Positions 1 to 64,000 of a stretch of 64,000 bases of DNA are shown one piece after another; position 1 is the first letter of the stretch, and every line of letters starts with the position of its first letter. The stretch comes from Rhodopseudomonas sp. (GTDB taxonomy: Bacteria > Pseudomonadota > Alphaproteobacteria > Rhizobiales > Xanthobacteraceae), in contig WGNB01000001.1 of the NCBI GenBank assembly GCA_016124795.1, positions 186,001 to 250,000 of the forward strand. Reading direction: 5' to 3'. Position numbers and translations under genes: made by a program. Under the pieces are notes generated by a model. The model saw nothing but the letters and a program-made list of their open reading frames with translations, made no database searches and was not told the origin of the DNA.

Positions 1-1
1 G

Positions 2-97
2 GCCAATAAGGATGCGGTCAAGCTCAAGTTTTTGGAGAAGCCGTTGACCAAGGAACAGCTTGCCGACTTCATCGTGATCCCGCCGCGTAAGAAATAG
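2..97 (+). CDS. C-terminal fragment of an unidentified protein (partial, enters from the left edge)
   Basis: An open frame runs in from the window edge and ends at TAG 95-97, leaving 31 residues that finish with FIVIPPRKK. Its reality is supported by a good terminator hairpin immediately downstream (124-152). The fragment is too short and lacks any motif to identify the family. Since the ABC transporter at 2203-4654 lacks a binding protein, one possibility is that this is the end of such a protein, but nothing in the residues shows it. Confidence 0.5.
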   Translation, partial: ANKDAVKLKFLEKPLTKEQLADFIVIPPRKK

Positions 98-123
98 CCG
101 CGACGGCGCAATCAGACAGGAAG

Positions 124-152
124 CGGGCCGCTGGCGTAACGGCGGCCCGTTT
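124..152 (+). terminator. Rho-independent terminator
   Basis: A perfect 8-bp stem, CGGGCCGC (124-131) and GCGGCCCG (142-149), has a 10-nt loop and is followed by TTT. It lies 27 bp after the stop of the partial gene at the left edge, separating that gene from the ThDP-enzyme gene. Confidence 0.75.
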
Positions 153-314
153 CATTAACGGCGGTTCGACAGGCTTGCGGGCGAGGGCTGCTTGGCGCCG
201 CCTGCGCTTGCCGTGGAAGGCATAGCAGTGGCGATATCGAACTGTTATCGCCGCCGATTATATGCAACAAGAATGGCTGAATAGTCACGACGCGCGGGGG
301 CTAATCCGCGCCAT

Positions 315-2186
315 ATGCAGGGAGAAATGTCAGGCCGGAGCGGCCCCGGTGGGGCGAGCGTGACGGCTGGCCGCAATAGAATGCCGCAATCCACTCAAGG
401 CACAACGCCGGTTTCGGCGCATGACGAAATCGCCGCCCTCGATCGTCCGGTTTCCGCCGGCGTCAACGCCGCCAGCTTCGGCAGCGACGTGATTGCCGAG
501 GCGTTGCAGGCGCTCGACATCCCCTATGTCGCGCTCAATCCGGGGGCCAGTTATCGCGGGCTGCACGACAGCATCGTCAACTATCTCGGCAATAAAGAGC
601 CGCAGATGCTGTTGTGCCTGCATGAGGAAGCCGCGGTCGCCATCGCGCATGGTTATGCGAAGGTGACCGGCAAGGCGATGGCCGCCGCCGTACATTCCAA
701 TGTCGGTCTGATGCACGCCACCATGGCGATCTTCAATGCCTGGTGCGACCGCATGCCGATGGTCATTCTCGGCGCGACCGGTCCGAACGATGCCGCCAAG
801 CGGCGGCCCTGGATCGAATGGATCCACACCGCGCGCGATCAGGGCGCGCTGGTGCGCGGCTATACCAAATGGGACGACCAGCCGGGCTCGCCGGTGGCCG
901 CGCGCGAAAGCGTGTTGCGCGCCGCCTGGATCGCCAATACCGCGCCGCGCGGGCCGACTTACGTCAACCTTGACGTCGAGATTCAGGAGCAGAAGCTGGT
1001 TGAGCAGGCGCCGGCGATTGATGCCCGGCGCTATATGCCGCCGGTGACGAGTGCCGCCGACCCGGCGGCGATCAAAGCCGCCGCCGATCTGCTGCGTGCC
1101 GCCCAAAGCCCGGTGATCCTCGCCGGACGCGGTTCGCGCGATCTCGACGCCTGGAATGCCCGGATTGCGCTGGCCGAACGGCTGGGCGCGCGCGTCGTCT
1201 CCGATCTGAAGATCGCCGCGTCATTCCCGACCGACCATCCGCTGCACGCCGGCAGTCCCGGCGGAACGACGCTCGATCCGCAGGCGGCCGACGCGATCCG
1301 CAACGCCGACGTCATCCTCAGCCTCGATTACCTCGACGTCGCCGGCACCTTCAAGACTTGCGGTGGCAACATCGCCGGTAAGGTGATTCAGGTCTCGACC
1401 GATCATCGCCTGCACAACGGCTGGAGCATGGATTATCAGGGCCTGCCGCCGGTCGACGTCTTTATCGACTGCGAGCCCGAACAGGCCGTGCCGGCCTTGC
1501 TGACGGCGGTCGGGTCTGGCGCGCCGCGTCCCGTTCCCACGGTGAAGCGGGAGTTTCCGCCACTGTCCGGCGACAAGCTCACCGTCGATCATATGGCCGA
1601 TGCGCTGCGCCGCGCGGTTGGCGACCGGACCGTGTCGCTGACTCACGTATCGCTATCCTGGAACGGCGCGAGCTGGCCGTTCCGACATCCGCTCGATTAT
1701 CTCGGCTCCGATGGCGGCGGCGGCGTCGGTGGCGGACCGGGCATTTCAGTCGGCGCCGCTCTGGCGCTGAAGGGCACCGGGCGGATGGCAATCGCGGTTT
1801 GCGGCGATGGCGACTTCCTGATGGGCGTGACCGCGTTGTGGACCGCGGCGCATTACCACATTCCGCTGTTGATCGTGGTCGCCAATAACCGCTCGTTCTT
1901 CAACGACGAACTGCATCAGGAGCGGGTGGCGCGGATGCGCAACCGCCCGATCGAAAACCGCTGGATCGGCCAGCGGATCTCCGAACCCGATATCGATCTC
2001 GCCAGTCTGGCGCGGGCGCAAGGCGCCGTCGGCTTCGGTCCGGTGGAGAAGATCGCCGATCTGCCGGCGGCCTTCGCGCAGGCGATTGCCGCGGTGGAAG
2101 CCGGTCAGGTCGCGGTCGTCGATGTCCGGGTTGAGCCCGGCTATACCGCTGCGACCACCGCGCAAATGACCACCAAGACCGAATAG
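315..2186 (+). CDS. Thiamine-diphosphate-dependent enzyme (acetolactate synthase/decarboxylase-like), copy 1
   Basis: The protein shows the three-domain layout of the acetolactate synthase/benzoylformate decarboxylase superfamily. The N-terminal PYR domain carries the cofactor-activating glutamate in LCLHEEAA (Glu about residue 104). The central domain is Rossmann-like. The C-terminal PP domain has the metal/ThDP motif GDGDFLMG...NN (about residues 497-523). These enzymes cleave or form C-C bonds next to a carbonyl, usually on 2-keto acids; the substrate here is unknown. It is a clear paralogue of the protein at 14315-16141. It lies 16 bp upstream of an ABC transporter, suggesting one operon for uptake and breakdown. 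The start is uncertain: ATG 315, ATG 327 and GTG 360 are all in frame and none has an ideal ribosome site; the conserved domain begins near residue 50 of the longest form. Confidence 0.85.
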   Translation: MQGEMSGRSGPGGASVTAGRNRMPQSTQGTTPVSAHDEIAALDRPVSAGVNAASFGSDVIAEALQALDIPYVALNPGASYRGLHDSIVNYLGNKEPQMLLCLHEEAAVAIAHGYAKVTGKAMAAAVHSNVGLMHATMAIFNAWCDRMPMVILGATGPNDAAKRRPWIEWIHTARDQGALVRGYTKWDDQPGSPVAARESVLRAAWIANTAPRGPTYVNLDVEIQEQKLVEQAPAIDARRYMPPVTSAADPAAIKAAADLLRAAQSPVILAGRGSRDLDAWNARIALAERLGARVVSDLKIAASFPTDHPLHAGSPGGTTLDPQAADAIRNADVILSLDYLDVAGTFKTCGGNIAGKVIQVSTDHRLHNGWSMDYQGLPPVDVFIDCEPEQAVPALLTAVGSGAPRPVPTVKREFPPLSGDKLTVDHMADALRRAVGDRTVSLTHVSLSWNGASWPFRHPLDYLGSDGGGGVGGGPGISVGAALALKGTGRMAIAVCGDGDFLMGVTALWTAAHYHIPLLIVVANNRSFFNDELHQERVARMRNRPIENRWIGQRISEPDIDLASLARAQGAVGFGPVEKIADLPAAFAQAIAAVEAGQVAVVDVRVEPGYTAATTAQMTTKTE

Positions 2187-2202
2187 AGAGCGAAGCGAAG
2201 TC

Positions 2203-3051
2203 ATGTCGGCACCCGCAGCAGATGCTCAGTTGAACGATCCCGTTCTGTCGGTGGACAAGGTCAGCGTTCGTTTCGAAACCCGGGAAGGGCCGGTGGTCGC
2301 GGTCGACGACGTGTCGTTCGGCGTGCGCCAGGGCGAATTTCTGTCGGTGATCGGACCGTCCGGTTGCGGCAAATCGACCTTGTTCAATGTGATCGGCGGT
2401 CTTCTGACCCAGCATCAGGGCACGGTGAGCGTCGCCGGCGAGACTATCGACGGGCCGCATAAATCGATTGGCATGGTGTTTCAGGAGGAATCGACTTTCC
2501 CCTGGCGTACCGTCACCGACAATGTCGCGTTTCCGCTCGAACTCGTCGGCATGGCCAAAGCGGAGCGGGTGGAGCGCGCCCGCCATTTCATCAAGCTGGT
2601 CGGTCTCGACGGCTTCGATAATCGCCATCCCGGCGAATTGTCCGGCGGTATGCGCCAGCGCGTTTCGCTGGCCCGCACGCTGGCGTCAAAGCCGAAAATT
2701 CTGCTGATGGACGAGCCCTTCGCCGCGCTCGACGAGCAGACGAGGCTGTTGCTGGGCGACAAGGTGTTGCAGATCCAGCAGGAGATACAGCAGACGACTT
2801 TGCTGATTACTCATAACATCACCGAAGCGGTCCAGATGTCGGATCGTATTCTGGTGATGACCTATCGGCCCGGTCGGGTGAAGCGTATCGTTGATATCGA
2901 CCTGCCAAGGCCGCGCACGTCCGAGATCGTCAGCAGCGAAGCTTTTGGCCGTTACGTTGCCCAGATCTGGGCCGATCTGCGCGAGGAGGCCAGTCGTGGC
3001 ATGCGCGAGGCGGAAGATCAGGTTCTGCATCATCAGGGCGCTGAGTCATGA
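2203..3051 (+). CDS. ABC transporter ATP-binding protein, nitrate/sulfonate/taurine (SsuB/TauB) type
   Basis: This 282-residue ATPase has Walker A GPSGCGKST, Q-loop VFQEE, signature LSGGMRQRVSLA and Walker B ILLMDEPFAALD followed by the D-loop, as in the SsuB/TauB/NrtD group. It would energise import through the two permeases encoded directly downstream. Its stop overlaps the next start (ATGA at 3048-3051), indicating translational coupling. The C-terminal tail of about 40 residues after the H-loop region is typical of this group. The substrate cannot be read from the ATPase; the ThDP enzyme upstream suggests an organic acid or sulfonate-like anion that the enzyme then processes. Confidence 0.92.
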   Translation: MSAPAADAQLNDPVLSVDKVSVRFETREGPVVAVDDVSFGVRQGEFLSVIGPSGCGKSTLFNVIGGLLTQHQGTVSVAGETIDGPHKSIGMVFQEESTFPWRTVTDNVAFPLELVGMAKAERVERARHFIKLVGLDGFDNRHPGELSGGMRQRVSLARTLASKPKILLMDEPFAALDEQTRLLLGDKVLQIQQEIQQTTLLITHNITEAVQMSDRILVMTYRPGRVKRIVDIDLPRPRTSEIVSSEAFGRYVAQIWADLREEASRGMREAEDQVLHHQGAES

Positions 3052-3878
3052 ACGGCGGTGCGGGTGCGGCAGGAACGACGGTAGCAAAAGGCTCGTCGCA
3101 GGCCGGGGGCCGCCATCGGGATGATCGCTTGCACAAGGCCCTGCCGACACTGGTCGGCATAGCGTCGGTCATCGGATTTTTTCTGGTCGCCGAGTTGCTG
3201 ATCCAGTTCGGCGTTCTTAATCGCTTCATCATTCCGCCGCCGTCGCAAATCCTCGGCAGCTTCGGCCGTGTCATTACCGAAGAACATGTCTTCAGCCGCT
3301 TTTTGCTGACCGCGACCGAATGCCTGACCGCGGGCGTGATGATTACCGTGATCGGTGTCGCCGTCGGCGTTGCCATGCACCGTTTCAAACTGTTTCAGCA
3401 GGCCTGCGAGACCTGGGCTGCGGCGCTGGCGTCGGCGCCGATGGTGTTGTGTTATCCGCTGTTTCTGGTGATTTTCGGACGCAGCGCCTGGACCATGATC
3501 ATCATGGGTTTTGTTTCCGGGCTGCCGCCGGTCATTCTCAAGACGATCGAGGGCATGGCGGGCATCCGGAAGGTGCTGATCAATGTCGGGCGCAGCTTCA
3601 ACCTCACGCGGTCGCAGCAGTTCTGGAAGATTCAGTTTCCGGCCGCGCTGCCGTCGATCTTTATCGGCGTCCGCCTCGGTCTGATCTTCGCGCTGATCAA
3701 TATCGTCGGCACTGAATTCCTGATCAATTTCGGCGGGCTCGGTCAGCTCATCGAGGACCTCGCCGAACGCTATGACCTGCCGGGGACTTATGCCGCGGTC
3801 TGTTTTGTCATTCTGGTCAGCATCCTGTTTTTTATGGCGCTGGAGAAAGCTGAACGATGGCTGATACGGGCCGATTGA
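3048..3878 (+). CDS. ABC transporter permease, SsuC/TauC type (first of two)
   Basis: A 276-residue inner-membrane protein with about six hydrophobic segments. It carries the EAA-type cytoplasmic loop seen around GMAGIRKVLINVGRSF, which docks to the ATPase. It begins inside the stop of the ATPase gene and overlaps the second permease by 22 bp, so all three are one transcription unit. Having two different permeases rather than a homodimer is less usual for the SsuC/TauC group and implies a heterodimeric channel. The N-terminal 25 residues before the first membrane segment are Gly/Ala-rich and cytoplasmic. Confidence 0.9.
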   Translation: MNGGAGAAGTTVAKGSSQAGGRHRDDRLHKALPTLVGIASVIGFFLVAELLIQFGVLNRFIIPPPSQILGSFGRVITEEHVFSRFLLTATECLTAGVMITVIGVAVGVAMHRFKLFQQACETWAAALASAPMVLCYPLFLVIFGRSAWTMIIMGFVSGLPPVILKTIEGMAGIRKVLINVGRSFNLTRSQQFWKIQFPAALPSIFIGVRLGLIFALINIVGTEFLINFGGLGQLIEDLAERYDLPGTYAAVCFVILVSILFFMALEKAERWLIRAD

Positions 3879-4654
3879 GATCGACGGCGGTCGGTGCACC
3901 GGGATGGGTCAGCCCGGTGACGCTGTTGCGCGTCGTCATCATCCTGACCTTCCTGGCGGTCTGGGAATTCCTGTCGCATTCCGGCTGGCTCTACCGCGAC
4001 GTCGTGCCGTCGCTGGTGAGGATCGCGGCGGCGCTCGTCGATCTGCTGACCCACGGTGAGTACTACTTCAATCTCGGCGTTACCGCCGCCGAGATCGGAC
4101 TGGCGCTGGCAATCGGCGGATCGCTCGGCATTGTGGTCGGCATCGTTTTGGGCGCAAACCGTTTTTTGACCAAGGCCTATGAGCCTTATCTTTACTATCT
4201 CGGCCCGACGCCGAAGATCATTTTCTTCCCGATCATCATCATGTGGTGCGGCGTGGGGCCGGAATCGAAGGTCGCGCTTGGCGCCTTGTCCTGCTTCTTT
4301 CCGTTGGCATTGAGCGTGGCTGCCGGGATGCGTCAGATCGACAAGGTGCTGATCCGGGTCGGCAAGAGTTTTCGCGCCAATTCCTGGCAGATGGTGATGA
4401 AGATCTATTTGCCGGCGATGCGCCATCCGCTAATCAACGGCGTGCGCCTCGGCTTTGGCTTTGCCCTGATCGGAACGCTGCTGGCCGAAACCAAACTGTC
4501 GAACATGGGCATCGGCTTTCTGATCATCAACGCCTATTCGACCTTCGACATGCCGCGCATGTATGCGATGCTGATTGTGTTGTTCGTATTGTCGATCGGC
4601 GCCAATGCGCTGATCGGCCGGCTCGGCGGTATCGAAAGCATCAAGCGGCGTTAG
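3857..4654 (+). CDS. ABC transporter permease, SsuC/TauC type (second of two)
   Basis: This 265-residue polytopic membrane protein has the binding-protein-dependent transport fold, with the EAA loop around GMRQIDKVLIRVGKSF. That loop is very close to the loop of the first permease, so the two are diverged paralogues. The start ATG 3857 lies within the end of the preceding gene. No periplasmic binding protein of the matching family is encoded within the unit; the next gene, 266 bp on, encodes a Bug-type protein that normally serves tripartite (TctAB) carriers. Confidence 0.9.
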   Translation: MADTGRLRSTAVGAPGWVSPVTLLRVVIILTFLAVWEFLSHSGWLYRDVVPSLVRIAAALVDLLTHGEYYFNLGVTAAEIGLALAIGGSLGIVVGIVLGANRFLTKAYEPYLYYLGPTPKIIFFPIIIMWCGVGPESKVALGALSCFFPLALSVAAGMRQIDKVLIRVGKSFRANSWQMVMKIYLPAMRHPLINGVRLGFGFALIGTLLAETKLSNMGIGFLIINAYSTFDMPRMYAMLIVLFVLSIGANALIGRLGGIESIKRR

Positions 4655-4846
4655 GACTGACCGGCAGGCTGTGGCCTGCGCCCCGCAATCAATCGCGGCG
4701 GTTGGCGTTCCGCGCGCCGCCGTGCTGGCGTCGTTGTGCGGGGCCGTGCCGGCCTTTGTCGCGTTCTCACCATAGCCCCGGAAGATAGAGCGGTGGCGGC
4801 GTGCGCGCCGCCGGCGCCACACCGTGGCTTTGGGCAAAGAGATATA

Positions 4847-4858
4847 AGTATGGACTTT
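4847..4858 (+). promoter_or_regulatory. Candidate operator shared with the GntR gene region
   Basis: AGTATGGACTTT occurs here, about 60 bp before the Bug-protein gene. The same 12 bases occur on the opposite strand at 8876-8887, between the GntR regulator gene and its divergent operon. A related AATAGTATG element lies at 10935-10943. The repetition in three intergenic regions of the same neighbourhood suggests a common regulator, probably the GntR protein. No footprint or dyad proves it. Confidence 0.4.
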
Positions 4859-4920
4859 AAATTCTATTTGTGGACAATCGCCGCAACGCTTGCCCGTAAG
4901 AAAATCAAAGGGAGGTTGTC

Positions 4921-5880
4921 TTGATCCGGATCGTTCTCGGAATCCTGCTTGCGTTCGTTGTGACGGCCCAGGCCGAGGAGGCCTATCCGTCGCGCAACAT
5001 CACCATTGTCGTGCCTTATGCCGCGGGGACCGCGCCGGATTTTGTTGCCCGCCAGTTTGGCGACGCCTTGTCGCACCGTCTTGGTCGGGCGGTGGTGGTC
5101 GAAAGCAAGCTTGGGGCCGGCGGCCTGCTTGGAACGCAATATGCGGCTTCGCAGAAGCCGGACGGTTACACGCTGTTCCTGGGCTCCAAGGACACCAATG
5201 CGGTGTTGGGTCATCTCTATACCAGGCTCAATTTCGATCCGAACAAGGCCCTGACGCCGATTTCACTCTTGGCCACCATTGACAACGCGATTGTCGTCGG
5301 CCCCGGTCTTGGCATCAATTCGTTGAAAGAAATGATCGATGCCGCCCATAAGGGCCGCAAGCTGACCTTCGCATCGCCGGGCATCGGCACAAACCTCCAT
5401 TTGCTGGGCGAACTGGTCAGCGAGCGGGAAAACCTCAAACTCACCCATGTGCCTTATCGGGCCTTTCCGACGGCGTTTCAGGACGTGATGACGGGCCGGG
5501 TCGACATGGTGGTCTCCGGCGTACCGCCGATCGTCGGAATGCTTGCCACCAAGAAACTGAAGGCGTTGGCGGTGACCGGTCCCAAGCGCGTCGCGGCCTT
5601 GCCGGATGTGCCGACGATGAAGGAATTGGGTTACGACGATCTCACCTTTGTCGGCTGGTTCGGATTGTTCGCGCCGGCGGGAACGCCGCAGGCCATCGTC
5701 GACAAGCTGAGCACGGCGGCAAAGGAAATCTCGCGGGACGCCGGCTACCGCGCCAAGCTCGAGAAGATTTATATGACCCCGGTCGGCGACAGCGTCGCGG
5801 ATTTCAAGGTGCTGATCGACAAGGACTCGGCGCGAATGGGTGACCTGATCAAGAAGGTCGGCATCAAGATCGAGCAATAA
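4921..5880 (+). CDS. Bug-family (TctC-like) periplasmic solute-binding protein, orphan
   Basis: The start is TTG 4921, chosen because GGGAGG lies 5 bp upstream and it gives a clean signal peptide (MIRIVLGILLAFVVTAQA, cleavage before EEAYPS). The mature protein has the Bug hallmark near its N-terminus (YPSRNITIVVPYAAGTAPD), then the ligand loop region and the late motif PDVPTMKEL. About 319 residues is standard. Bug proteins bind carboxylates or aromatic acids. No TctA/TctB membrane genes adjoin it, so it either shares the distant TctAB (17309-19303), works with another carrier, or has a sensing role. It is nearest in style to the protein at 9865-10827, both having PYAAGTAPD. Confidence 0.88.
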   Translation: MIRIVLGILLAFVVTAQAEEAYPSRNITIVVPYAAGTAPDFVARQFGDALSHRLGRAVVVESKLGAGGLLGTQYAASQKPDGYTLFLGSKDTNAVLGHLYTRLNFDPNKALTPISLLATIDNAIVVGPGLGINSLKEMIDAAHKGRKLTFASPGIGTNLHLLGELVSERENLKLTHVPYRAFPTAFQDVMTGRVDMVVSGVPPIVGMLATKKLKALAVTGPKRVAALPDVPTMKELGYDDLTFVGWFGLFAPAGTPQAIVDKLSTAAKEISRDAGYRAKLEKIYMTPVGDSVADFKVLIDKDSARMGDLIKKVGIKIEQ

Positions 5881-5930
5881 GGCGGGCGCGCCGGCTTGGC
5901 GTTTCTCGCGGCTGATGATGCAAGATGCGA

Positions 5931-5959
5931 CGTTCGGCGGCTGTTTCAGCCGCCGAACG
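5931..5959. terminator. Bidirectional hairpin between convergent genes
   Basis: A perfect 13-bp inverted repeat, CGTTCGGCGGCTG (5931-5943) and CAGCCGCCGAACG (5947-5959), is separated by only three T. It lies between the convergent stops at 5880 and 5966. No U-tract follows on either strand, so termination may be partial or Rho-assisted. Confidence 0.65.
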
Positions 5960-5965
5960 CGGCGT

Positions 5966-6814
5966 TCAGAGGTTGGCTTTGGCGAGGAAGTCGCCGACCG
6001 TGCCGGCCAGTTCGGACGGGTTGTCACCGGCCAGATCATGGCTGCCGTTCACTTCGGCGACAGTTGCGGCCGGTTGGGTGGTTCGCACTTTATCCATGGT
6101 TTCGGCGGCGAACATGTCGGAACTGCTGCCGCGGATAACCAGCGTCGGCATTGTCAATGCGCCGAGCATCGGCCAGAGAAATTGCGGCGCCGGTGACGGA
6201 TTGCCTTCGAGCGCGCGTTTGAAGTTGTCGCGGTGGTGCAGGTCGCGCTTGAGCACATAGCCCTGGTCGGTCCTGGTCAGGAAGGCCTCCCAGCGGGCGC
6301 GGCGCGCCGGATTGTTCGGGTCGTCGTGGTGATAGGTCATCGCCTCGTCGACCGAGGCAAAGACATCGGGTTGCCGGCCGATCCGCTCGGCGACGTGTTT
6401 GCGGCCGGCGGCGGCGAGATCCGGCGCGAAGTCGACGAGCACCAGCGCCGCAGTTCGTTCCGGCTTCCAGCCGGCGGTGGCGAGACATACCCGGCCGCCG
6501 AATGAATGGCCCATCAAAATGGCCTTGTCCCAGCCAAGGGCATCGAGCACGGCGATGACGTCGTTGCTCAGCGTTTCAAGTTTGTAATCGCGGGCCGGGC
6601 TCCAGCCGGAATCGCCGAAGCCGCGCATGTCGATGGCGGCGACTTCGCGGTTCTGCGCCAGCAGCGTGGCGACTTTCGTCCAGTCGTAGGAAAAGAACGA
6701 CAGGCCATGGACGATGACGATGGGCGCGTGGCCGGGTTTGCCGAACTTGCGGTAGAAAATTTCGACATCGCCGGACGTGACGCGGCCGGTGACGGCTTGT
6801 TGATCCACGATCAT
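5966..6814 (-). CDS. Alpha/beta hydrolase, probable MhpC-like C-C bond hydrolase
   Basis: A 282-residue alpha/beta-fold hydrolase. The oxyanion HG is in VIVHGLSFF, the nucleophile is in GHSFGG, a likely acidic residue is in RGSSSD, and the catalytic His is in NGSHDLAGD. It is the third gene of a leftward unit behind an MhpB-type ring-cleavage dioxygenase. In meta-cleavage pathways the ring-opened product is next split by a hydrolase of just this fold, so a MhpC-like role is the likeliest reading. The fold also serves many other esterases and dehalogenases, and the sequence alone does not fix the substrate. Confidence 0.75.
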   Translation of the reverse strand: MIVDQQAVTGRVTSGDVEIFYRKFGKPGHAPIVIVHGLSFFSYDWTKVATLLAQNREVAAIDMRGFGDSGWSPARDYKLETLSNDVIAVLDALGWDKAILMGHSFGGRVCLATAGWKPERTAALVLVDFAPDLAAAGRKHVAERIGRQPDVFASVDEAMTYHHDDPNNPARRARWEAFLTRTDQGYVLKRDLHHRDNFKRALEGNPSPAPQFLWPMLGALTMPTLVIRGSSSDMFAAETMDKVRTTQPAATVAEVNGSHDLAGDNPSELAGTVGDFLAKANL

Positions 6815-6841
6815 GGAAATGCGTTGCTCCGTCCGGCGCTG

Positions 6842-7783
6842 TTAAGCCTGTCCGACCACGATGCCCATGCCGGTGATCCATTCCGGCACCAGGTGGTAGT
6901 AGCGCAATTCCGATTGCAGCGCGCCGGCGGCTTTCGCGGCTTCGGCGGCAGCGACCCAGGTGCGCACTTCGTGTGCGCCGAAGCCGGCCACACGGTCGAT
7001 CTCGGCATCGGTCATGCTGTCGAAGTCCTCGAGTTTCCCGGCGACGAAGGAGTTCAGGAAGTTGTGGTCCCATTGTTCGTCTGGCGGCAGGCAGGGGCCC
7101 TTGCCAACGACGAGGTCGCGCGCGGCGCGCACGACGCGGGCCTCGCGGGCGTCGAGTTCTTCCTGCGACGGTGTCGCGCCCTTGATCAGGCGTCGCGCCA
7201 CGTCGGGCGGGCTCAATTCGAGGCGCGGCGTCGGCGGGTCGTGCGACAGTCCGCCCGAACCGATGATGGTGATGCGCATGTTCTTGGTCGCCAGGAAATC
7301 GCCAACCGCCTTGCCGAAGGTGCGCACGCGCTTGAACGACGGGCGGGGATCGGCGGCGCAGTTGATGAAGATCGGCAGCACGTTGTAGCGGGCGAGTGCG
7401 CCGGTCAGCTTGTACAGCGGAATGGTGGTGCCGTGGTCGACCTTCATTTCGTGCGACAGCGCGACGTCGATGTCCCGGCCATGCAGGTGGCGTACGCAGT
7501 CCATCGCGATCTGGCGCGGGACGCGCAAGGGGCCGGCTTCCAGGTGCCAGTCCTTGGTGCCTTGCGCCGCCGTGCCGATGCAGAACATCGGCATCATTTC
7601 ATAGAAGAAGCCGTTGAAGTGGTCGGGCGCGAAAACCACGACGAGTTCCGGATCGAATTTATGCAGCGCGGCCGCGCACTGATCGAGTTCGCGAAAGAAC
7701 TCGGCGTGCACGCCGGTTTCGCTCTCCTCGACATCGGTCATCATCAGCGGGCTATGCGAGGCGCAGATCAATTGAACGGGCAT
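6842..7783 (-). CDS. mhpB: Class III (LigB-type) extradiol dioxygenase, 2,3-dihydroxyphenylpropionate 1,2-dioxygenase family
   Basis: The 313 residues line up end to end with the remembered E. coli MhpB (314 residues). Shared features include an SHSPL start, ELVVVFAPDHFNGFFY, the conserved HG in KVDHGTTIPL, GSGGLSHDPP with the second catalytic histidine, WDHNF, and a RYYHLVPEWITGMG end. MhpB opens 3-(2,3-dihydroxyphenyl)propionate next to its hydroxyls using ferrous iron and O2. GGAGGAAACC precedes the ATG. It sits between a dihydroxyphthalate-decarboxylase-like gene and a hydrolase gene. The real substrate may be another 3-substituted catechol, since no mhpD/E/F genes adjoin. Confidence 0.88.
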   Translation of the reverse strand: MPVQLICASHSPLMMTDVEESETGVHAEFFRELDQCAAALHKFDPELVVVFAPDHFNGFFYEMMPMFCIGTAAQGTKDWHLEAGPLRVPRQIAMDCVRHLHGRDIDVALSHEMKVDHGTTIPLYKLTGALARYNVLPIFINCAADPRPSFKRVRTFGKAVGDFLATKNMRITIIGSGGLSHDPPTPRLELSPPDVARRLIKGATPSQEELDAREARVVRAARDLVVGKGPCLPPDEQWDHNFLNSFVAGKLEDFDSMTDAEIDRVAGFGAHEVRTWVAAAEAAKAAGALQSELRYYHLVPEWITGMGIVVGQA

Positions 7784-7845
7784 GGTTTCCTCCTCGTTCT
7801 GGTATTCTTGTTTGTCTTGTGTCGCCGGGCTTGTCCGGCCGACGA

Positions 7846-8835
7846 TTATACGCGGGTTTCGCTCAGATTGCCGTCGGCGAACATTTCCTCAACCGACAGC
7901 TGACGGACCGCGAGGCCCTGTTCGTAGGAATAGCGCGCCATGGTCGCCAGCGTGTTGCGGTTGGGTTCGATGCCGTAGGACCAGAAATCCGGGCCCATGG
8001 CTTCGACGGTGGATTCATATTCGGCGGTGACCCAGGGGAGGCCGATCTTCAGCGCGGTGGTTTCGACGAATTCAGCGTCGGCGATGCGCTTGGCTTGCAG
8101 GAAGGCCTTGAAGAGACTTGCGGCCAGCCATTTATGCTTGTCGTAGATGTCCCGGCGAATGCCGAGCGCGTGCATGATCGGAAAGATGCCGGTCTTTTTG
8201 AAATAGTCGCGTTCGGCACTGCGATAGTCAGGAAACAGCCGCCGGATCTGCGGATGTTTTTTGCCGAAGCACGAGGGCGTGCGCGCGGACATGACGCCGT
8301 CGAGTTCGCCGTCGGCCAGCATCTTCGACAGCGTGGTGTCGTTGCGCGACACCAGCGGAAAGCCGGGCGGCAGGTTGAGCGGGAACTTGTCGCGGCGGCC
8401 GGGATTTTCCAGGCCTGCCTGCACCCAATTGATATCCTTGGCGGCGATGCCGAATTCGTCCTGCAAGTAGCCGCGGAACCACATCACCGCCGACATTTGA
8501 TACTCGGGCACGCCGATGCGCTTGCCGCGCAGGTCGGCCGGGCCGTTAATGCCGCGGTCGGTGCGGATATAGGTCGCCGAATGCCGGAACATGCGTGACA
8601 GGAAGGCCGGGATCGCGACGTAAGGGGTGGGGCCGCGCGACAGGGCGATCAGGAACGGGCTGAAACCGATTTCCGCGACTTCGAACTCGCCATGGAAATA
8701 GGCGCGCTCGAAGCATTCCTCGACCGGCATGGTGATGTAGTTGACGTCGCAGCCCTCGACGCGGACCCGGCCGTCGATGAGCGGACGGACCCGGTCGTAG
8801 TCCCAGGTTGCGATCGTGATCGGCAGCAGGCTCAT
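7846..8835 (-). CDS. 4,5-dihydroxyphthalate decarboxylase-like / periplasmic-binding-fold protein
   Basis: A 329-residue protein without a signal peptide. It contains PADLRGKRIGVPEYQMSA and a type-II binding-protein-like lobe, as in the family annotated as 4,5-dihydroxyphthalate decarboxylase (Pht5-like). Members share the fold of ABC binding proteins but act in the cytoplasm, removing a carboxyl group from a dihydroxylated aromatic acid. As the first gene of the leftward unit it could supply the catechol that the MhpB-type dioxygenase opens. GGGAG lies 5 bp upstream of the ATG. The family contains members of unproven activity, so the reaction is an inference. Confidence 0.72.
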   Translation of the reverse strand: MSLLPITIATWDYDRVRPLIDGRVRVEGCDVNYITMPVEECFERAYFHGEFEVAEIGFSPFLIALSRGPTPYVAIPAFLSRMFRHSATYIRTDRGINGPADLRGKRIGVPEYQMSAVMWFRGYLQDEFGIAAKDINWVQAGLENPGRRDKFPLNLPPGFPLVSRNDTTLSKMLADGELDGVMSARTPSCFGKKHPQIRRLFPDYRSAERDYFKKTGIFPIMHALGIRRDIYDKHKWLAASLFKAFLQAKRIADAEFVETTALKIGLPWVTAEYESTVEAMGPDFWSYGIEPNRNTLATMARYSYEQGLAVRQLSVEEMFADGNLSETRV

Positions 8836-8875
8836 GACATCTCCCTCGCGGTCATCGATAGCGTCAGCCGAACCA

Positions 8876-8892
8876 AAAGTCCATACTATTGA
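8876..8892. promoter_or_regulatory. Candidate GntR operator in the divergent intergenic region
   Basis: AAAGTCCATACTATTGA combines two strings seen elsewhere: AAAGTCCATACT (reverse complement at 4847-4858) and CATACTATTGA (reverse complement at 10933-10943). It lies between the start of the leftward ring-cleavage operon (8835) and the GntR gene (9015). Overlapping is ACTA-N7-TAGT (8885-8899), a weak dyad. Position and recurrence suggest autoregulation plus control of the operon and of two Bug genes. Confidence 0.45.
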
Positions 8893-9014
8893 TTTTAGTT
8901 GGTCGGCTTGCGGGACGGCGTGCTGTTGCCACTTGCTATTTCGCCGATTGGTGCATAATGCCGCTGTCGGCGTCCCGCGCCGACGGGGCGCGGCAGCGGA
9001 ACGGTGAATTGTCG

Positions 9015-9773
9015 ATGAAAACGGCCAAGAGTCCGTTGCGGGTAGTGGCGAATTCGGATCTGAATCGTAGCCCGGTGGCGCTTTATATCCAGTTGGCGAC
9101 GCTGTTCCGGACCCGAATCGCCAATGGCGAATGGCCGGTGGGCAGTCGTATTCCGAATGTCGACGAACTGGCGGTCGAATTCGCGGTGGCGCGCGGTACG
9201 ATGCGCGAGGCGCTCGGGCTTTTAGAGAAAGAGGGGCTGCTGGAGCGGCTGCGGGCGCGGGGCACCTTTATCCGCAAATCCCCGGTCGACAGCCACGCCC
9301 ACAAGCTTGCAATCGACTGGAAGTCGCTGATTTCGGCGCATGAAGGTGCAGCCATTGAGGTGCTTGAACAGCGCGTGGTTACCGAATTGCCGCAGGTCGA
9401 CCGCAGCAAGGGGCAACCGGCGGACAAGTACCAGATGATGCGGCGGCTGCATTTGCGGCAGGGCCAGCCTTATCTCGTCGGTCGTTTCTATCTCGAATAT
9501 GAGTTGTTCAAGAAGGGGCCGCCGCTGCAATTCCGGCGGCTGCCGACGCTGCCAATTCTGCACAAGATTGCCGGGGCCCGTATCGCCTCGGCCTGGCAAA
9601 CCCTGACCATCGGCACCGCGGATGTCGATATCGCGGCGTTGCTGAAAATCCCGTTGAACGCGCCGGTCGCGAAAGTCGATCGTATTGCGATCGATAAGGC
9701 CGGGACGATCCTTTACGCCGGCCATGGCATTTATCGTGGCGATTCGATCTCGATGGAAATGGAATTGCGGTAG
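9015..9773 (+). CDS. GntR-family transcriptional regulator (HutC/UTRA type)
   Basis: With start ATG 9015 the protein has 252 residues, the usual HutC-subfamily length. An in-frame extension back to 8889 would add 42 residues that are not GntR-like. The N-terminal winged helix includes RIANGEWPVGSRIPNVDELAVEF (split here by register) and ARGTMREALGLLEKEG with the following GTFI wing. The C-terminal part (about 100-250) resembles a UTRA effector domain. It is divergent from the dihydroxyphthalate-decarboxylase-like/MhpB/hydrolase operon and likely represses it until an aromatic acid or pathway intermediate binds. Confidence 0.88.
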   Translation: MKTAKSPLRVVANSDLNRSPVALYIQLATLFRTRIANGEWPVGSRIPNVDELAVEFAVARGTMREALGLLEKEGLLERLRARGTFIRKSPVDSHAHKLAIDWKSLISAHEGAAIEVLEQRVVTELPQVDRSKGQPADKYQMMRRLHLRQGQPYLVGRFYLEYELFKKGPPLQFRRLPTLPILHKIAGARIASAWQTLTIGTADVDIAALLKIPLNAPVAKVDRIAIDKAGTILYAGHGIYRGDSISMEMELR

Positions 9774-9808
9774 CGCGCGGACGGTTTCGGTGCTGTCGTT
9801 GAGGGTAG

Positions 9809-9847
9809 GTCCCGGCTCGATGCGCGCTACGCAGTGTGAGCCGGGAC
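9809..9847. terminator. Hairpin between convergent GntR and Bug genes
   Basis: A perfect 10-bp inverted repeat, GTCCCGGCTC (9809-9818) and GAGCCGGGAC (9838-9847), spans a 19-nt loop. It lies in the short gap between stops 9773 and 9865. It has no clear U-tract; a shared transcription-end structure is the simplest reading. Confidence 0.6.
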
Positions 9848-9864
9848 TTGCCAGGCTATAAGGC

Positions 9865-10827
9865 TTATTTCACCTTGATATTCGCCTTCGCGATAATGTC
9901 CGCCATGCGGGCTGATTCCGTTTTGATGATATCCGCGAATTCGGCCGGTGTTGTGCTGACCGGTGCGATTGACAGTGTCTGCATTTTCGCCCGGTAGCTG
10001 TCGATTTTGGTAATTTCTTTGATGTGTTCGGCCAGCGCGTCAATGGTTTTCGGGTTGGTGCCGGCCGGAGCAAGCAAGCCGAACCATCCGGTAATCGTCA
10101 GGTCCTTCAAGCCGATCTCGGCCATGGTCGGCATATCGGGAAATGTCGCGATGCGCTCCGGCGCGGTGGTTACAAGCGGGATAAGGCGCTTGTCTTTGAG
10201 CAGTGGGGCCAGCGGCGGCAGACCGGCGATGACAAGATCGATGCGCCCGGCCATGGCATCGGTGTAACCGGCACTTGCTGCCCGATAGGGAACGTGAGCG
10301 AGATTGACGCCGGTGCGCATCTTGAACAATTCGCCGAGCAGATGAAGATTGGTTCCGACGCCGGGGGTCGCAAATGTGTAGCTTTTCCCGGTCGCCTTAC
10401 CGGTGGCGATCAGGTCTTTGATCGAACCGATCTTGAGCTGTGGCGAAGCGGCAATGATATTGAAGATCTTGCCGAGCTGGGAAATCGGCGCGAATGCCGT
10501 CCCCGGGTCGTGCCGCGTCTTATAAAGGTGGCCGATAATGGCCTGGGTATCGAGCGATCCGAGGAATAAGGTGTAGCCGTCATTATTGGCGCTGGCCGCG
10601 GCCTCGGTGCCGATCAATCCGCCGGCTCCGGTGCGGTTGTCGACCACGACCGGCTGACCGATACGGGCGGACAGCTTTTCGGCGAGCAAGCGGGCGATAG
10701 TGTCCGGCGCGGTGCCGGCGGCGTAGGGAACGAGAATCGTTACGGTGCGGGACGGCCATTGGCCCTGCGCGGAAACGATCGTGGTCAGTCCCAGGATCAT
10801 CGCTAGCGATTGAATTATGCGTTTCAT
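9865..10827 (-). CDS. Bug-family (TctC-like) periplasmic solute-binding protein, orphan
   Basis: 320 residues with a signal peptide (MKRIIQSLAMILGLTTIVSA, then QGQWPSRTV). The Bug signature TVTILVPYAAGTAPDTIARLLAEKL is followed by NRTGAGGLIG and the late FPDMPTMAEIGL. It is likely to bind an aromatic or aliphatic carboxylate in the periplasm. Membrane partners are absent nearby. The upstream region carries TCAATAGTATG, an element also found beside the GntR gene, linking it to that regulator. It is divergent from the hydratase-like gene at 11073. Confidence 0.88.
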   Translation of the reverse strand: MKRIIQSLAMILGLTTIVSAQGQWPSRTVTILVPYAAGTAPDTIARLLAEKLSARIGQPVVVDNRTGAGGLIGTEAAASANNDGYTLFLGSLDTQAIIGHLYKTRHDPGTAFAPISQLGKIFNIIAASPQLKIGSIKDLIATGKATGKSYTFATPGVGTNLHLLGELFKMRTGVNLAHVPYRAASAGYTDAMAGRIDLVIAGLPPLAPLLKDKRLIPLVTTAPERIATFPDMPTMAEIGLKDLTITGWFGLLAPAGTNPKTIDALAEHIKEITKIDSYRAKMQTLSIAPVSTTPAEFADIIKTESARMADIIAKANIKVK

Positions 10828-10932
10828 TGCGTTTCCCCCAATTATTCAAACAGCCTGCCCGGGTAATCGCCGGCCCGCTTGATGCCAGTCTCCGCTGGAA
10901 TGTCGTCAGGATAAGACTGTCACCCGAAAGGG

Positions 10933-10943
10933 TCAATAGTATG
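10933..10943. promoter_or_regulatory. Candidate GntR operator, third copy
   Basis: TCAATAGTATG is the exact reverse complement of 8882-8892. It lies about 105 bp upstream of the Bug gene on the minus strand and 130 bp upstream of the TTG start at 11073. GTCAA (10932-10936) and TTGAC (10949-10953) around it form an imperfectly spaced inverted repeat. Confidence 0.4.
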
Positions 10944-11072
10944 AATGTTTGACATTATGAGCGGAAAGCAGCTAGCCTGATAAGGCGTTGCGCGGCGCGC
11001 TGTCGGGCATTGGCGGAACCGGCATCCCGCCCTCAAGCGTTACGTCAACGAAAAGATCTGAAGGAGGAACAC

Positions 11073-11906
11073 TTGGATTTTAAAAAGCTGCAAGCCGTCA
11101 AGGTTGATCGCGAGGGCGATGGGACGACCATTGTCACGCTCAATCGCCCCGAAAAGCGCAATGCGATGAGTCCGCAAATGCATTTTGAGATGGTTGACGT
11201 TTTGAAGGAGCTTGCAGAAGACCGTGAGACGAGGGTGCTCGTCCTCACAGGCGCCGGCGACAGTTGGTGTGCGGGCCAGGATATCAAGCTCTTTTTCCGC
11301 GACCTCGACGACAAGCCAAAGGAACGGTATCTCGCCAGGCTCGCCAATCATGAGTGGCGCTGGACCTTGCTGAGTACCTTCCCGAAGCCGACCATTGCGA
11401 TGGTCAACGGCTATTGCTTTGGCGGTGCGTTCGTCCAGCTTTATGCCTGCGATTTCGCCATCGCAGCGGACAATGCAACCTTTGGTCTTTCGGAAGTGAA
11501 CTGGGGAATTCTGCCAGGCGGTCTCGTTGGCAAAGTAATTATGGACGGTTTGTCCTATCGCGATGCGGTTTGGTATTCAATGACCGGTGAGCCGATGGAT
11601 GCCAAAACCGCGGCCGCCATTCGCCTCATCAATAAATCCGTTCCCGCTGAAATGTTGCGCGCCGAAACTATGGCGCTGGCCGCATCCCTGAGCAAAAAGA
11701 ACCCGCAGACTTTGCGCACCATCAAGGAAAGCCTTCGCTTCGTTCGTGGCATGAGCATCGAACAGGCGGCTGATTATCTGCTCGCCAAGGAACGCGAACT
11801 TCGCTTCCTCGATCCGGAATCGGGCCGTGAAAAGGCCACCACCCAGTTCCTCGAAGAGAAGACCTACAGGCCGGGCCTCGGCGAGTATAATCGGGGCAAT
11901 CCGTGA
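11073..11906 (+). CDS. Enoyl-CoA hydratase/isomerase-family protein resembling hydroxycinnamoyl-CoA hydratase-lyase
   Basis: The start TTG 11073 is chosen because AAGGAGGA (11061-11068) sits 4 bp upstream; the open frame to 11010 is ignored. The 277-residue crotonase-fold protein follows feruloyl-CoA hydratase-lyase (HCHL) closely: LNRPEKRNAMSP, LTGAGDSWCAGQDIK, KPTIAMVNGYCFGGAF, FGLSEVNWGI (the catalytic Glu of HCHL) and a QFLEEKTYRPGLGEY end. Residues that bind the phenol and help catalysis in Pseudomonas HCHL (Tyr75, Ser123, Tyr239) appear here as Phe, Val and Leu, so the substrate may not be a 4-hydroxycinnamoyl-CoA. It overlaps the CoA-transferase gene by 4 bp (GTGA), implying that the transferase supplies its CoA ester. 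Confidence 0.82.
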   Translation: MDFKKLQAVKVDREGDGTTIVTLNRPEKRNAMSPQMHFEMVDVLKELAEDRETRVLVLTGAGDSWCAGQDIKLFFRDLDDKPKERYLARLANHEWRWTLLSTFPKPTIAMVNGYCFGGAFVQLYACDFAIAADNATFGLSEVNWGILPGGLVGKVIMDGLSYRDAVWYSMTGEPMDAKTAAAIRLINKSVPAEMLRAETMALAASLSKKNPQTLRTIKESLRFVRGMSIEQAADYLLAKERELRFLDPESGREKATTQFLEEKTYRPGLGEYNRGNP

Positions 11907-13117
11907 CAAAGGCGGCGCCGCGCGACGCACTTACCGGCGTCAAGGTTCTCGAACTCGGCAGCTTCATCACTGCGCCCTATGCCGGACTGCTGCTTGCCGA
12001 TCTCGGGGCGGATGTGGTCAAGATCGAACCGCCCGGTGGAGACCCGTTTCGGGCTTTTGGCGGCGCCAAATACAGCCCCAATTTCGTCGGGTACAATCGC
12101 GGCAAAAGGAGTGTTGTCCTCGATATCAAGTCGGAGGAAGGACGCCGCGCCTTGCTGGCGCTGGTGGCGGGGGCCGACGTTCTGATTGAGAATTATCGGC
12201 CCGGAGTGCTGGAGCGGCTTAAACTCGGCTATCCAAGCCTCAAGAAGGTCAATCCCCGCCTCATCTTCTGCTCGATCTCCGGGTTTGGACGTACCGGGCC
12301 CAATCGGGATCGCCCGGCATTCGATCTGATCGGTCAGGCGACAAGTGGATTGCTCGGGATTATGCTCGACCCCGAAAACCCGACTGTGCGCGGGCCAACA
12401 ATATCGGACCAATTAGCCGGCTTTTACGCCTGCTACGGCATTCTTGGCGCGTTGTTCGCACGTGCTTCGTCGGGCAAGGGTCGGCGCGTTGATGTCAATA
12501 TGATCGAAGCGACGATGGCCTTCATGCCGGATGTCTTCGCAAGCTATACGCGCGAGCACGTGGTGATGAATTCACGAACGCGCGCGGGATACTCGCAAGC
12601 TTATGCATTTTCTTGCCGTGATGGAAAATTGGTTGGCATTCAGTTGTCGTCGCCGGAGAAATTCTGGTCCGGGCTCGTCGATACGATCGGTATGCCGGAG
12701 CTCCTCGATGACGAACGATTTCGAACGCGGATGAAACGAATTGAGAATTGCGATGTGTTGACGGCCATATTGCGCAAAAAATTCGCTGAATTGCCACGTG
12801 ATGAATGGCTGAAGCGACTGGAGGCCGCTGACGTGCCGCATGCGCCGGTCCTTCAGATCGATGAAGTGATGCGCGATCAAGAAATCGTGCACAACGAAAG
12901 CTTCTATAATCTCCGGCACCCGGAGATGGGCGACATCAAGTGCATTCACCGGCCGGTGTTGTATGACGGGCGGCGTCGCGCCGGCAAGCTGCCACCTCCG
13001 ACGCTCGGTGAACATACTGACGCCGTTCTTCGTGGTGCGCTCAAGGTTAAAGATGCCGGTTCGGGCCGTAAGCGCCGCGCAGCGAAACCGGGTTTCGAAC
13101 GCCGTCGCCGACGTTAA
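11903..13117 (+). CDS. Class III (CaiB/BaiF) CoA-transferase
   Basis: 404 residues from GTG 11903, inside the stop of the preceding gene. Family III features are ALTGVKVLELGSFITAPYAGLLLADLGADVVKIEPPGGDPFR at the N-terminus (read in register), ENYRPGVLERL, the segment RPAFDLIGQATSG that holds the expected catalytic aspartate, and GKGRRVDVNMIEA. It would move CoA from a donor thioester to a carboxylic acid, activating the substrate of the hydratase/lyase-like enzyme. The last 20 residues are Arg/Lys-rich (GRKRRAAKPGFERRRRR) and lie beyond the fold. Base composition is lower than in flanking genes (two 60-nt samples near 12.6-12.8 kb gave 45 % G+C). Confidence 0.87.
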   Translation: MTKAAPRDALTGVKVLELGSFITAPYAGLLLADLGADVVKIEPPGGDPFRAFGGAKYSPNFVGYNRGKRSVVLDIKSEEGRRALLALVAGADVLIENYRPGVLERLKLGYPSLKKVNPRLIFCSISGFGRTGPNRDRPAFDLIGQATSGLLGIMLDPENPTVRGPTISDQLAGFYACYGILGALFARASSGKGRRVDVNMIEATMAFMPDVFASYTREHVVMNSRTRAGYSQAYAFSCRDGKLVGIQLSSPEKFWSGLVDTIGMPELLDDERFRTRMKRIENCDVLTAILRKKFAELPRDEWLKRLEAADVPHAPVLQIDEVMRDQEIVHNESFYNLRHPEMGDIKCIHRPVLYDGRRRAGKLPPPTLGEHTDAVLRGALKVKDAGSGRKRRAAKPGFERRRRR

Positions 13118-13183
13118 TGGGGGTGGCACGCCCCGGCAGGCATAGCATCTGGAACGGGCTTCAGCAGGGCTGCCAATCGCTGC

Positions 13184-14074
13184 TTAGACGCTCAACGCCG
13201 AGCCCATGGCGGCGATGAACTCTTGTGCCGCCGCCGACGACGGCTCGCCTTTGCGCTGAATGACGCCGAGGTCTCGGGTGATCTGCGGATCCACCACATT
13301 GAGGCGGACGACGTCACGGTTGCCGCCGAGGCTTAGCGACGGCAGCAGTGCGACGCCGAGACCCGCGGCGACCATGGCGATCACGGTCTGGTGCTGGGTC
13401 ACCGAGTGGGTCACGCGCAGCGAACGGCCCTGTTCGCGGCAGGCGCGCTCCAGCGCGGTACGGATGCTGGTGCCGAGCACCGTCGTTATCAGTGGATATT
13501 CAAGCAGAGACGACAATTTGACCCGGCGTTGGTTCGCCAACCGGTTCGATTTCGCGACCACACCGACGAAACGGTCCCGCATCAGATAGGAGAAGGACAA
13601 TTCGCTGTTGCGGTCCGGCGCGGCGGCGATGCCGAGGTCGGCGCTGCCAGTGGTGACGCAACGTTCGACGTCCTGCGCCGCCAATTCGATCATCTGGACG
13701 TCGATGCCGGGGAAACGCGCCGTGAAGGCTGCTACCATGCCCGGAATAATACGCGACGCGACCGAGGGAATGGCGGCCACCGTCAAGCGGCCGCGCCTCA
13801 GCGAGGCGTGGTCTCGCACCTCGAGCACCGCCGATTCTATGTCGGCGAGGATATTGCGGGCGCGGACCAGAAACTTTTCGCCTTCGGCGGTGAGATAAAC
13901 GCTGCGAGTGGTGCGGCTAAGCAGTGCGGCGCCGAGAAACTCCTCCAATTCGCGCAATTGCGCGCTCATGGCCGGCTGCGACAGACCCATCCGCTCGGAC
14001 GCGCGGCGAAACTGACGATCTTCGGCGACGGCGACAAAGCTGCGAATGCGTTGCAGGCTTAATCCGACGCGCAT
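13184..14074 (-). CDS. LysR-family transcriptional regulator
   Basis: 296 residues with the LysR helix-turn-helix at the N-terminus (QLRELEEFLGAALLSRTTRSVYLTAEG) and a two-lobed effector domain. GGAGG lies 8 bp before the ATG. It is divergent from the ThDP-enzyme/TctABC operon, with a perfect T-N11-A dyad just upstream of its own start, the standard LysR arrangement for activation of the divergent operon and self-repression. The inducer is probably the substrate or an intermediate of that operon. Confidence 0.9.
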   Translation of the reverse strand: MRVGLSLQRIRSFVAVAEDRQFRRASERMGLSQPAMSAQLRELEEFLGAALLSRTTRSVYLTAEGEKFLVRARNILADIESAVLEVRDHASLRRGRLTVAAIPSVASRIIPGMVAAFTARFPGIDVQMIELAAQDVERCVTTGSADLGIAAAPDRNSELSFSYLMRDRFVGVVAKSNRLANQRRVKLSSLLEYPLITTVLGTSIRTALERACREQGRSLRVTHSVTQHQTVIAMVAAGLGVALLPSLSLGGNRDVVRLNVVDPQITRDLGVIQRKGEPSSAAAQEFIAAMGSALSV

Positions 14075-14099
14075 GCGTAATTCCTCCGCTTTGTCATTC

Positions 14100-14114
14100 T
14101 TCTGATTATCAGAA
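14100..14114. promoter_or_regulatory. LysR-type operator (T-N11-A dyad)
   Basis: TTCTGATTATCAGAA is a perfect 15-bp palindrome about one central base and contains T-N11-A. It sits 26 bp from the LysR start and about 200 bp before the ThDP-enzyme gene, within an A+T-rich part of the divergent intergenic region. Confidence 0.7.
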
Positions 14115-14314
14115 CTATTTATAGCATATTTCTATTTGACCGATCTATCTCCGAATGGTTCGCTGAAGACAAGATAAAGCGCCGGAAATCACGTCGGTGA
14201 TTAACGCGGCGAACGGGAGTGAAACGTGACACGTAACGGAGGCTTGCTGCGCTGCGATAGCAGCGCGGCATGGGCAAGGTCGGTTGTGCGCCGAAATAAT
14301 TCCGGGGCGATGCT

Positions 14315-16141
14315 ATGAATGCGCCGACAAATCCCAATCGCATCTCCACGATCGACGCGCCCGCGCAGAAAATGCCGGCGGATTTCGATGGCACGTTCTG
14401 GAACAGCGATACGATCGCGGAATTGTTGCGCGATATCGGCCTCGACTACGTTGCGATTTGTCCCGGCTCCAGCTTTCGCGGCCTGCATGAAAGCCTGGTC
14501 AACCGGCTCGGCAATGTCCGGCCGGAGATGCTGCTGTGCCTCCATGAGGAACATGCCGTTGCCATCGCGCACGGTTTTGCCCGCGTGACCGGCAAGCCGA
14601 TGGGCGTGGTCGTTCATTGCAATGTCGGGCTGATGCATGCCGCGATGGCGGTTTATAATGCCTGGTGCGATCGCATGCCGGTGATGGTTCTCGGCGGGAT
14701 CGGGCCGGTGGACTCGGTGCGTCGCCGTACGCCGATCGACTGGCTGCACAGCGTTTCCGACCAGGCCGCTTTGGTGCGTAATTACGTGAAGTGGGACGAT
14801 CAGCCGTTGTCGGCCAAGGCGGCGGTCGAATCGATCCTGCGCGGCCATCAAATGGCCTGCACTGCGCCGAAGGCGCCGGTCTATATCACCCTCGATCAGC
14901 GTTTGCAGGAAGACAGCCTCGCTCACGCCAAGGATATCAAGCCGAAAGCGAGCCGCTTTGTCGCGCCGCCGTCGCCGGCCGCCGATCCGGCCTTGGTGGA
15001 AAGCGCCGCGCGCTTGCTGTTGAACGCGCGTTCGCCGGTCATTCTGGCCGGTCGGGTGTCGCGCGATGAAACGGCCTGGGCCGAGCGCGTCAAGCTGGCG
15101 GAAATGCTTGGCGCCCGCGTGCTCACGGATCTGAAGGTCGCCGGCGCCTTTCCGACCGATCATCCGTTGCATGGCCCCGATCCGGCGATTGCCTTCACCC
15201 CGGACGATGGCGTTGCCATCATGCGCGATGCCGACGTCATTCTCAGTCTCGATTGGTGGGACCAGGCGACGCTGTTCAAGCAGGCCTGGGGTGAGGCCGA
15301 CGTCCCGGCCAAAGTGATCCGCTGCTCGATCGATACCTTTATTCATCGCGGCTGGACCCGCGATCATATGGGGCTCACCGCCGTCGATCTCGATATTCTG
15401 GCCGAGCCGGATCGTGTCGTGCCGCTTCTGCTGCAAGCGCTTGAACGAGATTCCGACTATCGGTTTCGCAAGGCGGCGGGCGCGCGTCTCAAGGCTTGCC
15501 AGGATACGCATAAACCGCCGAAGCCATTTCCGCCGGTTCAGGGTGGACCCGATGCGATCGGGCTTTGGGATATCGGCATCGCGCTAGGCGAGGCGCTAGG
15601 CGACAAACCTTATTGCCTGATGCGGGCGCCGCTCGGCTGGCATGTAAGTTCGTTGCCGATCCATCATCCGTTGGAGTATCTCGGCGCCGATGGCGCCGCC
15701 GGCATCGGCGGTGCACCCGGCATGTCGGTCGGCTCGGCGCTGGCGTTGCGGGATAGCGGCCGCTTGCCGGTCGCCGTGTTCGGCGATGGCGATTATCTGA
15801 TGGGCGTCTCGGCGTTATGGACGGCCGCGCGTCATCGAATTCCGATGCTGATCGTGATCGCCAACAACAACGGTTACTATATCGACGAGCAGCATCAGGT
15901 CACCACTTCGCTGGCTCGCGATCGGGCGACCGAAACCGCATCGGTCGGTCAACGCATTGCCGATCCGGAAGTCGACATTCTGGCGATGGCAAAGGCGCAA
16001 GGGTTCGGCGGCGCCGGCCCAATCGAACGGCGTGGCGATTTTGTCAAGGCGCTGTCCGACGGTATCGCGGCGGTTGAGGCTGGCGGCTGTTATCTGGTCG
16101 ATGTTCGTATCCGGCCCGATTACGAAGGTTATCCGCGATAG
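14315..16141 (+). CDS. Thiamine-diphosphate-dependent enzyme (acetolactate synthase/decarboxylase-like), copy 2
   Basis: 608 residues with the same three-domain architecture as copy 1. Activating Glu is in LCLHEEHAVAIAHGFA (about residue 78), and GDGDYLMG...NN is near residues 490-516. Segments such as NVGLMHA.MA..NAWCDRMP and KWDDQP are shared with copy 1 but are not generic for acetolactate synthases, so the two form a distinct subfamily. First gene of a rightward set with TctC, TctB, TctA, a ferredoxin and a flavoprotein, under a divergent LysR gene. A decarboxylase or C-C lyase acting on an imported organic acid is plausible; the substrate is unknown. Confidence 0.86.
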   Translation: MNAPTNPNRISTIDAPAQKMPADFDGTFWNSDTIAELLRDIGLDYVAICPGSSFRGLHESLVNRLGNVRPEMLLCLHEEHAVAIAHGFARVTGKPMGVVVHCNVGLMHAAMAVYNAWCDRMPVMVLGGIGPVDSVRRRTPIDWLHSVSDQAALVRNYVKWDDQPLSAKAAVESILRGHQMACTAPKAPVYITLDQRLQEDSLAHAKDIKPKASRFVAPPSPAADPALVESAARLLLNARSPVILAGRVSRDETAWAERVKLAEMLGARVLTDLKVAGAFPTDHPLHGPDPAIAFTPDDGVAIMRDADVILSLDWWDQATLFKQAWGEADVPAKVIRCSIDTFIHRGWTRDHMGLTAVDLDILAEPDRVVPLLLQALERDSDYRFRKAAGARLKACQDTHKPPKPFPPVQGGPDAIGLWDIGIALGEALGDKPYCLMRAPLGWHVSSLPIHHPLEYLGADGAAGIGGAPGMSVGSALALRDSGRLPVAVFGDGDYLMGVSALWTAARHRIPMLIVIANNNGYYIDEQHQVTTSLARDRATETASVGQRIADPEVDILAMAKAQGFGGAGPIERRGDFVKALSDGIAAVEAGGCYLVDVRIRPDYEGYPR

Positions 16142-16274
16142 CGTGCCGCCGGCGAAGGCGGCGTGTTCCGGTGCGCGTTGAATGTACCTCACGAACCGGC
16201 CGGCATAGTGCGCCGACGTTTCCAATAAGAAAAAACGTTGTCACGATAACAACTATATCAATGGGAGGATCGCA

Positions 16275-17234
16275 ATGACATTTCGTTTCAATACGTTGCT
16301 GACCGCGTCGATGGCCATATTCGCGGCAATCTTTACGGCCGGTGCCGCGACCGCGGCCGGATATCCGGAAAAGCCGATCACCATGATGATCGGCTTTAAC
16401 CCCGGCGGTGCGGTGGACACCACCGGCCGCATTATCGCCGATAAATTGTCGAAGATTCTCGGCCAGCCGGTCGTGCCGGTGACCAAGGCGGGCGGCGGCG
16501 GTACGGTGATGGCCTCGCAGCTTCTTAACGCCGCGCCGGACGGCTACACCATCGGTATGGGGGCCAGCGCCGCCTATACGCTGACGCCGCTGATCAACAA
16601 GAATATCACTTACAAGATCGACGATTTTACGCATTTGGCGACCTTGACCTATCCCTCCGACGCCATCGTCGTGAAGGCCGATAGCCCGTGGAAATCGCTC
16701 AAGGACATGCTGGATTCGGCCAAGAAAGAGGGCAAGGCCCTGTCCTTCGCCTCCCAGGTTTCGGCCTCGCGTCTGATGGTGCAAGCCATTTCGGAGAAGT
16801 CCGGAGTCGAATTCAAGGTCATTCCGGTGAAGGGTGGCGCCATCGGCATTCAGGAAGTGCTCGGCGGTCATATCGATACGACCTGGAGCGGCAGCGGCTG
16901 GACCGAACAGGTTCGCGCCGGAAAAATGCGTGCGCTGGCGACCATGGCACCCGACCGGATGAAGGATTTTCCGGATGTCCCGACGCTCGATGAACTCGGC
17001 TTCAACTTCAATTTCGTCGACACCTTCATGCTGTCGGCGCCGAAAAACCTGCCGGCCGACGTGACGGCCAAGCTGGAAGCCGCGCTCAAGCAGGCGATCG
17101 AGGACCCTGAAATCGAGAAGACGCTACACGACAAGCTCAAGCTGTTGACCAAGTACCGCAATTCCAAGGACACCGCGGCCTTCCTTCATCAGCAGCAGGA
17201 CCGCGTTGCGCCGATGGTGGCGAAGCTGAAGTAA
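16275..17234 (+). CDS. tctC: Tripartite tricarboxylate transporter solute-binding protein
   Basis: 319 residues. GGGAGG lies 6 bp before the ATG, and a signal peptide ends near AATAAGYPEKP. Bug features are PITMMIGFNPGGAVDTTGRIIADKL and FPDVPTLDELGF. Of the four Bug proteins in the window it is the only one encoded with its membrane partners TctB and TctA, directly downstream. The carboxylate-binding loop reads GFNPGGAVD instead of VPYAAGTAPD, indicating a different ligand from the two orphan proteins at 4921 and 9865. Confidence 0.92.
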   Translation: MTFRFNTLLTASMAIFAAIFTAGAATAAGYPEKPITMMIGFNPGGAVDTTGRIIADKLSKILGQPVVPVTKAGGGGTVMASQLLNAAPDGYTIGMGASAAYTLTPLINKNITYKIDDFTHLATLTYPSDAIVVKADSPWKSLKDMLDSAKKEGKALSFASQVSASRLMVQAISEKSGVEFKVIPVKGGAIGIQEVLGGHIDTTWSGSGWTEQVRAGKMRALATMAPDRMKDFPDVPTLDELGFNFNFVDTFMLSAPKNLPADVTAKLEAALKQAIEDPEIEKTLHDKLKLLTKYRNSKDTAAFLHQQQDRVAPMVAKLK

Positions 17235-17308
17235 CGACATGGCGGCCGGATGCGCGGCTCAAGGCTCGCGCGTCCGGCCATGCCGGTTCGATTGGCAAGG
17301 AGCAGGCC

Positions 17309-17758
17309 ATGCGACGTTCCGATATCATTTCAGGTTTGGTGCTGACCTTGTTGGGGTTGGCCACGATTTTCCTGATCATTCCGGCCGGCATCTCGGTGTC
17401 GGAGGAATATGGCCTCAGTCCGCGCGTTTTTCCGTTCACCGTGATGTGGCTTGGGACCGCGGTTGCCGTTCTCCTGGTGGTGCAGCGGCTGCGTGAGGTC
17501 GGCGCCGCCGGAGACGACGAAGCACCGATGGCGGTCAAGAACTGGCTGTTCATTGTCGCGATGGCGGCTTTTCTCGCGGTGACCTACGTCGCCATCAATG
17601 TCATCGGCTTCAAGATCACCGGGATCGGCGCGGTTGCCTTGTTGATGGCGGTGATGGGCGAGTACCGGCACCCGGTCCGGCTGGCGCTGGTGTCGGTTCT
17701 GTTCCCGATCGCGATTTATTACACCTTTGACCGGCTGTTTATCATTCAACTCCCCTGA
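17309..17758 (+). CDS. tctB: Tripartite tricarboxylate transporter small membrane subunit
   Basis: 149 residues with about four hydrophobic segments, the normal size and profile of TctB. AAGGAG is 6 bp upstream of ATG 17309. Located between tctC and tctA in the canonical order. The subunit has no catalytic motif; it forms the carrier with TctA in the inner membrane. Confidence 0.88.
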   Translation: MRRSDIISGLVLTLLGLATIFLIIPAGISVSEEYGLSPRVFPFTVMWLGTAVAVLLVVQRLREVGAAGDDEAPMAVKNWLFIVAMAAFLAVTYVAINVIGFKITGIGAVALLMAVMGEYRHPVRLALVSVLFPIAIYYTFDRLFIIQLP

Positions 17759-17767
17759 GTGTAAGCG

Positions 17768-19303
17768 ATGCATGATATCCTGGCAGGCATTCTCGAGACT
17801 TTCACCGTCGTCAACGTCGCCTTCATTGTTGCCGGTGTCGTGGTCGGCATTATCGTCGGCGCCATTCCGGGGCTTAACGGACCGATGGCGATCGCGGTCG
17901 CGCTGCCGGTGACGTTCTATATGTCGCCTCTGGCGGCGCTGGCCTTTCTGGTCGGCATCTCGAAGGGTTCGATGTTCGGCGGCTCAATCTCCGCCATCCT
18001 CATCAACACGCCCGGCACGCCGGAGGCGGCGCCGACGGCTTTCGATGGATTCCCGCTGACCCAGCAGGGCAAGGGCCTCAAGGCCTTGAAGATGTCGCTT
18101 TATTCGTCGGTGATCGGCGCGACCGCGAGCGACCTGGTGTTGTTCATCACCGCCGCGCCGGCCGCCATTCTGGCATTGATGATGGGACCGCCAGAAATGA
18201 CGGCCGTGCTGTTGTTCTCGTTTACGATCATTGCGGGGCTTGCCGGCAATTCGCTGTTGCGCGGCAGTCTTGCCGCGATCTTCGGCGCTTTTCTCAGCAT
18301 CGTCGGGCTCGATCCGGAATCGGCGCTGCCGCGCATGACCTTCGGCGTGATCGATTTGCAGGACGGTATCCCGCTGATCGCGCTGACGATTGGTTTGCTG
18401 GCGCTATCGGAGATCATCCTCCAGATCGAGCATCATCTGTTTCACGGCGATGCCAGCGCCAAGCGAGCCGCGGTTTTTTCCAAGGATACGCCTGCGGAAA
18501 ATCGCACGGTAACGCCTGCCGACTGGCGGGCCTGCGCGCGTAGCATCTGGCGGTCGAGCCTGATCGGCATCGCCATCGGCGCGCTGCCGGGCGTCGGCGC
18601 GGTGGTGGCCGGTTTCCTGGGCTATGCCTCGGCGAAACGGGTATCGCCGCGGGCGGATAATTTCGGCAAAGGGGAACTGGAAGGCGTCGCTGCGACCGAG
18701 GCCGCCAATAATGCCGTGATCGGTTCGGCGTTGATCCCGCTGTTGGCGATCGGCGTGCCGGGCAACCTGACCGCCGCCATTCTGATCGGCGCGTTCCTGA
18801 TTCATGGCGTACAGCCGGGCCCGTTGATCTTCAAGGAGCATGGCGTTCTGGTCTACGGCCTGTTCACCGCCATGGCGCTGGCCGACATCTTCAATCTGAT
18901 CATTGGTGCGGTCGGGCTGCGGCTGTTTGCCTTCGTGCTCAACGTGCCGAACGCGGTGCTCTATCCGGTCATCACGCTGCTCTGCATCGCCGGCGCCTAT
19001 AGCTCCGAAAACAGCATGTTTGGCGTCGCCGTAGCGCTGATTTTCGCGGTGGTCGGTTATCTGATGCGCAAGCTGGATTTCTCCTTCGCCACATTCCTGA
19101 TCGGCTTCGCGCTCGGGCGACAATTCGAGCTGTTCTTCCGGCAGACGGTGATCCTCTACGCCGACCAGCCGCTGCAACTGTTCACGCACCCGATCGCGGT
19201 CGGCTTCGTCGTGCTCACGTTCGTGTCGTTGTGGCGGATCGCGCGCCGCCAGAAGAAGAAGGACGATGTTGTCGCGCTGATGGAAGGGCCGACCGCCGCA
19301 TGA
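17768..19303 (+). CDS. tctA: Tripartite tricarboxylate transporter large membrane subunit
   Basis: 511 residues, about twelve membrane segments. The TctA signatures are visible: GIIVGAIPGLNGPMAIAVALP near the N-terminus, GGSISAILINTPGTPEAAPT, and a repeated-half motif GIAIGALPGVGAVVAGFLGYASAKR. It is the ion-coupled carrier for the organic acid captured by the TctC protein. The stop overlaps the next gene start (ATGA at 19300). Confidence 0.93.
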   Translation: MHDILAGILETFTVVNVAFIVAGVVVGIIVGAIPGLNGPMAIAVALPVTFYMSPLAALAFLVGISKGSMFGGSISAILINTPGTPEAAPTAFDGFPLTQQGKGLKALKMSLYSSVIGATASDLVLFITAAPAAILALMMGPPEMTAVLLFSFTIIAGLAGNSLLRGSLAAIFGAFLSIVGLDPESALPRMTFGVIDLQDGIPLIALTIGLLALSEIILQIEHHLFHGDASAKRAAVFSKDTPAENRTVTPADWRACARSIWRSSLIGIAIGALPGVGAVVAGFLGYASAKRVSPRADNFGKGELEGVAATEAANNAVIGSALIPLLAIGVPGNLTAAILIGAFLIHGVQPGPLIFKEHGVLVYGLFTAMALADIFNLIIGAVGLRLFAFVLNVPNAVLYPVITLLCIAGAYSSENSMFGVAVALIFAVVGYLMRKLDFSFATFLIGFALGRQFELFFRQTVILYADQPLQLFTHPIAVGFVVLTFVSLWRIARRQKKKDDVVALMEGPTAA

Positions 19304-19548
19304 TCGAGCATATCGAAATCGAGAAGTGCACCGGCTGCGGCGTTTGCGACGCCGTTTGTCCCGCCGATGTCATCCACATGGAACCAGCGTCCGGTCCGGT
19401 GCCGGTTGCGGGGCTGCGGCTGACCAATCTGCTGCCGGTCATCAAATTCCGCGAGCACTGCATCACTTGTTTCAGTTGCGAAATATTCTGCCCGGAACGC
19501 ATCGTTGATGTGCATCCGTCGGTGAAGAACCGTCCGAGGCCGTGGTGA
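19300..19548 (+). CDS. Two-[4Fe-4S] ferredoxin, AprB-like electron-transfer subunit
   Basis: 82 residues from ATG 19300, overlapping the tctA stop. Two cluster motifs are complete: C10-x2-C13-x2-C16-x3-C20-P and C54-x2-C57-x2-C60-x3-C64-P, the pattern of 2[4Fe-4S] ferredoxins. Five bases separate it from the flavoprotein gene, an arrangement like adenylylsulfate reductase beta/alpha and related iron-sulfur/flavin pairs. It probably carries electrons to or from that flavoprotein. A spacer of 33 residues between the clusters is longer than in a plain clostridial-type ferredoxin. Confidence 0.9.
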   Translation: MIEHIEIEKCTGCGVCDAVCPADVIHMEPASGPVPVAGLRLTNLLPVIKFREHCITCFSCEIFCPERIVDVHPSVKNRPRPW

Positions 19549-19552
19549 TCCG

Positions 19553-21274
19553 ATGAAGACATTCGATGGTCTCTTTACGGAAACCGATATCCTGATAGTC
19601 GGGGGCGGCGCCGGTGGTTTGCTGGCCGCGCTCAGCGCCAAACGGAATGGCGCGCCCGGCACGCGCGTCACGCTGGTCGATTCCTGGCTGATCGGACGCA
19701 CCGGCCACAGCGCGTTTTCCAATGCCTGGACCATCGTTGCCACGCCCGATGACGATATCGATGGCATCCTGCGCGAAATCGTCGCCGGTAATGACGGCAT
19801 TGCTGATCAGGAGCTCTGCCGGCAGACGTTGATCGATTCATACGACCGGTTGCGTGACTTCGAAGCTATCGGGATGACGTTTCCGCGCAATCCGGATGGA
19901 AGCTATGTGCGGCGGCCGACGCGTGGATTGGACCTCGCCCGTGTGCTGCATCCCGACGGTGGTGGTCTGGAATTCTGCTGGCGCTTGCGGCGCGCGCTCG
20001 AGGACGAAGGGGTCGAGTTGGTCGACCGGCTGTTCGTGACCGGTCTGCTGCGCGACGATACGGGCCGGGTTGTCGGCGCGACCGGCATCAATACCCGGAC
20101 CGGCGAATTCCGCGTGCTGGCGGCGAGAGCGACCATCGTCGCGACCAATGCGATCACGTTCCGGTCCGGCTTCGTCCGCGATATTACCGGTACCGGGACA
20201 TTGCTGGCCTATGCGGCGGGCGCGACCTTGCGCAATGCCGAGTTCAGCTATGTACGGCCCGGCACGCCGAAATTCTATTTCGAGGGCATCACCTTCGCCA
20301 TTCAGGAAGGCGCGCGCTGGACCAATGCCAATGGCGAGGCCTTCATGCGCGGCTATTCGCCGGAATGGGCCGATCAGGCCGACGTGCCGTCGATCGCGCG
20401 CGCCATGGCGATGGAAAAGCAGAAGGGCAACGAGCCGCTCTATCTGGACATGTCGAAGATCCCGGAGCATCTGCGCGACACCTTCATCCAGAGCAAGGTG
20501 AAGTGGATGGATTATTTCTTCCGCAAGCTCGGCGACGAGGCGCGCACCGACATGTTCGGCAAGACGCCGTATTATGCGCTCAACCAGATGACCAAGATGG
20601 CGCTGCGCACCGGGCCGGACTGCCGTACCGACGTGCCCGGTCTCTTGGCGGCCGGTCTGGCCCAGGCCGGCGCCGCCAATCACTTCGCCGGCTTCCACAT
20701 CGGGCTGTGCGTCGGCAATGGCTGGATCGCCGGCCGCAACGCGGTTCAGGACCTCGACCGCGCGCCGGCGCCGCGGGTCGATGCGGCAGCGGTCCACGCC
20801 TTGCACGACGAAGCGCTGCGGCCGCTGAAGCCGGAGGCCAAGGCGGAGTCGGACCGGATTTTGCGCGATTTGCAGCAGATCATGTTCGCCTATGACATCG
20901 GCATCCTGAAGGAAGACGGTCGCCTGCGGCAGGCGCTCGACAAGGTCACGGCATTGGCCGGGCAGGCGGAAGGGATTGCGGCCCCGCATGTTCATGAACT
21001 GGTTCGCCTCAAGGAGACCGAGGCGATGCTGCTGGCCGCCCGGCTGATCCTCGCCGCGTCGCTGGTCCGCACGGAATCCCGATTGAGCCACTTCCGCGAA
21101 GATCACACCGCCCGCGACGATGCCAACTGGTTGTGCTGGGTCGATGTCACCGATGCCGCATCCGGCCCGTCCTTCGTCAAAACGCCGATTCCAACGCCGT
21201 ATTGCTCGGCCACGGACGTCCCGACCGGTGGGCCTGCGCGATTGCGGGCGGGATATGCGGCGACCGGGGTGTAA
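19553..21274 (+). CDS. FAD-dependent oxidoreductase of the fumarate reductase / AprA-like flavoprotein family
   Basis: 573 residues. The FAD-binding GGGAGGLLAAL is at residues 18-28, followed by a capping domain. A helical C-terminal domain has the SDH/FRD/AprA-type signature ESRLSHFREDHTARDDANW. It lacks a Tat signal, so it is cytoplasmic. The paired ferredoxin gene suggests a heterodimer resembling AprAB, but there is no sulfate-activation gene nearby and the family context is a ThDP enzyme with a tripartite organic-acid carrier. Likely it oxidises or reduces a metabolite of that acid. The catalytic arginine/histidine set of true fumarate reductases cannot be confirmed by eye. Confidence 0.82.
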   Translation: MKTFDGLFTETDILIVGGGAGGLLAALSAKRNGAPGTRVTLVDSWLIGRTGHSAFSNAWTIVATPDDDIDGILREIVAGNDGIADQELCRQTLIDSYDRLRDFEAIGMTFPRNPDGSYVRRPTRGLDLARVLHPDGGGLEFCWRLRRALEDEGVELVDRLFVTGLLRDDTGRVVGATGINTRTGEFRVLAARATIVATNAITFRSGFVRDITGTGTLLAYAAGATLRNAEFSYVRPGTPKFYFEGITFAIQEGARWTNANGEAFMRGYSPEWADQADVPSIARAMAMEKQKGNEPLYLDMSKIPEHLRDTFIQSKVKWMDYFFRKLGDEARTDMFGKTPYYALNQMTKMALRTGPDCRTDVPGLLAAGLAQAGAANHFAGFHIGLCVGNGWIAGRNAVQDLDRAPAPRVDAAAVHALHDEALRPLKPEAKAESDRILRDLQQIMFAYDIGILKEDGRLRQALDKVTALAGQAEGIAAPHVHELVRLKETEAMLLAARLILAASLVRTESRLSHFREDHTARDDANWLCWVDVTDAASGPSFVKTPIPTPYCSATDVPTGGPARLRAGYAATGV

Positions 21275-21331
21275 GGACCATCGACGGTTTGATATTTGTT
21301 GCGTCGCAATAATCTGCGGATGCCAGATATT

Positions 21332-21347
21332 AGGTAATATAATACCT
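21332..21347. promoter_or_regulatory. A+T-rich dyad upstream of the ferredoxin-NADP reductase gene
   Basis: AGGTA-N6-TACCT, set in a TTAGGTAATATAATACCTTAA context, lies 72 bp before ATG 21419. TATAAT within it resembles a -10 element. It could be an operator overlapping the promoter; I do not recognise the regulator. Confidence 0.4.
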
Positions 21348-21418
21348 TAAATCAGGCGACGCCGCCCGACCCGAATAGCCATCCGAATAGTCTTTCCCGC
21401 CCAAAGATCTGAAATTCC

Positions 21419-22192
21419 ATGAGCACCTTGAATCACGAACGTGTCCTGGCCGTTCGCCATTGGACCGATTCCCTTTTCAGCATCACGGCGACCCGCGATC
21501 CGGCATTCCGCTTCGTCAATGGTCAGTTCACGATGCTGGGCATCGAGGTCGATGGCCGGCCCTTGCTACGGGCCTACAGCATGGCCAGCGCCAATTACGA
21601 GGAAACGCTCGAGTTTTTCAGCATCAAGATCCCGGACGGCCCGCTGACGGGCCGCCTGCGCGATATCAAGGCCGGCGACACGCTTCTGGTCGGCCGCAAA
21701 CCGACCGGCACGCTGGTTCAGGACAACCTGCTGCCGGGCCGCCGGTTGCTGCTGCTGTCGACGGGGACCGGAATCGCGCCGTTTCTGAGCATCATCAAGG
21801 ATCCGGAAACCTACGATCGTTTCGAGACCGTGGTGTTGGCGCATGGTTGTCGTCAGGTCGCCGAATTGTCTTATGGCGAAACAATCGTCAACAGCCTGCA
21901 ACAGAACGAATTTCTGGCCGACGCTGTGCGCGATAAGCTGTTGTATTATCCGACGGTGACACGCGAGCCGTTCCACCATCGCGGCCGGGTCACCGATCTG
22001 ATTGAAACCGGCAAGATGTTCGAGGATCTCGGCTTGCCGCCGCTCGATATCGAGCACGATCGCGTCATGATGTGTGGCAGCCCGGCCATGCTCGCCGACT
22101 TGCGCGACGCGCTGGACGCGCGCGGCTTCGACGAAGGCAGCAATTCCAAGCCGGGCCGCTACGTCATCGAAAAGGCGTTCGTCGAGCGGTAA
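21419..22192 (+). CDS. fpr: Ferredoxin/flavodoxin--NADP+ reductase
   Basis: 257 residues, standard for bacterial Fpr. The FAD-binding RAYSMAS motif is near residue 58. The NADP domain begins at LLLSTGTGIAPFLSI, with MMCGSPAML near the C-terminus and the VIEKAFVER tail typical of the Rhodobacter/Azotobacter class. It exchanges electrons between NADPH and ferredoxin or flavodoxin. It may serve the ferredoxin at 19300, but a 144-bp gap with its own dyad suggests independent control, and Fpr often acts in oxidative-stress defence. Confidence 0.92.
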   Translation: MSTLNHERVLAVRHWTDSLFSITATRDPAFRFVNGQFTMLGIEVDGRPLLRAYSMASANYEETLEFFSIKIPDGPLTGRLRDIKAGDTLLVGRKPTGTLVQDNLLPGRRLLLLSTGTGIAPFLSIIKDPETYDRFETVVLAHGCRQVAELSYGETIVNSLQQNEFLADAVRDKLLYYPTVTREPFHHRGRVTDLIETGKMFEDLGLPPLDIEHDRVMMCGSPAMLADLRDALDARGFDEGSNSKPGRYVIEKAFVER

Positions 22193-22219
22193 GACCGGAC
22201 CGCTCGGCGCGATCCGGTC
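22193..22219. terminator. Hairpin between convergent fpr and ialB-like genes
   Basis: GACCGGA (22193-22199) and TCCGGTC (22213-22219) form a perfect 7-bp stem starting directly after the fpr stop, ahead of the convergent stop at 22232. Confidence 0.55.
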
Positions 22220-22231
22220 GGGACCGTCGGA

Positions 22232-22777
22232 TCAGGGCTTTTGCAGGGTGTCGTAGGCCTGCGCGAATCCCTTGAAAGACACCGGAATAGCGATGTCCTG
22301 CTGGCCCGCATCCTTGAACTGCAGCTTCCCGTTTTCGGTCAGGCCTCGCAGCTTCTTGACCATCTCGGGCTTCAATTCGGTGTCGGCGAAGCAGGCCGCC
22401 GGCAGGCAGCGCCGGAACGTCCCGACGATGCCGCTGTCCTTTTCGTCGGCCTTCAGCCGCATGTCGGCCGGAAGCCAGACATTGATCGGCACTTGAAAGA
22501 CGATCATTAGCGGCTTGTCCTTGGCGACCCGGCCGATGGCAATTTGCGAGATCGGCTGCGCTTGGCCCTTGATTTGCATGGTCTGGACCATTTCGCAGAC
22601 CTTGTCGTTGGCCTTGATCTCACAGCGGACGGTCCGGTCCTCGTAGGTAGCGGTTGTGCGCTGCGGCGGCGAGGCCTGGCTCGGTGCCGCAGGCGCCGCC
22701 GAGGCCGGATGCCCGCCTGGGGATAGGATTTGTGCCCCCACGATGAAGGCCGTTGCAACGATGAACCATCCGCGCAT
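22232..22777 (-). CDS. Invasion-associated locus B (IalB) family secreted protein
   Basis: 181 residues. A signal peptide ends near HPASA (about residue 27). Beyond a Pro/Ala-rich stretch, the IalB fold shows paired cysteines VRCEIKANDKVCEM and RRCLPAACFAD, which probably form disulfides, then VSFKGFAQAY at the end. IalB-family proteins are abundant in Hyphomicrobiales and most have no known role; only the Bartonella member is tied to erythrocyte invasion. GGAG precedes the ATG, and two back-to-back inverted repeats lie just upstream. Confidence 0.85.
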   Translation of the reverse strand: MRGWFIVATAFIVGAQILSPGGHPASAAPAAPSQASPPQRTTATYEDRTVRCEIKANDKVCEMVQTMQIKGQAQPISQIAIGRVAKDKPLMIVFQVPINVWLPADMRLKADEKDSGIVGTFRRCLPAACFADTELKPEMVKKLRGLTENGKLQFKDAGQQDIAIPVSFKGFAQAYDTLQKP

Positions 22778-22791
22778 AATATTCTCCGCTC

Positions 22792-22822
22792 TTCAGACGT
22801 CTGAACATCGGAATGACCGATG
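22792..22822 (-). promoter_or_regulatory. Two adjacent dyads in front of the ialB-like gene
   Basis: A perfect 14-bp palindrome TTCAGACGTCTGAA (22792-22805) abuts CATCGG-AATGA-CCGATG (22806-22822). They lie 15-45 bp before the ATG and so would fall in the 5' leader or promoter. They could be a repressor site or leader hairpins. Confidence 0.4.
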
Positions 22823-23057
22823 ACTATCAGAATAGCTGAATGGAAGCAGCGCGCCACTCTGCCTGTACGCGGACTGCCTGAGCATCGCTAAAGCGTTGCC
22901 GGGCGCGGCGCTAATCGAAATTGCGAATAACCCTTATTCCTCAAGTCAATATCGTGTTTATCTATCAGTAATGCTTGAAATGTGCCGTCAATTGCCTGAC
23001 TAATGGGCCGACAAGAAATTCGGCGGGCCGAGATTCGTGCCCGGTGGGGGTCGTGCT

Positions 23058-24788
23058 TTGAAATTGCGTGGTTCGGCGGTTTTAATTGGGCTGTCCGTGT
23101 TTGCGGCGACAATTCAGCCTTTGCGCGCGCAGACCGTGCCGGCGCCGAGCCAGGCCGCGCCGCCGGATATCCGTCCTGCTGCCGGCGCTGCGACCCGCAT
23201 TATTTTGCCGCGCTTCGAGGCAGGCGGCGCCATTCCGGCCGCCGCCAAGACTCTGAGCTTCACGCTCACCGGCTTCAAGATCGACGGCGAATTCGACAAT
23301 CTCGTTAGCGCGCGCGAACAACTGGCCAAGCCGCTTGTCGGCAAGCGCATCACTGTCGCCAAGGTTTTCGAATTCGCGGCGGCGTTACAGGCCGCCTATG
23401 TCAGCGCCGGCTATCCGCTGGTGCGTGTGGTCGTGACCCCGCAGGAGCTTGGCGACAAGGCGCGCGTCTCTATCCGCGTGATCGACGGCTTCATCGAACG
23501 GATTGATGCGAGCGCGCTGCCGGAGACGGTGCGGGGCCGTGTCGTCGCCGTGATCGAGAGTCTGGTGCGCAAGCCGCATCTGACCCAGCATGGTCTCGAG
23601 CGCCAATTGCTGATCGCCGGCGATGCGCCCGGGCTCGAACTCAACGCTGTATTCTCCGGCGGCAAGGAAGTCGGCGGCGCCATTCTGGTACTGGCCGGCC
23701 ACTACAAGCCGGTGTCGTTGAGCCTCTATGGTGACAATGCCATGCCGAAAGTGTTCGGTACCGGACAGGCGGTGATGAATGCGTCGCTGAACGGTGTGTT
23801 CGGTTATGGCGAACAGATTTCGGTATCGGCGGCTGGCTTGCCCGATCGCGACTATACGACCGCTTATCCGACGCGACGCTACCTGAGCGCCAATATCACC
23901 GCGCCGCTCGGTGTCGATGGCTGGAAATTCGATATCGGTGCGACCCAGGGCCGGACCACGCCGCGGGTCACTTCAACTGTCGCGACCCTGGGTGAACTCA
24001 CCCAAAGTCATTTCAGATTGTCCTATGACGCCATCAAGCGGCGTGACGCCGAATTGACGCTGAGCGCCCGGCTCGACGCGACGGACGAACAAATCTCGTC
24101 GCTGGCTTTCGATCCGGCTGTGCCATTGAGCCTCGATCGCACGCGCGTGGCGCGGTTTGCAGCCGATGGCATCTGGCGGCTGCGCGAGACGGGGTCGACA
24201 TTCAGCTATGGCGGCACGGTGTCGCGCGGTCTGAATGCGCTGGGCGCCCGCATGGCGGCGGACGCGGATGCGCTGTTGCCGTTGTCGCGCTCCGGCGCCG
24301 ACGCGGTCTTCACTAAATTCGAAGGTCATGCCGAGGTCAATCAGTCATTGCCGGCTGGCGCGTTCTTGTGGCTCGGCGTCGGCGGCCAGACCTCGTTTAA
24401 CAAGGCGCTGTTGAACTCGGAGCAGTTCAGCATTGTCGGCTCGCGGATGTTGTCCGGCTTCACCAGCGGTTCGTTCGCGGGCGATACGGCTTGGGCGACG
24501 CGCGCCGAACTGGGGCGTCCGTTCGGTCTGCCGATCCCGGGTGCGCCGACCGTCCTGACGCCGTATCTCTTCGCGGCGACCGGCGAGCGTATTCTGGAGC
24601 AGGCATCGGCGCTTGAGGTCGGCAGCATGCACGCAGCCAATCTCGGTGGCGGTTTGCGCATTAACGTCGCCCAGTTCGGCGATGTGCCGACGAGCTTCTA
24701 CGGCTTTGCCGAAGCCAGCCACCGGTATAGCGACGACGCGACGCAGGAAGGCTGGCGTATCTTCGTCGGCGGCGCGCTGCGTTACTAG
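23058..24788 (+). CDS. Two-partner secretion outer-membrane transporter (ShlB/FhaC/HecB family, TpsB)
   Basis: The start TTG 23058 is preferred: GGGGG lies 6-7 bp upstream and it yields a signal peptide MKLRGSAVLIGLSVFAATIQPLRA. GTG 23037 would add seven residues. A POTRA region (about residues 75-160, with LAKPLVGKRITVAKVFEFAAALQAAYVSAGYPLVRV, read in register) precedes a beta-barrel domain ending in an aromatic residue (GGALRY). The conserved barrel-lumen VRGY/F motif of FhaC is represented by MLSGFTSGSFAGD, lacking its arginine. It should export a large TpsA exoprotein, but no such gene is in the window. A 255-bp gene-free stretch follows. Confidence 0.83.
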   Translation: MKLRGSAVLIGLSVFAATIQPLRAQTVPAPSQAAPPDIRPAAGAATRIILPRFEAGGAIPAAAKTLSFTLTGFKIDGEFDNLVSAREQLAKPLVGKRITVAKVFEFAAALQAAYVSAGYPLVRVVVTPQELGDKARVSIRVIDGFIERIDASALPETVRGRVVAVIESLVRKPHLTQHGLERQLLIAGDAPGLELNAVFSGGKEVGGAILVLAGHYKPVSLSLYGDNAMPKVFGTGQAVMNASLNGVFGYGEQISVSAAGLPDRDYTTAYPTRRYLSANITAPLGVDGWKFDIGATQGRTTPRVTSTVATLGELTQSHFRLSYDAIKRRDAELTLSARLDATDEQISSLAFDPAVPLSLDRTRVARFAADGIWRLRETGSTFSYGGTVSRGLNALGARMAADADALLPLSRSGADAVFTKFEGHAEVNQSLPAGAFLWLGVGGQTSFNKALLNSEQFSIVGSRMLSGFTSGSFAGDTAWATRAELGRPFGLPIPGAPTVLTPYLFAATGERILEQASALEVGSMHAANLGGGLRINVAQFGDVPTSFYGFAEASHRYSDDATQEGWRIFVGGALRY

Positions 24789-25043
24789 GTCTTTCGCCGG
24801 CAGCGGACGTCGGTGTTTCGCTTCGCGCGTCGGATAAGGCGCGTTGGGAGCCGCCGCCGGGCTTCGCCGGCGATGCCATCGCATCGAATTCTTGCGTTGT
24901 TCGACGGATGCATTGCCTGCCGGAAGCGGCGGGAAGCTAACCGACAACGTCGGCCGACGCTGCGGCATTGCGGGCCGCGGTCACGTCGTGCGCGAGGCGC
25001 GCGCAGGCCGCGCTTGCATCAGGTCCTGTTCAGGCCCGTATTA

Positions 25044-25583
25044 TTATGTTGATGAGGCGGAGGTCCGCCGCTTCTCGGCCGCCGGCTTGATCAGCGGCGC
25101 CCGTTCGCGCAAGCCCTTCAACAAGGTCCGTAGCGCTTCGCGCAGCGCTTCGTAGTCGCGCGGCTCGACCCAGCCGAAAGCGGCGGCCTCGATGCGGTCG
25201 GCGATCCTGTCGCACTGGTCGTGCAGCTTGCGGCCCTGCGCCGTGAGCTTCATCCGCAGAATGCGCCGGTTGGCCGGGTCTTCCTTGCGGGTTATCAGGC
25301 CGCGCTGCTCCAGCCCGTTGATGATTTCATTGGTGGTTTGCGCCGTTACGAAGAATCGCCGCGACAGTTCGGCCGAGGAAATCCCCTCGTGATCCTTGAT
25401 GGTGCCGAGGATGGTGTACTGAATCCCCGTCATCTGCAGATCGCGCAGCGCCGCTTCGAGATGCGAGCGCACCGCCAGGCTCGCCTGATTCAAAAGATAC
25501 ATGGTGCGCGGCCGCGCGGCTTTGGTGGGCAGAGGCGGCTTGCCGGGCGGCGGCGGCTTGGCGGGACTGTCGGTCTTTTTCAT
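25044..25583 (-). CDS. ferC: MarR-family regulator, FerC-like repressor of the ferulate operon
   Basis: 179 residues. A Lys/Pro-rich N-terminus (to about residue 25) precedes the MarR winged helix: GISSAELSRRFFVTAQTTNEIINGLEQRGLI, read in register, then the wing KEDPANRRILRMKLT. It is divergent from ferB and ferA, exactly as the MarR repressor FerC is from ferBA in Sphingobium SYK-6. The intergenic region has an inverted repeat inside the promoter. In SYK-6 the inducer is the hydroxycinnamoyl-CoA made by FerA; the same is inferred here. Confidence 0.82.
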   Translation of the reverse strand: MKKTDSPAKPPPPGKPPLPTKAARPRTMYLLNQASLAVRSHLEAALRDLQMTGIQYTILGTIKDHEGISSAELSRRFFVTAQTTNEIINGLEQRGLITRKEDPANRRILRMKLTAQGRKLHDQCDRIADRIEAAAFGWVEPRDYEALREALRTLLKGLRERAPLIKPAAEKRRTSASST

Positions 25584-25595
25584 CGAACACCGGAA

Positions 25596-25623
25596 TTGAC
25601 AATATCAGGGAGCCTGATTTAAT
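25596..25623 (+). promoter_or_regulatory. ferB promoter with embedded FerC-type operator
   Basis: TTGACA (25596-25601), a 16-bp spacer, then TTTAAT (25618-25623) form a near-consensus sigma-70 promoter, about 40 bp before ATG 25662. The spacer is filled by the inverted repeat ATCAGG-GAG-CCTGAT (25604-25618), so a bound MarR dimer would block RNA polymerase. Confidence 0.72.
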
Positions 25624-25661
25624 CATCGAAGCTCGTTTTTCCAGTCAAGGTCAATACCAAA

Positions 25662-26522
25662 ATGACGGTCACCACAGGCGGCGCGGCGGCAGGCGTCGGT
25701 TCAGCTCATAAAAACGTCCTGGTCGAGATCGAGGACGGCATCGCCTGGGTTACTTTAAACCGACCGGAAAAGCGTAACGCCATCAATCCCGGCATCGTCT
25801 ATGAAATGGTCGCGGCGCTCGATGCGCTGGAGGCCGATGACAGCGCCCATGTCGTCGTTATCACCGGCGCGGGCGACGCCTTTTCGTCCGGGCAGGACCT
25901 GAAGGAGTATTTCCGCGACGTCGATGCCGGTCCGCCAGTCGAGCGCGAACGTCTCTATCGCGCCAATGCCGATTGGCAGTGGCGTAGGCTGATGTTTTAT
26001 CCCAAGCCGACTATTGCCATGGTCAATGGGTGGTGCTTCGGCGGCGCGTTCCAGGTCTTGCTCGGCTGCGATCTCGCCTTGGCCGCTGAGGATGCGACCT
26101 TCGGCCTGTCGGAGATCAATTGGGGCATCATCCCGGCCGGCATCGTTACCAAGTCGGTGGCGATGGCTTTGGCTCAGCGCAATGCGATGTATTACATTAT
26201 GACCGGCGATCCGTTCGACGGCAAACGCGCCGCCGAGATCGGCCTGGTCAATTTCGCGGTGCCGAAGGCCGAACTGAAGGACCGCACGCGCGCGCTCGCC
26301 AAGAAGCTGATGGAGAAGAATCCCTTCGTCATGCGCGCCGCCAAGACCGCCTATCATCATGTCCGACATATGTCGTGGGAGTCGTCGCTTGAATTGCTGA
26401 TGGCCAAATCCGACCAGACCAAATTCCGCGATCCGGAAAAAGGCGACCGCAAGGGCATGTCGCAGTTCCTCGACGACAAGACCTATCGCCCGGGCCTGGG
26501 AAATTATGACCGCCGCGGCTGA
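25662..26522 (+). CDS. ferB: Feruloyl-CoA hydratase-lyase family enzyme (crotonase fold)
   Basis: 286 residues with strong similarity to hydroxycinnamoyl-CoA hydratase-lyase. Shared features are LNRPEKRNAINP, ITGAGDAFSSGQDLKEYFRDVDAGP, KPTIAMVNGWCFGGAF, FGLSEINWGIIPAG (catalytic Glu), YYIMTGDPFDGKRAAEIGLVN and QFLDDKTYRPGLGNY. It hydrates the side chain of feruloyl-CoA and splits it to vanillin and acetyl-CoA. Tyr75 of Pseudomonas HCHL is kept (KEYF), but Ser123 and Tyr239 are replaced by Gln and Met. First gene of the fer operon; its end overlaps ferA by 17 bp. Confidence 0.87.
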   Translation: MTVTTGGAAAGVGSAHKNVLVEIEDGIAWVTLNRPEKRNAINPGIVYEMVAALDALEADDSAHVVVITGAGDAFSSGQDLKEYFRDVDAGPPVERERLYRANADWQWRRLMFYPKPTIAMVNGWCFGGAFQVLLGCDLALAAEDATFGLSEINWGIIPAGIVTKSVAMALAQRNAMYYIMTGDPFDGKRAAEIGLVNFAVPKAELKDRTRALAKKLMEKNPFVMRAAKTAYHHVRHMSWESSLELLMAKSDQTKFRDPEKGDRKGMSQFLDDKTYRPGLGNYDRRG

Positions 26523-28680
26523 CACGATCATGCAACGTCAGGCGCGCGCTTGCGCGCCCGGCCGCAGCAGCTTCGAACGGCTACTGCGGCCGCGTTCGCT
26601 TGCCATTGTCGGCGCGTCGCCCGAGCCGTTTTCGCTCGGCGGCAACGTGCTCGACAATGTCGAGCGCTTTGGCTTTGTCGGTGCGCTGCATCTGGTCAGC
26701 CGGACCCGCAGCGAGATCAAGGGCCGTCCCTGCGTCGCGACCATCGATGATCTGCCCGACGGCGTCGACGCTGTCGTGCTGGTGATCCCGGTGCCGGCGG
26801 TCAGGGATGCGATTGCGGCCTGCGCGCGGCGTGGCGTCGGCGGTGCTGTAGTCTTTGCCTCAGGCTTTGGCGAGATGGGCGGCGAGGGCGCGCGGCTGCA
26901 AGCCGAGATGACCGCGCTGGCCCGCGAAGCTGGCATCGCGTTGCTGGGGCCGAATTGCCTGGGCGCGGTCAATTTCGTCGATGGCGTGCCGTTGACATTC
27001 GAGCCGGTGCAACCGTTGAAGCCATCCGGTCCCGGCGTCTGCGCCATCGCGCAAAGCGGGGCGATGGCCGGCAATATCCGGATGGCGCTGGCGTCGCGTG
27101 GCGTGCCGGTCGCCTATACGTTTTCCACCGGCAATGAAGCGGTGCTGGCCGCCGAGGATGTCATTGCCGGCTTGCTCGACGATGACAGCGTACGATTGTT
27201 TGCTGTATTCGTTGAACAGATCAGACAGCCGAAGCGCTTTCTTGAACTGGCCGCGGCCGCGCTGGCGCGCCGCAAGCCGATTGTGCTGATGCATCCTGGG
27301 CGCAGTGCACGCTCGCGGGAGGCGGCGAAGTCGCATACCGGCGCGCTCGCTGGCGACTATGCGGTCATGAAGACCTTTGTCGAACGCGAAGGCGTGGTGC
27401 TGGTCGAGAGCCTCGACGAATTGTTCGATACCAGCGCGTTGCTGGCGCGTTATCCGACGCCGCCCGCCGGCGGCGCGGCGATCATGAGCAATTCCGGCGC
27501 GTTGCGCGGCTTCTCGCTCGACTTTTGCGACGGCATCGATTTGCCGCTGCCGGTACTGACCGAGACGACCGTCGCCGCGTTGCAGGCGGTGTTGCCGGAT
27601 TTCGCGACCATCGACAACCCGCTCGATATCACGGCGCAGGGCATGCAGAAGCCGAGCCTGTTCGGGGATTCGGTCGCCGCCTTGCTGGCGGACAGCGGGG
27701 TCGGTGCGGTGTTGGTGGCGGCGATGGGCGGGTCGCCGGCGCAACAGATGAAGAAATGGGAATCGCTCGCGCCGGTGATGCGTGCGGCGGAGAAGCCGGT
27801 GGCTCTTGCTTTCCTTGGCGATGGCGCGCCGCTGTCGCCCGAGTTCATGACCGACGTCAAAGCCAGTGGCGTGCCGTTTTTTCGCTCGCCGGAGCGGGCG
27901 ATGCGGGCCTTCGCCCATATGCTGCGTTATGGCCGCGCGCTGGCCACCGGCAGCGCTCGCGCGCCGCTTGGCGGGGCGGCGGCGCTTGAACTCACGCCCG
28001 GGCCGATGGCGGAATATCGCGTCAAGGCGATCTTTCGTGACACCGGCATTGCGGTGCCGCAAGGCGAACTGGCGCGCGACCTCGACGAGGCGTTGCGGAT
28101 CGCTGCGGCAATTGGATATCCGCTGGTGCTGAAGGCGCAGGCCGCCGCCTTGATGCACAAGAGCGATGTCGGCGGCGTGGCCGTCGGCATCCGCGATGAC
28201 GCCGCGTTGCGCGCGGCCTGGGACAAGATGACCGTCGCGGTCGCGCAAGCGCGGCCCGATCTGACGCTCGATGGCATTCTGGTCGAGGCCATGGCGGCGC
28301 CGGGTGGGCTGGAACTGATTGTGGGCGCGCGCCGTGACCCGGTCTGGGGCGAGGTGCTGATGGTAGGCCTCGGCGGCATCTGGGCCGAGGCGCTGGGCGA
28401 CGTCCGGCTGATGCCGGCCGATGCCGATGCGTCGCACATCGCGGCCGAACTCGACCGCCTGAAGGCGGCGCGTTTGCTGCACGGCTATCGTGGCGCGCCG
28501 CCGCGCGACATTGCCGCGCTGGTCGAGGCTCTGATGCAGATCGGCGCTTTGATCCGCGCCACGCCGTCGCTTGGCGAAATCGACGTCAATCCGTTGCTTG
28601 TCTATCCGCAGGGCCAGAGCCAGGGCGTTGTCGCGCTAGACGCGCTGCTGGTGGCCGATCCGTCGCCGCAGGACGCATAA
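26506..28680 (+). CDS. ferA: ADP-forming acyl-CoA synthetase, FerA-type feruloyl-CoA synthetase
   Basis: 724 residues in the NDP-forming acetyl-CoA synthetase superfamily. A CoA-binding domain (RPRSLAIVGASPEPFSLGG, about 24-130) is followed by the succinyl-CoA-ligase-like domain with the phosphorylated His in AAKSHTGALAGD, and a C-terminal ATP-grasp domain (about 490-720, VLKAQAAALMHKSDVGGVAVG). The SYK-6 FerA that activates ferulate belongs to this superfamily rather than the AMP-forming one, and the ferC-ferB-ferA order matches. ATG 26506 overlaps ferB; ATG 26530 is an alternative start. Confidence 0.86.
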   Translation: MTAAADTIMQRQARACAPGRSSFERLLRPRSLAIVGASPEPFSLGGNVLDNVERFGFVGALHLVSRTRSEIKGRPCVATIDDLPDGVDAVVLVIPVPAVRDAIAACARRGVGGAVVFASGFGEMGGEGARLQAEMTALAREAGIALLGPNCLGAVNFVDGVPLTFEPVQPLKPSGPGVCAIAQSGAMAGNIRMALASRGVPVAYTFSTGNEAVLAAEDVIAGLLDDDSVRLFAVFVEQIRQPKRFLELAAAALARRKPIVLMHPGRSARSREAAKSHTGALAGDYAVMKTFVEREGVVLVESLDELFDTSALLARYPTPPAGGAAIMSNSGALRGFSLDFCDGIDLPLPVLTETTVAALQAVLPDFATIDNPLDITAQGMQKPSLFGDSVAALLADSGVGAVLVAAMGGSPAQQMKKWESLAPVMRAAEKPVALAFLGDGAPLSPEFMTDVKASGVPFFRSPERAMRAFAHMLRYGRALATGSARAPLGGAAALELTPGPMAEYRVKAIFRDTGIAVPQGELARDLDEALRIAAAIGYPLVLKAQAAALMHKSDVGGVAVGIRDDAALRAAWDKMTVAVAQARPDLTLDGILVEAMAAPGGLELIVGARRDPVWGEVLMVGLGGIWAEALGDVRLMPADADASHIAAELDRLKAARLLHGYRGAPPRDIAALVEALMQIGALIRATPSLGEIDVNPLLVYPQGQSQGVVALDALLVADPSPQDA

Positions 28681-28705
28681 GAAATCCGGTCGCAAGGTCA
28701 TCGTT

Positions 28706-29860
28706 ATGGATTTCAGTTTCAGCGAAGAACAAAAACTGCTGCGCGACAGCGTGCGCAAGCTGATGGATCGCCATGCGCCGGCCGACTACGTCGCGCGGCT
28801 CGACCGCGAGCAAGCCTATCCTTATGCGCTTTACGACGCGTGGGTCGAAGCCGGGTTGCTGGGGCTGCCGTTTCCGGAGAGCGCCGGCGGCTTGGGCGGT
28901 TCGGTCGTCGACATGGCGATTGTCGCTGAGGAGATTTCCTATACCAGCGCCGATTTCTTCATGGCATTTGCCGGCGGCGTTTTCTGCGGCCTCAACATCG
29001 TGCGCAAGGGCACGCCGGAGCAGGTCGAGCGCTTCATCCCGAAACTGCTGGCCGGCGATATCCGGATGGCGATTTCGATTTCCGAGCCCGACGCCGGCTC
29101 CGATATTGGCGCGATGCGTACGCTCGCGGTGCACGGCGACCGCGGCTACATCGTCAACGGCCAGAAGGTCTGGGCAACCGGCGCCGGTGCGCGCAACGTC
29201 CTGCTCAATGTCTATTTGAAGACCGATCCGAAAGCCAGCGTGCCCGACGGCATGTCGCTGTTTCTGATCGATAACGACGCGCCCGGACTCGAATGCCGCA
29301 AGCTGGATATGCTGGGCCGCCGCTGCACCGGCACGTATGAACTGAATTTCCAGGACGTCGCGGTCGACGCCGACCGGCTGGTCGGCGGCGAGAACCAGGG
29401 CTGGGCCTGTGTAATGTCGGGCTTGCAGGTCGAGCGTATCACTTCGGCCGCCGGCAATTGCGGCGCCGCCCGTGCCGTCGTCGACATGGCGATCGCCTAT
29501 GCCAAGGAGCGCAAGCAGTTCGGCCGGCCGATTGGCGCCAATCAGGCGGTGGCGCATATGCTGGCCGACATGCAGACCAAGGTCGAAGCGGCGCGCGCGC
29601 TGATGTGGCAGGCGGCCAGCAAGGTCGCTGCTGGCGAGGACGCACTGCGCGACATCACCATGGCTAAACTGTTTTCGTCGGAAACCTACGTCGAGGTCGC
29701 CAATCTCGGCATGCAGATTCTCGGCGCCTATGGCTATAGCATGGAATTCGCGATGCAGCGCCATTTCCGTGACTCGCGCAGCGCGACAATCGCCGCGGGC
29801 ACTTCGCAGATCCAGCGTAACCTGCTGGCCAATTTGATGGGGCTGAAACTATCGGCCTAG
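28706..29860 (+). CDS. Acyl-CoA dehydrogenase, isovaleryl-CoA-dehydrogenase-like catalytic site
   Basis: 384 residues, full-length ACAD fold: SEEQKLLRDSVRKLMDRH, the FAD/substrate signature AISISEPDAGSDIGAM, the helix AYAKERKQFGRPI, and the C-terminal IAAGTSQIQRNLLA. The usual catalytic Glu position (YEGT in medium-chain enzymes) is Ala here, while Glu243 in GLQVERITSA matches the isovaleryl-CoA dehydrogenase position. It lies 25 bp after ferA, so it probably oxidises the side chain of dihydro-hydroxycinnamoyl-CoA (from hydroferulate or hydrocaffeate) to the unsaturated thioester used by FerB. HcaD of Acinetobacter has the same placement. Confidence 0.87.
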   Translation: MDFSFSEEQKLLRDSVRKLMDRHAPADYVARLDREQAYPYALYDAWVEAGLLGLPFPESAGGLGGSVVDMAIVAEEISYTSADFFMAFAGGVFCGLNIVRKGTPEQVERFIPKLLAGDIRMAISISEPDAGSDIGAMRTLAVHGDRGYIVNGQKVWATGAGARNVLLNVYLKTDPKASVPDGMSLFLIDNDAPGLECRKLDMLGRRCTGTYELNFQDVAVDADRLVGGENQGWACVMSGLQVERITSAAGNCGAARAVVDMAIAYAKERKQFGRPIGANQAVAHMLADMQTKVEAARALMWQAASKVAAGEDALRDITMAKLFSSETYVEVANLGMQILGAYGYSMEFAMQRHFRDSRSATIAAGTSQIQRNLLANLMGLKLSA

Positions 29861-29917
29861 CGGGCCGCACCGAACGACAACGATAACAATAATAAACACA
29901 ATCAAATGGAGGAAGAC

Positions 29918-30958
29918 ATGAAGCGAGGCGAGACCCGGACAAGTCGTGTCCGCATAGCCGGATTGGCGCTGGCGGCAACTGCGACGATGGCACTGGCGAT
30001 GCCGCAGGCGGCACAGGCCGAACTCAAGCGCATCACCATCGGCACCAATGCCGCCGGCACCTTGTATAATCAGATTGGGACCGTCGTCTCGACCCTGCTG
30101 CAGAAGCAGACCGGTCTGCCGACAACGGCGCGGCCTTTCGCCGGCACGTCGGTCTACCTGCCGCAATTGCAGCGCGGCGAGATCGACTTCGGGCTGAATT
30201 CCGCGCTCGACGCCAGCATCGCCTATCTCGGTCAGGACGAATACAAGCAGCCGCTGACCAAGGTACGCGGCGTGATGATGCTGGCACGTGCCTATTACGG
30301 TTTTTACGCCAAGGCGAGCGCTGGCCTGACTTCTGTCGCCGATCTCAAGGGCAAGCCGGTGGTGATGAGCTATCGGGCCATTGCCTCGTTTGACAAGGTC
30401 AACAGCGCGATCATCGCGACCGCCGGACTGACCGAAAAGGATGTCTCGCCGGTGGTTGTGTCCGGCATTCCCGATACTGTGCGCGCCATTGTCGAGAACC
30501 GTGTCGCTGCCGGCGCCACGATCATCGGCATTCCGGCGCTGCGCGAAGCCGACGCGGCGGTGTCGGGCGGGCTTCAGGTGCTGACGCTGGGGCCGAACGA
30601 GAAGGAAATCGAGAAACTCGCCGGCTTCGACGCCGCGACCATCAAACCGGGTCCGGCTTTTGTCGGTGTCAAGGCGCCGCTGAAGGTCGCGCGCTTCAGC
30701 GTCTTCCTCAACACCGGCACCCATGTCTCGGCCGACGACGTCTACAAGATCGTCAAGACCATCCATCAGAACTGGGAGACGATGCGCAAGGAAGTGCCGG
30801 CCTTGCGATCGATCCCGGCGAACGAGCTGGCGCCGGTCAACTTTAGCCATCCCTATCATGAAGGCGCCGTTCGGTACTTCAAGGAAGCCGGACTGTGGAC
30901 GCCGGCACATGAGGCGCGTCAGCAGGCCGTGCTGAAAATGGAAAACATGGCCAAGTAA
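29918..30958 (+). CDS. TAXI-family TRAP transporter solute-binding protein
   Basis: The start ATG 29918 follows GGAGG by 5 bp (ATG 29906 overlaps that site and is rejected). 346 residues with a signal peptide ending AAQA/ELKRI. The TAXI family signature is seen as ITIGTNAAGTLYNQIGTVVSTLLQKQ near the mature N-terminus, then GEIDFGLNSALDA. It collects substrate in the periplasm for the fused TRAP permease just downstream. Placement right behind ferBA and the dehydrogenase suggests a phenylpropanoid acid as ligand. Confidence 0.9.
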   Translation: MKRGETRTSRVRIAGLALAATATMALAMPQAAQAELKRITIGTNAAGTLYNQIGTVVSTLLQKQTGLPTTARPFAGTSVYLPQLQRGEIDFGLNSALDASIAYLGQDEYKQPLTKVRGVMMLARAYYGFYAKASAGLTSVADLKGKPVVMSYRAIASFDKVNSAIIATAGLTEKDVSPVVVSGIPDTVRAIVENRVAAGATIIGIPALREADAAVSGGLQVLTLGPNEKEIEKLAGFDAATIKPGPAFVGVKAPLKVARFSVFLNTGTHVSADDVYKIVKTIHQNWETMRKEVPALRSIPANELAPVNFSHPYHEGAVRYFKEAGLWTPAHEARQQAVLKMENMAK

Positions 30959-31085
30959 ACGCCGTGGCCGCGTGACCGCGCGGTGGAGTAGCGCTGACCG
31001 GGAGACCCGCACGTCTTCCGGCCATCGCGCCCGATCCGATTGATGTTCCTCCTGTTTGACATTCCTCTTGCCGATTGCGACGTCC

Positions 31086-32981
31086 ATGACAGCTTCGATC
31101 AAATACCTTCAGAGGATCTACACCGGGTTTCTGCTTCTCGGTGGCGTGTTGTGGGCTTCGAATGCCTTGTTGTCGCTCGGCATCTCGCTGATCGACGCCG
31201 AATGGATCGGCGTCTTTCTCGGCGTGGGGATCGCCGCGGCCATGCTGCAAACGCCTTACACCGGACGGGCAGGGTTGCTCGATGTAGTGCTTGGGCTTTT
31301 TGCGATCGCGGCCTGGGGCTATATGTCGTGGCACTTCCAGGCGTGGCTGGTCGATATCGAGGGCGCGACGCCGCAGAAATATATCCCCGGCGTGGTCGCC
31401 ATTGTTCTGATGATGGAAGCGTTGCGCAAGGCGAGCGGTCTGCCGATCACCATCCTGGTCTGGGTGCTGATCGTCTATGGCTTTTTCGGCTATCTCATTC
31501 CCGGCCCGATGCAGGCGACCTACCAGGCGCCGGCGGCCTTCGTGATGTATCTCTACGCCGACACCAATGCGATCCCCGGCCTCGTGCTGGTGATTATCGC
31601 TGGCATGGTGCTGGCCTTTATCGTGTTCGGTAAGCTGATGGAAGTCAGCGGCGCGACCCAGTTCTTCACCGATCTGGCGATGGCTTTGATGGGGCATCGG
31701 CGTGGCGGCCCGGCCAAGGTGGCGGTGGTGGCGTCGAGCCTGTTCGGCAGCATCAGTTCGTCGCCGGTCGGCAACATCATGTCGACTGGCGTCGTCACCA
31801 TTCCCCTGATGAAGAAGATCGGCTTCAAGCCGCATTACGCCGCGGCGATTGAGGCCGTCGCCTCGACCGGCGGGCAGATCGCGCCGCCGGTGATGGGCGC
31901 AACCGCCTTCCTGATGGCCGAGTTCTTGCGGATCAACTATTTCGATGTCGTGGTGGCGGCGGCCTTGCCGGCACTGTTCTATTACATCTGCCTGTTTATT
32001 CAGGTCGATTCGGTGGCCGCGCGTGAAGGTCTGGCCGGCGTCCCGAAATCGCAGTTGCCGAAGTTGCTGACTGTTCTGCGCAAGGGGTGGGGTTTCGTGT
32101 TGCCTCTGGTGCTGCTGGTTTATTTGCTGTTCTGGGGCGGGGCAACCCCGGCTTTCGCGGCGCTGGCGGCCTCCGCGGTGCTGTTGGTCTTCGCGCTGGC
32201 GAAGAAACGGATGCTGACCTGGAGCGAATGGGCGGCGCTGATTTTCGGCGGCGGTTCGGGGATGATTCCGCTGATCATGATCGGCGCGGGCGCGGGCGTG
32301 GTGGTCGGCGTGATGAACGCCACCGGTCTCGGGCAGTCTTTGTCATTCGTCTTGGTGCAGGCCGGTGGCAGTTGGGGCCTGCTGCCGATGTTGGCGATTA
32401 CGGCGGTGCTCTGCATCATCCTCGGCATGGGCATGCCGACGACGGCGATCTACGTTATTCTATCGACTGTGATCGGTCCGGCTTTGATCAAGATGGGGGT
32501 GACGGCGATGGCCGCCCACCTGTTCATTTTCTATTTCGGCGTGATGTCGTTCCTGACGCCGCCGGTGGCGGTGTCGAGCTTCGTCGCCGCCGGGCTCGCC
32601 GAGGCCAGCATGTGGCGCACCGGCTGGGTCGGCATGCGGTTGTCGGTCGTGTCGATGCTGCTGCCGTTTGTCTGGGCTTACGATCCGGCGTTGCTGCTCG
32701 ATGGTTCGTGGCTGGCGGTCGGAGTCGTGATCCTGACGACGATGGCGGCGATCGTGGTGGTCTCACGAGGCTTCGTCGAGCTTCAGGATCTTGATCGCGA
32801 CAGGCTGCTTCTCGGGCTGGCGCTGGTGATTGGAGCGCTGGCGATCGGGGCGAGCCCGGTCTGGCTCGGGCCGGAATCGTGGTGGGCCGGCGGCATCGCG
32901 GTCGTCGCGCTGGCCGCCTGCAAGTTGGCGCCGCCGTCTCGCGGCCGCGGCGACAGGATTGTCGAAATCAAGACGAGCTAA
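31086..32981 (+). CDS. TRAP transporter fused permease (DctQ-DctM fusion, TAXI type)
   Basis: From ATG 31086 the protein has 631 residues; a TTG at 31056 is possible. It contains a short four-helix N-terminal part (DctQ-like) fused to the large DctM-like domain: VASSLFGSISSSPVGNIMSTGVVTIPLMKKIGFKPHYAAAIEA, read in register, and GMGMPTTAIYVIL. It imports substrate using an ion gradient, with the TAXI protein encoded 127 bp upstream. This fused form is normal for TAXI-TRAP systems. Ends the ferulate cluster and is convergent with the DUF1989 operon. Confidence 0.92.
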   Translation: MTASIKYLQRIYTGFLLLGGVLWASNALLSLGISLIDAEWIGVFLGVGIAAAMLQTPYTGRAGLLDVVLGLFAIAAWGYMSWHFQAWLVDIEGATPQKYIPGVVAIVLMMEALRKASGLPITILVWVLIVYGFFGYLIPGPMQATYQAPAAFVMYLYADTNAIPGLVLVIIAGMVLAFIVFGKLMEVSGATQFFTDLAMALMGHRRGGPAKVAVVASSLFGSISSSPVGNIMSTGVVTIPLMKKIGFKPHYAAAIEAVASTGGQIAPPVMGATAFLMAEFLRINYFDVVVAAALPALFYYICLFIQVDSVAAREGLAGVPKSQLPKLLTVLRKGWGFVLPLVLLVYLLFWGGATPAFAALAASAVLLVFALAKKRMLTWSEWAALIFGGGSGMIPLIMIGAGAGVVVGVMNATGLGQSLSFVLVQAGGSWGLLPMLAITAVLCIILGMGMPTTAIYVILSTVIGPALIKMGVTAMAAHLFIFYFGVMSFLTPPVAVSSFVAAGLAEASMWRTGWVGMRLSVVSMLLPFVWAYDPALLLDGSWLAVGVVILTTMAAIVVVSRGFVELQDLDRDRLLLGLALVIGALAIGASPVWLGPESWWAGGIAVVALAACKLAPPSRGRGDRIVEIKTS

Positions 32982-33036
32982 GTCAGGCCACGGGCTGCGG
33001 CGGCGACAAGCCTACCGGGCGAGGCAGGACCGTCCG

Positions 33037-33681
33037 TCAGATCGCGTCCCAGACCAGGACCTCGAGCGGCGTTGGATTATAGCCGTTGCAGGGGTTGTTG
33101 AGTTGCGGGCAGTTGGACAGCAGCACGATGACGTCCATGCAGGCCCGCATCTCGACGTATTTTCCCGGTCCGCTGACGCCGTCGGCGAAGGTGAGGCCGC
33201 CTTCGGGCGTTACCGGGACCTTCATGAAGAAGTTGATGTTGTGGGTGATGTCCCGCTTGGTCAGCTTGAATTCGTCATGTTCGGCTATCGCCAGCAGCCA
33301 ACTGTCGCGGCAGGCGTGCATCGTCCTCTTGTCGAGCGCGTAGCGAACGGTATTTGACTCTGTCGCGCATGCGCCGCCGAGCGTGTCGTGATATCCGACA
33401 GTGTCCGCGACGATTTCGAGCATCAGTTTGCACTCGGTCGAAAGCAGCCTGGAGCCGAGCCCGAGGTAGATGTTGCCTTGGCTGCGAATGGTATCGACCG
33501 CGCTGTAGCGCTCGGCCGGGTCTTCGGCGCTGAAGAACAACACGTCGGCGGCCTGATTGCCCTCGACATCGACGATCCGGAAGATTTGATCCTTGGCGAC
33601 GCGGCCGATCCAGTAATCGCCCGCGCCGACGACCTTGCGATACGTGGCGGTGTCGGGCGCTAACACGCTTTCCTTCAGCAT
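33037..33681 (-). CDS. DUF1989 protein, urea-carboxylase-associated (carboxyguanidine deiminase subunit-like), A
   Basis: From ATG 33681 (GGGAG 7 bp upstream) 214 residues; an ATG at 33708 adds nine. It strongly recalls one of the two urea-carboxylase-associated proteins: [66 protein letters not shown] and [16 protein letters not shown]. That pair was recently assigned as carboxyguanidine deiminase, CgdA/CgdB. Last gene of a leftward seven-gene operon, overlapping the next DUF1989 gene by 7 bp. No guanidine or urea carboxylase or allophanate hydrolase is in the window, so the substrate may differ. Confidence 0.82.
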
Positions 33682-34421
33682 GTATGGGCTCCCGGGCCGG
33701 CGCCACACATGTGATAAAGCTCGTTGTTCTGAAATCCGCGTTGGTTTTCTGGCCGAAAATTACGGCAGTAATCGTCGGCGGCGACCGGTTCGGCCTTGCT
33801 GAATTGCAGCGTGACGGGCTTTCGCGGGTAGGCGCCTGGCGGGTACATCGGATGCGGGCAGGTGTGCATCAGCACCAGCGTATCCATCTCGAACCGCAGT
33901 TCGACCGTTGAGCCGGCCGCTGAATGGGCCGGGTCGAAAGTCAGCGCGCCTTTCGCGTCCGGCGCGACCTTGCTGAACCAGTTGACGTTGGCGGCCAGAT
34001 CGCGGCGGCCGAGCCCGTATTTGCCGGCTTCGACCAGGAAGGCGTCGTGGCCGTTCTGTGTCCAGTCGTTGCGGGCGTCCTGATAGCTCTTCGAGCCCCA
34101 GCGTTCGGCCACGAGCGTCTTGTTGGCATTGCCCGCGACGGTGTCGTGCCAGCCGATGCTGTCGCCGACGATCGAGCAGAAGATCCGGCCCATGTCGGAA
34201 TAAAGGCAATGGCCCCGGGTCAGGCGGAAGGTGTGCTGACATTTTAGCGTGTCGGGGGCGTTGTAACGCTCCAGCGGATTTTGCGGATTATAGAACAGCA
34301 TGCCGACATTGGCCCCGCCGTCGATATCAGTCATGCGCAGGAGCATGCCGCGCGGAGCGGTAAAGGACCAATGTTTGCCGCCCTCGATGACGGTCTGATA
34401 GAGCGGCGGCCTGTCGTTCAT
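33675..34421 (-). CDS. DUF1989 protein, urea-carboxylase-associated (carboxyguanidine deiminase subunit-like), B
   Basis: The start ATG 34421 overlaps the stop of the upstream DUF1989 gene (ATGA). 248 residues, the longest of the trio. Features include [27 protein letters not shown] (in register), [27 protein letters not shown], and a Cys/His-rich tail ([28 protein letters not shown]). It corresponds to the other member of the urea-carboxylase-associated pair. With protein A it may form a heteromeric C-N hydrolase acting on an amidine or carboxyguanidine-like compound. The retained cysteines and histidines suggest metal or nucleophile sites, but this is not shown. Confidence 0.8.
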
Positions 34422-35065
34422 TGCGGGCCGGTTCGGTTTGCCTTGTAGACGATGACTTCGATCGGGGTCGGCTTCGAGCCGGCCGCCGGATTGAGTTCCT
34501 GCGGGCAGTTCGACAGAACCGCCAGTACCGGTCGTTCCGCCAGCAGTTCGACATAGTCGCCCGGCTTGGAGACGCCGTCGGCGATCACGACATGGCCGTC
34601 TTCCTTGAACGGCACACGCATGAAGAAATTGATGTTCGGGACGATCTCGGACGGACCCATCGCCCATTTCGACAGTTCGGCGATAAAATTAGCGCGGCAG
34701 CTCTGGGTCTTGACGACGTTATAACGCACCAGGTCGATTTCGTTGCTGCAACAGCCGGCCAGCGTGTCGTGGAAGCCGCAGGTATCCTCGACCACCGTGA
34801 ACAGCACCTTGGCGAGGTCGGAGTAGATCTTGCAGCCTTTGGTGATGTAGAGCGACTTGTTGAGCTTGATGGTGTTGGGCAGGTTGATGCGGTCGAGCGG
34901 TAGATCGGCGGAGTAGCACAGGAAGTCGACGGCCTGCTGGCCTTCGAGATCGACGATGCGCAACCGCTCGCCGGTTTCGATGCGCCGCGACCAGCGGCCG
35001 CGCGCCGGCACGATTTCACGGCTGACGATGGCCGAGGCGTCGTCGGCGAGGGGGGCGGCGGTCAT
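34418..35065 (-). CDS. DUF1989 protein, third paralogue, C
   Basis: 215 residues. The same family framework: RLRIVDLEGQQAVDFLCYSADLPLDRINLPNTIKLN (in register), VVEDTCGFHDTLAGCCSNEIDLVRYN, NINFFMRVPF, LSNCPQELNPAAGSKPTPIEVIVY. It resembles A more than B (NINFFM and SNCPQ segments) but clearly differs from both. The canonical guanidine operon has two DUF1989 subunits, so this third tandem copy is unusual. First of the three in the operon, 48 bp after the ABC ATPase gene. Confidence 0.82.
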   Translation of the reverse strand: MTAAPLADDASAIVSREIVPARGRWSRRIETGERLRIVDLEGQQAVDFLCYSADLPLDRINLPNTIKLNKSLYITKGCKIYSDLAKVLFTVVEDTCGFHDTLAGCCSNEIDLVRYNVVKTQSCRANFIAELSKWAMGPSEIVPNINFFMRVPFKEDGHVVIADGVSKPGDYVELLAERPVLAVLSNCPQELNPAAGSKPTPIEVIVYKANRTGPQ

Positions 35066-35113
35066 GGCGGTTCTCCGAAAGGGGGCGGCGGTTGGTCTTT
35101 GCGATCGACGGGT

Positions 35114-35923
35114 TCAGTTGTTGCGCGCGGCGTAGCGCATCAGGAACTGGCGCGCGCGCTCGGTTTCGGGCGCGGCGAAGAATTTCTCCGGCGCGCCGGT
35201 CTCGACGATCTGACCGGCATCCATGAACACGACCCGACTGGCGACGTCGCGGGCAAAGCCCATCTCGTGGGTGACCACCACCATCGTCATGCCGTCGCGC
35301 GCCAGGTCCTGCATCACCGAGAGCACCTCGCCGACGAGTTCCGGATCGAGCGAACTGGTCGGCTCGTCGAACAGGATGATGTCCGGCTTCATCGCCAGCG
35401 AGCGGGCGATGCCGACCCGCTGTTTCTGGCCGCCCGACAGCCGGGCCGGGAAGCTGTCCATCTTGTCGGCGAGGCCGACCCGTTGAAGCAGGGTTTCCGC
35501 CGTCCGTTTTGCCTCGGCCTTGTCCTGCTTGAGGACATGGACCGGCGCCTCCATGACGTTTTGTAGGACGGTCATGTGCGGCCAAAGCGCGAAGTGCTGG
35601 AAAACCATGCCGATACGGGTGCGCATTGCGGCAAGGTCCTTGTCGCTCATGCGCAGGCTGCTGCCCGGCCGGATGCCGACCGGCTGGCCGTTGAGCAGCA
35701 CCATGCCGCCGTCCGGCTCTTCCAGCCAGTTCATGCAGCGCAGTAGCGTCGACTTGCCGGAGCCGGACGGCCCCAGCAGGCAAACGGTTTCGCCTTTGTG
35801 GATTTGCAGGCTGATATCGCGCAGGACGGTATTGGCGCCAAATTTCTTGGAGAGCCCCCGGACCTCGAGGACAACGGGCGGTTCGCCGGTCGAGACGGCG
35901 GCGGCTTCGATGGGTTGCTGCAT
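35114..35923 (-). CDS. Polar amino-acid ABC transporter ATP-binding protein (HisP/GlnQ type)
   Basis: The start ATG 35923 overlaps the permease stop by one base (TAATG). 269 residues: Walker [27 protein letters not shown] typical of the PAAT group, signature [16 protein letters not shown], Walker [16 protein letters not shown]-loop THEMGFA. It energises uptake with the two permeases and the family-3 binding protein of the same operon. The three DUF1989 enzymes downstream probably process the imported compound. Confidence 0.93.
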
Positions 35924-36576
35924 TAGCGCCGTTCCTCGGCAAAGCGATTGACGTATCCGACCGTGCTTTCGATGGTCACGCAGGTTATCCAGTACAGAAT
36001 GACGGCGGCGACGAAGGAGGCGAACGGCACGAAATAGGTGGTCTGCAACGACGTCGCCTCGTGGGTGAGCTCGGCGACGGCGATGACGGTGAGAAAGGCG
36101 CTGTCCTTGACGATTTGGATCAACTGATTGCCGATCAACGGCAGCGCCGAGAACATCACCGGCGGCAGGATGATGCGGCGGAACAGACCCCAGCCGCTGA
36201 AGCCGAAGGCATGGCCGGCCTCGATCAGTTCCTTTGACAGGTTCGACCAGGCGGCGCGCAACAGTTCGGCCATATAGCCGGCGTGATAGAGAACGAGCGC
36301 GGCGACGCCGGCCCACCAGTTGTCGAGCTGTATGCCGAAACTTGGCAGGCCGAAATAGAGCAGATAGGCGAACAGCAGGAAGGGCACGCAACGCATGGCG
36401 TCGACATAGGCTGTGGCCATCATCACGAAGCCGCGCCGGCCCGACATCAGCGGGATGGTCAGTAGGGTGCCGATGAGCAGCGAGCCGGCCGCGCCGATGG
36501 CGACGATGATCAGGGTGTTCTGGAACCCGATCAGGATCATGTCCCGATGTTGCCAGACGATTGAAAATCCGTTCAT
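35923..36576 (-). CDS. Polar amino-acid ABC transporter permease (HisM/GlnP type)
   Basis: 217 residues, about five membrane helices, with the His/Glu/Gln/Arg-type permease EAA region [30 protein letters not shown] (in register). It starts ATG 36576 overlapping the TGA of the other permease by one base and ends at TAA overlapping the ATPase start, so the operon is tightly coupled. It pairs with the 36576-37220 product to make the membrane channel. Confidence 0.92.
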
Positions 36577-37220
36577 CAGTGCGCTCCGGCCAGGGCGTAG
36601 CGCCGTTCGACAGTCCGTTGCATAGTCACGAAGGCGAAGACGATCAGGCTGTACAGCACCAGCGCGACGACGAAGGGCGGCAACGGCTCATAAGTCCGCG
36701 CGCCGACCCGGATCGCCGCCCGCGTGATTTCGACGATGCCGATGACGGCGACCGCCGGGGTTGCCTTGACCTGCAAGGTCATTTCGTTGACCAGCGCCGG
36801 CAGGCTCGTGTGAATGATATGCGGCAGAACGATATGGCGAAACCGCAAGCCGCGCCGCATGCCGAAGGTCAGGGCGGCGTCGTATTGGTCTCGCGGGAAA
36901 TTCACCAATGCGTTGCGCCAGATCTCGGTATTGAACGCAGCGGTGCTGACCGTCAGCGTCAGAATGCCAGCCGGAACGGGTTCCAGCGAAATGCCGACGA
37001 CCGGCAGCGCATAGAAAACCAGCAGCGCCAGCGTGACGGTCGGACAAGTCCGGATCACGCTAACGTAGCCGATCACCAGTTGATTGAGGACGGGCAGGCG
37101 GGACCAGCGGATAAGCGCCAAGCCGAGACCGAGCGGCACGCCGAGCACGATGCTGACGAGGGACAAAGAAACCGTCGCCAGCGCACCGTAAGCGATGCTG
37201 TAATAGTCGTAGCTTGTCAC
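36576..37220 (-). CDS. Polar amino-acid ABC transporter permease (HisQ type)
   Basis: 214 residues with five predicted membrane segments and the PAAT-type motif [31 protein letters not shown] (in register). It forms a heterodimer with the adjacent permease. The gene lies 29 bp after the binding-protein gene. Confidence 0.92.
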
Positions 37221-37249
37221 GTGTCGCCGATCCCGCCTGCTGCCGTTGC

Positions 37250-38119
37250 CTACTTGGCGCTTTCAGCCATGTCCTTGAAGCTGGTGCCGAACCACTTTTC
37301 CTGGAGTTCGTACATCTTGCCGCTCTTGCGGACGGCCAGAATGGCGTCGTCGATCGCCTTGGCGAAGTCGGTATTGCCCTTCTTCATGGCCCAGGCGATG
37401 TAGACCGGCTTGGCGATGCCTTCGCCGAGCGCGAACACGCTGGACTTTTCCTTGACCAGCGACCGAAGGTTGATTTCGGTGTTGACCACGGCGTCGGTCC
37501 GGCCGAGCGCCAGATCCTGATAGGCTTCCGGGTTGGACGGATACTCGACGATCTTCTTCAGACCGGCGCCGCCCTTGGCCTTGAGGCTGGCGTCGAAGGC
37601 CTTCAGTTCGGCGAGCATGGCCGAGCCGGCCTGGGCACCGACTGTTTTGCCGTTGAGGTCGCTGCCCTTCTTGATGCTTGAGCCGGCCTTGGTGGCGAAG
37701 AAGGTCGTCGATTGCGCGACCGGGCTCGAGAACTCGAAAGCCGGCTTGCGCACTTCGGTCACCAGAACGGCGGTGACGGCGATGTCGTATTTTCCGGTGG
37801 TCACGCCGGGCAGGATGCCCGACCACGGCAGGATCTGCTGCTTGATTTCGAACGGCAGCTTCTTTTTGACTTCGGCCAGAAGGTCGTTGTCGTAACCCTT
37901 GGAAACGCCGTCTTCCATGAATTCGAACGGCTTGAAGTCGTCTTCGGTGACGGCGGTCGCATAACCGTGGGCCTTGATGTCCTTGAGGCCTTCGGCGTGC
38001 GACGGAATTGCCGTCGCGGTGAGCGTGATGCCGGCCAATGCGATGGCGGCGAGAGCGACGGTGGGAAGCCGCCGAAGCGCCGCACGGCGGTTCAGGCGGA
38101 CAAATGCGAGATCGGTCAT
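37250..38119 (-). CDS. Family-3 periplasmic substrate-binding protein of the amino-acid-type ABC transporter
   Basis: 289 residues. The N-terminus has RLNRRAALRRLPTVALAAIALAGITLTATA ending SHAEG (in register), an export signal with an RR pair. The mature part has the SBP_bac_3 pattern: FKPFEFMEDGVSKGYDNDLLAEV, a ligand-loop region, LNGKTVGAQAGSA and a Trp-rich end (LQEKWFGTSF). First gene of a seven-gene leftward operon. A sigma-54 promoter match lies about 160 bp upstream on the same strand, implying induction under nitrogen limitation. The ligand is probably nitrogenous, but its identity cannot be read. Confidence 0.9.
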   Translation of the reverse strand: MTDLAFVRLNRRAALRRLPTVALAAIALAGITLTATAIPSHAEGLKDIKAHGYATAVTEDDFKPFEFMEDGVSKGYDNDLLAEVKKKLPFEIKQQILPWSGILPGVTTGKYDIAVTAVLVTEVRKPAFEFSSPVAQSTTFFATKAGSSIKKGSDLNGKTVGAQAGSAMLAELKAFDASLKAKGGAGLKKIVEYPSNPEAYQDLALGRTDAVVNTEINLRSLVKEKSSVFALGEGIAKPVYIAWAMKKGNTDFAKAIDDAILAVRKSGKMYELQEKWFGTSFKDMAESAK

Positions 38120-38277
38120 AGAATGCCTCGTTGGTTGGCCAAGCCTTGTGCCTGGGGCGTCGTGTGACCGGATTTCCGTCGGTCCCGGCCGACGATGAAG
38201 TCGCCATCAAACGCCATGGCACATTCACCAAAGACAGGGGCTTGCGCCGCCGAAACATCCAGTCGTCGCGTAAGCTT

Positions 38278-38292
38278 GCAAGCGGTATGCCA
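38278..38292 (-). promoter_or_regulatory. Sigma-54 (RpoN) promoter for the ABC transporter/DUF1989 operon
   Basis: On the minus strand the sequence reads TGGCAT-ACCGC-TTGC followed by A, matching TGGCAC-N5-TTGCA with exactly ten bases between the GG and GC. The predicted transcript starts near 38266 and has a leader of about 145 nt before ATG 38119. Confidence 0.72.
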
Positions 38293-38416
38293 GCGTTGTC
38301 GGGCGTTCCGCCCGTCCGTGGGGGCGGCAGGCCCCGATTTTGCAAAAGCGTCGCAATGGCGGCTTCGCTGGCGTCGGTTACATCCGCAACGAAACCGCTT
38401 GGGCAGCGTCCGGCAA

Positions 38417-38453
38417 ATTCGTCAGTATCATGATCATCAGTATAAGGACGAAT
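38417..38453. promoter_or_regulatory. Candidate enhancer (activator-binding) dyad
   Basis: ATTCGTC (38417-38423) and GACGAAT (38447-38453) are a perfect 7-bp inverted repeat around ATGATCAT (38430-38437) and two copies of TCAGTAT (38422-38428 and 38437-38443). It lies about 125-175 bp from the leftward and 98-134 bp from the rightward sigma-54 match, normal distances for an enhancer-binding protein site. It does not match the NtrC consensus I know. Confidence 0.5.
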
Positions 38454-38550
38454 GCCCAAATGGACGCCGTAGCCTGCTCGCTATGTATGCACCGGTAGCG
38501 CCAAACCGCGGGTCGCGTACACGGTTGCGCGTTTGTGGGGCAAAGCTGTC

Positions 38551-38565
38551 TGGCACAGGACTTGC
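38551..38565 (+). promoter_or_regulatory. Sigma-54 (RpoN) promoter for the molybdenum hydroxylase operon
   Basis: TGGCAC-AGGAC-TTGC matches the -24/-12 consensus with all six and four core bases and correct ten-base GG-GC spacing. The predicted start lies near 38577, about 110 nt before ATG 38687. Confidence 0.78.
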
Positions 38566-38686
38566 GAACCGTGCGGACATGTTCGGAAGCGTGCGGCAAA
38601 GGACCGGCGCGAGCCGGTGATACTGGAAAGATTGCTGCGGCCAAGCCCGACCGCGCGGCGCGGCGGAAAGATGGAAGTTCGGCTTT

Positions 38687-41050
38687 ATGAGCGAGACTAA
38701 CGGCAAACGCGCGGGCGTCGGTTCATCCGTTTTGCGTTTGGAGGACGACCGCTATCTGCGCGGCCGCGGTCGGTTCATCGCCGATATCCGGTTACCGGCC
38801 ATGTTGGATGTTGCATTCGTGCGCAGTCCGCTCGCGCATGCGCGGGTACGCGGCATCGGCAAGCCGCAAGGTTTCGAGGACAAGGTCTTCGTGATGACCG
38901 ACCTCGACGGCGTCCAGGGCATTCGCGCCGATTCGGGATTGCCGGGATTTCGCAGTTCGGTGCAGCCGATTCTGGCGAGCGACAAAGTGCGCCATGTCGG
39001 CGAGCCGCTGGCGGCTTGCGTTGCCGAAAGTCGCGCCGAGGCCGAGGACATCGCCGACATGGTGTCGCTCGATCTCGAGGAATTGCCGGCGGTGGTCGAG
39101 ATGACCCGCGCCCGCGATCCGGGTGCGCCGCTGGTTCACGAAAACTGGTCGGAGAACGTCTTTCTTGAAACCGCCGTCGATACCGACTTCGAAAAATCGG
39201 TGAAGGATGCCGCCGTGAAGGTGAAGCGGACGTTTCGCACCGCGCGCCAGAGCATGGCGCCGATGGAAGGCCGCGGCGTCGTCGCTTATTGGGATAATCA
39301 GGCGCAGCAGATCGTGGTTTATACCTCGACGCAGATGCCGCACATTGTGCGCAATGGCCTGGCCGGCTGCCTCGGTCTCGATCAGGGCATTGTCCGGGTG
39401 GTCGCGCCGGATGTCGGCGGCGGTTTCGGTTACAAGGGCATCCTGCTCGGCGAAGAAGTGTGCCTGGCTTACCTGGCGATGAAGCTGAAGCGGCCGGTGC
39501 GCTGGATCGAGGATCGGCGCGAGCATCTGACCGGCAACGCCAATTGCCGGGAACATCATTACGAGATCACCGGCTACGCGGCCGCCGACGGGAAACTGCT
39601 GGCGATCGATTGCGACGCGATTGTCGATTCCGGCGCCTATTCGGCTTATCCGTTTTCGGCCTGTCTGGAGGCCGCGCAGGTCGCCAGCATTCTGCCGGGG
39701 CCCTATCAGTTTCCCGGCTATCGCTGCCGGACCTGGTCGGTCGCCACCAATAAGCCGGCGATCCTGCCGTTCCGCGGCGTGGCGCGCACCGGCGTTTGCT
39801 TCGCGCTCGAGGTGCTGCTCGATTCCATCGCCCGCGAACTCAATTTGCCGCCCGAAGAGGTGCGCCGCAAAAATCTGGTTCGTCCGGAGCAGATGCCTTT
39901 CGTCAACATCACCAAGAAGATCTTCGACAGCGGCGATTACGTCGAATGCCTCGATCGCGCGGTGACTGCGCTCGATCTGCCGGCGATCCGCGCCCGTCAA
40001 GCGGCTGGCGAGGCCGATGGACGCAGAATCGGCGTCGGACTGGCGATTTTCTGCGAGCAGGGCGCGCATGGCACGTCGGTCTATTCGGGGTGGGGCATTC
40101 CGATGGTGCCGGGCTTTGAGCAGGCGACGGCCCGGCTGACCCCGGACGGCGGACTGGAATTGCGCGTCGGTGTGCAAAGCCATGGCCAGAGCCTGGAGAC
40201 GACGCTGGCACAAGTCGCCAATGAAGTGCTGGGGATTGCGCCGCAACGGGTCAAGCTGGTGCACGGTGACACCGCGCTCACGCCTTATTCGACCGGCACC
40301 TGGGGTTCGCGTTGCGCCGTGATGGCGGGCGGTGCGGTGGCGGCGGCCTGCGATGTTCTGGCCGGCCGTATCCGCAAGATTGCCGGTCATCTTCTGCAGG
40401 CCGATCCGGAGTCGGTCGTGCTGGCCGATGGCATGGCGCGCGCGGCGGGCAGTGAAATCGCGCTCAAGGATATCGGCGCGGCCTGGTATCTGCGGCCGCA
40501 GGACTTGCCGGCCGATGTTGATCCGGCCGGGCTCGAAGCCACGCAAGGTTACAAGACCCAGCGCGACACCGGCACTTTCTCGTATGCCTGCCACGCTGCG
40601 GTGGTCGCGGTTGATACCGAGACAGGGGCGATTGAGATCCTCGACTATAAAATTGTCGAGGACGGCGGTGTGCTGATCAATCCGATGGTGGTCGATGGCC
40701 AGGTCTATGGTGGCGCGGCTCAGGGGATCGGCACCGCGCTTTATGAAGAAATGCGCTACGACGAAACCGGGCAGCCTTTGGCCGCGACCTTCGCCGACTA
40801 TCACTTGCCGGGCGCTTGCGAAATGCCGGTCATGACCGTCGATCATATGCAGTTTCCGTCGCCGATCAGTCGTTTCGGCCAGAAGGGTATCGGCGAGGGC
40901 GGCGCGATCGGACCGCCGGCGGCGATCGCCAATGCGGTCAACGATGCCCTGGCACCGCTGGGCGTCGAGGTCGACGCCCTGCCGATGACGCCGTTCCGGG
41001 TGCTGGCTCAATTGGCGCGAGGCCTCAACAAGTCGGAGCAGGCCGCATGA
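38687..41050 (+). CDS. Molybdenum hydroxylase large subunit (xanthine dehydrogenase/CoxL superfamily)
   Basis: 787 residues, normal for the Mo-cofactor subunit. An N-terminal a/b-hammerhead domain (LRLEDDRYLRGRGRFIADIRLPAM, in register) is followed by the Mo-cofactor part with PDVGGGFGYKG and the catalytic glutamate at about 737 in GIGEGGAIGPP. The CO-dehydrogenase active-site loop AYRCSFR is absent; at that place stands PFRGVARTG, so this is not CO dehydrogenase but a hydroxylase of an N-heterocycle, aldehyde or similar carbon. The operon order L-M-S and the sigma-54 promoter fit nitrogen-compound breakdown. It ends in an ATGA overlap. Confidence 0.9.
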   Translation: MSETNGKRAGVGSSVLRLEDDRYLRGRGRFIADIRLPAMLDVAFVRSPLAHARVRGIGKPQGFEDKVFVMTDLDGVQGIRADSGLPGFRSSVQPILASDKVRHVGEPLAACVAESRAEAEDIADMVSLDLEELPAVVEMTRARDPGAPLVHENWSENVFLETAVDTDFEKSVKDAAVKVKRTFRTARQSMAPMEGRGVVAYWDNQAQQIVVYTSTQMPHIVRNGLAGCLGLDQGIVRVVAPDVGGGFGYKGILLGEEVCLAYLAMKLKRPVRWIEDRREHLTGNANCREHHYEITGYAAADGKLLAIDCDAIVDSGAYSAYPFSACLEAAQVASILPGPYQFPGYRCRTWSVATNKPAILPFRGVARTGVCFALEVLLDSIARELNLPPEEVRRKNLVRPEQMPFVNITKKIFDSGDYVECLDRAVTALDLPAIRARQAAGEADGRRIGVGLAIFCEQGAHGTSVYSGWGIPMVPGFEQATARLTPDGGLELRVGVQSHGQSLETTLAQVANEVLGIAPQRVKLVHGDTALTPYSTGTWGSRCAVMAGGAVAAACDVLAGRIRKIAGHLLQADPESVVLADGMARAAGSEIALKDIGAAWYLRPQDLPADVDPAGLEATQGYKTQRDTGTFSYACHAAVVAVDTETGAIEILDYKIVEDGGVLINPMVVDGQVYGGAAQGIGTALYEEMRYDETGQPLAATFADYHLPGACEMPVMTVDHMQFPSPISRFGQKGIGEGGAIGPPAAIANAVNDALAPLGVEVDALPMTPFRVLAQLARGLNKSEQAA

Positions 41051-41868
41051 AACCCGTTCGTTTCGATTATGCCGCGGCCCCGGATGCTGCGACCGCTTGC
41101 TCGCTGTTGACGCAGAGTGTTGCCGCCAAGCCGATCGCCGGCGGCCAGTCGCTCGGGCCGATGCTGAATTTGCGACTCGTCCGGCCTGACGCTTTGGTCG
41201 ATATCTCGCGGGCAAGCGATTTGCGCGGCGTTCGCGATGAGGGCAATGCGATTGTCTACGGCGCCGCGGTGACCCACGCCGAAATCGAGGACGGTGCGGT
41301 GCCCGATGCGACGCCCGGCTGGCTGGCGTCGGTGGCGCGGCGGATCGCCTATCGCGCGGTGCGCAATCGCGGCACCATCGGCGGCAGTCTGGCGCATGCC
41401 GACCCGGCGGCCGATTGGGTCAATGTACTGACCGCGCTTGACGCCAGCGTCGTCCTGACCCGGTCGCTCGGCACGCGGACCGTCGCTCTCGCCGAGTTTT
41501 TCACCGGGCCGTTTGCTACCGTGCTGGCGCATGACGAGATCGTTACCGGCGTCCGTGTGCCCAAGCGTGGCGCGGCGGCGCGCTGGGGTTATTGGAAATT
41601 CTGCCTGAAGGTCGGCGATTTCGCCAAAGCCAGCGCGGCGGTGTTGATCGATCCGGAACGGGGCGAGACGCGGATATTACTCGGCGCGATCGAGAAGCCG
41701 CCGATCCTGTTGTCGGACGCGTCGGCGATTTTGGCCGGCAGAATGCCGCTCGCGGCGGTCGTCACCGATGTGGCGCCGCATCTGTCCTACGATTCACATG
41801 CTTTGCATGTTGCCGCGCTTCGTCGCGCGATTGCGTTGGCGACGGCGAGCGGTGAGGTGGCGGCATGA
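41047..41868 (+). CDS. Molybdenum hydroxylase medium (FAD-binding) subunit
   Basis: The start ATG 41047 overlaps the large-subunit stop. 273 residues: the PCMH-type FAD domain with AKPIAGGQSLGPMLNLRLVRP and RAVRNRGTIGGSLAHADPAADW, then a C-terminal CO-dehydrogenase-flavoprotein-like domain. It passes electrons from the iron-sulfur subunit to an acceptor. It overlaps the small subunit gene by 4 bp. Confidence 0.92.
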   Translation: MKPVRFDYAAAPDAATACSLLTQSVAAKPIAGGQSLGPMLNLRLVRPDALVDISRASDLRGVRDEGNAIVYGAAVTHAEIEDGAVPDATPGWLASVARRIAYRAVRNRGTIGGSLAHADPAADWVNVLTALDASVVLTRSLGTRTVALAEFFTGPFATVLAHDEIVTGVRVPKRGAAARWGYWKFCLKVGDFAKASAAVLIDPERGETRILLGAIEKPPILLSDASAILAGRMPLAAVVTDVAPHLSYDSHALHVAALRRAIALATASGEVAA

Positions 41869-43013
41869 CGGCGTTGACCCTGAGCGTTAACGGCGTCGAG
41901 GTGACGCGCGACGTCGAGCCGCGCACTCACCTTGCCGATTTCGTGCGCGAGAACCTGAACCTGACCGGCACGCATATCGGCTGTGAGCATGGCGTCTGCG
42001 GCGCTTGCACGATGATCGTCGACGGCCGGCCGGTGCGTTCCTGCCTGAGCTATGCGGTATCTTGCGCCGGCGCCGACGTCCGAACGCTGGAATCCTTCGA
42101 TAATGATCCAGTCGTTGGCCTGCTGCGCGACGCGTTCAGCCGTCACCATGCGCTGCAATGCGGTTATTGTACGCCCGGCATGCTGGCGACCGCTTTTGAT
42201 ATCGTGACGCGCTTGCCGGAAGCCGACGAGACGCGGATTCGCGAAGAGCTTTCCGGCAACCTGTGCCGTTGTACCGGTTACGTTGGGATCGTCGCGGCGA
42301 TCCGCGACGTCTTGGCGCGTGGTCCGCATGCCCGCACGGTCGAGCCGGTGGCGCGCGGAGTGTCGCCGCGGGCGGTCTCAGGCTGGACCGATGCAACAAA
42401 GGTGGCCGCTGGCGATGCGGCTACGGCGACGTTCGCCGTTCCAGTGCCGGAACGGATCGACGGCGGCCAGACGTTGAGCCGGTCGATCCCGGTGCCGGTC
42501 TCAGTCGAGCGGCTATGGGCCACGCTTCAGGATATCGAGACCATCGCCAGGTGTCTGCCGGGCGCGTCGATTGAAAGGATCAATCCCGATGGTTCGGTCG
42601 AAGGCGCATTCGCGGTCGCGATCGGTCCGATGAAGGCGCGCTTTGCCGGCACCGCGCAGGTCGCCTACGACGCAAGTTCGCGCAGCGGCACGGTCCGCGG
42701 CGCCGGTGGCGACGGCATCAGCCGCTCGCGCGCCGATGGCGCCATTCGCTTCGCCGCCGTAGCGGCGGGAGACGACGCCTCCCGTCTCGATATCGACATG
42801 ACCTACAAGCTCAGCGGTCCGCTGGCGCAGTTCGGCCGGCCAGTGGTGGTCGCGCATGTTGTCGACCGCATGCTGGGTGAGGTGGCGGCCAATCTGGCGC
42901 GGGTGAGCGAGGGCGGCGTGGCGACGGCATCGGCCCCTATTGGCGGCATCGGCTTCGTGTTAGGCACTGTGCTGGCGATGCTGCGCCAGTTATTGATCAA
43001 GGACGGAAAATAG
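41865..43013 (+). CDS. Fusion of molybdenum hydroxylase 2x[2Fe-2S] small subunit and CoxG-like domain
   Basis: 382 residues. The first 160 form a standard small subunit: plant-type cluster Cys40, 45, 48, 60 and second cluster Cys99, 102, 134, 136 (CGYCTPGML, CRCTGYVGI). After a low-complexity linker, residues about 200-360 match the CoxG/SRPBCC fold (SRSIPVPVSVERLWATLQDIETIARCLPGA, in register; GPMKARFAGTAQV) and a hydrophobic tail. CoxG anchors CO dehydrogenase to the membrane in Oligotropha, so the fused domain may tether this hydroxylase to the membrane or a quinone. The normal small subunit is about 160 residues. Confidence 0.9.
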   Translation: MTALTLSVNGVEVTRDVEPRTHLADFVRENLNLTGTHIGCEHGVCGACTMIVDGRPVRSCLSYAVSCAGADVRTLESFDNDPVVGLLRDAFSRHHALQCGYCTPGMLATAFDIVTRLPEADETRIREELSGNLCRCTGYVGIVAAIRDVLARGPHARTVEPVARGVSPRAVSGWTDATKVAAGDAATATFAVPVPERIDGGQTLSRSIPVPVSVERLWATLQDIETIARCLPGASIERINPDGSVEGAFAVAIGPMKARFAGTAQVAYDASSRSGTVRGAGGDGISRSRADGAIRFAAVAAGDDASRLDIDMTYKLSGPLAQFGRPVVVAHVVDRMLGEVAANLARVSEGGVATASAPIGGIGFVLGTVLAMLRQLLIKDGK

Positions 43014-43045
43014 CGGGGCGCGAGCGGTTCAATCGAAGAGGCATC

Positions 43046-43555
43046 ATGCTGGAGAAAACCAAACAAGGCCGGGATAGCGCGCCGCGCGGGGACGACTGGC
43101 ACGGCAAGCCGTTGCAGGAGCGTCCCGGCTTTCTGATCCGCCGGTTGCACCAGATTCATGTCGCCTTGTTCATGGAAGAATGCGCCGGCGAAAGCATCAC
43201 CCCGGTGCAGTACAGCATTCTGACCGCGCTCGACCATATCGGCGCTGCCGAGCAGATCGTGCTGTCGGGTGCGGTCGGTCTCGACACCACCAATGTCGCC
43301 GACGTGCTGGCCCGACTCGAGCGCCAGAAGATGATCAAGCGCCGGATGTCGCCGCGCGACAAGCGGATGAAGATCGTGTCCCTGACCGACACTGGCCGGG
43401 CACTGTTGCAGCGCATCGACGCCGGCGCCGCCCGCGCCCATGAGCGCACGCTGGCCGCGTTAAGTCCGACAGCGCGCGCCCGCTTCATGCGCGATCTCGA
43501 AACGCTGGTCGAAGCCAACAATGACCTCAGTCGGACGCCGGTCGGTACGCGCTGA
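43046..43555 (+). CDS. MarR-family transcriptional regulator
   Basis: 169 residues with the MarR fold: ESITPVQYSILTALDHIG, the recognition helix region GLDTTNVADVLARLERQKMIKRRMSPRDKR (in register) and KIVSLTDTG. It lies 32 bp after the molybdenum hydroxylase small subunit on the same strand, so it could be cotranscribed and act as a feedback or substrate-sensing regulator. Convergent with the Rieske gene. Confidence 0.88.
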   Translation: MLEKTKQGRDSAPRGDDWHGKPLQERPGFLIRRLHQIHVALFMEECAGESITPVQYSILTALDHIGAAEQIVLSGAVGLDTTNVADVLARLERQKMIKRRMSPRDKRMKIVSLTDTGRALLQRIDAGAARAHERTLAALSPTARARFMRDLETLVEANNDLSRTPVGTR

Positions 43556-43589
43556 GATGCCAAGCGGAACGACGGGTGGGCAGAGCGGT

Positions 43590-43991
43590 TCAGCGGGCGC
43601 TGAGATCCCAGACCTGGCGGTTGCCGCCGGGCGGGTTGCGGTTGACGGCATTGGCGTCGACTTCGATGGCGTCACCGGTGATGCGCGCCGGATAAAGCTT
43701 CAGCGCCGCGACATTGCGCCAGCCAGCCGAGACCGCGCCGTCGTCGAGCGCGAAAGAGGCGAGATGGCGGGGACAGACCAGCCGGCCCTCCTCGATCCGG
43801 CCTTGCGACAGGTCGGCTTTCTCGTGGGGGCACATGCCCTGAAAGGCGTAGATCGCGTTGCCGCGCCGCGCCAGCACCAGCGCATGGCTCTCCAGCATGA
43901 CGCGCAGCATGCCGCCGTCCGGCAAGGTATCGACGGTGGCAACCGCGATGTAGCGGGGCGGGGCGGATTGGCCGGTCGTATTCAATGTCAT
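43590..43991 (-). CDS. Rieske-type [2Fe-2S] ferredoxin
   Basis: From ATG 43991, 133 residues. The Rieske motif is complete: C-P-H in MCPHEKA and C-P-R-H in VCPRHLASF, 16 residues apart. A soluble electron carrier, usually feeding a ring-hydroxylating oxygenase, or a small regulatory/assembly partner. There is no oxygenase alpha subunit in the window. The gene starts back to back with the DUF1116 gene: their 5' ends overlap by 7 bp if both first ATGs are used. The extra 25 residues after the Rieske fold are not characteristic. Confidence 0.85.
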   Translation of the reverse strand: MTLNTTGQSAPPRYIAVATVDTLPDGGMLRVMLESHALVLARRGNAIYAFQGMCPHEKADLSQGRIEEGRLVCPRHLASFALDDGAVSAGWRNVAALKLYPARITGDAIEVDANAVNRNPPGGNRQVWDLSAR

Positions 43992-45151
43992 GTTCCCGAA
44001 ATTTCTCGATGAGGTCGACTTTGTCCGGTCAAGCCACGCGCCTGTCGTTCGAACGCTTTCTGGCTGCCGTGCCGCAACTCGATGGCTGCGCGCCGCTTGC
44101 GTCGTCGGTTGCGTTGCCGGACAGAACTTTATTGCACGCCGGACCGCCGTTCCAGACGGGCGTTGCATTGCCGCCGCCGGTTCGCAACGCGGCGGCCAAT
44201 GCCGCGCAATTCGAAGGTTGGGCGTCGGATTTTGACACGGCCTGCACCGCCCTGGCGCGCGGCGATATCCGGCTCGCGCCGGCACAGGACTTCGGCGTGG
44301 TCACGCCTTTGGCTTTCGTGGTGTCGCCGTCGATGCCGGTGTTGCGGATGATGGACGCTGCGGGAAGCGCGGTCGTGCGCTATTCGCCGGTGAATGACGG
44401 ACCGCCACCGGCGGCGCTGCGGTTCGGCAGCCGGCATGAGGGGCAGATGGATCGCCTGGCGCTGATCGGCCGGATCAGCCCGGCGCTGAATGAAGCCTTG
44501 CGCGATGCGATCCCGCTGCTGCCGATTTTGCGCGCCGGGCTTGATGGCGGCGACGATCTGCACGGTCGCGTGTCGGCCGCCAACGCCGCTTTGGCCGACG
44601 TACTGGCGTCGCGGCTGTCGGGCGAGGCGCGCGATTACCTGACGCTCGCCAATCAATTCGTGCTCAATGTCATCATGGCGGCTTGCGCGGTGATGATCGG
44701 CGCGGGGGGCGGTATCGCGGACAGCCGTCTGGTGACGGTGGCCGGCGGCAACGGTATCGACTTTGGCTGGCAACTGGCTGGAATGCCGGGCGTGTGGCGG
44801 ACAGCGGCTGCCGTGCCGCCTGCCGGTCCGCATTTTCCGCACACCGCCGGACGGCCGTTTCTGCCGGCCATCGGCGACAGCGCGGTGATCGATGCCTGCG
44901 GTTTCGGTGCGGCGGCCTTGCGCTATGCGCCGGAGATTATCGCGGCGTTGCGCGGCTCCGTGGACGACGGTTATTTCACCGTCTCCGCCAGTGCCGGATT
45001 CATCGGTCCGCATCCGGCCTTTCCGTCCGGCCTCAGGCTCGGCCTCGATATCGATCATCGCGGATCGCTACACGGCGTCATGCTGGCGGCGGTCGACGCT
45101 GACGGCGAGGCCGGCCTCATCGGCCGCGGTGTCGCGCCTTGGCCGCGTTAG
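43985..45151 (+). CDS. DUF1116 (YlbE/AllG-like) protein
   Basis: 388 residues; the family (E. coli AllG, a subunit of oxamate carbamoyltransferase in allantoin breakdown) is typically somewhat longer. Conserved-looking parts are GDDLHGRVSAANAAL (compare GDE.HNR in the family), LANQFVLNVIMAACAVMIGAG, GGNGIDFGWQLAGMPGVW and FIGPHPAFPSGLRLGLDID. The partners AllF (FdrA-like) and AllH (DUF2877) are not in the window. Starts at 43985, 44009 and TTG 44021 are all possible; none has a good ribosome site. Possible role: handling a carbamoyl intermediate of the nearby amidohydrolase and ureohydrolase reactions. Confidence 0.75.
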   Translation: MSCSRNFSMRSTLSGQATRLSFERFLAAVPQLDGCAPLASSVALPDRTLLHAGPPFQTGVALPPPVRNAAANAAQFEGWASDFDTACTALARGDIRLAPAQDFGVVTPLAFVVSPSMPVLRMMDAAGSAVVRYSPVNDGPPPAALRFGSRHEGQMDRLALIGRISPALNEALRDAIPLLPILRAGLDGGDDLHGRVSAANAALADVLASRLSGEARDYLTLANQFVLNVIMAACAVMIGAGGGIADSRLVTVAGGNGIDFGWQLAGMPGVWRTAAAVPPAGPHFPHTAGRPFLPAIGDSAVIDACGFGAAALRYAPEIIAALRGSVDDGYFTVSASAGFIGPHPAFPSGLRLGLDIDHRGSLHGVMLAAVDADGEAGLIGRGVAPWPR

Positions 45152-45178
45152 CGCTTTAACTTCAGGTCGCGGTATCCG

Positions 45179-45211
45179 CCCTTCATCCCCGCAAAGAGCG
45201 GGGATGAAGGG
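45179..45211. terminator. Strong bidirectional terminator
   Basis: CCCTTCATCCCCGC (45179-45192) and GCGGGGATGAAGGG (45198-45211) form a perfect 14-bp stem with a 5-nt loop AAAGA. It lies between the convergent DUF1116 and amidohydrolase stops. Confidence 0.8.
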
Positions 45212-45217
45212 AAATTC

Positions 45218-46486
45218 TCAAGCCGCGATCGCGTCGGGGATCAGCGGCGAGTCGCTGTCGTGGCGGGTGCCCTCGCGCAGGCAGAACACCGGCCGGATCA
45301 GCTTGTCGGAGACGACCTCGACGCCGCTGTTGTCCGACAGCTTGAACTTGCCGTTGAGAACTTCGAGCACGCTGACATCGGCGGTACGGCCGACCTTGAG
45401 CGCGCCGATTTCGTCTTCCAGATTGACCATCATGGCCGGGTGCGACGTGACGGTCGCGACGATTTCCTCAAGCGTCATGCCGAGCGCCAGCAGTTCGGTC
45501 ATGGCGATGGTCAGGCTGAACGGCGCGATGCCGAAGAACGGATTTTCCTCGCGGACGTTCTTGTCCATGCCGGCCGGCGGCACCTTGACGTTATAACCAT
45601 GCAGGTCGGCGCCGAGCGTGAACGGCCGGACGCCGGCGTCGAGCACGCGCTTGGCAACCTCGAAGCTGAAATGCGAGCCATGGCCGACATCGACCCGCAC
45701 GCCGCGCGCGATGGCTTCGAACACGATCGGGTGGACTTCGCCTTCCTTGTTGACGAAACCGCCGGGATGCCGCGTGAACGGATGGGCGAGAATGTCGCCC
45801 GGCCGCATGATCGGCACCAGTTCGCGGATCAGTTCGTCGGCGTCCGGCACCGGGCCTTCCTCGAGGCTCGGCCACAACTGGCCAAGGTGAATGTAAAGCG
45901 GCAGGCCGGTCTGGTCGGCGATGACCCGGCCGGTTTTGATGACGTCGAGGCCCCAGCGCGACTGGCCGCCGATCTCGGCATGGGCCTTGATGCCGCGCAC
46001 GATGTCGAGATTTTCCTTGGCGACGCGCACGGTATGTTCGACGTTGACGCCGGTCGGACCGTAGAGGTCAGGGTACAGATGGCCTTCAAGGCCGCCAACC
46101 AGGTAGCAGGAAATGAAGCACAGTAACCGGCTCTTCGAGGTTTCGGCGAGGTAATGCCGGAAGCCGCCGAGCGTCATGCAGCTCGGGCCGCCCTGATCGA
46201 TCAGCGTGGTCACGCCGGAGCGGACGCCGACCATGTCGGGATTGAGACCAAAGCGCCCGGTCACATGCTCGTAGACATGGGCATGGGTGTCGATCATGCC
46301 GGCGGTCACCAGCTTGCCGTTGACGTTGACCTTTTCGCGCGCCGGCGCCTGCGACAGGTCGGGCTCGACAGCGGCGATCTTGCCGCCGGCGATGGCGACA
46401 TCGTAGCGGCCGTTCAGTCCGGTCGCGGGGTCGATGACGGTGCCGCCGGACAGGACGAGATCGTAAGGAAACTGGGCAGTGTTCAT
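45218..46486 (-). CDS. Amidohydrolase/deacetylase-family metallohydrolase (dihydroorotase-like)
   Basis: The start ATG 46486 is chosen (AAGG 7 bp upstream; the longer frame adds 46 atypical residues). 422 residues of the amidohydrolase TIM barrel: LVLSGGTVIDPATGLNGRYDVAI at the N-terminus, metal site GMIDTHAHVYEH (HxH), a later HLGQ and a C-terminal small domain GALKVGRTADVSVLEV. The family hydrolyses cyclic amides, hydantoins or N-acyl groups. Here it is placed after a phosphoribosyltransferase and ureohydrolase. Its upstream region repeats ATTCGTCAGTAT from the sigma-54 enhancer region. Confidence 0.85.
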   Translation of the reverse strand: MNTAQFPYDLVLSGGTVIDPATGLNGRYDVAIAGGKIAAVEPDLSQAPAREKVNVNGKLVTAGMIDTHAHVYEHVTGRFGLNPDMVGVRSGVTTLIDQGGPSCMTLGGFRHYLAETSKSRLLCFISCYLVGGLEGHLYPDLYGPTGVNVEHTVRVAKENLDIVRGIKAHAEIGGQSRWGLDVIKTGRVIADQTGLPLYIHLGQLWPSLEEGPVPDADELIRELVPIMRPGDILAHPFTRHPGGFVNKEGEVHPIVFEAIARGVRVDVGHGSHFSFEVAKRVLDAGVRPFTLGADLHGYNVKVPPAGMDKNVREENPFFGIAPFSLTIAMTELLALGMTLEEIVATVTSHPAMMVNLEDEIGALKVGRTADVSVLEVLNGKFKLSDNSGVEVVSDKLIRPVFCLREGTRHDSDSPLIPDAIAA

Positions 46487-46567
46487 GGCCGTACCTTCAA
46501 GGGTTATGCACACCGGAGGGCCGGGCCGTTCGCGGCCGCTGCCGTCCGGCTGTCGCCGCGCCGGAAT

Positions 46568-46579
46568 ATTCGTCAGTAT
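46568..46579. promoter_or_regulatory. Copy of the enhancer-like element upstream of the amidohydrolase
   Basis: ATTCGTCAGTAT is identical for 12 bases with 38417-38428 in the divergent sigma-54 region. It lies 82 bp before the amidohydrolase ATG, in a 221-bp gap. TATACT on the minus strand (46575-46580) could be a -10. No sigma-54 match was found here. Confidence 0.4.
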
Positions 46580-46707
46580 ACCGATAAACTGGCCCGCCGC
46601 GCATGTCGAAATAAATGGCGGCATTGCGCAAAAATACGGCAGCGGTAACCGGCTTTTCGGCGTGGCAATCGGCCGTTCCGCCGCGGCGTCACGGGCGATT
46701 GCCGCGT

Positions 46708-47433
46708 TCAGGGAACCTCGGGTTCGGTTTCGGAAATGGAAAGCCAGCCGCCTTCGCCTCGTTCGAACAAGGGACAGCCATAGACGGCGCGTACTGCCAG
46801 TGGCGGTTCATATGCGTTGACCGGTGTCTGCCAGCGGTTTGTTTGCTTCATGGCGACCACCATGCCGGCGATGTCGACTCCGGCTTTTCGCAGCAGACGA
46901 ACGGCGGCGACGGCGGTTGCGCCGCTTGAAATCGCATCGTCGACCAGGACGATGCGCCGGCCTTCGACCAAAGGCAGCAGGTTCGGGTCGAGCCGCAGCA
47001 GCTTGCCGGCCTCGGGGCTGGTGATCGAAGTGACCGGTTCCGACAGCGCGTCGTCGTACCAGAACTTGCGTGAATAACCGAGCGGGACGTAGCGTGGCTG
47101 GCCAAGCCGTTCGGCGACCAGCGCGGCAAAGGCGAGGCCGAGGGTCGGCAGGCCGACCAGAATATCGGCATTAAAGGCACGCGCCTGGGTCGCCATGTGG
47201 TCGGCCAGTGCGGCGACGACACGATGAGACGCCTGATTGGCGATCAGCGACGCGACGGCGCGTCGGTTGTCCGGCAGTTGGCGGAGCGGCAGCACCAGGA
47301 AACGGCCGCAGGGCAGCCGGACCGGATAGCCGTAGCGGTAAGGCGGCGTCGCTGAAAAGCGCGCGGGAATGTCCGGCGTCAGGTCTTGCCAATAACCGGT
47401 CGTCGGTTCGGTAAAGAAAGATTCGCCGGTCAT
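46708..47433 (-). CDS. Type I phosphoribosyltransferase-family protein
   Basis: 241 residues. The PRPP-binding motif RIVLVDDAISSGAT is near residue 160, preceded by a hood/flexible part GLPTLGLAFAALVAERLG and LGYSRKFWYDD. It would transfer ribose-5-phosphate from PRPP to a base, or act as a regulator like PurR/XpsR-type homologues; it has no DNA-binding domain. Its start overlaps the ureohydrolase stop (ATGA), so the two are translated together, which is odd for a simple salvage enzyme. The base is unknown. Confidence 0.8.
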   Translation of the reverse strand: MTGESFFTEPTTGYWQDLTPDIPARFSATPPYRYGYPVRLPCGRFLVLPLRQLPDNRRAVASLIANQASHRVVAALADHMATQARAFNADILVGLPTLGLAFAALVAERLGQPRYVPLGYSRKFWYDDALSEPVTSITSPEAGKLLRLDPNLLPLVEGRRIVLVDDAISSGATAVAAVRLLRKAGVDIAGMVVAMKQTNRWQTPVNAYEPPLAVRAVYGCPLFERGEGGWLSISETEPEVP

Positions 47434-48398
47434 GCTGAGACGCTGGACTGGGCGCGATGCAGCATCCGCCCGATCAGATTGAGCAGGATTTGCGCCGCCA
47501 GAATAGCGGTCGAGCCGGTGTGGTCGTAGTCGGGGGCGACCTCGACCAGATCGACGCCAACGATGGTGCCGCGGTTGACGATGCCTTCCAGCAGTTCCAG
47601 CACTTCGTAATAGGCGAAGCCGCCGTGGCTCGGCGTACCGGTACCCGGCGCGATCGAGGGATCGAAGCCGTCGATATCGATCGTCACGTAGTAGCGCTTG
47701 CCGGCCGGAATGCGCGCCAGAACCGCCTCATTGCCGAGCTTGCGGATTTGCCGGACGCTCAGGATTTCCGAGCCCATCCGCCGCGCGTCGTCATAGCCTT
47801 CGCGCGCGGTCGACGACACGTTACGAATGCCGAGCTGCGTCAACCCGGTGACATAAGGCTTCTCGGCGGCGCGCCGCATCGGGTTGCCGTGGCCGTAGCG
47901 CACGCCGTGTCGTTCATCGACGAAGTCGAGATGAGCATCGAACTGGATGAGGTGGATCGGCTCCTGATCGTCGAAGGCGTTGATGCAGGGAATGTTGATC
48001 GAGTGATCGCCGCCGAGCACGACCGGAATGGCCTTGGCCGCCAGGATTTTGCGCACGCCATGCTCGATCGCGCGGTGGCTGCCGATGGTGTCGGTATGGA
48101 TGATGTCGGCGTCGCCGATGTCGACAATGCGGGTCTTGTCGGCCGGCAGGTAAGTGACGTCGTTCTCGTGGTCGTAGGCGCCGGAATGACCGAAGGCAAA
48201 CAGCGTCGAGGCCTCGCGGATCGCGCGCGGCCCGAAGCGCGCGCCGGCTCGCCATTGCGTGCCGAAATCATACGGCGCGCCGAGCACCGCCACGTCGGCG
48301 TCGATCTTGTCCCAATCCTGGCAGATCGGGTACTTGCCGAACGTGCAGAATCCGACAAAAGGCAAATCGAGGCGTCCGCCTACGTAGCCGTGGCTCAT
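47430..48398 (-). CDS. Ureohydrolase (agmatinase/guanidinobutyrase/guanidinase-like)
   Basis: 322 residues of the arginase fold with all manganese-binding motifs: GGDHSINIP, FDAHLDFVD and DIDGFDPSIAPGTGTP. The next segment is SHGG, where agmatinases usually have EPGG or a similar sequence, so the substrate loop is atypical. It should release urea (or ammonia) from a guanidino or related compound. Neighbouring DUF1989, DUF1116 and amidohydrolase genes all act on C-N bonds, supporting a nitrogen-release pathway. GdmH-type guanidine hydrolases belong to the same fold, but I cannot tell which activity applies. Confidence 0.87.
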   Translation of the reverse strand: MSHGYVGGRLDLPFVGFCTFGKYPICQDWDKIDADVAVLGAPYDFGTQWRAGARFGPRAIREASTLFAFGHSGAYDHENDVTYLPADKTRIVDIGDADIIHTDTIGSHRAIEHGVRKILAAKAIPVVLGGDHSINIPCINAFDDQEPIHLIQFDAHLDFVDERHGVRYGHGNPMRRAAEKPYVTGLTQLGIRNVSSTAREGYDDARRMGSEILSVRQIRKLGNEAVLARIPAGKRYYVTIDIDGFDPSIAPGTGTPSHGGFAYYEVLELLEGIVNRGTIVGVDLVEVAPDYDHTGSTAILAAQILLNLIGRMLHRAQSSVSA

Positions 48399-48532
48399 CC
48401 TTCAAGTCCTTTGCTGGCCGAGGGCGAATCCGCCGACGGAGATAAAGCCGGCTCACGCGCGGCCCCGCTGGCGGCGGTCTTGCAAGAATGAGTCCGGTTT
48501 GCAATCCGGATTGTGCCGCCGCCCGCCGGGGA

Positions 48533-49294
48533 TCAGGCGGCGGTGCCGAGATAGGCCGCGAGGACCGCCGGATCGTTAAGGACAACCTCGGGGCGGCCCT
48601 CGGCGAGGGTGCGGCCGTAATCGAGCACGTGAACGCGGTCGGCCAGATCGGAAATCATCTGCATGTCGTGTTCGATCCACACGATGGTGACGTTCAGCTC
48701 GTGTTTGATGCGCAGGATGAAGCGCGCCAGATTTTCACGCTCTTCCCGGTTGAGCCCGGCCGAGGGCTCGTCGAGCAGCAGCGTTGTCGGCTCCAGCGCC
48801 AGCGCGCGGGCAAATCCGACGATCTTCTGCAAGCCAAAGGGCAGCGCGCCGACCGGCGCATGGCGATAGCGCTCCAGTTCGACGACGTCGATGATCCGTT
48901 CGACGGCTTCGCGATGCGCGATTTCGGCGCGTTTGACGCTGGGTAAAAACAGCATTTCGGCAAGCGGATGGGTGCCGATGCGCGCATGCCGCCCGGTCAG
49001 CAGGTTTTCCAGCACGCTCATCTGGGCGAACAGCTCGCCGTGCTGAAACGTGCGGGCAAGGCCTTGGCGCGCGATCTGGTGCGGCTTTAGTCCGAGGATA
49101 TCCTGGCCGCGAAAGCGGACGGCGCCGGTGCCGCGATAGATACCGCTGATACAATTGAGCGCGCTGGTTTTGCCGGCGCCGTTCGGGCCGATCAGCGCGA
49201 ACAGTTCGCCGGTCTCGACCGCGAACGACACGTTGTCGAGCACGGTAAGGCCGCCGAAGCGCAGGGACAGATTGTCGACCGCAAGTTCAGCCAT
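48533..49294 (-). CDS. livG: LIV-type ABC transporter ATP-binding protein
   Basis: The start ATG 49294 follows GGAGG by 4 bp. 253 residues: Walker A GPNGAGKTS, Walker B TLLLDEPSAGLN, and LPFGLQKIVGFARALA in place of the usual signature, as LivG proteins show. It ends PEVVLNDPAVLAAYLG, a LivG trait. One of two ATPases with LivF. It lies 134 bp upstream of the ureohydrolase gene on the same strand, so read-through is possible. Overlaps the livF end by 8 bp. Confidence 0.92.
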   Translation of the reverse strand: MAELAVDNLSLRFGGLTVLDNVSFAVETGELFALIGPNGAGKTSALNCISGIYRGTGAVRFRGQDILGLKPHQIARQGLARTFQHGELFAQMSVLENLLTGRHARIGTHPLAEMLFLPSVKRAEIAHREAVERIIDVVELERYRHAPVGALPFGLQKIVGFARALALEPTTLLLDEPSAGLNREERENLARFILRIKHELNVTIVWIEHDMQMISDLADRVHVLDYGRTLAEGRPEVVLNDPAVLAAYLGTAA

Positions 49295-50102
49295 ACCACC
49301 TCCGCGACCGGCGATATTGCTTGACGTCACGGTAGGAGCGGCGCGCCGTCGTGCTGTCTTGACCGTTTCCGTCACTCTGGCCGAGATAGAACTCCTGCAC
49401 GTCCTGATGACTGTTCAGTCGCTCGCGATCGCCGTCGAGCACGATGCGGCCGTTTTCCATGACATAAGCGTAATCGGAGATGCTCAAGGCCACGGCCGCG
49501 CTCTGTTCGACCAGCAGGATAGCGATGCCGAGCTGGTCGCGGATCATGATCAGGCGGCGCGTCAGGTCCTGGACGACCACGGGCGCCAGTCCCAACGACA
49601 ATTCGTCGATCATCAGCAGCCGGGGCCGGCACATCAGCGCGCTGGCGATGGCGAGCATCTGACGTTCGCCGCCGGACAGCAGGCCGCCGACACGGCCGCG
49701 CAGATCGGCGAGCCGTGGGAAGAATTGATAGATCTGGTCCTCGAGGCGGCGCTTGTCGGCGGCACGTGGCACGGGCGCGGCCAGATTTTCGGCGACCGTC
49801 AGGTTCTGGAAGACCTTCTCGCGCTCAGGCACCAGAACGACGCCGCGCCGGGCGATCTCGTGCGGTGGACGATTTTCAATACGGTGGCCATCGAAGGTGA
49901 TCGCGCCTTCGGTGACGCGCGCGTCGTCGAGTCCGAGAAAACCGGATATGGCGCGTAGTGTGGTCGATTTGCCGGCGCCATTGGTGCCGAGCAGGGCGAC
50001 GATCTGGCCGTCGCGGACCGACAGCGAGATGCCTTGCACCGCGGTAATGGCGCGTTTGTAGACCACTTCGGCCTTCTCGACGCTGAGCAGGACGGAGCTC
50101 AT
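49287..50102 (-). CDS. livF: LIV-type ABC transporter ATP-binding protein
   Basis: The start ATG 50102 overlaps the livM stop (ATGA). 271 residues: Walker A GTNGAGKST, LSGGERQMLAIASALM, Walker B LLMIDELSLGLAP. A Glu-Leu replaces Glu-Pro after the Walker B Asp, as is common in LivF. The C-terminal 30 residues (RRSYRDVKQYRRSRRWYG region) are basic and extend past the usual end, overlapping livG. Confidence 0.92.
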   Translation of the reverse strand: MSSVLLSVEKAEVVYKRAITAVQGISLSVRDGQIVALLGTNGAGKSTTLRAISGFLGLDDARVTEGAITFDGHRIENRPPHEIARRGVVLVPEREKVFQNLTVAENLAAPVPRAADKRRLEDQIYQFFPRLADLRGRVGGLLSGGERQMLAIASALMCRPRLLMIDELSLGLAPVVVQDLTRRLIMIRDQLGIAILLVEQSAAVALSISDYAYVMENGRIVLDGDRERLNSHQDVQEFYLGQSDGNGQDSTTARRSYRDVKQYRRSRRWYG

Positions 50103-51181
50103 TTGCGGGCTCCCGTCAGCGGGCGATACTTGAAGGGCCAGAGCAGGAAATAATTTTGCAGGCGGCGCCAGATGCCGACGAGACCGAGCGGCTCGAACAC
50201 CAGAAACAGGATCATCACCACGCCGAAGGCGGTGTAATTGACCGCGAAAATATCGCCGGCAAATTTCTGGATATTGGGCAGCAAAGCGAGCAGCGACTCG
50301 ATCAGGTAGGGAAACAGTGTCACGAAGGCCGCGCCAAGCAGGGCGCCGAGCAGCGATCCCATGCCGCCGATGATGATCATCGCGACGTACTGGATCGACA
50401 GGAACAGGTCGAAGGCCTCGATCGAGACGAACCCGCGGTAATAGGCAAACAGGCAACCGGCGACCGAGGTCATGCTGGAGGAAATCACGAAGACCAGCAA
50501 TTTGTAGCCGGCGACGTTGATGCCGAGCGCCTCGGCCACGGTTTCGCGGGCGTGAACGGCGCGCCAGGCGCGGCCGCTGCTGCTTCGCAATAGGTTGATG
50601 CAGATCATGAGGCTCGCCGCCGCCGCCAGTAGCAATACGAAGTACCAGGCGCGGCCGTCGGTCAACTTGAAGCCGGCCAATGATGGCGGATCGATCAGGA
50701 TGCCGGTGGAAAAGCCACGCTTGGTCTCATACTCGCCGCCGAGATAGATAACGATGAAGTGCAACGCCAGTGTGCTGACGGCCAGATAGAGGCCACGTAA
50801 GCGAAGCGATGGCAGACCGAAGATCAGACCGAGCAGGATTCCGGTCAATGCCGATGCTGGCAATGTGATCCAGAACGGCGCGGCGATTTCACGCGCGAGG
50901 ATGCCGGTGGTAAAAGCGCCGGCCGCGATCAGCCCGGCGTGCCCCAGAGAAATCTGCCCGGCGTAGCCGGTTAGCAGCATCAGTGACAGGGCGCCGATTG
51001 AGGCAAGGAAGACCTGGCAGGCCAGATCGAGCAGGAACGGGCCGGCGATAAAGGGCAGGGCGATGGCAAGAGTGACAAGGATAGCAAGACTGATCCGCTC
51101 GGTGCGGGTCTGGATCAGCGCCAGATCCTGCCCATAACCGGTTCGGTAATAGCCGCTGGCGCGTGGGGTTGATCTAAACAC
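50099..51181 (-). CDS. livM: LIV-type ABC transporter permease
   Basis: 360 residues from GTG 51181, which overlaps the livH stop by 8 bp. About ten membrane segments, with the LivM signatures LTGYAGQISLGHAGLIAAGA and EALGINVAGYKLLVFVISS plus GGMGSLLGALLGAA. It forms the channel with LivH. Confidence 0.92.
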   Translation of the reverse strand: MFRSTPRASGYYRTGYGQDLALIQTRTERISLAILVTLAIALPFIAGPFLLDLACQVFLASIGALSLMLLTGYAGQISLGHAGLIAAGAFTTGILAREIAAPFWITLPASALTGILLGLIFGLPSLRLRGLYLAVSTLALHFIVIYLGGEYETKRGFSTGILIDPPSLAGFKLTDGRAWYFVLLLAAAASLMICINLLRSSSGRAWRAVHARETVAEALGINVAGYKLLVFVISSSMTSVAGCLFAYYRGFVSIEAFDLFLSIQYVAMIIIGGMGSLLGALLGAAFVTLFPYLIESLLALLPNIQKFAGDIFAVNYTAFGVVMILFLVFEPLGLVGIWRRLQNYFLLWPFKYRPLTGARK

Positions 51182-52046
51182 GGTCGAGTTCCTCCCGCGT
51201 TCCGAACAAGCCCCAGGGCCGGACGATCAGCATCGCCAGCAGCACCAGGAACGGCACGACGTCGGATAGCAACGGATCGACGTAATAGATCAGCAACACT
51301 TCCGCGGTGGCGATAATCAATGCGCCGACCAAGCCGCCGGCCAGGCTGTCGAGCCCGCCGACCAGAGCCGCCGGGAACGCCTTGAGCGCAATGATCGGCA
51401 TGCTTCCGGTCACGCCGGAATCGAGCGCCATGAGAATGCCGGCGAGCGCGCCGGTCAGCGTCGAGAGGCCCCAGGCCAGCGCGTAGACGGTATGAAGGTT
51501 GATCCCGCGTTGCGCGGCCAGCAGCGGGTTCTGGCCGGCGGCGCGCATGCGCATGCCCCAGCGGCCGAACCGCAGGAAACCGAACAGCGCGCCATAGACC
51601 AGGATATTGGTCGCGACCAATACGGCGGACCACAGCGAAATGTGACCGTCGCCGACGAGCGTTAGCGACGGATTGGCAAGATTCAGCGCTTGCGCCGGAT
51701 ATTGTTGCTGGGCCGACCAGACCAGAACGATAACGCCACGAATGAGAATGCCGAGGGCGACCGTGGTGAGAATGGCGGCCAGCACCATCTCTCCGGTCAT
51801 CTTGCGCATCAGGAAGACATAGACCATCGCGCCGACCACGATGCTCAGGAGAACCGCCGCGCCGAGTGCGACCAGCGGATGGCCGGCAAACAGGGATGCC
51901 GTGGCCAGCACCAGATAGGCGCCGAGCATCATCAGTTCGCCATGCGCGAGATTGAGCACGCGGCTGACGCGGTAAATCAGCACATAGCCGCACGCGATCA
52001 GAGCGTAGATCGAGGCGAGGACGATAATATTGATGAAGAGCTGCAA
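51174..52046 (-). CDS. livH: LIV-type ABC transporter permease
   Basis: 290 residues from TTG 52046, the only suitable start near the first membrane helix (QLFINIIVLASIYALIACGYVLIYRV). LivH motifs are RVLNLAHGELMMLGAYL, MRAAGQNPLLAAQRGIN and AALVGGLDSLAGGLVGALIIA. Eight or so membrane segments. Confidence 0.91.
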   Translation of the reverse strand: MQLFINIIVLASIYALIACGYVLIYRVSRVLNLAHGELMMLGAYLVLATASLFAGHPLVALGAAVLLSIVVGAMVYVFLMRKMTGEMVLAAILTTVALGILIRGVIVLVWSAQQQYPAQALNLANPSLTLVGDGHISLWSAVLVATNILVYGALFGFLRFGRWGMRMRAAGQNPLLAAQRGINLHTVYALAWGLSTLTGALAGILMALDSGVTGSMPIIALKAFPAALVGGLDSLAGGLVGALIIATAEVLLIYYVDPLLSDVVPFLVLLAMLIVRPWGLFGTREELDRV

Positions 52047-52115
52047 GCCGGGCGCTTTCGGAGATTTCGGATGGACGGGCGCGCCGCGCGCCCGTCCTCG
52101 GCCATGAGTGAAGGT

Positions 52116-53282
52116 CTACTTGACGGTGTAGGTCTTCCAGTCCTGAACGCGGGTGATTTTGCCGCCCGACCATTTGTAAACCCGATAATCGACCCGGGTC
52201 CGGAAATGGTTGGTCTTGTTCCATTCGATGACGCCGCCGCGCAAACCTTTGGTGTCGAGCTTGAGGTTTTCGAGGGCGGTGCGGACCTTGGCGGCATCGG
52301 CCGGCCAGCCGGCGCTCTTCAGCGCGGCTTCGATCGCCATGCCGCCGATCCAGCCTTCGGTCATCATCGTTGCCGGATATTTGGAGCCGGCCGCCTTCGC
52401 CGCCGCTTCAATATCCTTGTGGATCGGCAGGCCGTCCTGAAACAGGGCATTGGCGCCGATCACGTAGAAGTTTTCATCCTTGAGGCGGGCGAGTTCGGCT
52501 TCCGATTCAAGATGCGCCCAGGCGATCATGTCGCCGGTCCAGCCCAGCTTGCGCAACGCTTCAAGCGTGCGGACCTGCGTCACCCAGGGTGCCCAGGAAT
52601 AGACCCAGTTGGGCGCGGCGTTCTTGAGTTTGGTGGCGAAGGGGGTGTAGTCGGCGGTCGGTGGCGGGATCACCTCCTTGTCGACCGGCGTCATGCCCAT
52701 GGTCTTGGCAAGACTTTCGGCATGGTCGATCTCGCCACGCGACAGCGGGATCGCCATCGCCGAAAAGCCGATCTTGATGTCGCCTTTAGCGGTCGCCTTG
52801 ATGAAGTCGAGCGCGGCCTGGCTGTCGTAATTGGCGGCATAGCCGGTGGTGCAGAACTGCAGCGGATCGGCCGGCGGATAAACGCTCTTGGGACAAACGC
52901 CGCTGGCGAACAGCAAGGGGACGCCGGCGTTCTTGGTTTCCTGCATGATCGGCGCATAGGTCGACGACAGGCTGGCGTTGACGACCAGAATGGCCTTGTC
53001 CTGGGTGATCAGCTTCTTGGTATTAGCGGCGGCCTTCGATGGCTGGGCGCTGTCGTCTTCGAGAATGAGCTTGATCTTGTGGCCGTTGACGCCGCCGGCG
53101 CCATTGACGCGATCGATATAGATCCGCAGCGCGTCGACCGCCGGCGCATAGGTGCTGGATGGCGGGCCGGTCAGGGCGCCGGTGAGGCCCACCACGTAAG
53201 CGTCCTGGGCCGCGGCCGGCAGCGCCAATGCCAGCGTCATGCCGCAGGCGGATAGGGCTCCTAGCAAAGTCCTTTTGAACAT
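52116..53282 (-). CDS. LIV-type ABC transporter periplasmic substrate-binding protein
   Basis: 388 residues with a signal peptide ending PAAAQDAYVVG. GGGAGG lies 6 bp before the ATG. The Peripla_BP_6 fold has VGLTGALTGPPSSTYAPAVDALRIYID near the N-terminus and INGHK-like VNGHKIKLILEDD. Not close to classical LivK; cysteine pair SGVCPKSVYPPADPLQFC is distinctive. Lies 50 bp after the acyl-CoA ligase gene, so the likely ligand is an organic acid or amide activated by that ligase. Confidence 0.88.
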   Translation of the reverse strand: MFKRTLLGALSACGMTLALALPAAAQDAYVVGLTGALTGPPSSTYAPAVDALRIYIDRVNGAGGVNGHKIKLILEDDSAQPSKAAANTKKLITQDKAILVVNASLSSTYAPIMQETKNAGVPLLFASGVCPKSVYPPADPLQFCTTGYAANYDSQAALDFIKATAKGDIKIGFSAMAIPLSRGEIDHAESLAKTMGMTPVDKEVIPPPTADYTPFATKLKNAAPNWVYSWAPWVTQVRTLEALRKLGWTGDMIAWAHLESEAELARLKDENFYVIGANALFQDGLPIHKDIEAAAKAAGSKYPATMMTEGWIGGMAIEAALKSAGWPADAAKVRTALENLKLDTKGLRGGVIEWNKTNHFRTRVDYRVYKWSGGKITRVQDWKTYTVK

Positions 53283-53332
53283 GGCAGTCCTCCCGTTTTG
53301 TTTTCGTTGACGTCTTGATCAAGGCGCGGGCG

Positions 53333-55219
53333 TTACGATCCGAGGACGCCTCCCGCGCTGGCGGCGATCAGCCGCTCTTCGCTGTCGTCGTACATCGCTT
53401 CGACCAGCGCCTGGAATCGCTCGTACATCAGTTTGCGCTTGACCTTGCGGGTCGGCGTGACCGGTTCGCCGTCTTCCTCCGGATCGAGTGCTTTCGGCAA
53501 TATGCGGAAGGTCTTGATCTGCTCGACGCGGGCAAGGCCGGCATTGGCCTTATCGATCTCGGCTCTGATCAGGTCTTCGATCCGGCGATGAGACGTCAGG
53601 CTGGTGAAGCCGGTATAGGCGACGTCATTGGCGCGCGCCCAATCGGCCACCATGTCGAATTCGATTTCGATGATGGCGGTGAGATATTTCCGGCCGTGAC
53701 CGAAGACGACGGCCTCGGCGACATAGGGGCTGGCACGCAAGGCGTTTTCGATGAAGGACGGCGATATCGTTTTGCCGCCGGCGGTGACGATGAAATCGCG
53801 CGCCCGGTCGATCAATCGCAGCGCTTCGTCTTTCCATTCGCCGACGTCGCCGGTCCGCAACCAGCCATCGGCGCCTTTAACATCGCTGGTGGCGGCCTCG
53901 TTGCGCCAATAGCCTTCGAACAGGTCTTCGCTGCGCACCAGAATCTCGCCGTCTTCGGCCAGGCGGACCTCGCAGCCATCGACCGGCGTGCCGACATTGC
54001 CCGGCCGAGGGAAAGGGCCGCGCTGGCCGGCGATGATGCCGCCGGCTTCCTCGGTCTGGCCGTACATCTCGACGACGTTGACGCCATACATGTGCCAAAG
54101 CGCCATGGTCTCGGCCGGCAGCGCCGCGCCGCCACTGACCACCAGTTCAAGCTTGTCAAAGCCAAGTTTGTTGAGGATCGGCCCGAACACGCAAAGCCGG
54201 AGCACGGCGGCGACCGCGTTGTGCATCGCGGTTGCGGTGCCGTCCCAGCGGCGGCGGACCTGAGCGCGGGCCAATCGCAAGGCGAGGTCATAAAGGCTGC
54301 GCTTGAGCGGGCTGGAGTTGAGCATGCCGACAAGCACATGCGAGGCGTATTTCTGCAGATAACGCGGCACCGTAAACAGCACGGTCGGCGCGACCTCGAA
54401 CATCGTGGTGGCAAGGTCTTCCGGGTCCTCGCCGAAATAGGGCACCAGTTGCGACATCAATGGCAGCGTGATGGCGGCATCGCGGCCAAGGACGTGGCAC
54501 ATCGGCAGATATATGACGGTGCGATGAACGCGGTCGCGCAACGTTGGATACTGGCTGACGACGGTATCGGTGGCGGCGAGGTGCTTGCCGTGGGTGACCA
54601 ACGCTCCTTTCGGATGGCCGGTCGTGCCGGAGGTGTAGACGATGAAGGCCGGATCGTCCGACGACAGACTGGCGATTTGCGTTTCCAGCCAGGCGAGGTC
54701 GGCGGTCGTTCGGGTGGCCGCCAAGTCAGAGAACCGATGTAGTTTGTCATGCCGGTATCCGAACATTGCGGAATCGTCGAGCACCAGCACGGCGCGCAGA
54801 TCGGGCAATTGTTCGGCAATGGGCAGGATCTTGTCGACGTATTCCTGGTCTTCCGCGATAAACAGGCAAGCACCGCCGTCGCGCATCTGGTACTCGACCT
54901 CGGCCGTCGATGCCGTCGGATAGATGCCGTAAACAATGGCGCCGAGCGATTGCGCGGCGAGGTCGCAAATCAGCCAGCCTTCGCAAACATCGCCCATGAT
55001 GGCGACGCGCGCGCCGCGCTCGACGCCGAGGTCTCGCAACACCCGGGCGGCGCGCGCCACCAGCGTGGCGTAGTCGAGCCAACTGCGTTCGCGATAGAGG
55101 CCGAATTGTTTGGAACGGAAGGCAATCGAATGCGGCAGCAGCCGTGCCCGCTCGCATAACAGATGCGGGGCGGTGCTGCGGCGCAGGCGTTCACGCTCGA
55201 CCCTCGCGGACGCGGCCAT
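53333..55219 (-). CDS. Long-chain-type AMP-forming acyl-CoA synthetase
   Basis: 628 residues, normal for FadD15-like ligases. AMP-binding P-loop VYTSGTTGHPKGALVTHGKH, adenylation motif EMYGQTEEAGG, hinge region GWLRTGDVGEWKDEALRLIDRARDFIVTAGGKTISP (in register), and a late catalytic-domain part ALRASPYVAEAVVFGHGRKYLTAIIEIE. It makes acyl-CoA in the cytoplasm or at the membrane. Two operator-like repeats lie directly upstream, between it and the tetR gene. Leftward unit with the LIV transporter genes. Confidence 0.9.
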   Translation of the reverse strand: MAASARVERERLRRSTAPHLLCERARLLPHSIAFRSKQFGLYRERSWLDYATLVARAARVLRDLGVERGARVAIMGDVCEGWLICDLAAQSLGAIVYGIYPTASTAEVEYQMRDGGACLFIAEDQEYVDKILPIAEQLPDLRAVLVLDDSAMFGYRHDKLHRFSDLAATRTTADLAWLETQIASLSSDDPAFIVYTSGTTGHPKGALVTHGKHLAATDTVVSQYPTLRDRVHRTVIYLPMCHVLGRDAAITLPLMSQLVPYFGEDPEDLATTMFEVAPTVLFTVPRYLQKYASHVLVGMLNSSPLKRSLYDLALRLARAQVRRRWDGTATAMHNAVAAVLRLCVFGPILNKLGFDKLELVVSGGAALPAETMALWHMYGVNVVEMYGQTEEAGGIIAGQRGPFPRPGNVGTPVDGCEVRLAEDGEILVRSEDLFEGYWRNEAATSDVKGADGWLRTGDVGEWKDEALRLIDRARDFIVTAGGKTISPSFIENALRASPYVAEAVVFGHGRKYLTAIIEIEFDMVADWARANDVAYTGFTSLTSHRRIEDLIRAEIDKANAGLARVEQIKTFRILPKALDPEEDGEPVTPTRKVKRKLMYERFQALVEAMYDDSEERLIAASAGGVLGS

Positions 55220-55252
55220 TGGGGGCTCTTTGTTCGCGTTTCCTCTGGTCTA

Positions 55253-55297
55253 ATTCTATAGCTCAATCGAATTTGAAATTCTATAGCTTATTCGATT
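55253..55297. promoter_or_regulatory. Paired TetR-type operators upstream of the acyl-CoA ligase
   Basis: Two 20-bp copies, ATTCTATAGCTCAATCGAAT (55253-55272) and ATTCTATAGCTTATTCGATT (55278-55297), agree at 17 positions and start 25 bp apart. The first is an imperfect dyad (ATTC...GAAT). A third copy lies before the MetE-like gene. The sites fall in the gap between the tetR stop and the ligase start. Confidence 0.68.
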
Positions 55298-55307
55298 TCG
55301 GCCGCGA

Positions 55308-55943
55308 TCAGCGCGACGGTCTGCGACCGGCCGGTCGCTTATCGACACCGTCGGTGACCAGCCGCGCGAATTCGGCGGCGAGAGTGGCCACGGAGAAATT
55401 TTCTTTGCCGTACCAACTCGATGCTGCGTTGCACATGCCGAGAATGGCGAGCGTCACAAGGCGTACATTAAGATCGGCGCGGAATTCGCCTTTGGCGATG
55501 CCTTCCTTGATCACGTCCTCGAAGATGCGCTCCAGGCCGCGCGACCAGCGGCCGATCCGACGTCGGCTTTCGGTCGGCAGAAACTGGCGTTCGTTGAGGA
55601 ACACCTTGATGAAATTGCCGCGGTCGAGCAGCGGCGAAAGGTGCGATTCAATCAACAGAATTAGGCGTTTTCTGGCGTCGCCAGGGCCGGTGGAAATCGC
55701 CTTTGCGGCTTCGAAAAAGCCCTCGACGCCCCTCAGGCAGACGAGTTCAAGCGCGGCTTCCTTGGACGAGAAATAATAATAGAGGCTGGCCTGGCGAATG
55801 CCGAGCACGTCGGCGATATCCTGCGTGGTGGCGCCGTGAAAGCCGCGCTCGGCAAAGACCTGCGCTGCCGCCTCGATGATTTGCGGCGCGCGACGGCGCT
55901 GGCTGGCGCGCTGGCGGTTGGTCGAGGCGGAGACGGCGCTCAT
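55308..55943 (-). CDS. TetR-family transcriptional regulator
   Basis: 211 residues. The N-terminal helix-turn-helix is canonical: IIEAAAQVFAERGFHGATTQDIADVLGIRQASLYYYFSSKEAALE (in register). The C-terminal all-helical part binds an effector, probably an acyl-CoA given the adjacent ligase. It is encoded just upstream of the ligase on the same strand and divergent from the MetE-like gene; operator-like repeats flank it on both sides. Confidence 0.92.
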   Translation of the reverse strand: MSAVSASTNRQRASQRRRAPQIIEAAAQVFAERGFHGATTQDIADVLGIRQASLYYYFSSKEAALELVCLRGVEGFFEAAKAISTGPGDARKRLILLIESHLSPLLDRGNFIKVFLNERQFLPTESRRRIGRWSRGLERIFEDVIKEGIAKGEFRADLNVRLVTLAILGMCNAASSWYGKENFSVATLAAEFARLVTDGVDKRPAGRRPSR

Positions 55944-56010
55944 TCTATTCGCTCATTGCTGGCTGGTTGTGCGGTACAAGGCCGCCGCCAGCCGGCGCTA
56001 AAGCCTTTTT

Positions 56011-56028
56011 CACAATTGGACCATTGTG
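56011..56028. promoter_or_regulatory. Inverted repeat in the tetR/metE-like divergent region
   Basis: CACAAT-TGGACC-ATTGTG is a perfect 6-bp inverted repeat about 70 bp from the tetR start. It differs from the repeated 20-bp element and could bind a second regulator or RNA polymerase-linked factor. Confidence 0.4.
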
Positions 56029-56054
56029 TTTTGCCACGGCTTTGCTCTAAATTC

Positions 56055-56074
56055 CATCTATTGAGCTATAGAAA
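56055..56074. promoter_or_regulatory. Third copy of the TetR-type operator, before the MetE-like gene
   Basis: TTGAGCTATAGAA (56061-56073) is the exact reverse complement of 55254-55266. It ends 18 bp before ATG 56092, overlapping a TATAGA -10-like string, so binding would block transcription of the MetE-like gene. Confidence 0.65.
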
Positions 56075-56091
56075 ATGAGGGAGACGCTCGC

Positions 56092-57207
56092 ATGGCTTCG
56101 CTGGTCCAGGGCCGCCCGCCGTTTCGCGCCGACCATGTTGGCAGCTTGTTGCGGCCGCCGGCCTTGCGGCAAGCTTTTCGTCAGCACGCGGCCGGGGAAA
56201 TCGCCGATGCCGAATTTGGCGCGTTGCAGGATCAATGCATCCGCGACGTGGTGGCGATGCAGGAGCAGGTCGGTCTGCAGGTGGTAACCGACGGTGAGTT
56301 CCGTCGCGGCTCTTATTGGGGCCGTTTCGTCGAACGCACGCAGGGTTTCGAGATTAAATCGGCGACGTTCAAGTTTCGCAATGACCAGGGCCACGAAGTC
56401 GATTTCACCGCCCCTTATGCGAACGCCAAGATTAAGCGTGCGCAGCCGCTTGCGCTCGATGAATATACTTTTCTGCACGGTGTGACCCATGTGACCGGCA
56501 AGATCACCTTGCCATCGCCGTCGACCATGCATTTCTATCGATGCGCCGACTATGCCGATCCCGCCGTCTATTCGGATGTTGAAAAGTTTTTCTCCGATCT
56601 GGCCGATATTTTCAAACAGGAGATCGATGAGCTGGCGAAAGCCGGCTGCCGCTATATCCAGCTCGATGAGGTCGCTGTTGCGTTGTTATGCGATCCGGCG
56701 ATTCGCGCCCAGGTCGAGGCGTCGGGCAGCCGTCCCGATACCCTGGTCGATTTGTACATTGACGGCATCAATCAAGCGGTTGCCGCCTGTCCCGATGACG
56801 TTGTCATTGGTATTCATATGTGTCGCGGTAATTTCAAGGGGCACTACCTTGGCGCCGGCGGATATGAATCGGTCGCCGAACGGTTTTTCGCTAACACCAA
56901 CGTCAATCATTTCCTGCTTGAATACGACACGGAGCGTGCGGGCGATTTTGCGCCGCTTCGCTTTGTGCCGCCGAACAAAGGCGTGGTGCTCGGTCTGGTC
57001 AGCAGCAAGACCCGGGTGATCGAAAGCCTCGATGTGCTGAAGCGACGCACGCAAGAGGCCTCCCGCTATATCGATCTTGACCGTCTGGCGATTGGCCCAC
57101 AATGCGGCTTTGCCAGCACGGTTGCCGGCAATCCGCTCACCGAAGCCGAGCAGCGTGCCAAGCTGGCGCTGATTGTCGAGGCGGCGGCGGCGATCTGGCC
57201 GCGGTGA
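56092..57207 (+). CDS. MetE-like cobalamin-independent methionine synthase C-terminal-domain protein
   Basis: 371 residues, the length of the stand-alone YxjG/YxjH-type MetE catalytic domain rather than full MetE (about 750). N-terminal FRADHVGSLLRP, TDGEFRRGSYWGRF, YIQLDEVAVALL, the zinc-ligand pair IHMCRGN (His-x-Cys) and CGFAS near the end. It would transfer a methyl group to a thiol such as homocysteine, from a methyl donor not identified. GGGAG lies 8 bp before the ATG. It shares an operator-like repeat with the acyl-CoA ligase, an unexpected pairing. Confidence 0.86.
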   Translation: MASLVQGRPPFRADHVGSLLRPPALRQAFRQHAAGEIADAEFGALQDQCIRDVVAMQEQVGLQVVTDGEFRRGSYWGRFVERTQGFEIKSATFKFRNDQGHEVDFTAPYANAKIKRAQPLALDEYTFLHGVTHVTGKITLPSPSTMHFYRCADYADPAVYSDVEKFFSDLADIFKQEIDELAKAGCRYIQLDEVAVALLCDPAIRAQVEASGSRPDTLVDLYIDGINQAVAACPDDVVIGIHMCRGNFKGHYLGAGGYESVAERFFANTNVNHFLLEYDTERAGDFAPLRFVPPNKGVVLGLVSSKTRVIESLDVLKRRTQEASRYIDLDRLAIGPQCGFASTVAGNPLTEAEQRAKLALIVEAAAAIWPR

Positions 57208-57280
57208 TTTGATGGTGGCCGGGTGGCAGGGACGGCGTCGCGGATGGTCAGCCTGTGGTCGTCTCGGTTCGCCGGTTTGA

Positions 57281-58132
57281 TCACGGTCCGGTTTGCGGCG
57301 GATGAGTGGGGATACCGTCGGCGTCTTGCCTCAGCAGGTTGGCGGTGATCTCGCGGGCGGCTTTGCCGATCCGGCTTACGATTCTCGCTCTTTCCTCCGG
57401 CGGCAACCAGTCGCCGACGAAGGCGGTACTGATTCCGGCGAGCGGATAGCCGGTTGCGTCCGTCACCGCGACGCCAATGCCGCTGACGCCGGGCGTGAAC
57501 AGGCTGTCATGGGCCGCAAAGCCGCGCGTTCGTGCTTTTCCAAGCTCGGTGAGAAAGCTGACCTCATCGAAGCCGGGACGTTGCGCGTAGCGCGTTCGGT
57601 TGGCGTCGACGAAGGCCGTCATGTCGGGTTCTGGGAGGGCGGCAAGCAGCGCCATGCTGCCGGCGCCGATGCCAAGCGGTTCGCGGCTGCCGACTTGCAG
57701 CACCAGAGTTTGAATGCGCCGGCCGCTTTCATCGCGCGCGACGCACACTGAATCATTACCTGAGCGCACAACGAGATAGACCGGCTGCGCAATATCGGCG
57801 GCGAGCCGCGCCAGCGGCGAGGCCGCGACGCGGCTGAGAGGATGGCGCGCCGAAGCGCTGACACCGAGCGCGAGTAAGGCGGGCCCGAGGAAGAAGTGTC
57901 GGCTGACTGTGTCGCGCTCGATCCAGTCCGCGGTCTCGAGCATGGCCAGAACCCGATGGATGGTCGGTCGCGGCAGTCCGGTGGCGGCGACGAGGTCACG
58001 CAGCCCGGCGCCGTCGGTCCCGGCGCGGGCGATGGCCTGGAGCAGGATCTGGGCTCGCGCCAAGCTGCCGGCGGCATCCCCGGAAAGCTTTCGTCCTTGC
58101 GATGTGTGTCCAGTATCCGGATTTCTCGTCAA
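57281..58132 (-). CDS. IclR-family transcriptional regulator
   Basis: 283 residues from TTG 58132. N-terminal winged helix AGLRDLVAATGLPRPTIHRVLAMLETADWIERD (in register), then the IclR effector domain with IQTLVLQVGSREPLGIGAGSMALLAALPE and GVSGIGVAVTDATGYPLAGIS. It is divergent from the Bug-protein and FAD-hydroxylase genes and likely controls them. The start codon is uncertain; no strong ribosome site is visible. Confidence 0.88.
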   Translation of the reverse strand: MTRNPDTGHTSQGRKLSGDAAGSLARAQILLQAIARAGTDGAGLRDLVAATGLPRPTIHRVLAMLETADWIERDTVSRHFFLGPALLALGVSASARHPLSRVAASPLARLAADIAQPVYLVVRSGNDSVCVARDESGRRIQTLVLQVGSREPLGIGAGSMALLAALPEPDMTAFVDANRTRYAQRPGFDEVSFLTELGKARTRGFAAHDSLFTPGVSGIGVAVTDATGYPLAGISTAFVGDWLPPEERARIVSRIGKAAREITANLLRQDADGIPTHPPQTGP

Positions 58133-58231
58133 GCGCGTGAGCCTTTAGCCGTGAAGGGGTTATTCTAAAAGCGTTGAAGGCAGATATTTAATATGTTAAT
58201 CAGTCGCCCAATTAAGAGCAGGTCCTCATTT

Positions 58232-58250
58232 CTGTCCATTAATCGGACAG
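58232..58250. promoter_or_regulatory. Candidate IclR operator
   Basis: CTGTCC-ATTAATC-GGACAG is a perfect 6-bp inverted repeat in an A+T-rich stretch between the IclR gene and the Bug gene, about 63 bp before ATG 58313. Confidence 0.55.
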
Positions 58251-58312
58251 TTTGGGGGAAAACTCAAGGTCCGGCGGGAATGCATCGCGCTGGCCGCATC
58301 AGGGAGAACGCC

Positions 58313-59374
58313 ATGTCAGACGCGCCATTCTTTACGGCTCAACCGGATCATGCGTGGGGCAACAAGCCCGGCAAGCCAGCTTTGCCAATTCGTGCCATGC
58401 GCCGCGCCGCGATTGCTTTCGTGACAGCCGCCGCCGTGACGGTGGCGGCGTTTGTCAGCCCGGCGGCGGCGCAGGGTTATCCGACCCGCCCGGTGACGAT
58501 CATCGTGCCTTATGCCGCCGGTGGCGCGACCGACATTCTGGGTCGGTTGGTGGCCAAGCGGTTGCAGGAAAAGCTCGGTCAGCCTTTCGTGGTCGAGAAC
58601 CGGCCGGGCGCCGGCACCGTGGTCGGTGCCGACCATGTCGCGCGCTCGGCGCCGGATGGCTACACCTTGCTGCTCGCGACCAGCACCACGCTGGCGATCA
58701 ACGCGACGCTGTTCAAGAAGCTGCCTTATAACCCGGCCAAGGATTTCACCGCCGTCGGTCTGGTTGCCAATGTGCCTTTCGTGCTGGTCGCCAATCCGCA
58801 ACTCGGCGTGAAGTCGCTCAAGGATCTTATCGCTCTGGCCAAGTCGAAGCCGGGCGCATTGACCTATGGGTCGGCTGGCAACGGGTCGCCGCATCATCTG
58901 TTCATGGAATTGCTCAAGAGCATGAGCGGCATCAAGATGGTCCATGTGCCTTACAAAGGCAGCGCGCCGGCGATGATGGACGTGGTCAGCAGCCACGTGT
59001 CGGTGATGATTTCCGACCTGACGCCGGCGCTCGCCCAGATTCGCGGCGGCAAGGTTGTGCCGTTGGCGGTGACGACCGCGCATCGTCTCGATGCGCTGCC
59101 GAATGTGCCGACCGTCGCCGAAGCCGGTGTGCCGGGTTATGAGGCGACCGCCTGGCAGGGCATTGTCGGTCCCGCCGGCATGCCTGCCGACGTCGTCAAG
59201 AAGCTGAATGATGAACTGCGCGCTTTCACCGCCGATCCGGCCGCCAAGGAGGCCTTCGCCAAAGTGGGCCTGCAAACGGCATCCGATACGCCGGCGGAGT
59301 TCGACGCCTACATTAACAGCGAGATTAAACGATGGGCCGACGTGGTGCGTTCGTCCGGCGCCACCGTCAACTGA
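58313..59374 (+). CDS. Bug-family (TctC-like) periplasmic solute-binding protein, orphan
   Basis: The start ATG 58313 follows AGGGAGAA by 4-6 bp, giving 353 residues; the open frame extends to 58193 but without support. Before the hydrophobic export segment (RRAAIAFVTAAAVTVAAFVSPAAAQ, in register) there are 29 unusual polar residues; ATG 58397 (MRRAAIAF) would give a standard signal peptide. Mature Bug features are YPTRPVTIIVPYAAGGATDILGRLVAKRL and LPNVPTVAEAGVPGYEATAW. It sits with an FAD aromatic hydroxylase, so an aromatic acid or phenol is a likely ligand. No TctAB is adjacent. Confidence 0.86.
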   Translation: MSDAPFFTAQPDHAWGNKPGKPALPIRAMRRAAIAFVTAAAVTVAAFVSPAAAQGYPTRPVTIIVPYAAGGATDILGRLVAKRLQEKLGQPFVVENRPGAGTVVGADHVARSAPDGYTLLLATSTTLAINATLFKKLPYNPAKDFTAVGLVANVPFVLVANPQLGVKSLKDLIALAKSKPGALTYGSAGNGSPHHLFMELLKSMSGIKMVHVPYKGSAPAMMDVVSSHVSVMISDLTPALAQIRGGKVVPLAVTTAHRLDALPNVPTVAEAGVPGYEATAWQGIVGPAGMPADVVKKLNDELRAFTADPAAKEAFAKVGLQTASDTPAEFDAYINSEIKRWADVVRSSGATVN

Positions 59375-59472
59375 ACGCTGGCGTCGGGGTTCGCCCCGAC
59401 GGAATCTGACGTTTGCAACGCGCACGCCGTCGTCCCGGTTGGACGGCGGTGTGCCCAGCCTGGATCGAAAGC

Positions 59473-61161
59473 ATGACCGCTGTGCCTCGCGCAAATATCA
59501 CCACCGCCGTGCTCGTTGTCGGTGCCGGCCCCGTTGGCCTGACCCTGGCGATGGATCTCGCCTGGCGCGGCCTTGACGTGACGGTGGCGGAAATTCGTGC
59601 CGCCGGTGAGCCGCCGAACGTGAAGTGTAACCATGTCGCCGCCCGTTCGATGGAAGTGTTCCGCCGACTGGGTGTCGCCAAAGCGTTGCGCGATGGCGGC
59701 TTGCCGGGCGACTATCCGAATGACATCTCCTATCGCACCGCGATGGTCGGCGAGGAGATCACCCGTATTCCGATTCCCTGCCGGCGCGACCGTTACACCG
59801 CCAAGGATGGCCCGGATACCTGGTGGCCGACGCCGGAGCCGCCGCATCGCATCAATCAGATCTATCTCGAGCCGATCCTGTTCGCGCATGCGGCGGCGCA
59901 GTCGCGTATTCGCATCCTCAACCGGACCCAGATCGAGAGCTTCGTCCAGGATGAAAACGGCGTTGTCGCGATCGCGCGCGATCTCGACAGCGGTGAAACC
60001 TTCGAAATCGCCGCCGCCTATATGGTGGGCTGCGACGGCGGCCGTTCCGACGTGCGGCGGCAGATCGGCGCCAGGCTCGAGGGTGACGCGGTCGTGCAAC
60101 GGGTCCAGTCGAGTCTGATCCGCGCGCCGCAACTCAATGCCATGATCAAGGTGCCGCCGGCCTGGGCCTCGTTCACGCTCAATCCGCGCCGCAGTGGCAA
60201 CGTCTACGCGATCGACGGCCGTGAACTGTGGCTGGTTCACAATTATCTGCGCGAGGAGGAAGCCGATTTCGACTCGGTCGACCGCGATTGGGCGATCCGC
60301 ACCATTCTCGGCGTCGGGCCGGAATTCAAGTATGAGATCGTCAGCAAGGAAGACTGGTTTGGCCGTCGTCTGGTTGCCAATCGTTTCCGTGACCGCCGTG
60401 TCTTTATTTGCGGCGACGCCGCCCATATCTGGGTGCCCTATGCCGGCTATGGCATGAACGCCGGCATCGCGGATGCGGCCAATCTCGCCTGGCTTCTGGC
60501 CGCTCATCTCAATGGATGGGCGCCGACGGCTATTCTCGACGCGCACGAAGCCGAGCGTCAGCCGATCACCCAGCAGGTGTCGCATTTCGCGATGAACCAT
60601 GCCGAGGAAATGGCGAAGCAGCGCCGTGGCGTGCCAGCGGATATCGAGAAGCCGGGCCCGGAGGGCGATGCGGTGCGGGCCGCGCTCGGCAAGGAAGTCT
60701 ACGACCTCAATGTCCAGCAATATTGCTGTGCCGGTTTGAACTTCGGTTACTTCTACGATCGTTCGCCGTTGGTGGCTTATGACGGCGAAGCGCAGCCGGC
60801 CTACACCATGGGTGGCTTCGAGCCTTCGACGGTGCCGGGATGTCGGGCGCCGCATTTGTGGCTTGCCGATGGTTCATCGCTCTACGATGCGCTCGGGCAG
60901 GGCTACACCTTGTTGCGCTTCGATCCATCGGTCGATGTCGCGGATCTGGTCGCTGCGGCGTCGGCGCGCAAGGTGCCGTTCAAGGTGCTGGACCTGACGC
61001 GTGCGCCCGGCACGGAAATTTATCGCCACGCGCTGACGTTGGTGCGGCCGGACCAGCATGTCGCCTGGCGCGGCGACAAGGCGCCGGCGAAACCGGAAGA
61101 CCTGATCGATCTGATCCGTGGTGCGACGGTGGCCGATGCCAAGGCCGCGAAGGCGGCTTGA
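59473..61161 (+). CDS. FAD-dependent aromatic hydroxylase (PheA/TfdB/MhpA-type flavoprotein monooxygenase)
   Basis: From ATG 59473, 562 residues (a frame to 59413 adds 20). Dinucleotide fold VLVVGAGPVGLTLAMDLAWRG, the DG motif GCDGGRSDVRRQIGA, and the GD motif VFICGDAAHIWVPYAGYGMNAGIADAANLAWLL (in register) identify class A flavoprotein monooxygenases. These use NAD(P)H and O2 to add a hydroxyl group to a phenolic ring. The C-terminal thioredoxin-like domain of the PheA/MhpA group is present in reduced form. Substrate unknown; the homoprotocatechuate genes nearby make a hydroxyphenyl compound possible. Confidence 0.85.
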   Translation: MTAVPRANITTAVLVVGAGPVGLTLAMDLAWRGLDVTVAEIRAAGEPPNVKCNHVAARSMEVFRRLGVAKALRDGGLPGDYPNDISYRTAMVGEEITRIPIPCRRDRYTAKDGPDTWWPTPEPPHRINQIYLEPILFAHAAAQSRIRILNRTQIESFVQDENGVVAIARDLDSGETFEIAAAYMVGCDGGRSDVRRQIGARLEGDAVVQRVQSSLIRAPQLNAMIKVPPAWASFTLNPRRSGNVYAIDGRELWLVHNYLREEEADFDSVDRDWAIRTILGVGPEFKYEIVSKEDWFGRRLVANRFRDRRVFICGDAAHIWVPYAGYGMNAGIADAANLAWLLAAHLNGWAPTAILDAHEAERQPITQQVSHFAMNHAEEMAKQRRGVPADIEKPGPEGDAVRAALGKEVYDLNVQQYCCAGLNFGYFYDRSPLVAYDGEAQPAYTMGGFEPSTVPGCRAPHLWLADGSSLYDALGQGYTLLRFDPSVDVADLVAAASARKVPFKVLDLTRAPGTEIYRHALTLVRPDQHVAWRGDKAPAKPEDLIDLIRGATVADAKAAKAA

Positions 61162-61182
61162 TTGCGACTCCGGTATCCCGCA

Positions 61183-61785
61183 CTACGGTATCTTGCCGGC
61201 CGATTTCGGCGGCCGGCCGCGGCGCGGGCGGGATTCACGTTTGTCGGGCGCGATGCCCTTGGCCGGCAGAACGAGCGGCGTTGCTCCGAGCGGTTCGCGC
61301 AGTGCTTGTTCGAGATCGCTCAGCATGTCTTGCAGCAACGCCAGTTTTTCTGCGCCATAGCGCTTGCTGATTTCGGCGTAGATCGCCTCCGAATTGACGC
61401 CGACGCCGTTGACCAACTCGCGTCCGCGTTCGCTGATCGACACGAGGCCGCGCCGCATATCCTGCTCGGACGCACGGCGCACGATCAGGTCACGCTCGTC
61501 GAGGTCCTTCAGAATGCGCGACAGCGATGGCGGCAGCAGAAAGGCGGCTTGTGCGAGCGCCATCACTTCCATGGCCTCGACCGACATCAGCGCGCGCAGC
61601 ACCCGCCATTGCTGCTCGGTCACGCCGAAGTAATGGAGGCTGGGCCGGAAATAACTCATGACCGCCTCGCGAGCCTTCAGCAGCGCCATCGGCAACGACC
61701 GCGAGAATTCGCGCAACGGCAGCAGCGGGGTCTCGCGCAGAAGATTGTTGTCGTCGCCGCTGCGTTTACGGACGTTCGCCGTCAT
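61183..61785 (-). CDS. hpaR: Homoprotocatechuate operon regulator HpaR (MarR family)
   Basis: The start ATG 61785 is chosen over the longer frame (to 61881), which would run through the operator. 200 residues. The HpaR fingerprint is clear: REFSRSLPMALLKAREAVMSYFRPSLHYFGVTEQQWRVLRAL (in register), then the winged helix LPPSLSRILKDLDERDLIVRRASEQDMRRG. The C-terminal 35 residues are basic and proline-rich, longer than enterobacterial HpaR. It represses the divergent hpaE-hpaD genes until homoprotocatechuate-type ligands bind. Confidence 0.87.
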   Translation of the reverse strand: MTANVRKRSGDDNNLLRETPLLPLREFSRSLPMALLKAREAVMSYFRPSLHYFGVTEQQWRVLRALMSVEAMEVMALAQAAFLLPPSLSRILKDLDERDLIVRRASEQDMRRGLVSISERGRELVNGVGVNSEAIYAEISKRYGAEKLALLQDMLSDLEQALREPLGATPLVLPAKGIAPDKRESRPRRGRPPKSAGKIP

Positions 61786-61855
61786 GCTGCTGTTGCCTTT
61801 CCTGAAATGGCCGGTCGCGTCGGCGCAACTTATCACCGTAAGCGGCGCTTCCCTG

Positions 61856-61890
61856 TTGACAATCGGGCATTTGTTTAACATGTTAATTAA
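61856..61890. promoter_or_regulatory. hpaE promoter region with HpaR-type palindrome
   Basis: TTGACA (61856-61861) resembles a -35. About 14 bp on lies the perfect palindrome TTAACATGTTAA (61875-61886), overlapping TTAATTAA (61883-61890), covering the place of a -10. The region separates divergent hpaR and hpaE. Confidence 0.6.
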
Positions 61891-62051
61891 ATCAGCGCCA
61901 GCCGGAAGCCGCCGTTGACGCCGGCATATTCAATGAGACGCGAACCGAAAGCCAGATGCAGGGCCTTGTCGCGCCAGAGGCAACCCAACAAGACCGGGGC
62001 CACGTCGTTTCAAGACGTGGGTCAGCACCAATATCGATAGCCGAGGAAACG

Positions 62052-63569
62052 ATGCCGACATTCGAAGAAAATCTGGCGAAGGCCGACACTTATCTCGTCC
62101 GTTTCCGCGCCGACGGCGTCCTGAACCAGATCGGCGGCGAGGCCGTGGCGGCATCGAGTGGCGCGACATTCGACACTATTTCGCCGGTCGATTTAAAGCC
62201 GCTGGCACAGGTCGCGCGCGGCGATGCCGCCGATATTGACCGGGCTGCTCAAGCCGCGAAAGCGGCGTTTCCGGCCTGGGCCGCGCTTGGCGGCGACAAG
62301 CGCAAGGCGTTGCTGCACAAGATCGCCGATGCGATCGTCGCGCGGGCCGAGGAAATCGCGCTCGTCGAATGCATGGATACGGGCCAGTCGTTGAAGTTCA
62401 TGGCCAAGGCGGCGCTGCGCGGCGCCGAAAATTTCCGCTTCTTCGCCGATCGCGCGCCGGAGGCCCGCGACGGCAAGGTGCTGCGAACCGAGGGTCAACT
62501 CAATCTGACCGGCCGGATGCCGATCGGTCCGGTCGGCATCATTACGCCGTGGAATACGCCGTTCATGCTGTCGACCTGGAAGATCGCCCCGGCGCTTGCC
62601 GCTGGCTGCACGGTCGTCCACAAGCCGGCCGAGTTCTCGCCGCTGACGGCGCGTTTGCTGGTCGAGATCGCCGAAGCGGCGGGGCTGCCCAAAGGCGTCT
62701 GGAATCTCGTCAACGGCTTGGGCGAGGAAGCCGGCAAAGCCCTGACCGAACATCCGGCCATCAAGGCGATCGGTTTTGTCGGCGAGAGCCGTACCGGGTC
62801 GATGATCATGCGGCAGGGCGCGGCGACGCTGAAACGGGTTCACTTTGAACTCGGCGGCAAGAATCCGGTGATCGTATTCGCCGATGCCGACCTGGAGCGG
62901 GCGGCCGATGCCGCCGTCTTCATGATCTATTCGCTCAACGGCGAGCGTTGCACGTCCTCGTCACGTCTGCTGGTCGAGGATAGCATCTATCCGCAATTCA
63001 CCGCGATGGTGGCGGAGAAGGCCAAACGTATCAAAATCGGTCATCCGCTCGACCCGGCGACCGTCGTTGGCCCGTTGATCCATCCGGTGCACGAGAAGAA
63101 GGTGCTGGACTATCTCGAGATCGGACGCCGCGAAGGCGCGACGGTTGCGGCGGGCGGTGTGAAAGTCTCGGGTCTGGGCGAGGGCTGCTATATTGCGCCG
63201 ACGCTGTTCACCGGGGCGACCAACGCCATGCGCATTGCCAGGGAAGAGATTTTCGGACCCGTGCTCACGGCCATTCCGTTCAAGGATGAAGCCGAGGCCG
63301 TCAGCCTGGCGAACGATGTCGACTACGGGCTGACCGGCTATCTTTGGACCTCGGACCTGACCCGGGCCCTGCGAATGACCGACCAGCTTGAAGCCGGGAT
63401 GATCTGGGTCAATTCGGAGAACGTTCGCCACTTGCCGACGCCGTTCGGTGGCGTCAAGAATTCCGGCATCGGCCGCGACGGCGGTGACTGGTCGTTCGAC
63501 TTTTATATGGAAACGCGCAACGTGGCCTTTGCCACGGCCCATCACCCGATCCCGAAGCTCGCGGGCTGA
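62052..63569 (+). CDS. hpaE: 5-carboxymethyl-2-hydroxymuconate semialdehyde dehydrogenase
   Basis: From ATG 62052 (GAGGA upstream), 505 residues of the aldehyde dehydrogenase superfamily. Motifs: GPVGIITPWNTPFMLSTWKIAPALAAGCTVVHKPAEFSP (in register), catalytic Glu in FELGGKNP, catalytic Cys in NGERCTSSSR, EEIFGPVLTAIPF, and PFGGVKNSGIGRDGG. The HpaE assignment rests on close resemblance plus flanking hpaR and hpaD genes. It oxidises the ring-opened product of homoprotocatechuate with NAD+ to the dicarboxylate. Likely first gene of the hpa operon. Confidence 0.9.
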   Translation: MPTFEENLAKADTYLVRFRADGVLNQIGGEAVAASSGATFDTISPVDLKPLAQVARGDAADIDRAAQAAKAAFPAWAALGGDKRKALLHKIADAIVARAEEIALVECMDTGQSLKFMAKAALRGAENFRFFADRAPEARDGKVLRTEGQLNLTGRMPIGPVGIITPWNTPFMLSTWKIAPALAAGCTVVHKPAEFSPLTARLLVEIAEAAGLPKGVWNLVNGLGEEAGKALTEHPAIKAIGFVGESRTGSMIMRQGAATLKRVHFELGGKNPVIVFADADLERAADAAVFMIYSLNGERCTSSSRLLVEDSIYPQFTAMVAEKAKRIKIGHPLDPATVVGPLIHPVHEKKVLDYLEIGRREGATVAAGGVKVSGLGEGCYIAPTLFTGATNAMRIAREEIFGPVLTAIPFKDEAEAVSLANDVDYGLTGYLWTSDLTRALRMTDQLEAGMIWVNSENVRHLPTPFGGVKNSGIGRDGGDWSFDFYMETRNVAFATAHHPIPKLAG

Positions 63570-63622
63570 AATTCAAAAAGCATGCGCGTGGCGCGAACCG
63601 GCGCAATCTGACGGAGGAAGCA

Positions 63623-64000
63623 ATGCCGATCCCCAAGCCCAATCTCTATCCCGCCTTCAACGTTGTGCGGCTGAGCCACGTCGAGTTCATCGTCACCGAT
63701 CTCGCCAAGAGCCGCGCCTTCTACGTCGATACGCTCGGCCTTCAGGTGACCGACGAGGATGCCGGGACGATCTATCTGCGGGCCATGGAAGAGCGCGGTC
63801 ATCATTGCCTTGTGTTGAGGAAAGGCGCGACCGCCGCCATCGAGGCCCTGAGCATGAAGGTCTATTCGGAAGAGGATCTCGATAAGGCCAAGGTGTGGTT
63901 TGAAGCGAAGGGGCTGGAGGCGGCGTGGGTGGATCGCCCCTATCAGGGCCGCACGCTGCGCACCAAGGACAATTTCGGTACGCCGCTGGAATTCTATTTC
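63623..64000 (+). CDS. hpaD: 3,4-dihydroxyphenylacetate 2,3-dioxygenase, vicinal-oxygen-chelate type (partial, runs off the right edge)
   Basis: From ATG 63623 with GGAGGA 5 bp upstream; 126 residues are visible with no stop. IPKPNLYPAFNVVRLSHVEFIVTDLAKSRAFYVDTLG (in register), IYLRAMEERGHHCLVL and LRTKDNFGTPLEFYF match the N-terminal half of the Brevibacterium-type homoprotocatechuate dioxygenase, a cupin-free VOC-fold enzyme. The catalytic metal half lies beyond the window. It opens homoprotocatechuate to the semialdehyde used by HpaE. Confidence 0.87.
   Translation, partial: MPIPKPNLYPAFNVVRLSHVEFIVTDLAKSRAFYVDTLGLQVTDEDAGTIYLRAMEERGHHCLVLRKGATAAIEALSMKVYSEEDLDKAKVWFEAKGLEAAWVDRPYQGRTLRTKDNFGTPLEFYF

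Follow-up and report, generated by a model that had tools for sequence, protein, structure and literature searches.

Within the 64,000-nucleotide stretch of Rhodopseudomonas DNA analyzed here (the window), a 567-bp intergenic region (38120-38686) separates a leftward transporter/DUF1989 operon from a rightward molybdenum hydroxylase operon, and carries two outward-facing matches to the sigma-54 promoter with an inverted repeat between them (Table 1). The cluster also encodes, at 43985-45151, a member of the AllG family (PF06545, oxamate carbamoyltransferase subunit). Because DUF1989/UAAP2 proteins, an amidohydrolase and the AllG-like protein are found together with a phosphoribosyltransferase and an agmatinase-family enzyme, a nitrogen-rich substrate is suggested, and the two operons probably serve the scavenging of a nitrogen compound.

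Table 1. Genes and candidate regulatory elements of the cluster, in window coordinates.
Feature	Position	Strand	Remarks
Two permeases, ATPase and three DUF1989 proteins (remainder of left operon)	33037..37220	-	syntenic in L064
ABC transporter binding protein, first gene of left operon	37250..38119	-	PF00497
Sigma-54 promoter CTGGCATACCGCTTGC	38278..38293	- (read 38293 to 38278)	predicted, toward transporter/DUF1989 operon
Dyad ATTCGTC-N23-GACGAAT	38417..38453	.	candidate pair of overlapping MarR-type operators
NtrC-box-like 17-mer TGCTCGCTATGTATGCA	38475..38491	.	weak candidate enhancer, 8/10
Sigma-54 promoter CTGGCACAGGACTTGC	38550..38565	+	predicted, toward molybdenum hydroxylase operon
Molybdenum hydroxylase large, FAD and 2Fe-2S/CoxG subunits	38687..43013	+	first gene 38687-41050
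MarR-family regulator	43046..43555	+	PF01047; proposed palindrome binder; syntenic in Root1462 and G010
Amidohydrolase	45218..46487	-	NCBIfam NF006689 above cut-off; start codon by eye
Third palindrome copy	46570..46587	.	precedes amidohydrolase gene; sigma-54 match absent within 300 bp

Both promoter matches agree with the -24/-12 consensus given in PMC3844500, having GG at -24, TGC at -12 and ten bases between GG and GC, and both point away from the dyad, as a preliminary description of this DNA had stated. A lone match to YTGGCAYN5TTGC is weak evidence, since the pattern occurs 20 times in the 5.14-Mb genome of the window versus 7 times for the reversed control. Among the matches listed, these two are the only such sites within the 64-kb window, and the 12 plus-strand and 8 minus-strand sites of the genome would be expected to yield 0.0056 divergent pairs at 300 bp or less. 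The preliminary description had proposed looking for the layout in related genomes, and it recurs in relatives from Pseudolabrys: Root1462 (Pseudolabrys sp., G026, with one locus entered as both L064 and L106) is fully syntenic and keeps both promoters and the dyad, and G010 (L065) keeps the hydroxylase operon, the right promoter and the dyad but lacks the transporter operon, a sigma-54 match standing at the place corresponding to the right window promoter in both genomes. In the alignment of the three genomes, 29 of the 37 dyad positions and 11 of the 16 right-promoter positions are identical, compared with only 35/158, 23/123, 11/58 and 21/115 in the neighboring stretches; the left promoter is identical at 16/16 positions between the window and Root1462 and at 9/16 three ways, G010 being without the transporter operon there. 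The promoters gain support because they are kept in Root1462 amid diverged intergenic DNA, an RpoN gene (PF04552) is present in the window genome (G000), in Root1462 and in G010, and sigma-54 control of both operons is thus well supported as a prediction. The ten less similar hydroxylase loci (L066-L075) have no sigma-54 match by the large-subunit gene, L068 has one adjoining a MarR gene, and a pattern scan of 43 genomes of the genus returned matches only at the three known loci.

The dyad is likewise present between the promoters as first described, and, when its gap is allowed to range from 15 to 35 bases, the pattern matches once in the window, with 0.01 matches expected per window from shuffles. 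It can be better read as a pair of 18-bp palindromes, both copies of TCRTCAGYATRCTGAYGA, that overlap and are offset by 15 bp (38419-38436 and 38434-38451). This palindrome emerged as a shared sequence from upstream regions with sigma-54 matches, such regions having been noted in a wider comparison of 54 gene-mapped loci taken from named records; against a 20-base consensus the two copies score 15/20 and 16/20, and the second scores 16/18 against the 18-bp palindrome. The same 15-bp doubling can be seen by eye in L108 and L115, and in weaker form in L111, ahead of the hydroxylase gene. The copy before the amidohydrolase gene is the sole exact TCRTCAGYATRCYGAYRAW match in the window genome among the matches listed, and an operator scan allowing three mismatches yields 261-285 matches per genome, mostly GC-rich. 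A one-mismatch copy lies at G000:C49:92587 (about 5588 in L195), in the gap separating a TRAP-type binding protein gene from a nitrilase/acetyltransferase-like gene that diverges from it (genes named by eye), and is a possible further target.

In the wider set of loci, the palindrome goes with the recognition helix of the MarR protein. When 460-bp upstream regions of 55 loci were scored at a threshold of 15/18 or more, it was found in 10 of the 11 loci whose MarR helix belongs to the G[LIV]D class versus 1 of the 44 others, a count that is partly circular in that the helix classes were defined after viewing the alignment and the consensus came from some of the counted loci, and whose 55 rows include short contigs, such as L158, incapable of scoring; the Fisher value of 4e-9 treats related loci as independent and hence is not a fair probability. 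The single exception among the 44 is L107, where the contig stops short of the MarR position, the G[LIV]D-class locus L153 falls under the threshold with a score of 14, and a score of 15 is reached by 21 of 1500 windows drawn at random from the same loci. The consensus was written by eye from six counted loci (window, L107, L108, L111, L125 and L143), with L065, L115, L126, L156 and L221 scored after it was written, and both L112 (gene map and motif hits as in L111) and L064 (the same locus as L106) were dropped before the count. MarR helices of the LDRTTTTG class are accompanied by a different palindrome, ACGAAGYATRCTTCGT, in 13/13, and neither palindrome is present with the DKTN-class helices of L110, L113 and L116. 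This second motif occurs in 15 loci, in two of which (L124 and L129) a full MarR was not found, and TGGCAY-N6-TGC lies 9-13 bp upstream of it in 14 of the 15, the exception being L108, a locus with both regulators and both motifs, each motif preceding its own genes. All matches to NCBIfam MarR models are far under cut-off and no named subfamily fits. The palindrome is likely to be the operator of the cluster's own MarR class, the predicted motif changing with the recognition helix. A second candidate operator, CGAAGYATRCTTCG, lies 9-13 bp after TGGCAY-N6-TGC before the amidohydrolase gene in 14 loci: L119, L124, L129, L130, L133-L135, L137, L139, L140, L144, L146, L151 and L157, with L151 and L157 having a variant with CGACG.

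The exact pattern TCRTCAGYATRCTGAYRA was also scanned in 385 alphaproteobacterial genomes, giving matches in three genomes and, for the backwards control, in one. Two of the matches fall within ORFs whose 19-kb surroundings show neither a hydroxylase nor a MarR match. The sole intergenic one (under no long ORF) is at L221:9805 in G156; the cluster there is orthologous (66% for the large subunit, 50% for MarR), and its MarR helix, GIDRTNITDVAVRL, is of the predicted class. There the palindrome lies 2 bp after a sigma-54 site, TTGGCACGAGCTTTGC; a second copy, at 6643, is 92 bp away from a sigma-54 match that points toward the hydroxylase gene, and another, at 7523, begins 22 bp past a further sigma-54 match. 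Such a scan recovers the best sites only, because the exact 18-mer is missing from the window's own genome.

Considering where the palindrome stands relative to sigma-54 matches, two layouts can be distinguished. In the upstream layout (window, L106, L065, L125 and L143), the starts of the palindrome copy and of the sigma-54 match are separated by 91-142 bp, the left match of L125 falling outside this range at 216 bp; in the start-site layout (L107, L108, L111, L115 and L156), the copy overlaps the -12 element or begins within 7 bp after it, with extra upstream copies at 169 bp in L111 and 38 bp in L156, and the predicted sigma-54 start sites of these five loci and of L221 are covered by the palindrome. 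The palindrome has a divergent sigma-54 pair on its two sides in the window, L106, L125 and L143; Skermanella and Azospirillum are among the genera with this arrangement. Sigma-54 matches precede the transporter binding protein gene in Aurantimonas (L108), Jiella (L111 and L115) and an uncultured Rhizobiales MAG (L109), this last with neither motif nor a MarR match despite its sigma-54 site, and L107 has a match before the amidohydrolase gene. For nine of the 22 palindrome copies listed, the 300 bp to either side hold no sigma-54 match; these include the copy at 46570 and those before the hydroxylase gene in L108, L111, L115, L126 and L156. Komagataeibacter saccharivorans (L126, G067) possesses both the palindrome and the MarR protein, and a search of its genome with two Pfam models gave no match to RpoN. 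That genome also encodes three activator-domain (PF00158) proteins despite the lack of an RpoN match, two of them neighbors on one contig and placed, I infer, like ntrC and ntrX.

As the preliminary description had noted, no activator gene is linked to the cluster: PF00158 has nine matches in the window genome, five with E below 1e-50, and all are on contigs other than the window's own, C43. Of the 56 sources whose open frames were scanned for the activator motif GAFTGA, only L151 and L157 contain it, and tblastn with the activators of the window genome gave weak matches in L140, L141 and L147. An extra activator on contig C69 matched no orthologue in Root1462 or G010; on the same contig, a PAS-type activator-like protein (L033, 8545-10110, minus strand) has AAFPGA in place of the expected GAFTGA and may be without sigma-54 contact. 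The 17-mer beside the dyad resembles the NtrC box TGCACC-N5-GGTGCA (as in PMC8743547), its counterparts scoring 9/10 in Root1462 and, by eye, 6/10 in G010, and a match of at least 8/10 is expected in about 4% of random 138-bp windows. An 8/10 match is also found next to the palindrome, separated from it by a single base, in L125, L143 and L156; the remaining copies score 5-7/10. A genome-wide scan for the box was set aside as a guide, since TGCACN7GTGCA with one mismatch gave 69, 71 and 127 forward matches in the three genomes versus 29, 37 and 65 for the controls, too many and only about twice control. Nitrogen limitation is plausible as the signal, and unproven because the NtrC-like 17-mer is weak.

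How, then, should the dyad be interpreted? The preliminary description took it to be the enhancer of a single sigma-54 activator switching on both operons, and a conserved palindrome at an enhancer-like distance from both promoters is what one would expect of such a site, particularly as PMC3844500 places many enhancers about 70-150 bp upstream. However, an enhancer belongs where sigma-54 and an activator operate, preferably with a dedicated activator gene nearby, whereas this palindrome tracks the MarR class, lies on predicted start sites at the loci named above, lacks a nearby sigma-54 match at nine of its 22 listed copies and occurs in Komagataeibacter with no match to RpoN, and contig C43 carries no activator gene. 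The three Komagataeibacter activator-domain proteins do leave room for an activator site that could work there without sigma-54, and I regard the enhancer reading as unlikely overall. What remains supported of the original proposal is the pair of sigma-54 promoters, a predicted control of both operons together from one central element and the lack of a linked activator; what is not supported is that element's role as an activator enhancer.

Slightly less probable is that the sigma-54 sites are real and that the dyad contains a sigma-70 promoter of its own (for instance TTCGTC-N17-TATAAG) under the control of the palindrome, giving two promoters per operon. By eye, the palindrome core TATACT/TATAAG does resemble a -10 box, the nine copies with no nearby sigma-54 match would fit, and Komagataeibacter would have to rely on a different sigma factor should it really lack RpoN; but a sigma-70 consensus scan placed no site in the dyad, its one match being at 38097-38124, and the -35 part is poor. 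That the sigma-54 matches are mere chance in a GC-rich genome can be considered very improbable: the reversed control does still produce its seven matches, and 15 of the 19 sites listed lie under an ORF of at least 150 aa in one of the six frames (as does the left promoter, under a spurious ORF, so that this carries little weight), but the tiny number of divergent pairs expected, the conservation and the recurrence of the sites before the same genes in other families all speak against it.

The probable arrangement, to my mind, is a dual-control switch in which sigma-54 with an unlinked activator supplies one input and the MarR protein gates both operons by substrate. The two outward promoters would drive the transporter/DUF1989 and molybdenum hydroxylase operons, the central palindrome pair would be the operator of the MarR protein encoded downstream of the hydroxylase subunits, and an unlinked enhancer-binding protein, for which NtrC is the simplest candidate, would deliver the general signal. 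As long as substrate is lacking, MarR would sit some 115-145 bp away from the promoters, measured start to start, and serve as a repressor rather than an activator by interfering with the enhancer-binding protein or with DNA looping to the two promoters; where a relative has the palindrome on the start site, it would block the polymerase directly; and a compound of the pathway would release MarR, so that uptake and oxidation are permitted together. Against this stands that MarR repressors seldom use an operator so far upstream (more than 100 bp). A more specific version is offered only tentatively and is rather more doubtful than not, namely that the site is a natural anti-enhancer, where MarR, placed at enhancer distance between divergent sigma-54 promoters and beside an NtrC site, blocks activator binding or looping, and where several lineages of Alphaproteobacteria retained a nitrogen AND substrate logic even as the position of the operator and the gene content of the operons shifted.

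Sigma-54 promoters are generally portrayed as being under the control of activators alone, and no MarR-controlled sigma-54 promoter was found among the top-ranking matches of a literature search. The window resembles the MarR family at large in having a small winged-helix regulator encoded in its proposed target operon and a palindrome of about 18 bp, and differs in that its promoters are of the sigma-54 type and the candidate operator is more than 100 bp upstream of them. In Escherichia coli, ygeV and ygeW belong to a purine-catabolism region holding the molybdenum enzyme xdh. The intergenic region between these two genes is a target of RpoN holoenzyme (PMC8743547), and sigma-54 binding in a divergent intergenic region is likewise predicted in the window, although in the E. 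coli case the regulator gene is one of the divergent genes, whereas the window has no activator gene and has its MarR gene in the operon. For an upstream MarR that may block the activator or the loop, synthetic NtrC-sigma-54 enhancers give a precedent: in the designs described in PMC4740811, a repressor bound between the activator site and the promoter lowers output via the loop. The proposed likeness is that of a DNA-bound repressor acting on a sigma-54 promoter through a loop; those designs use LacI, TetR or TraR sites, loops of more than 150 bp and one promoter, whereas the window has a natural candidate site and two promoters.

The comparison corrects an enhancer call of the kind to be expected from a consensus scan, and it provides a likely binding motif for an uncharacterized group of MarR proteins that go with a molybdenum hydroxylase pathway. 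If the proposed switch is true, a recurring site for an operon-encoded repressor at sigma-54 promoters, whether over the start site or at enhancer distance, would be the natural counterpart of synthetic loop-quenching designs, and the cluster would offer a testable AND gate responding to substrate plus nitrogen.
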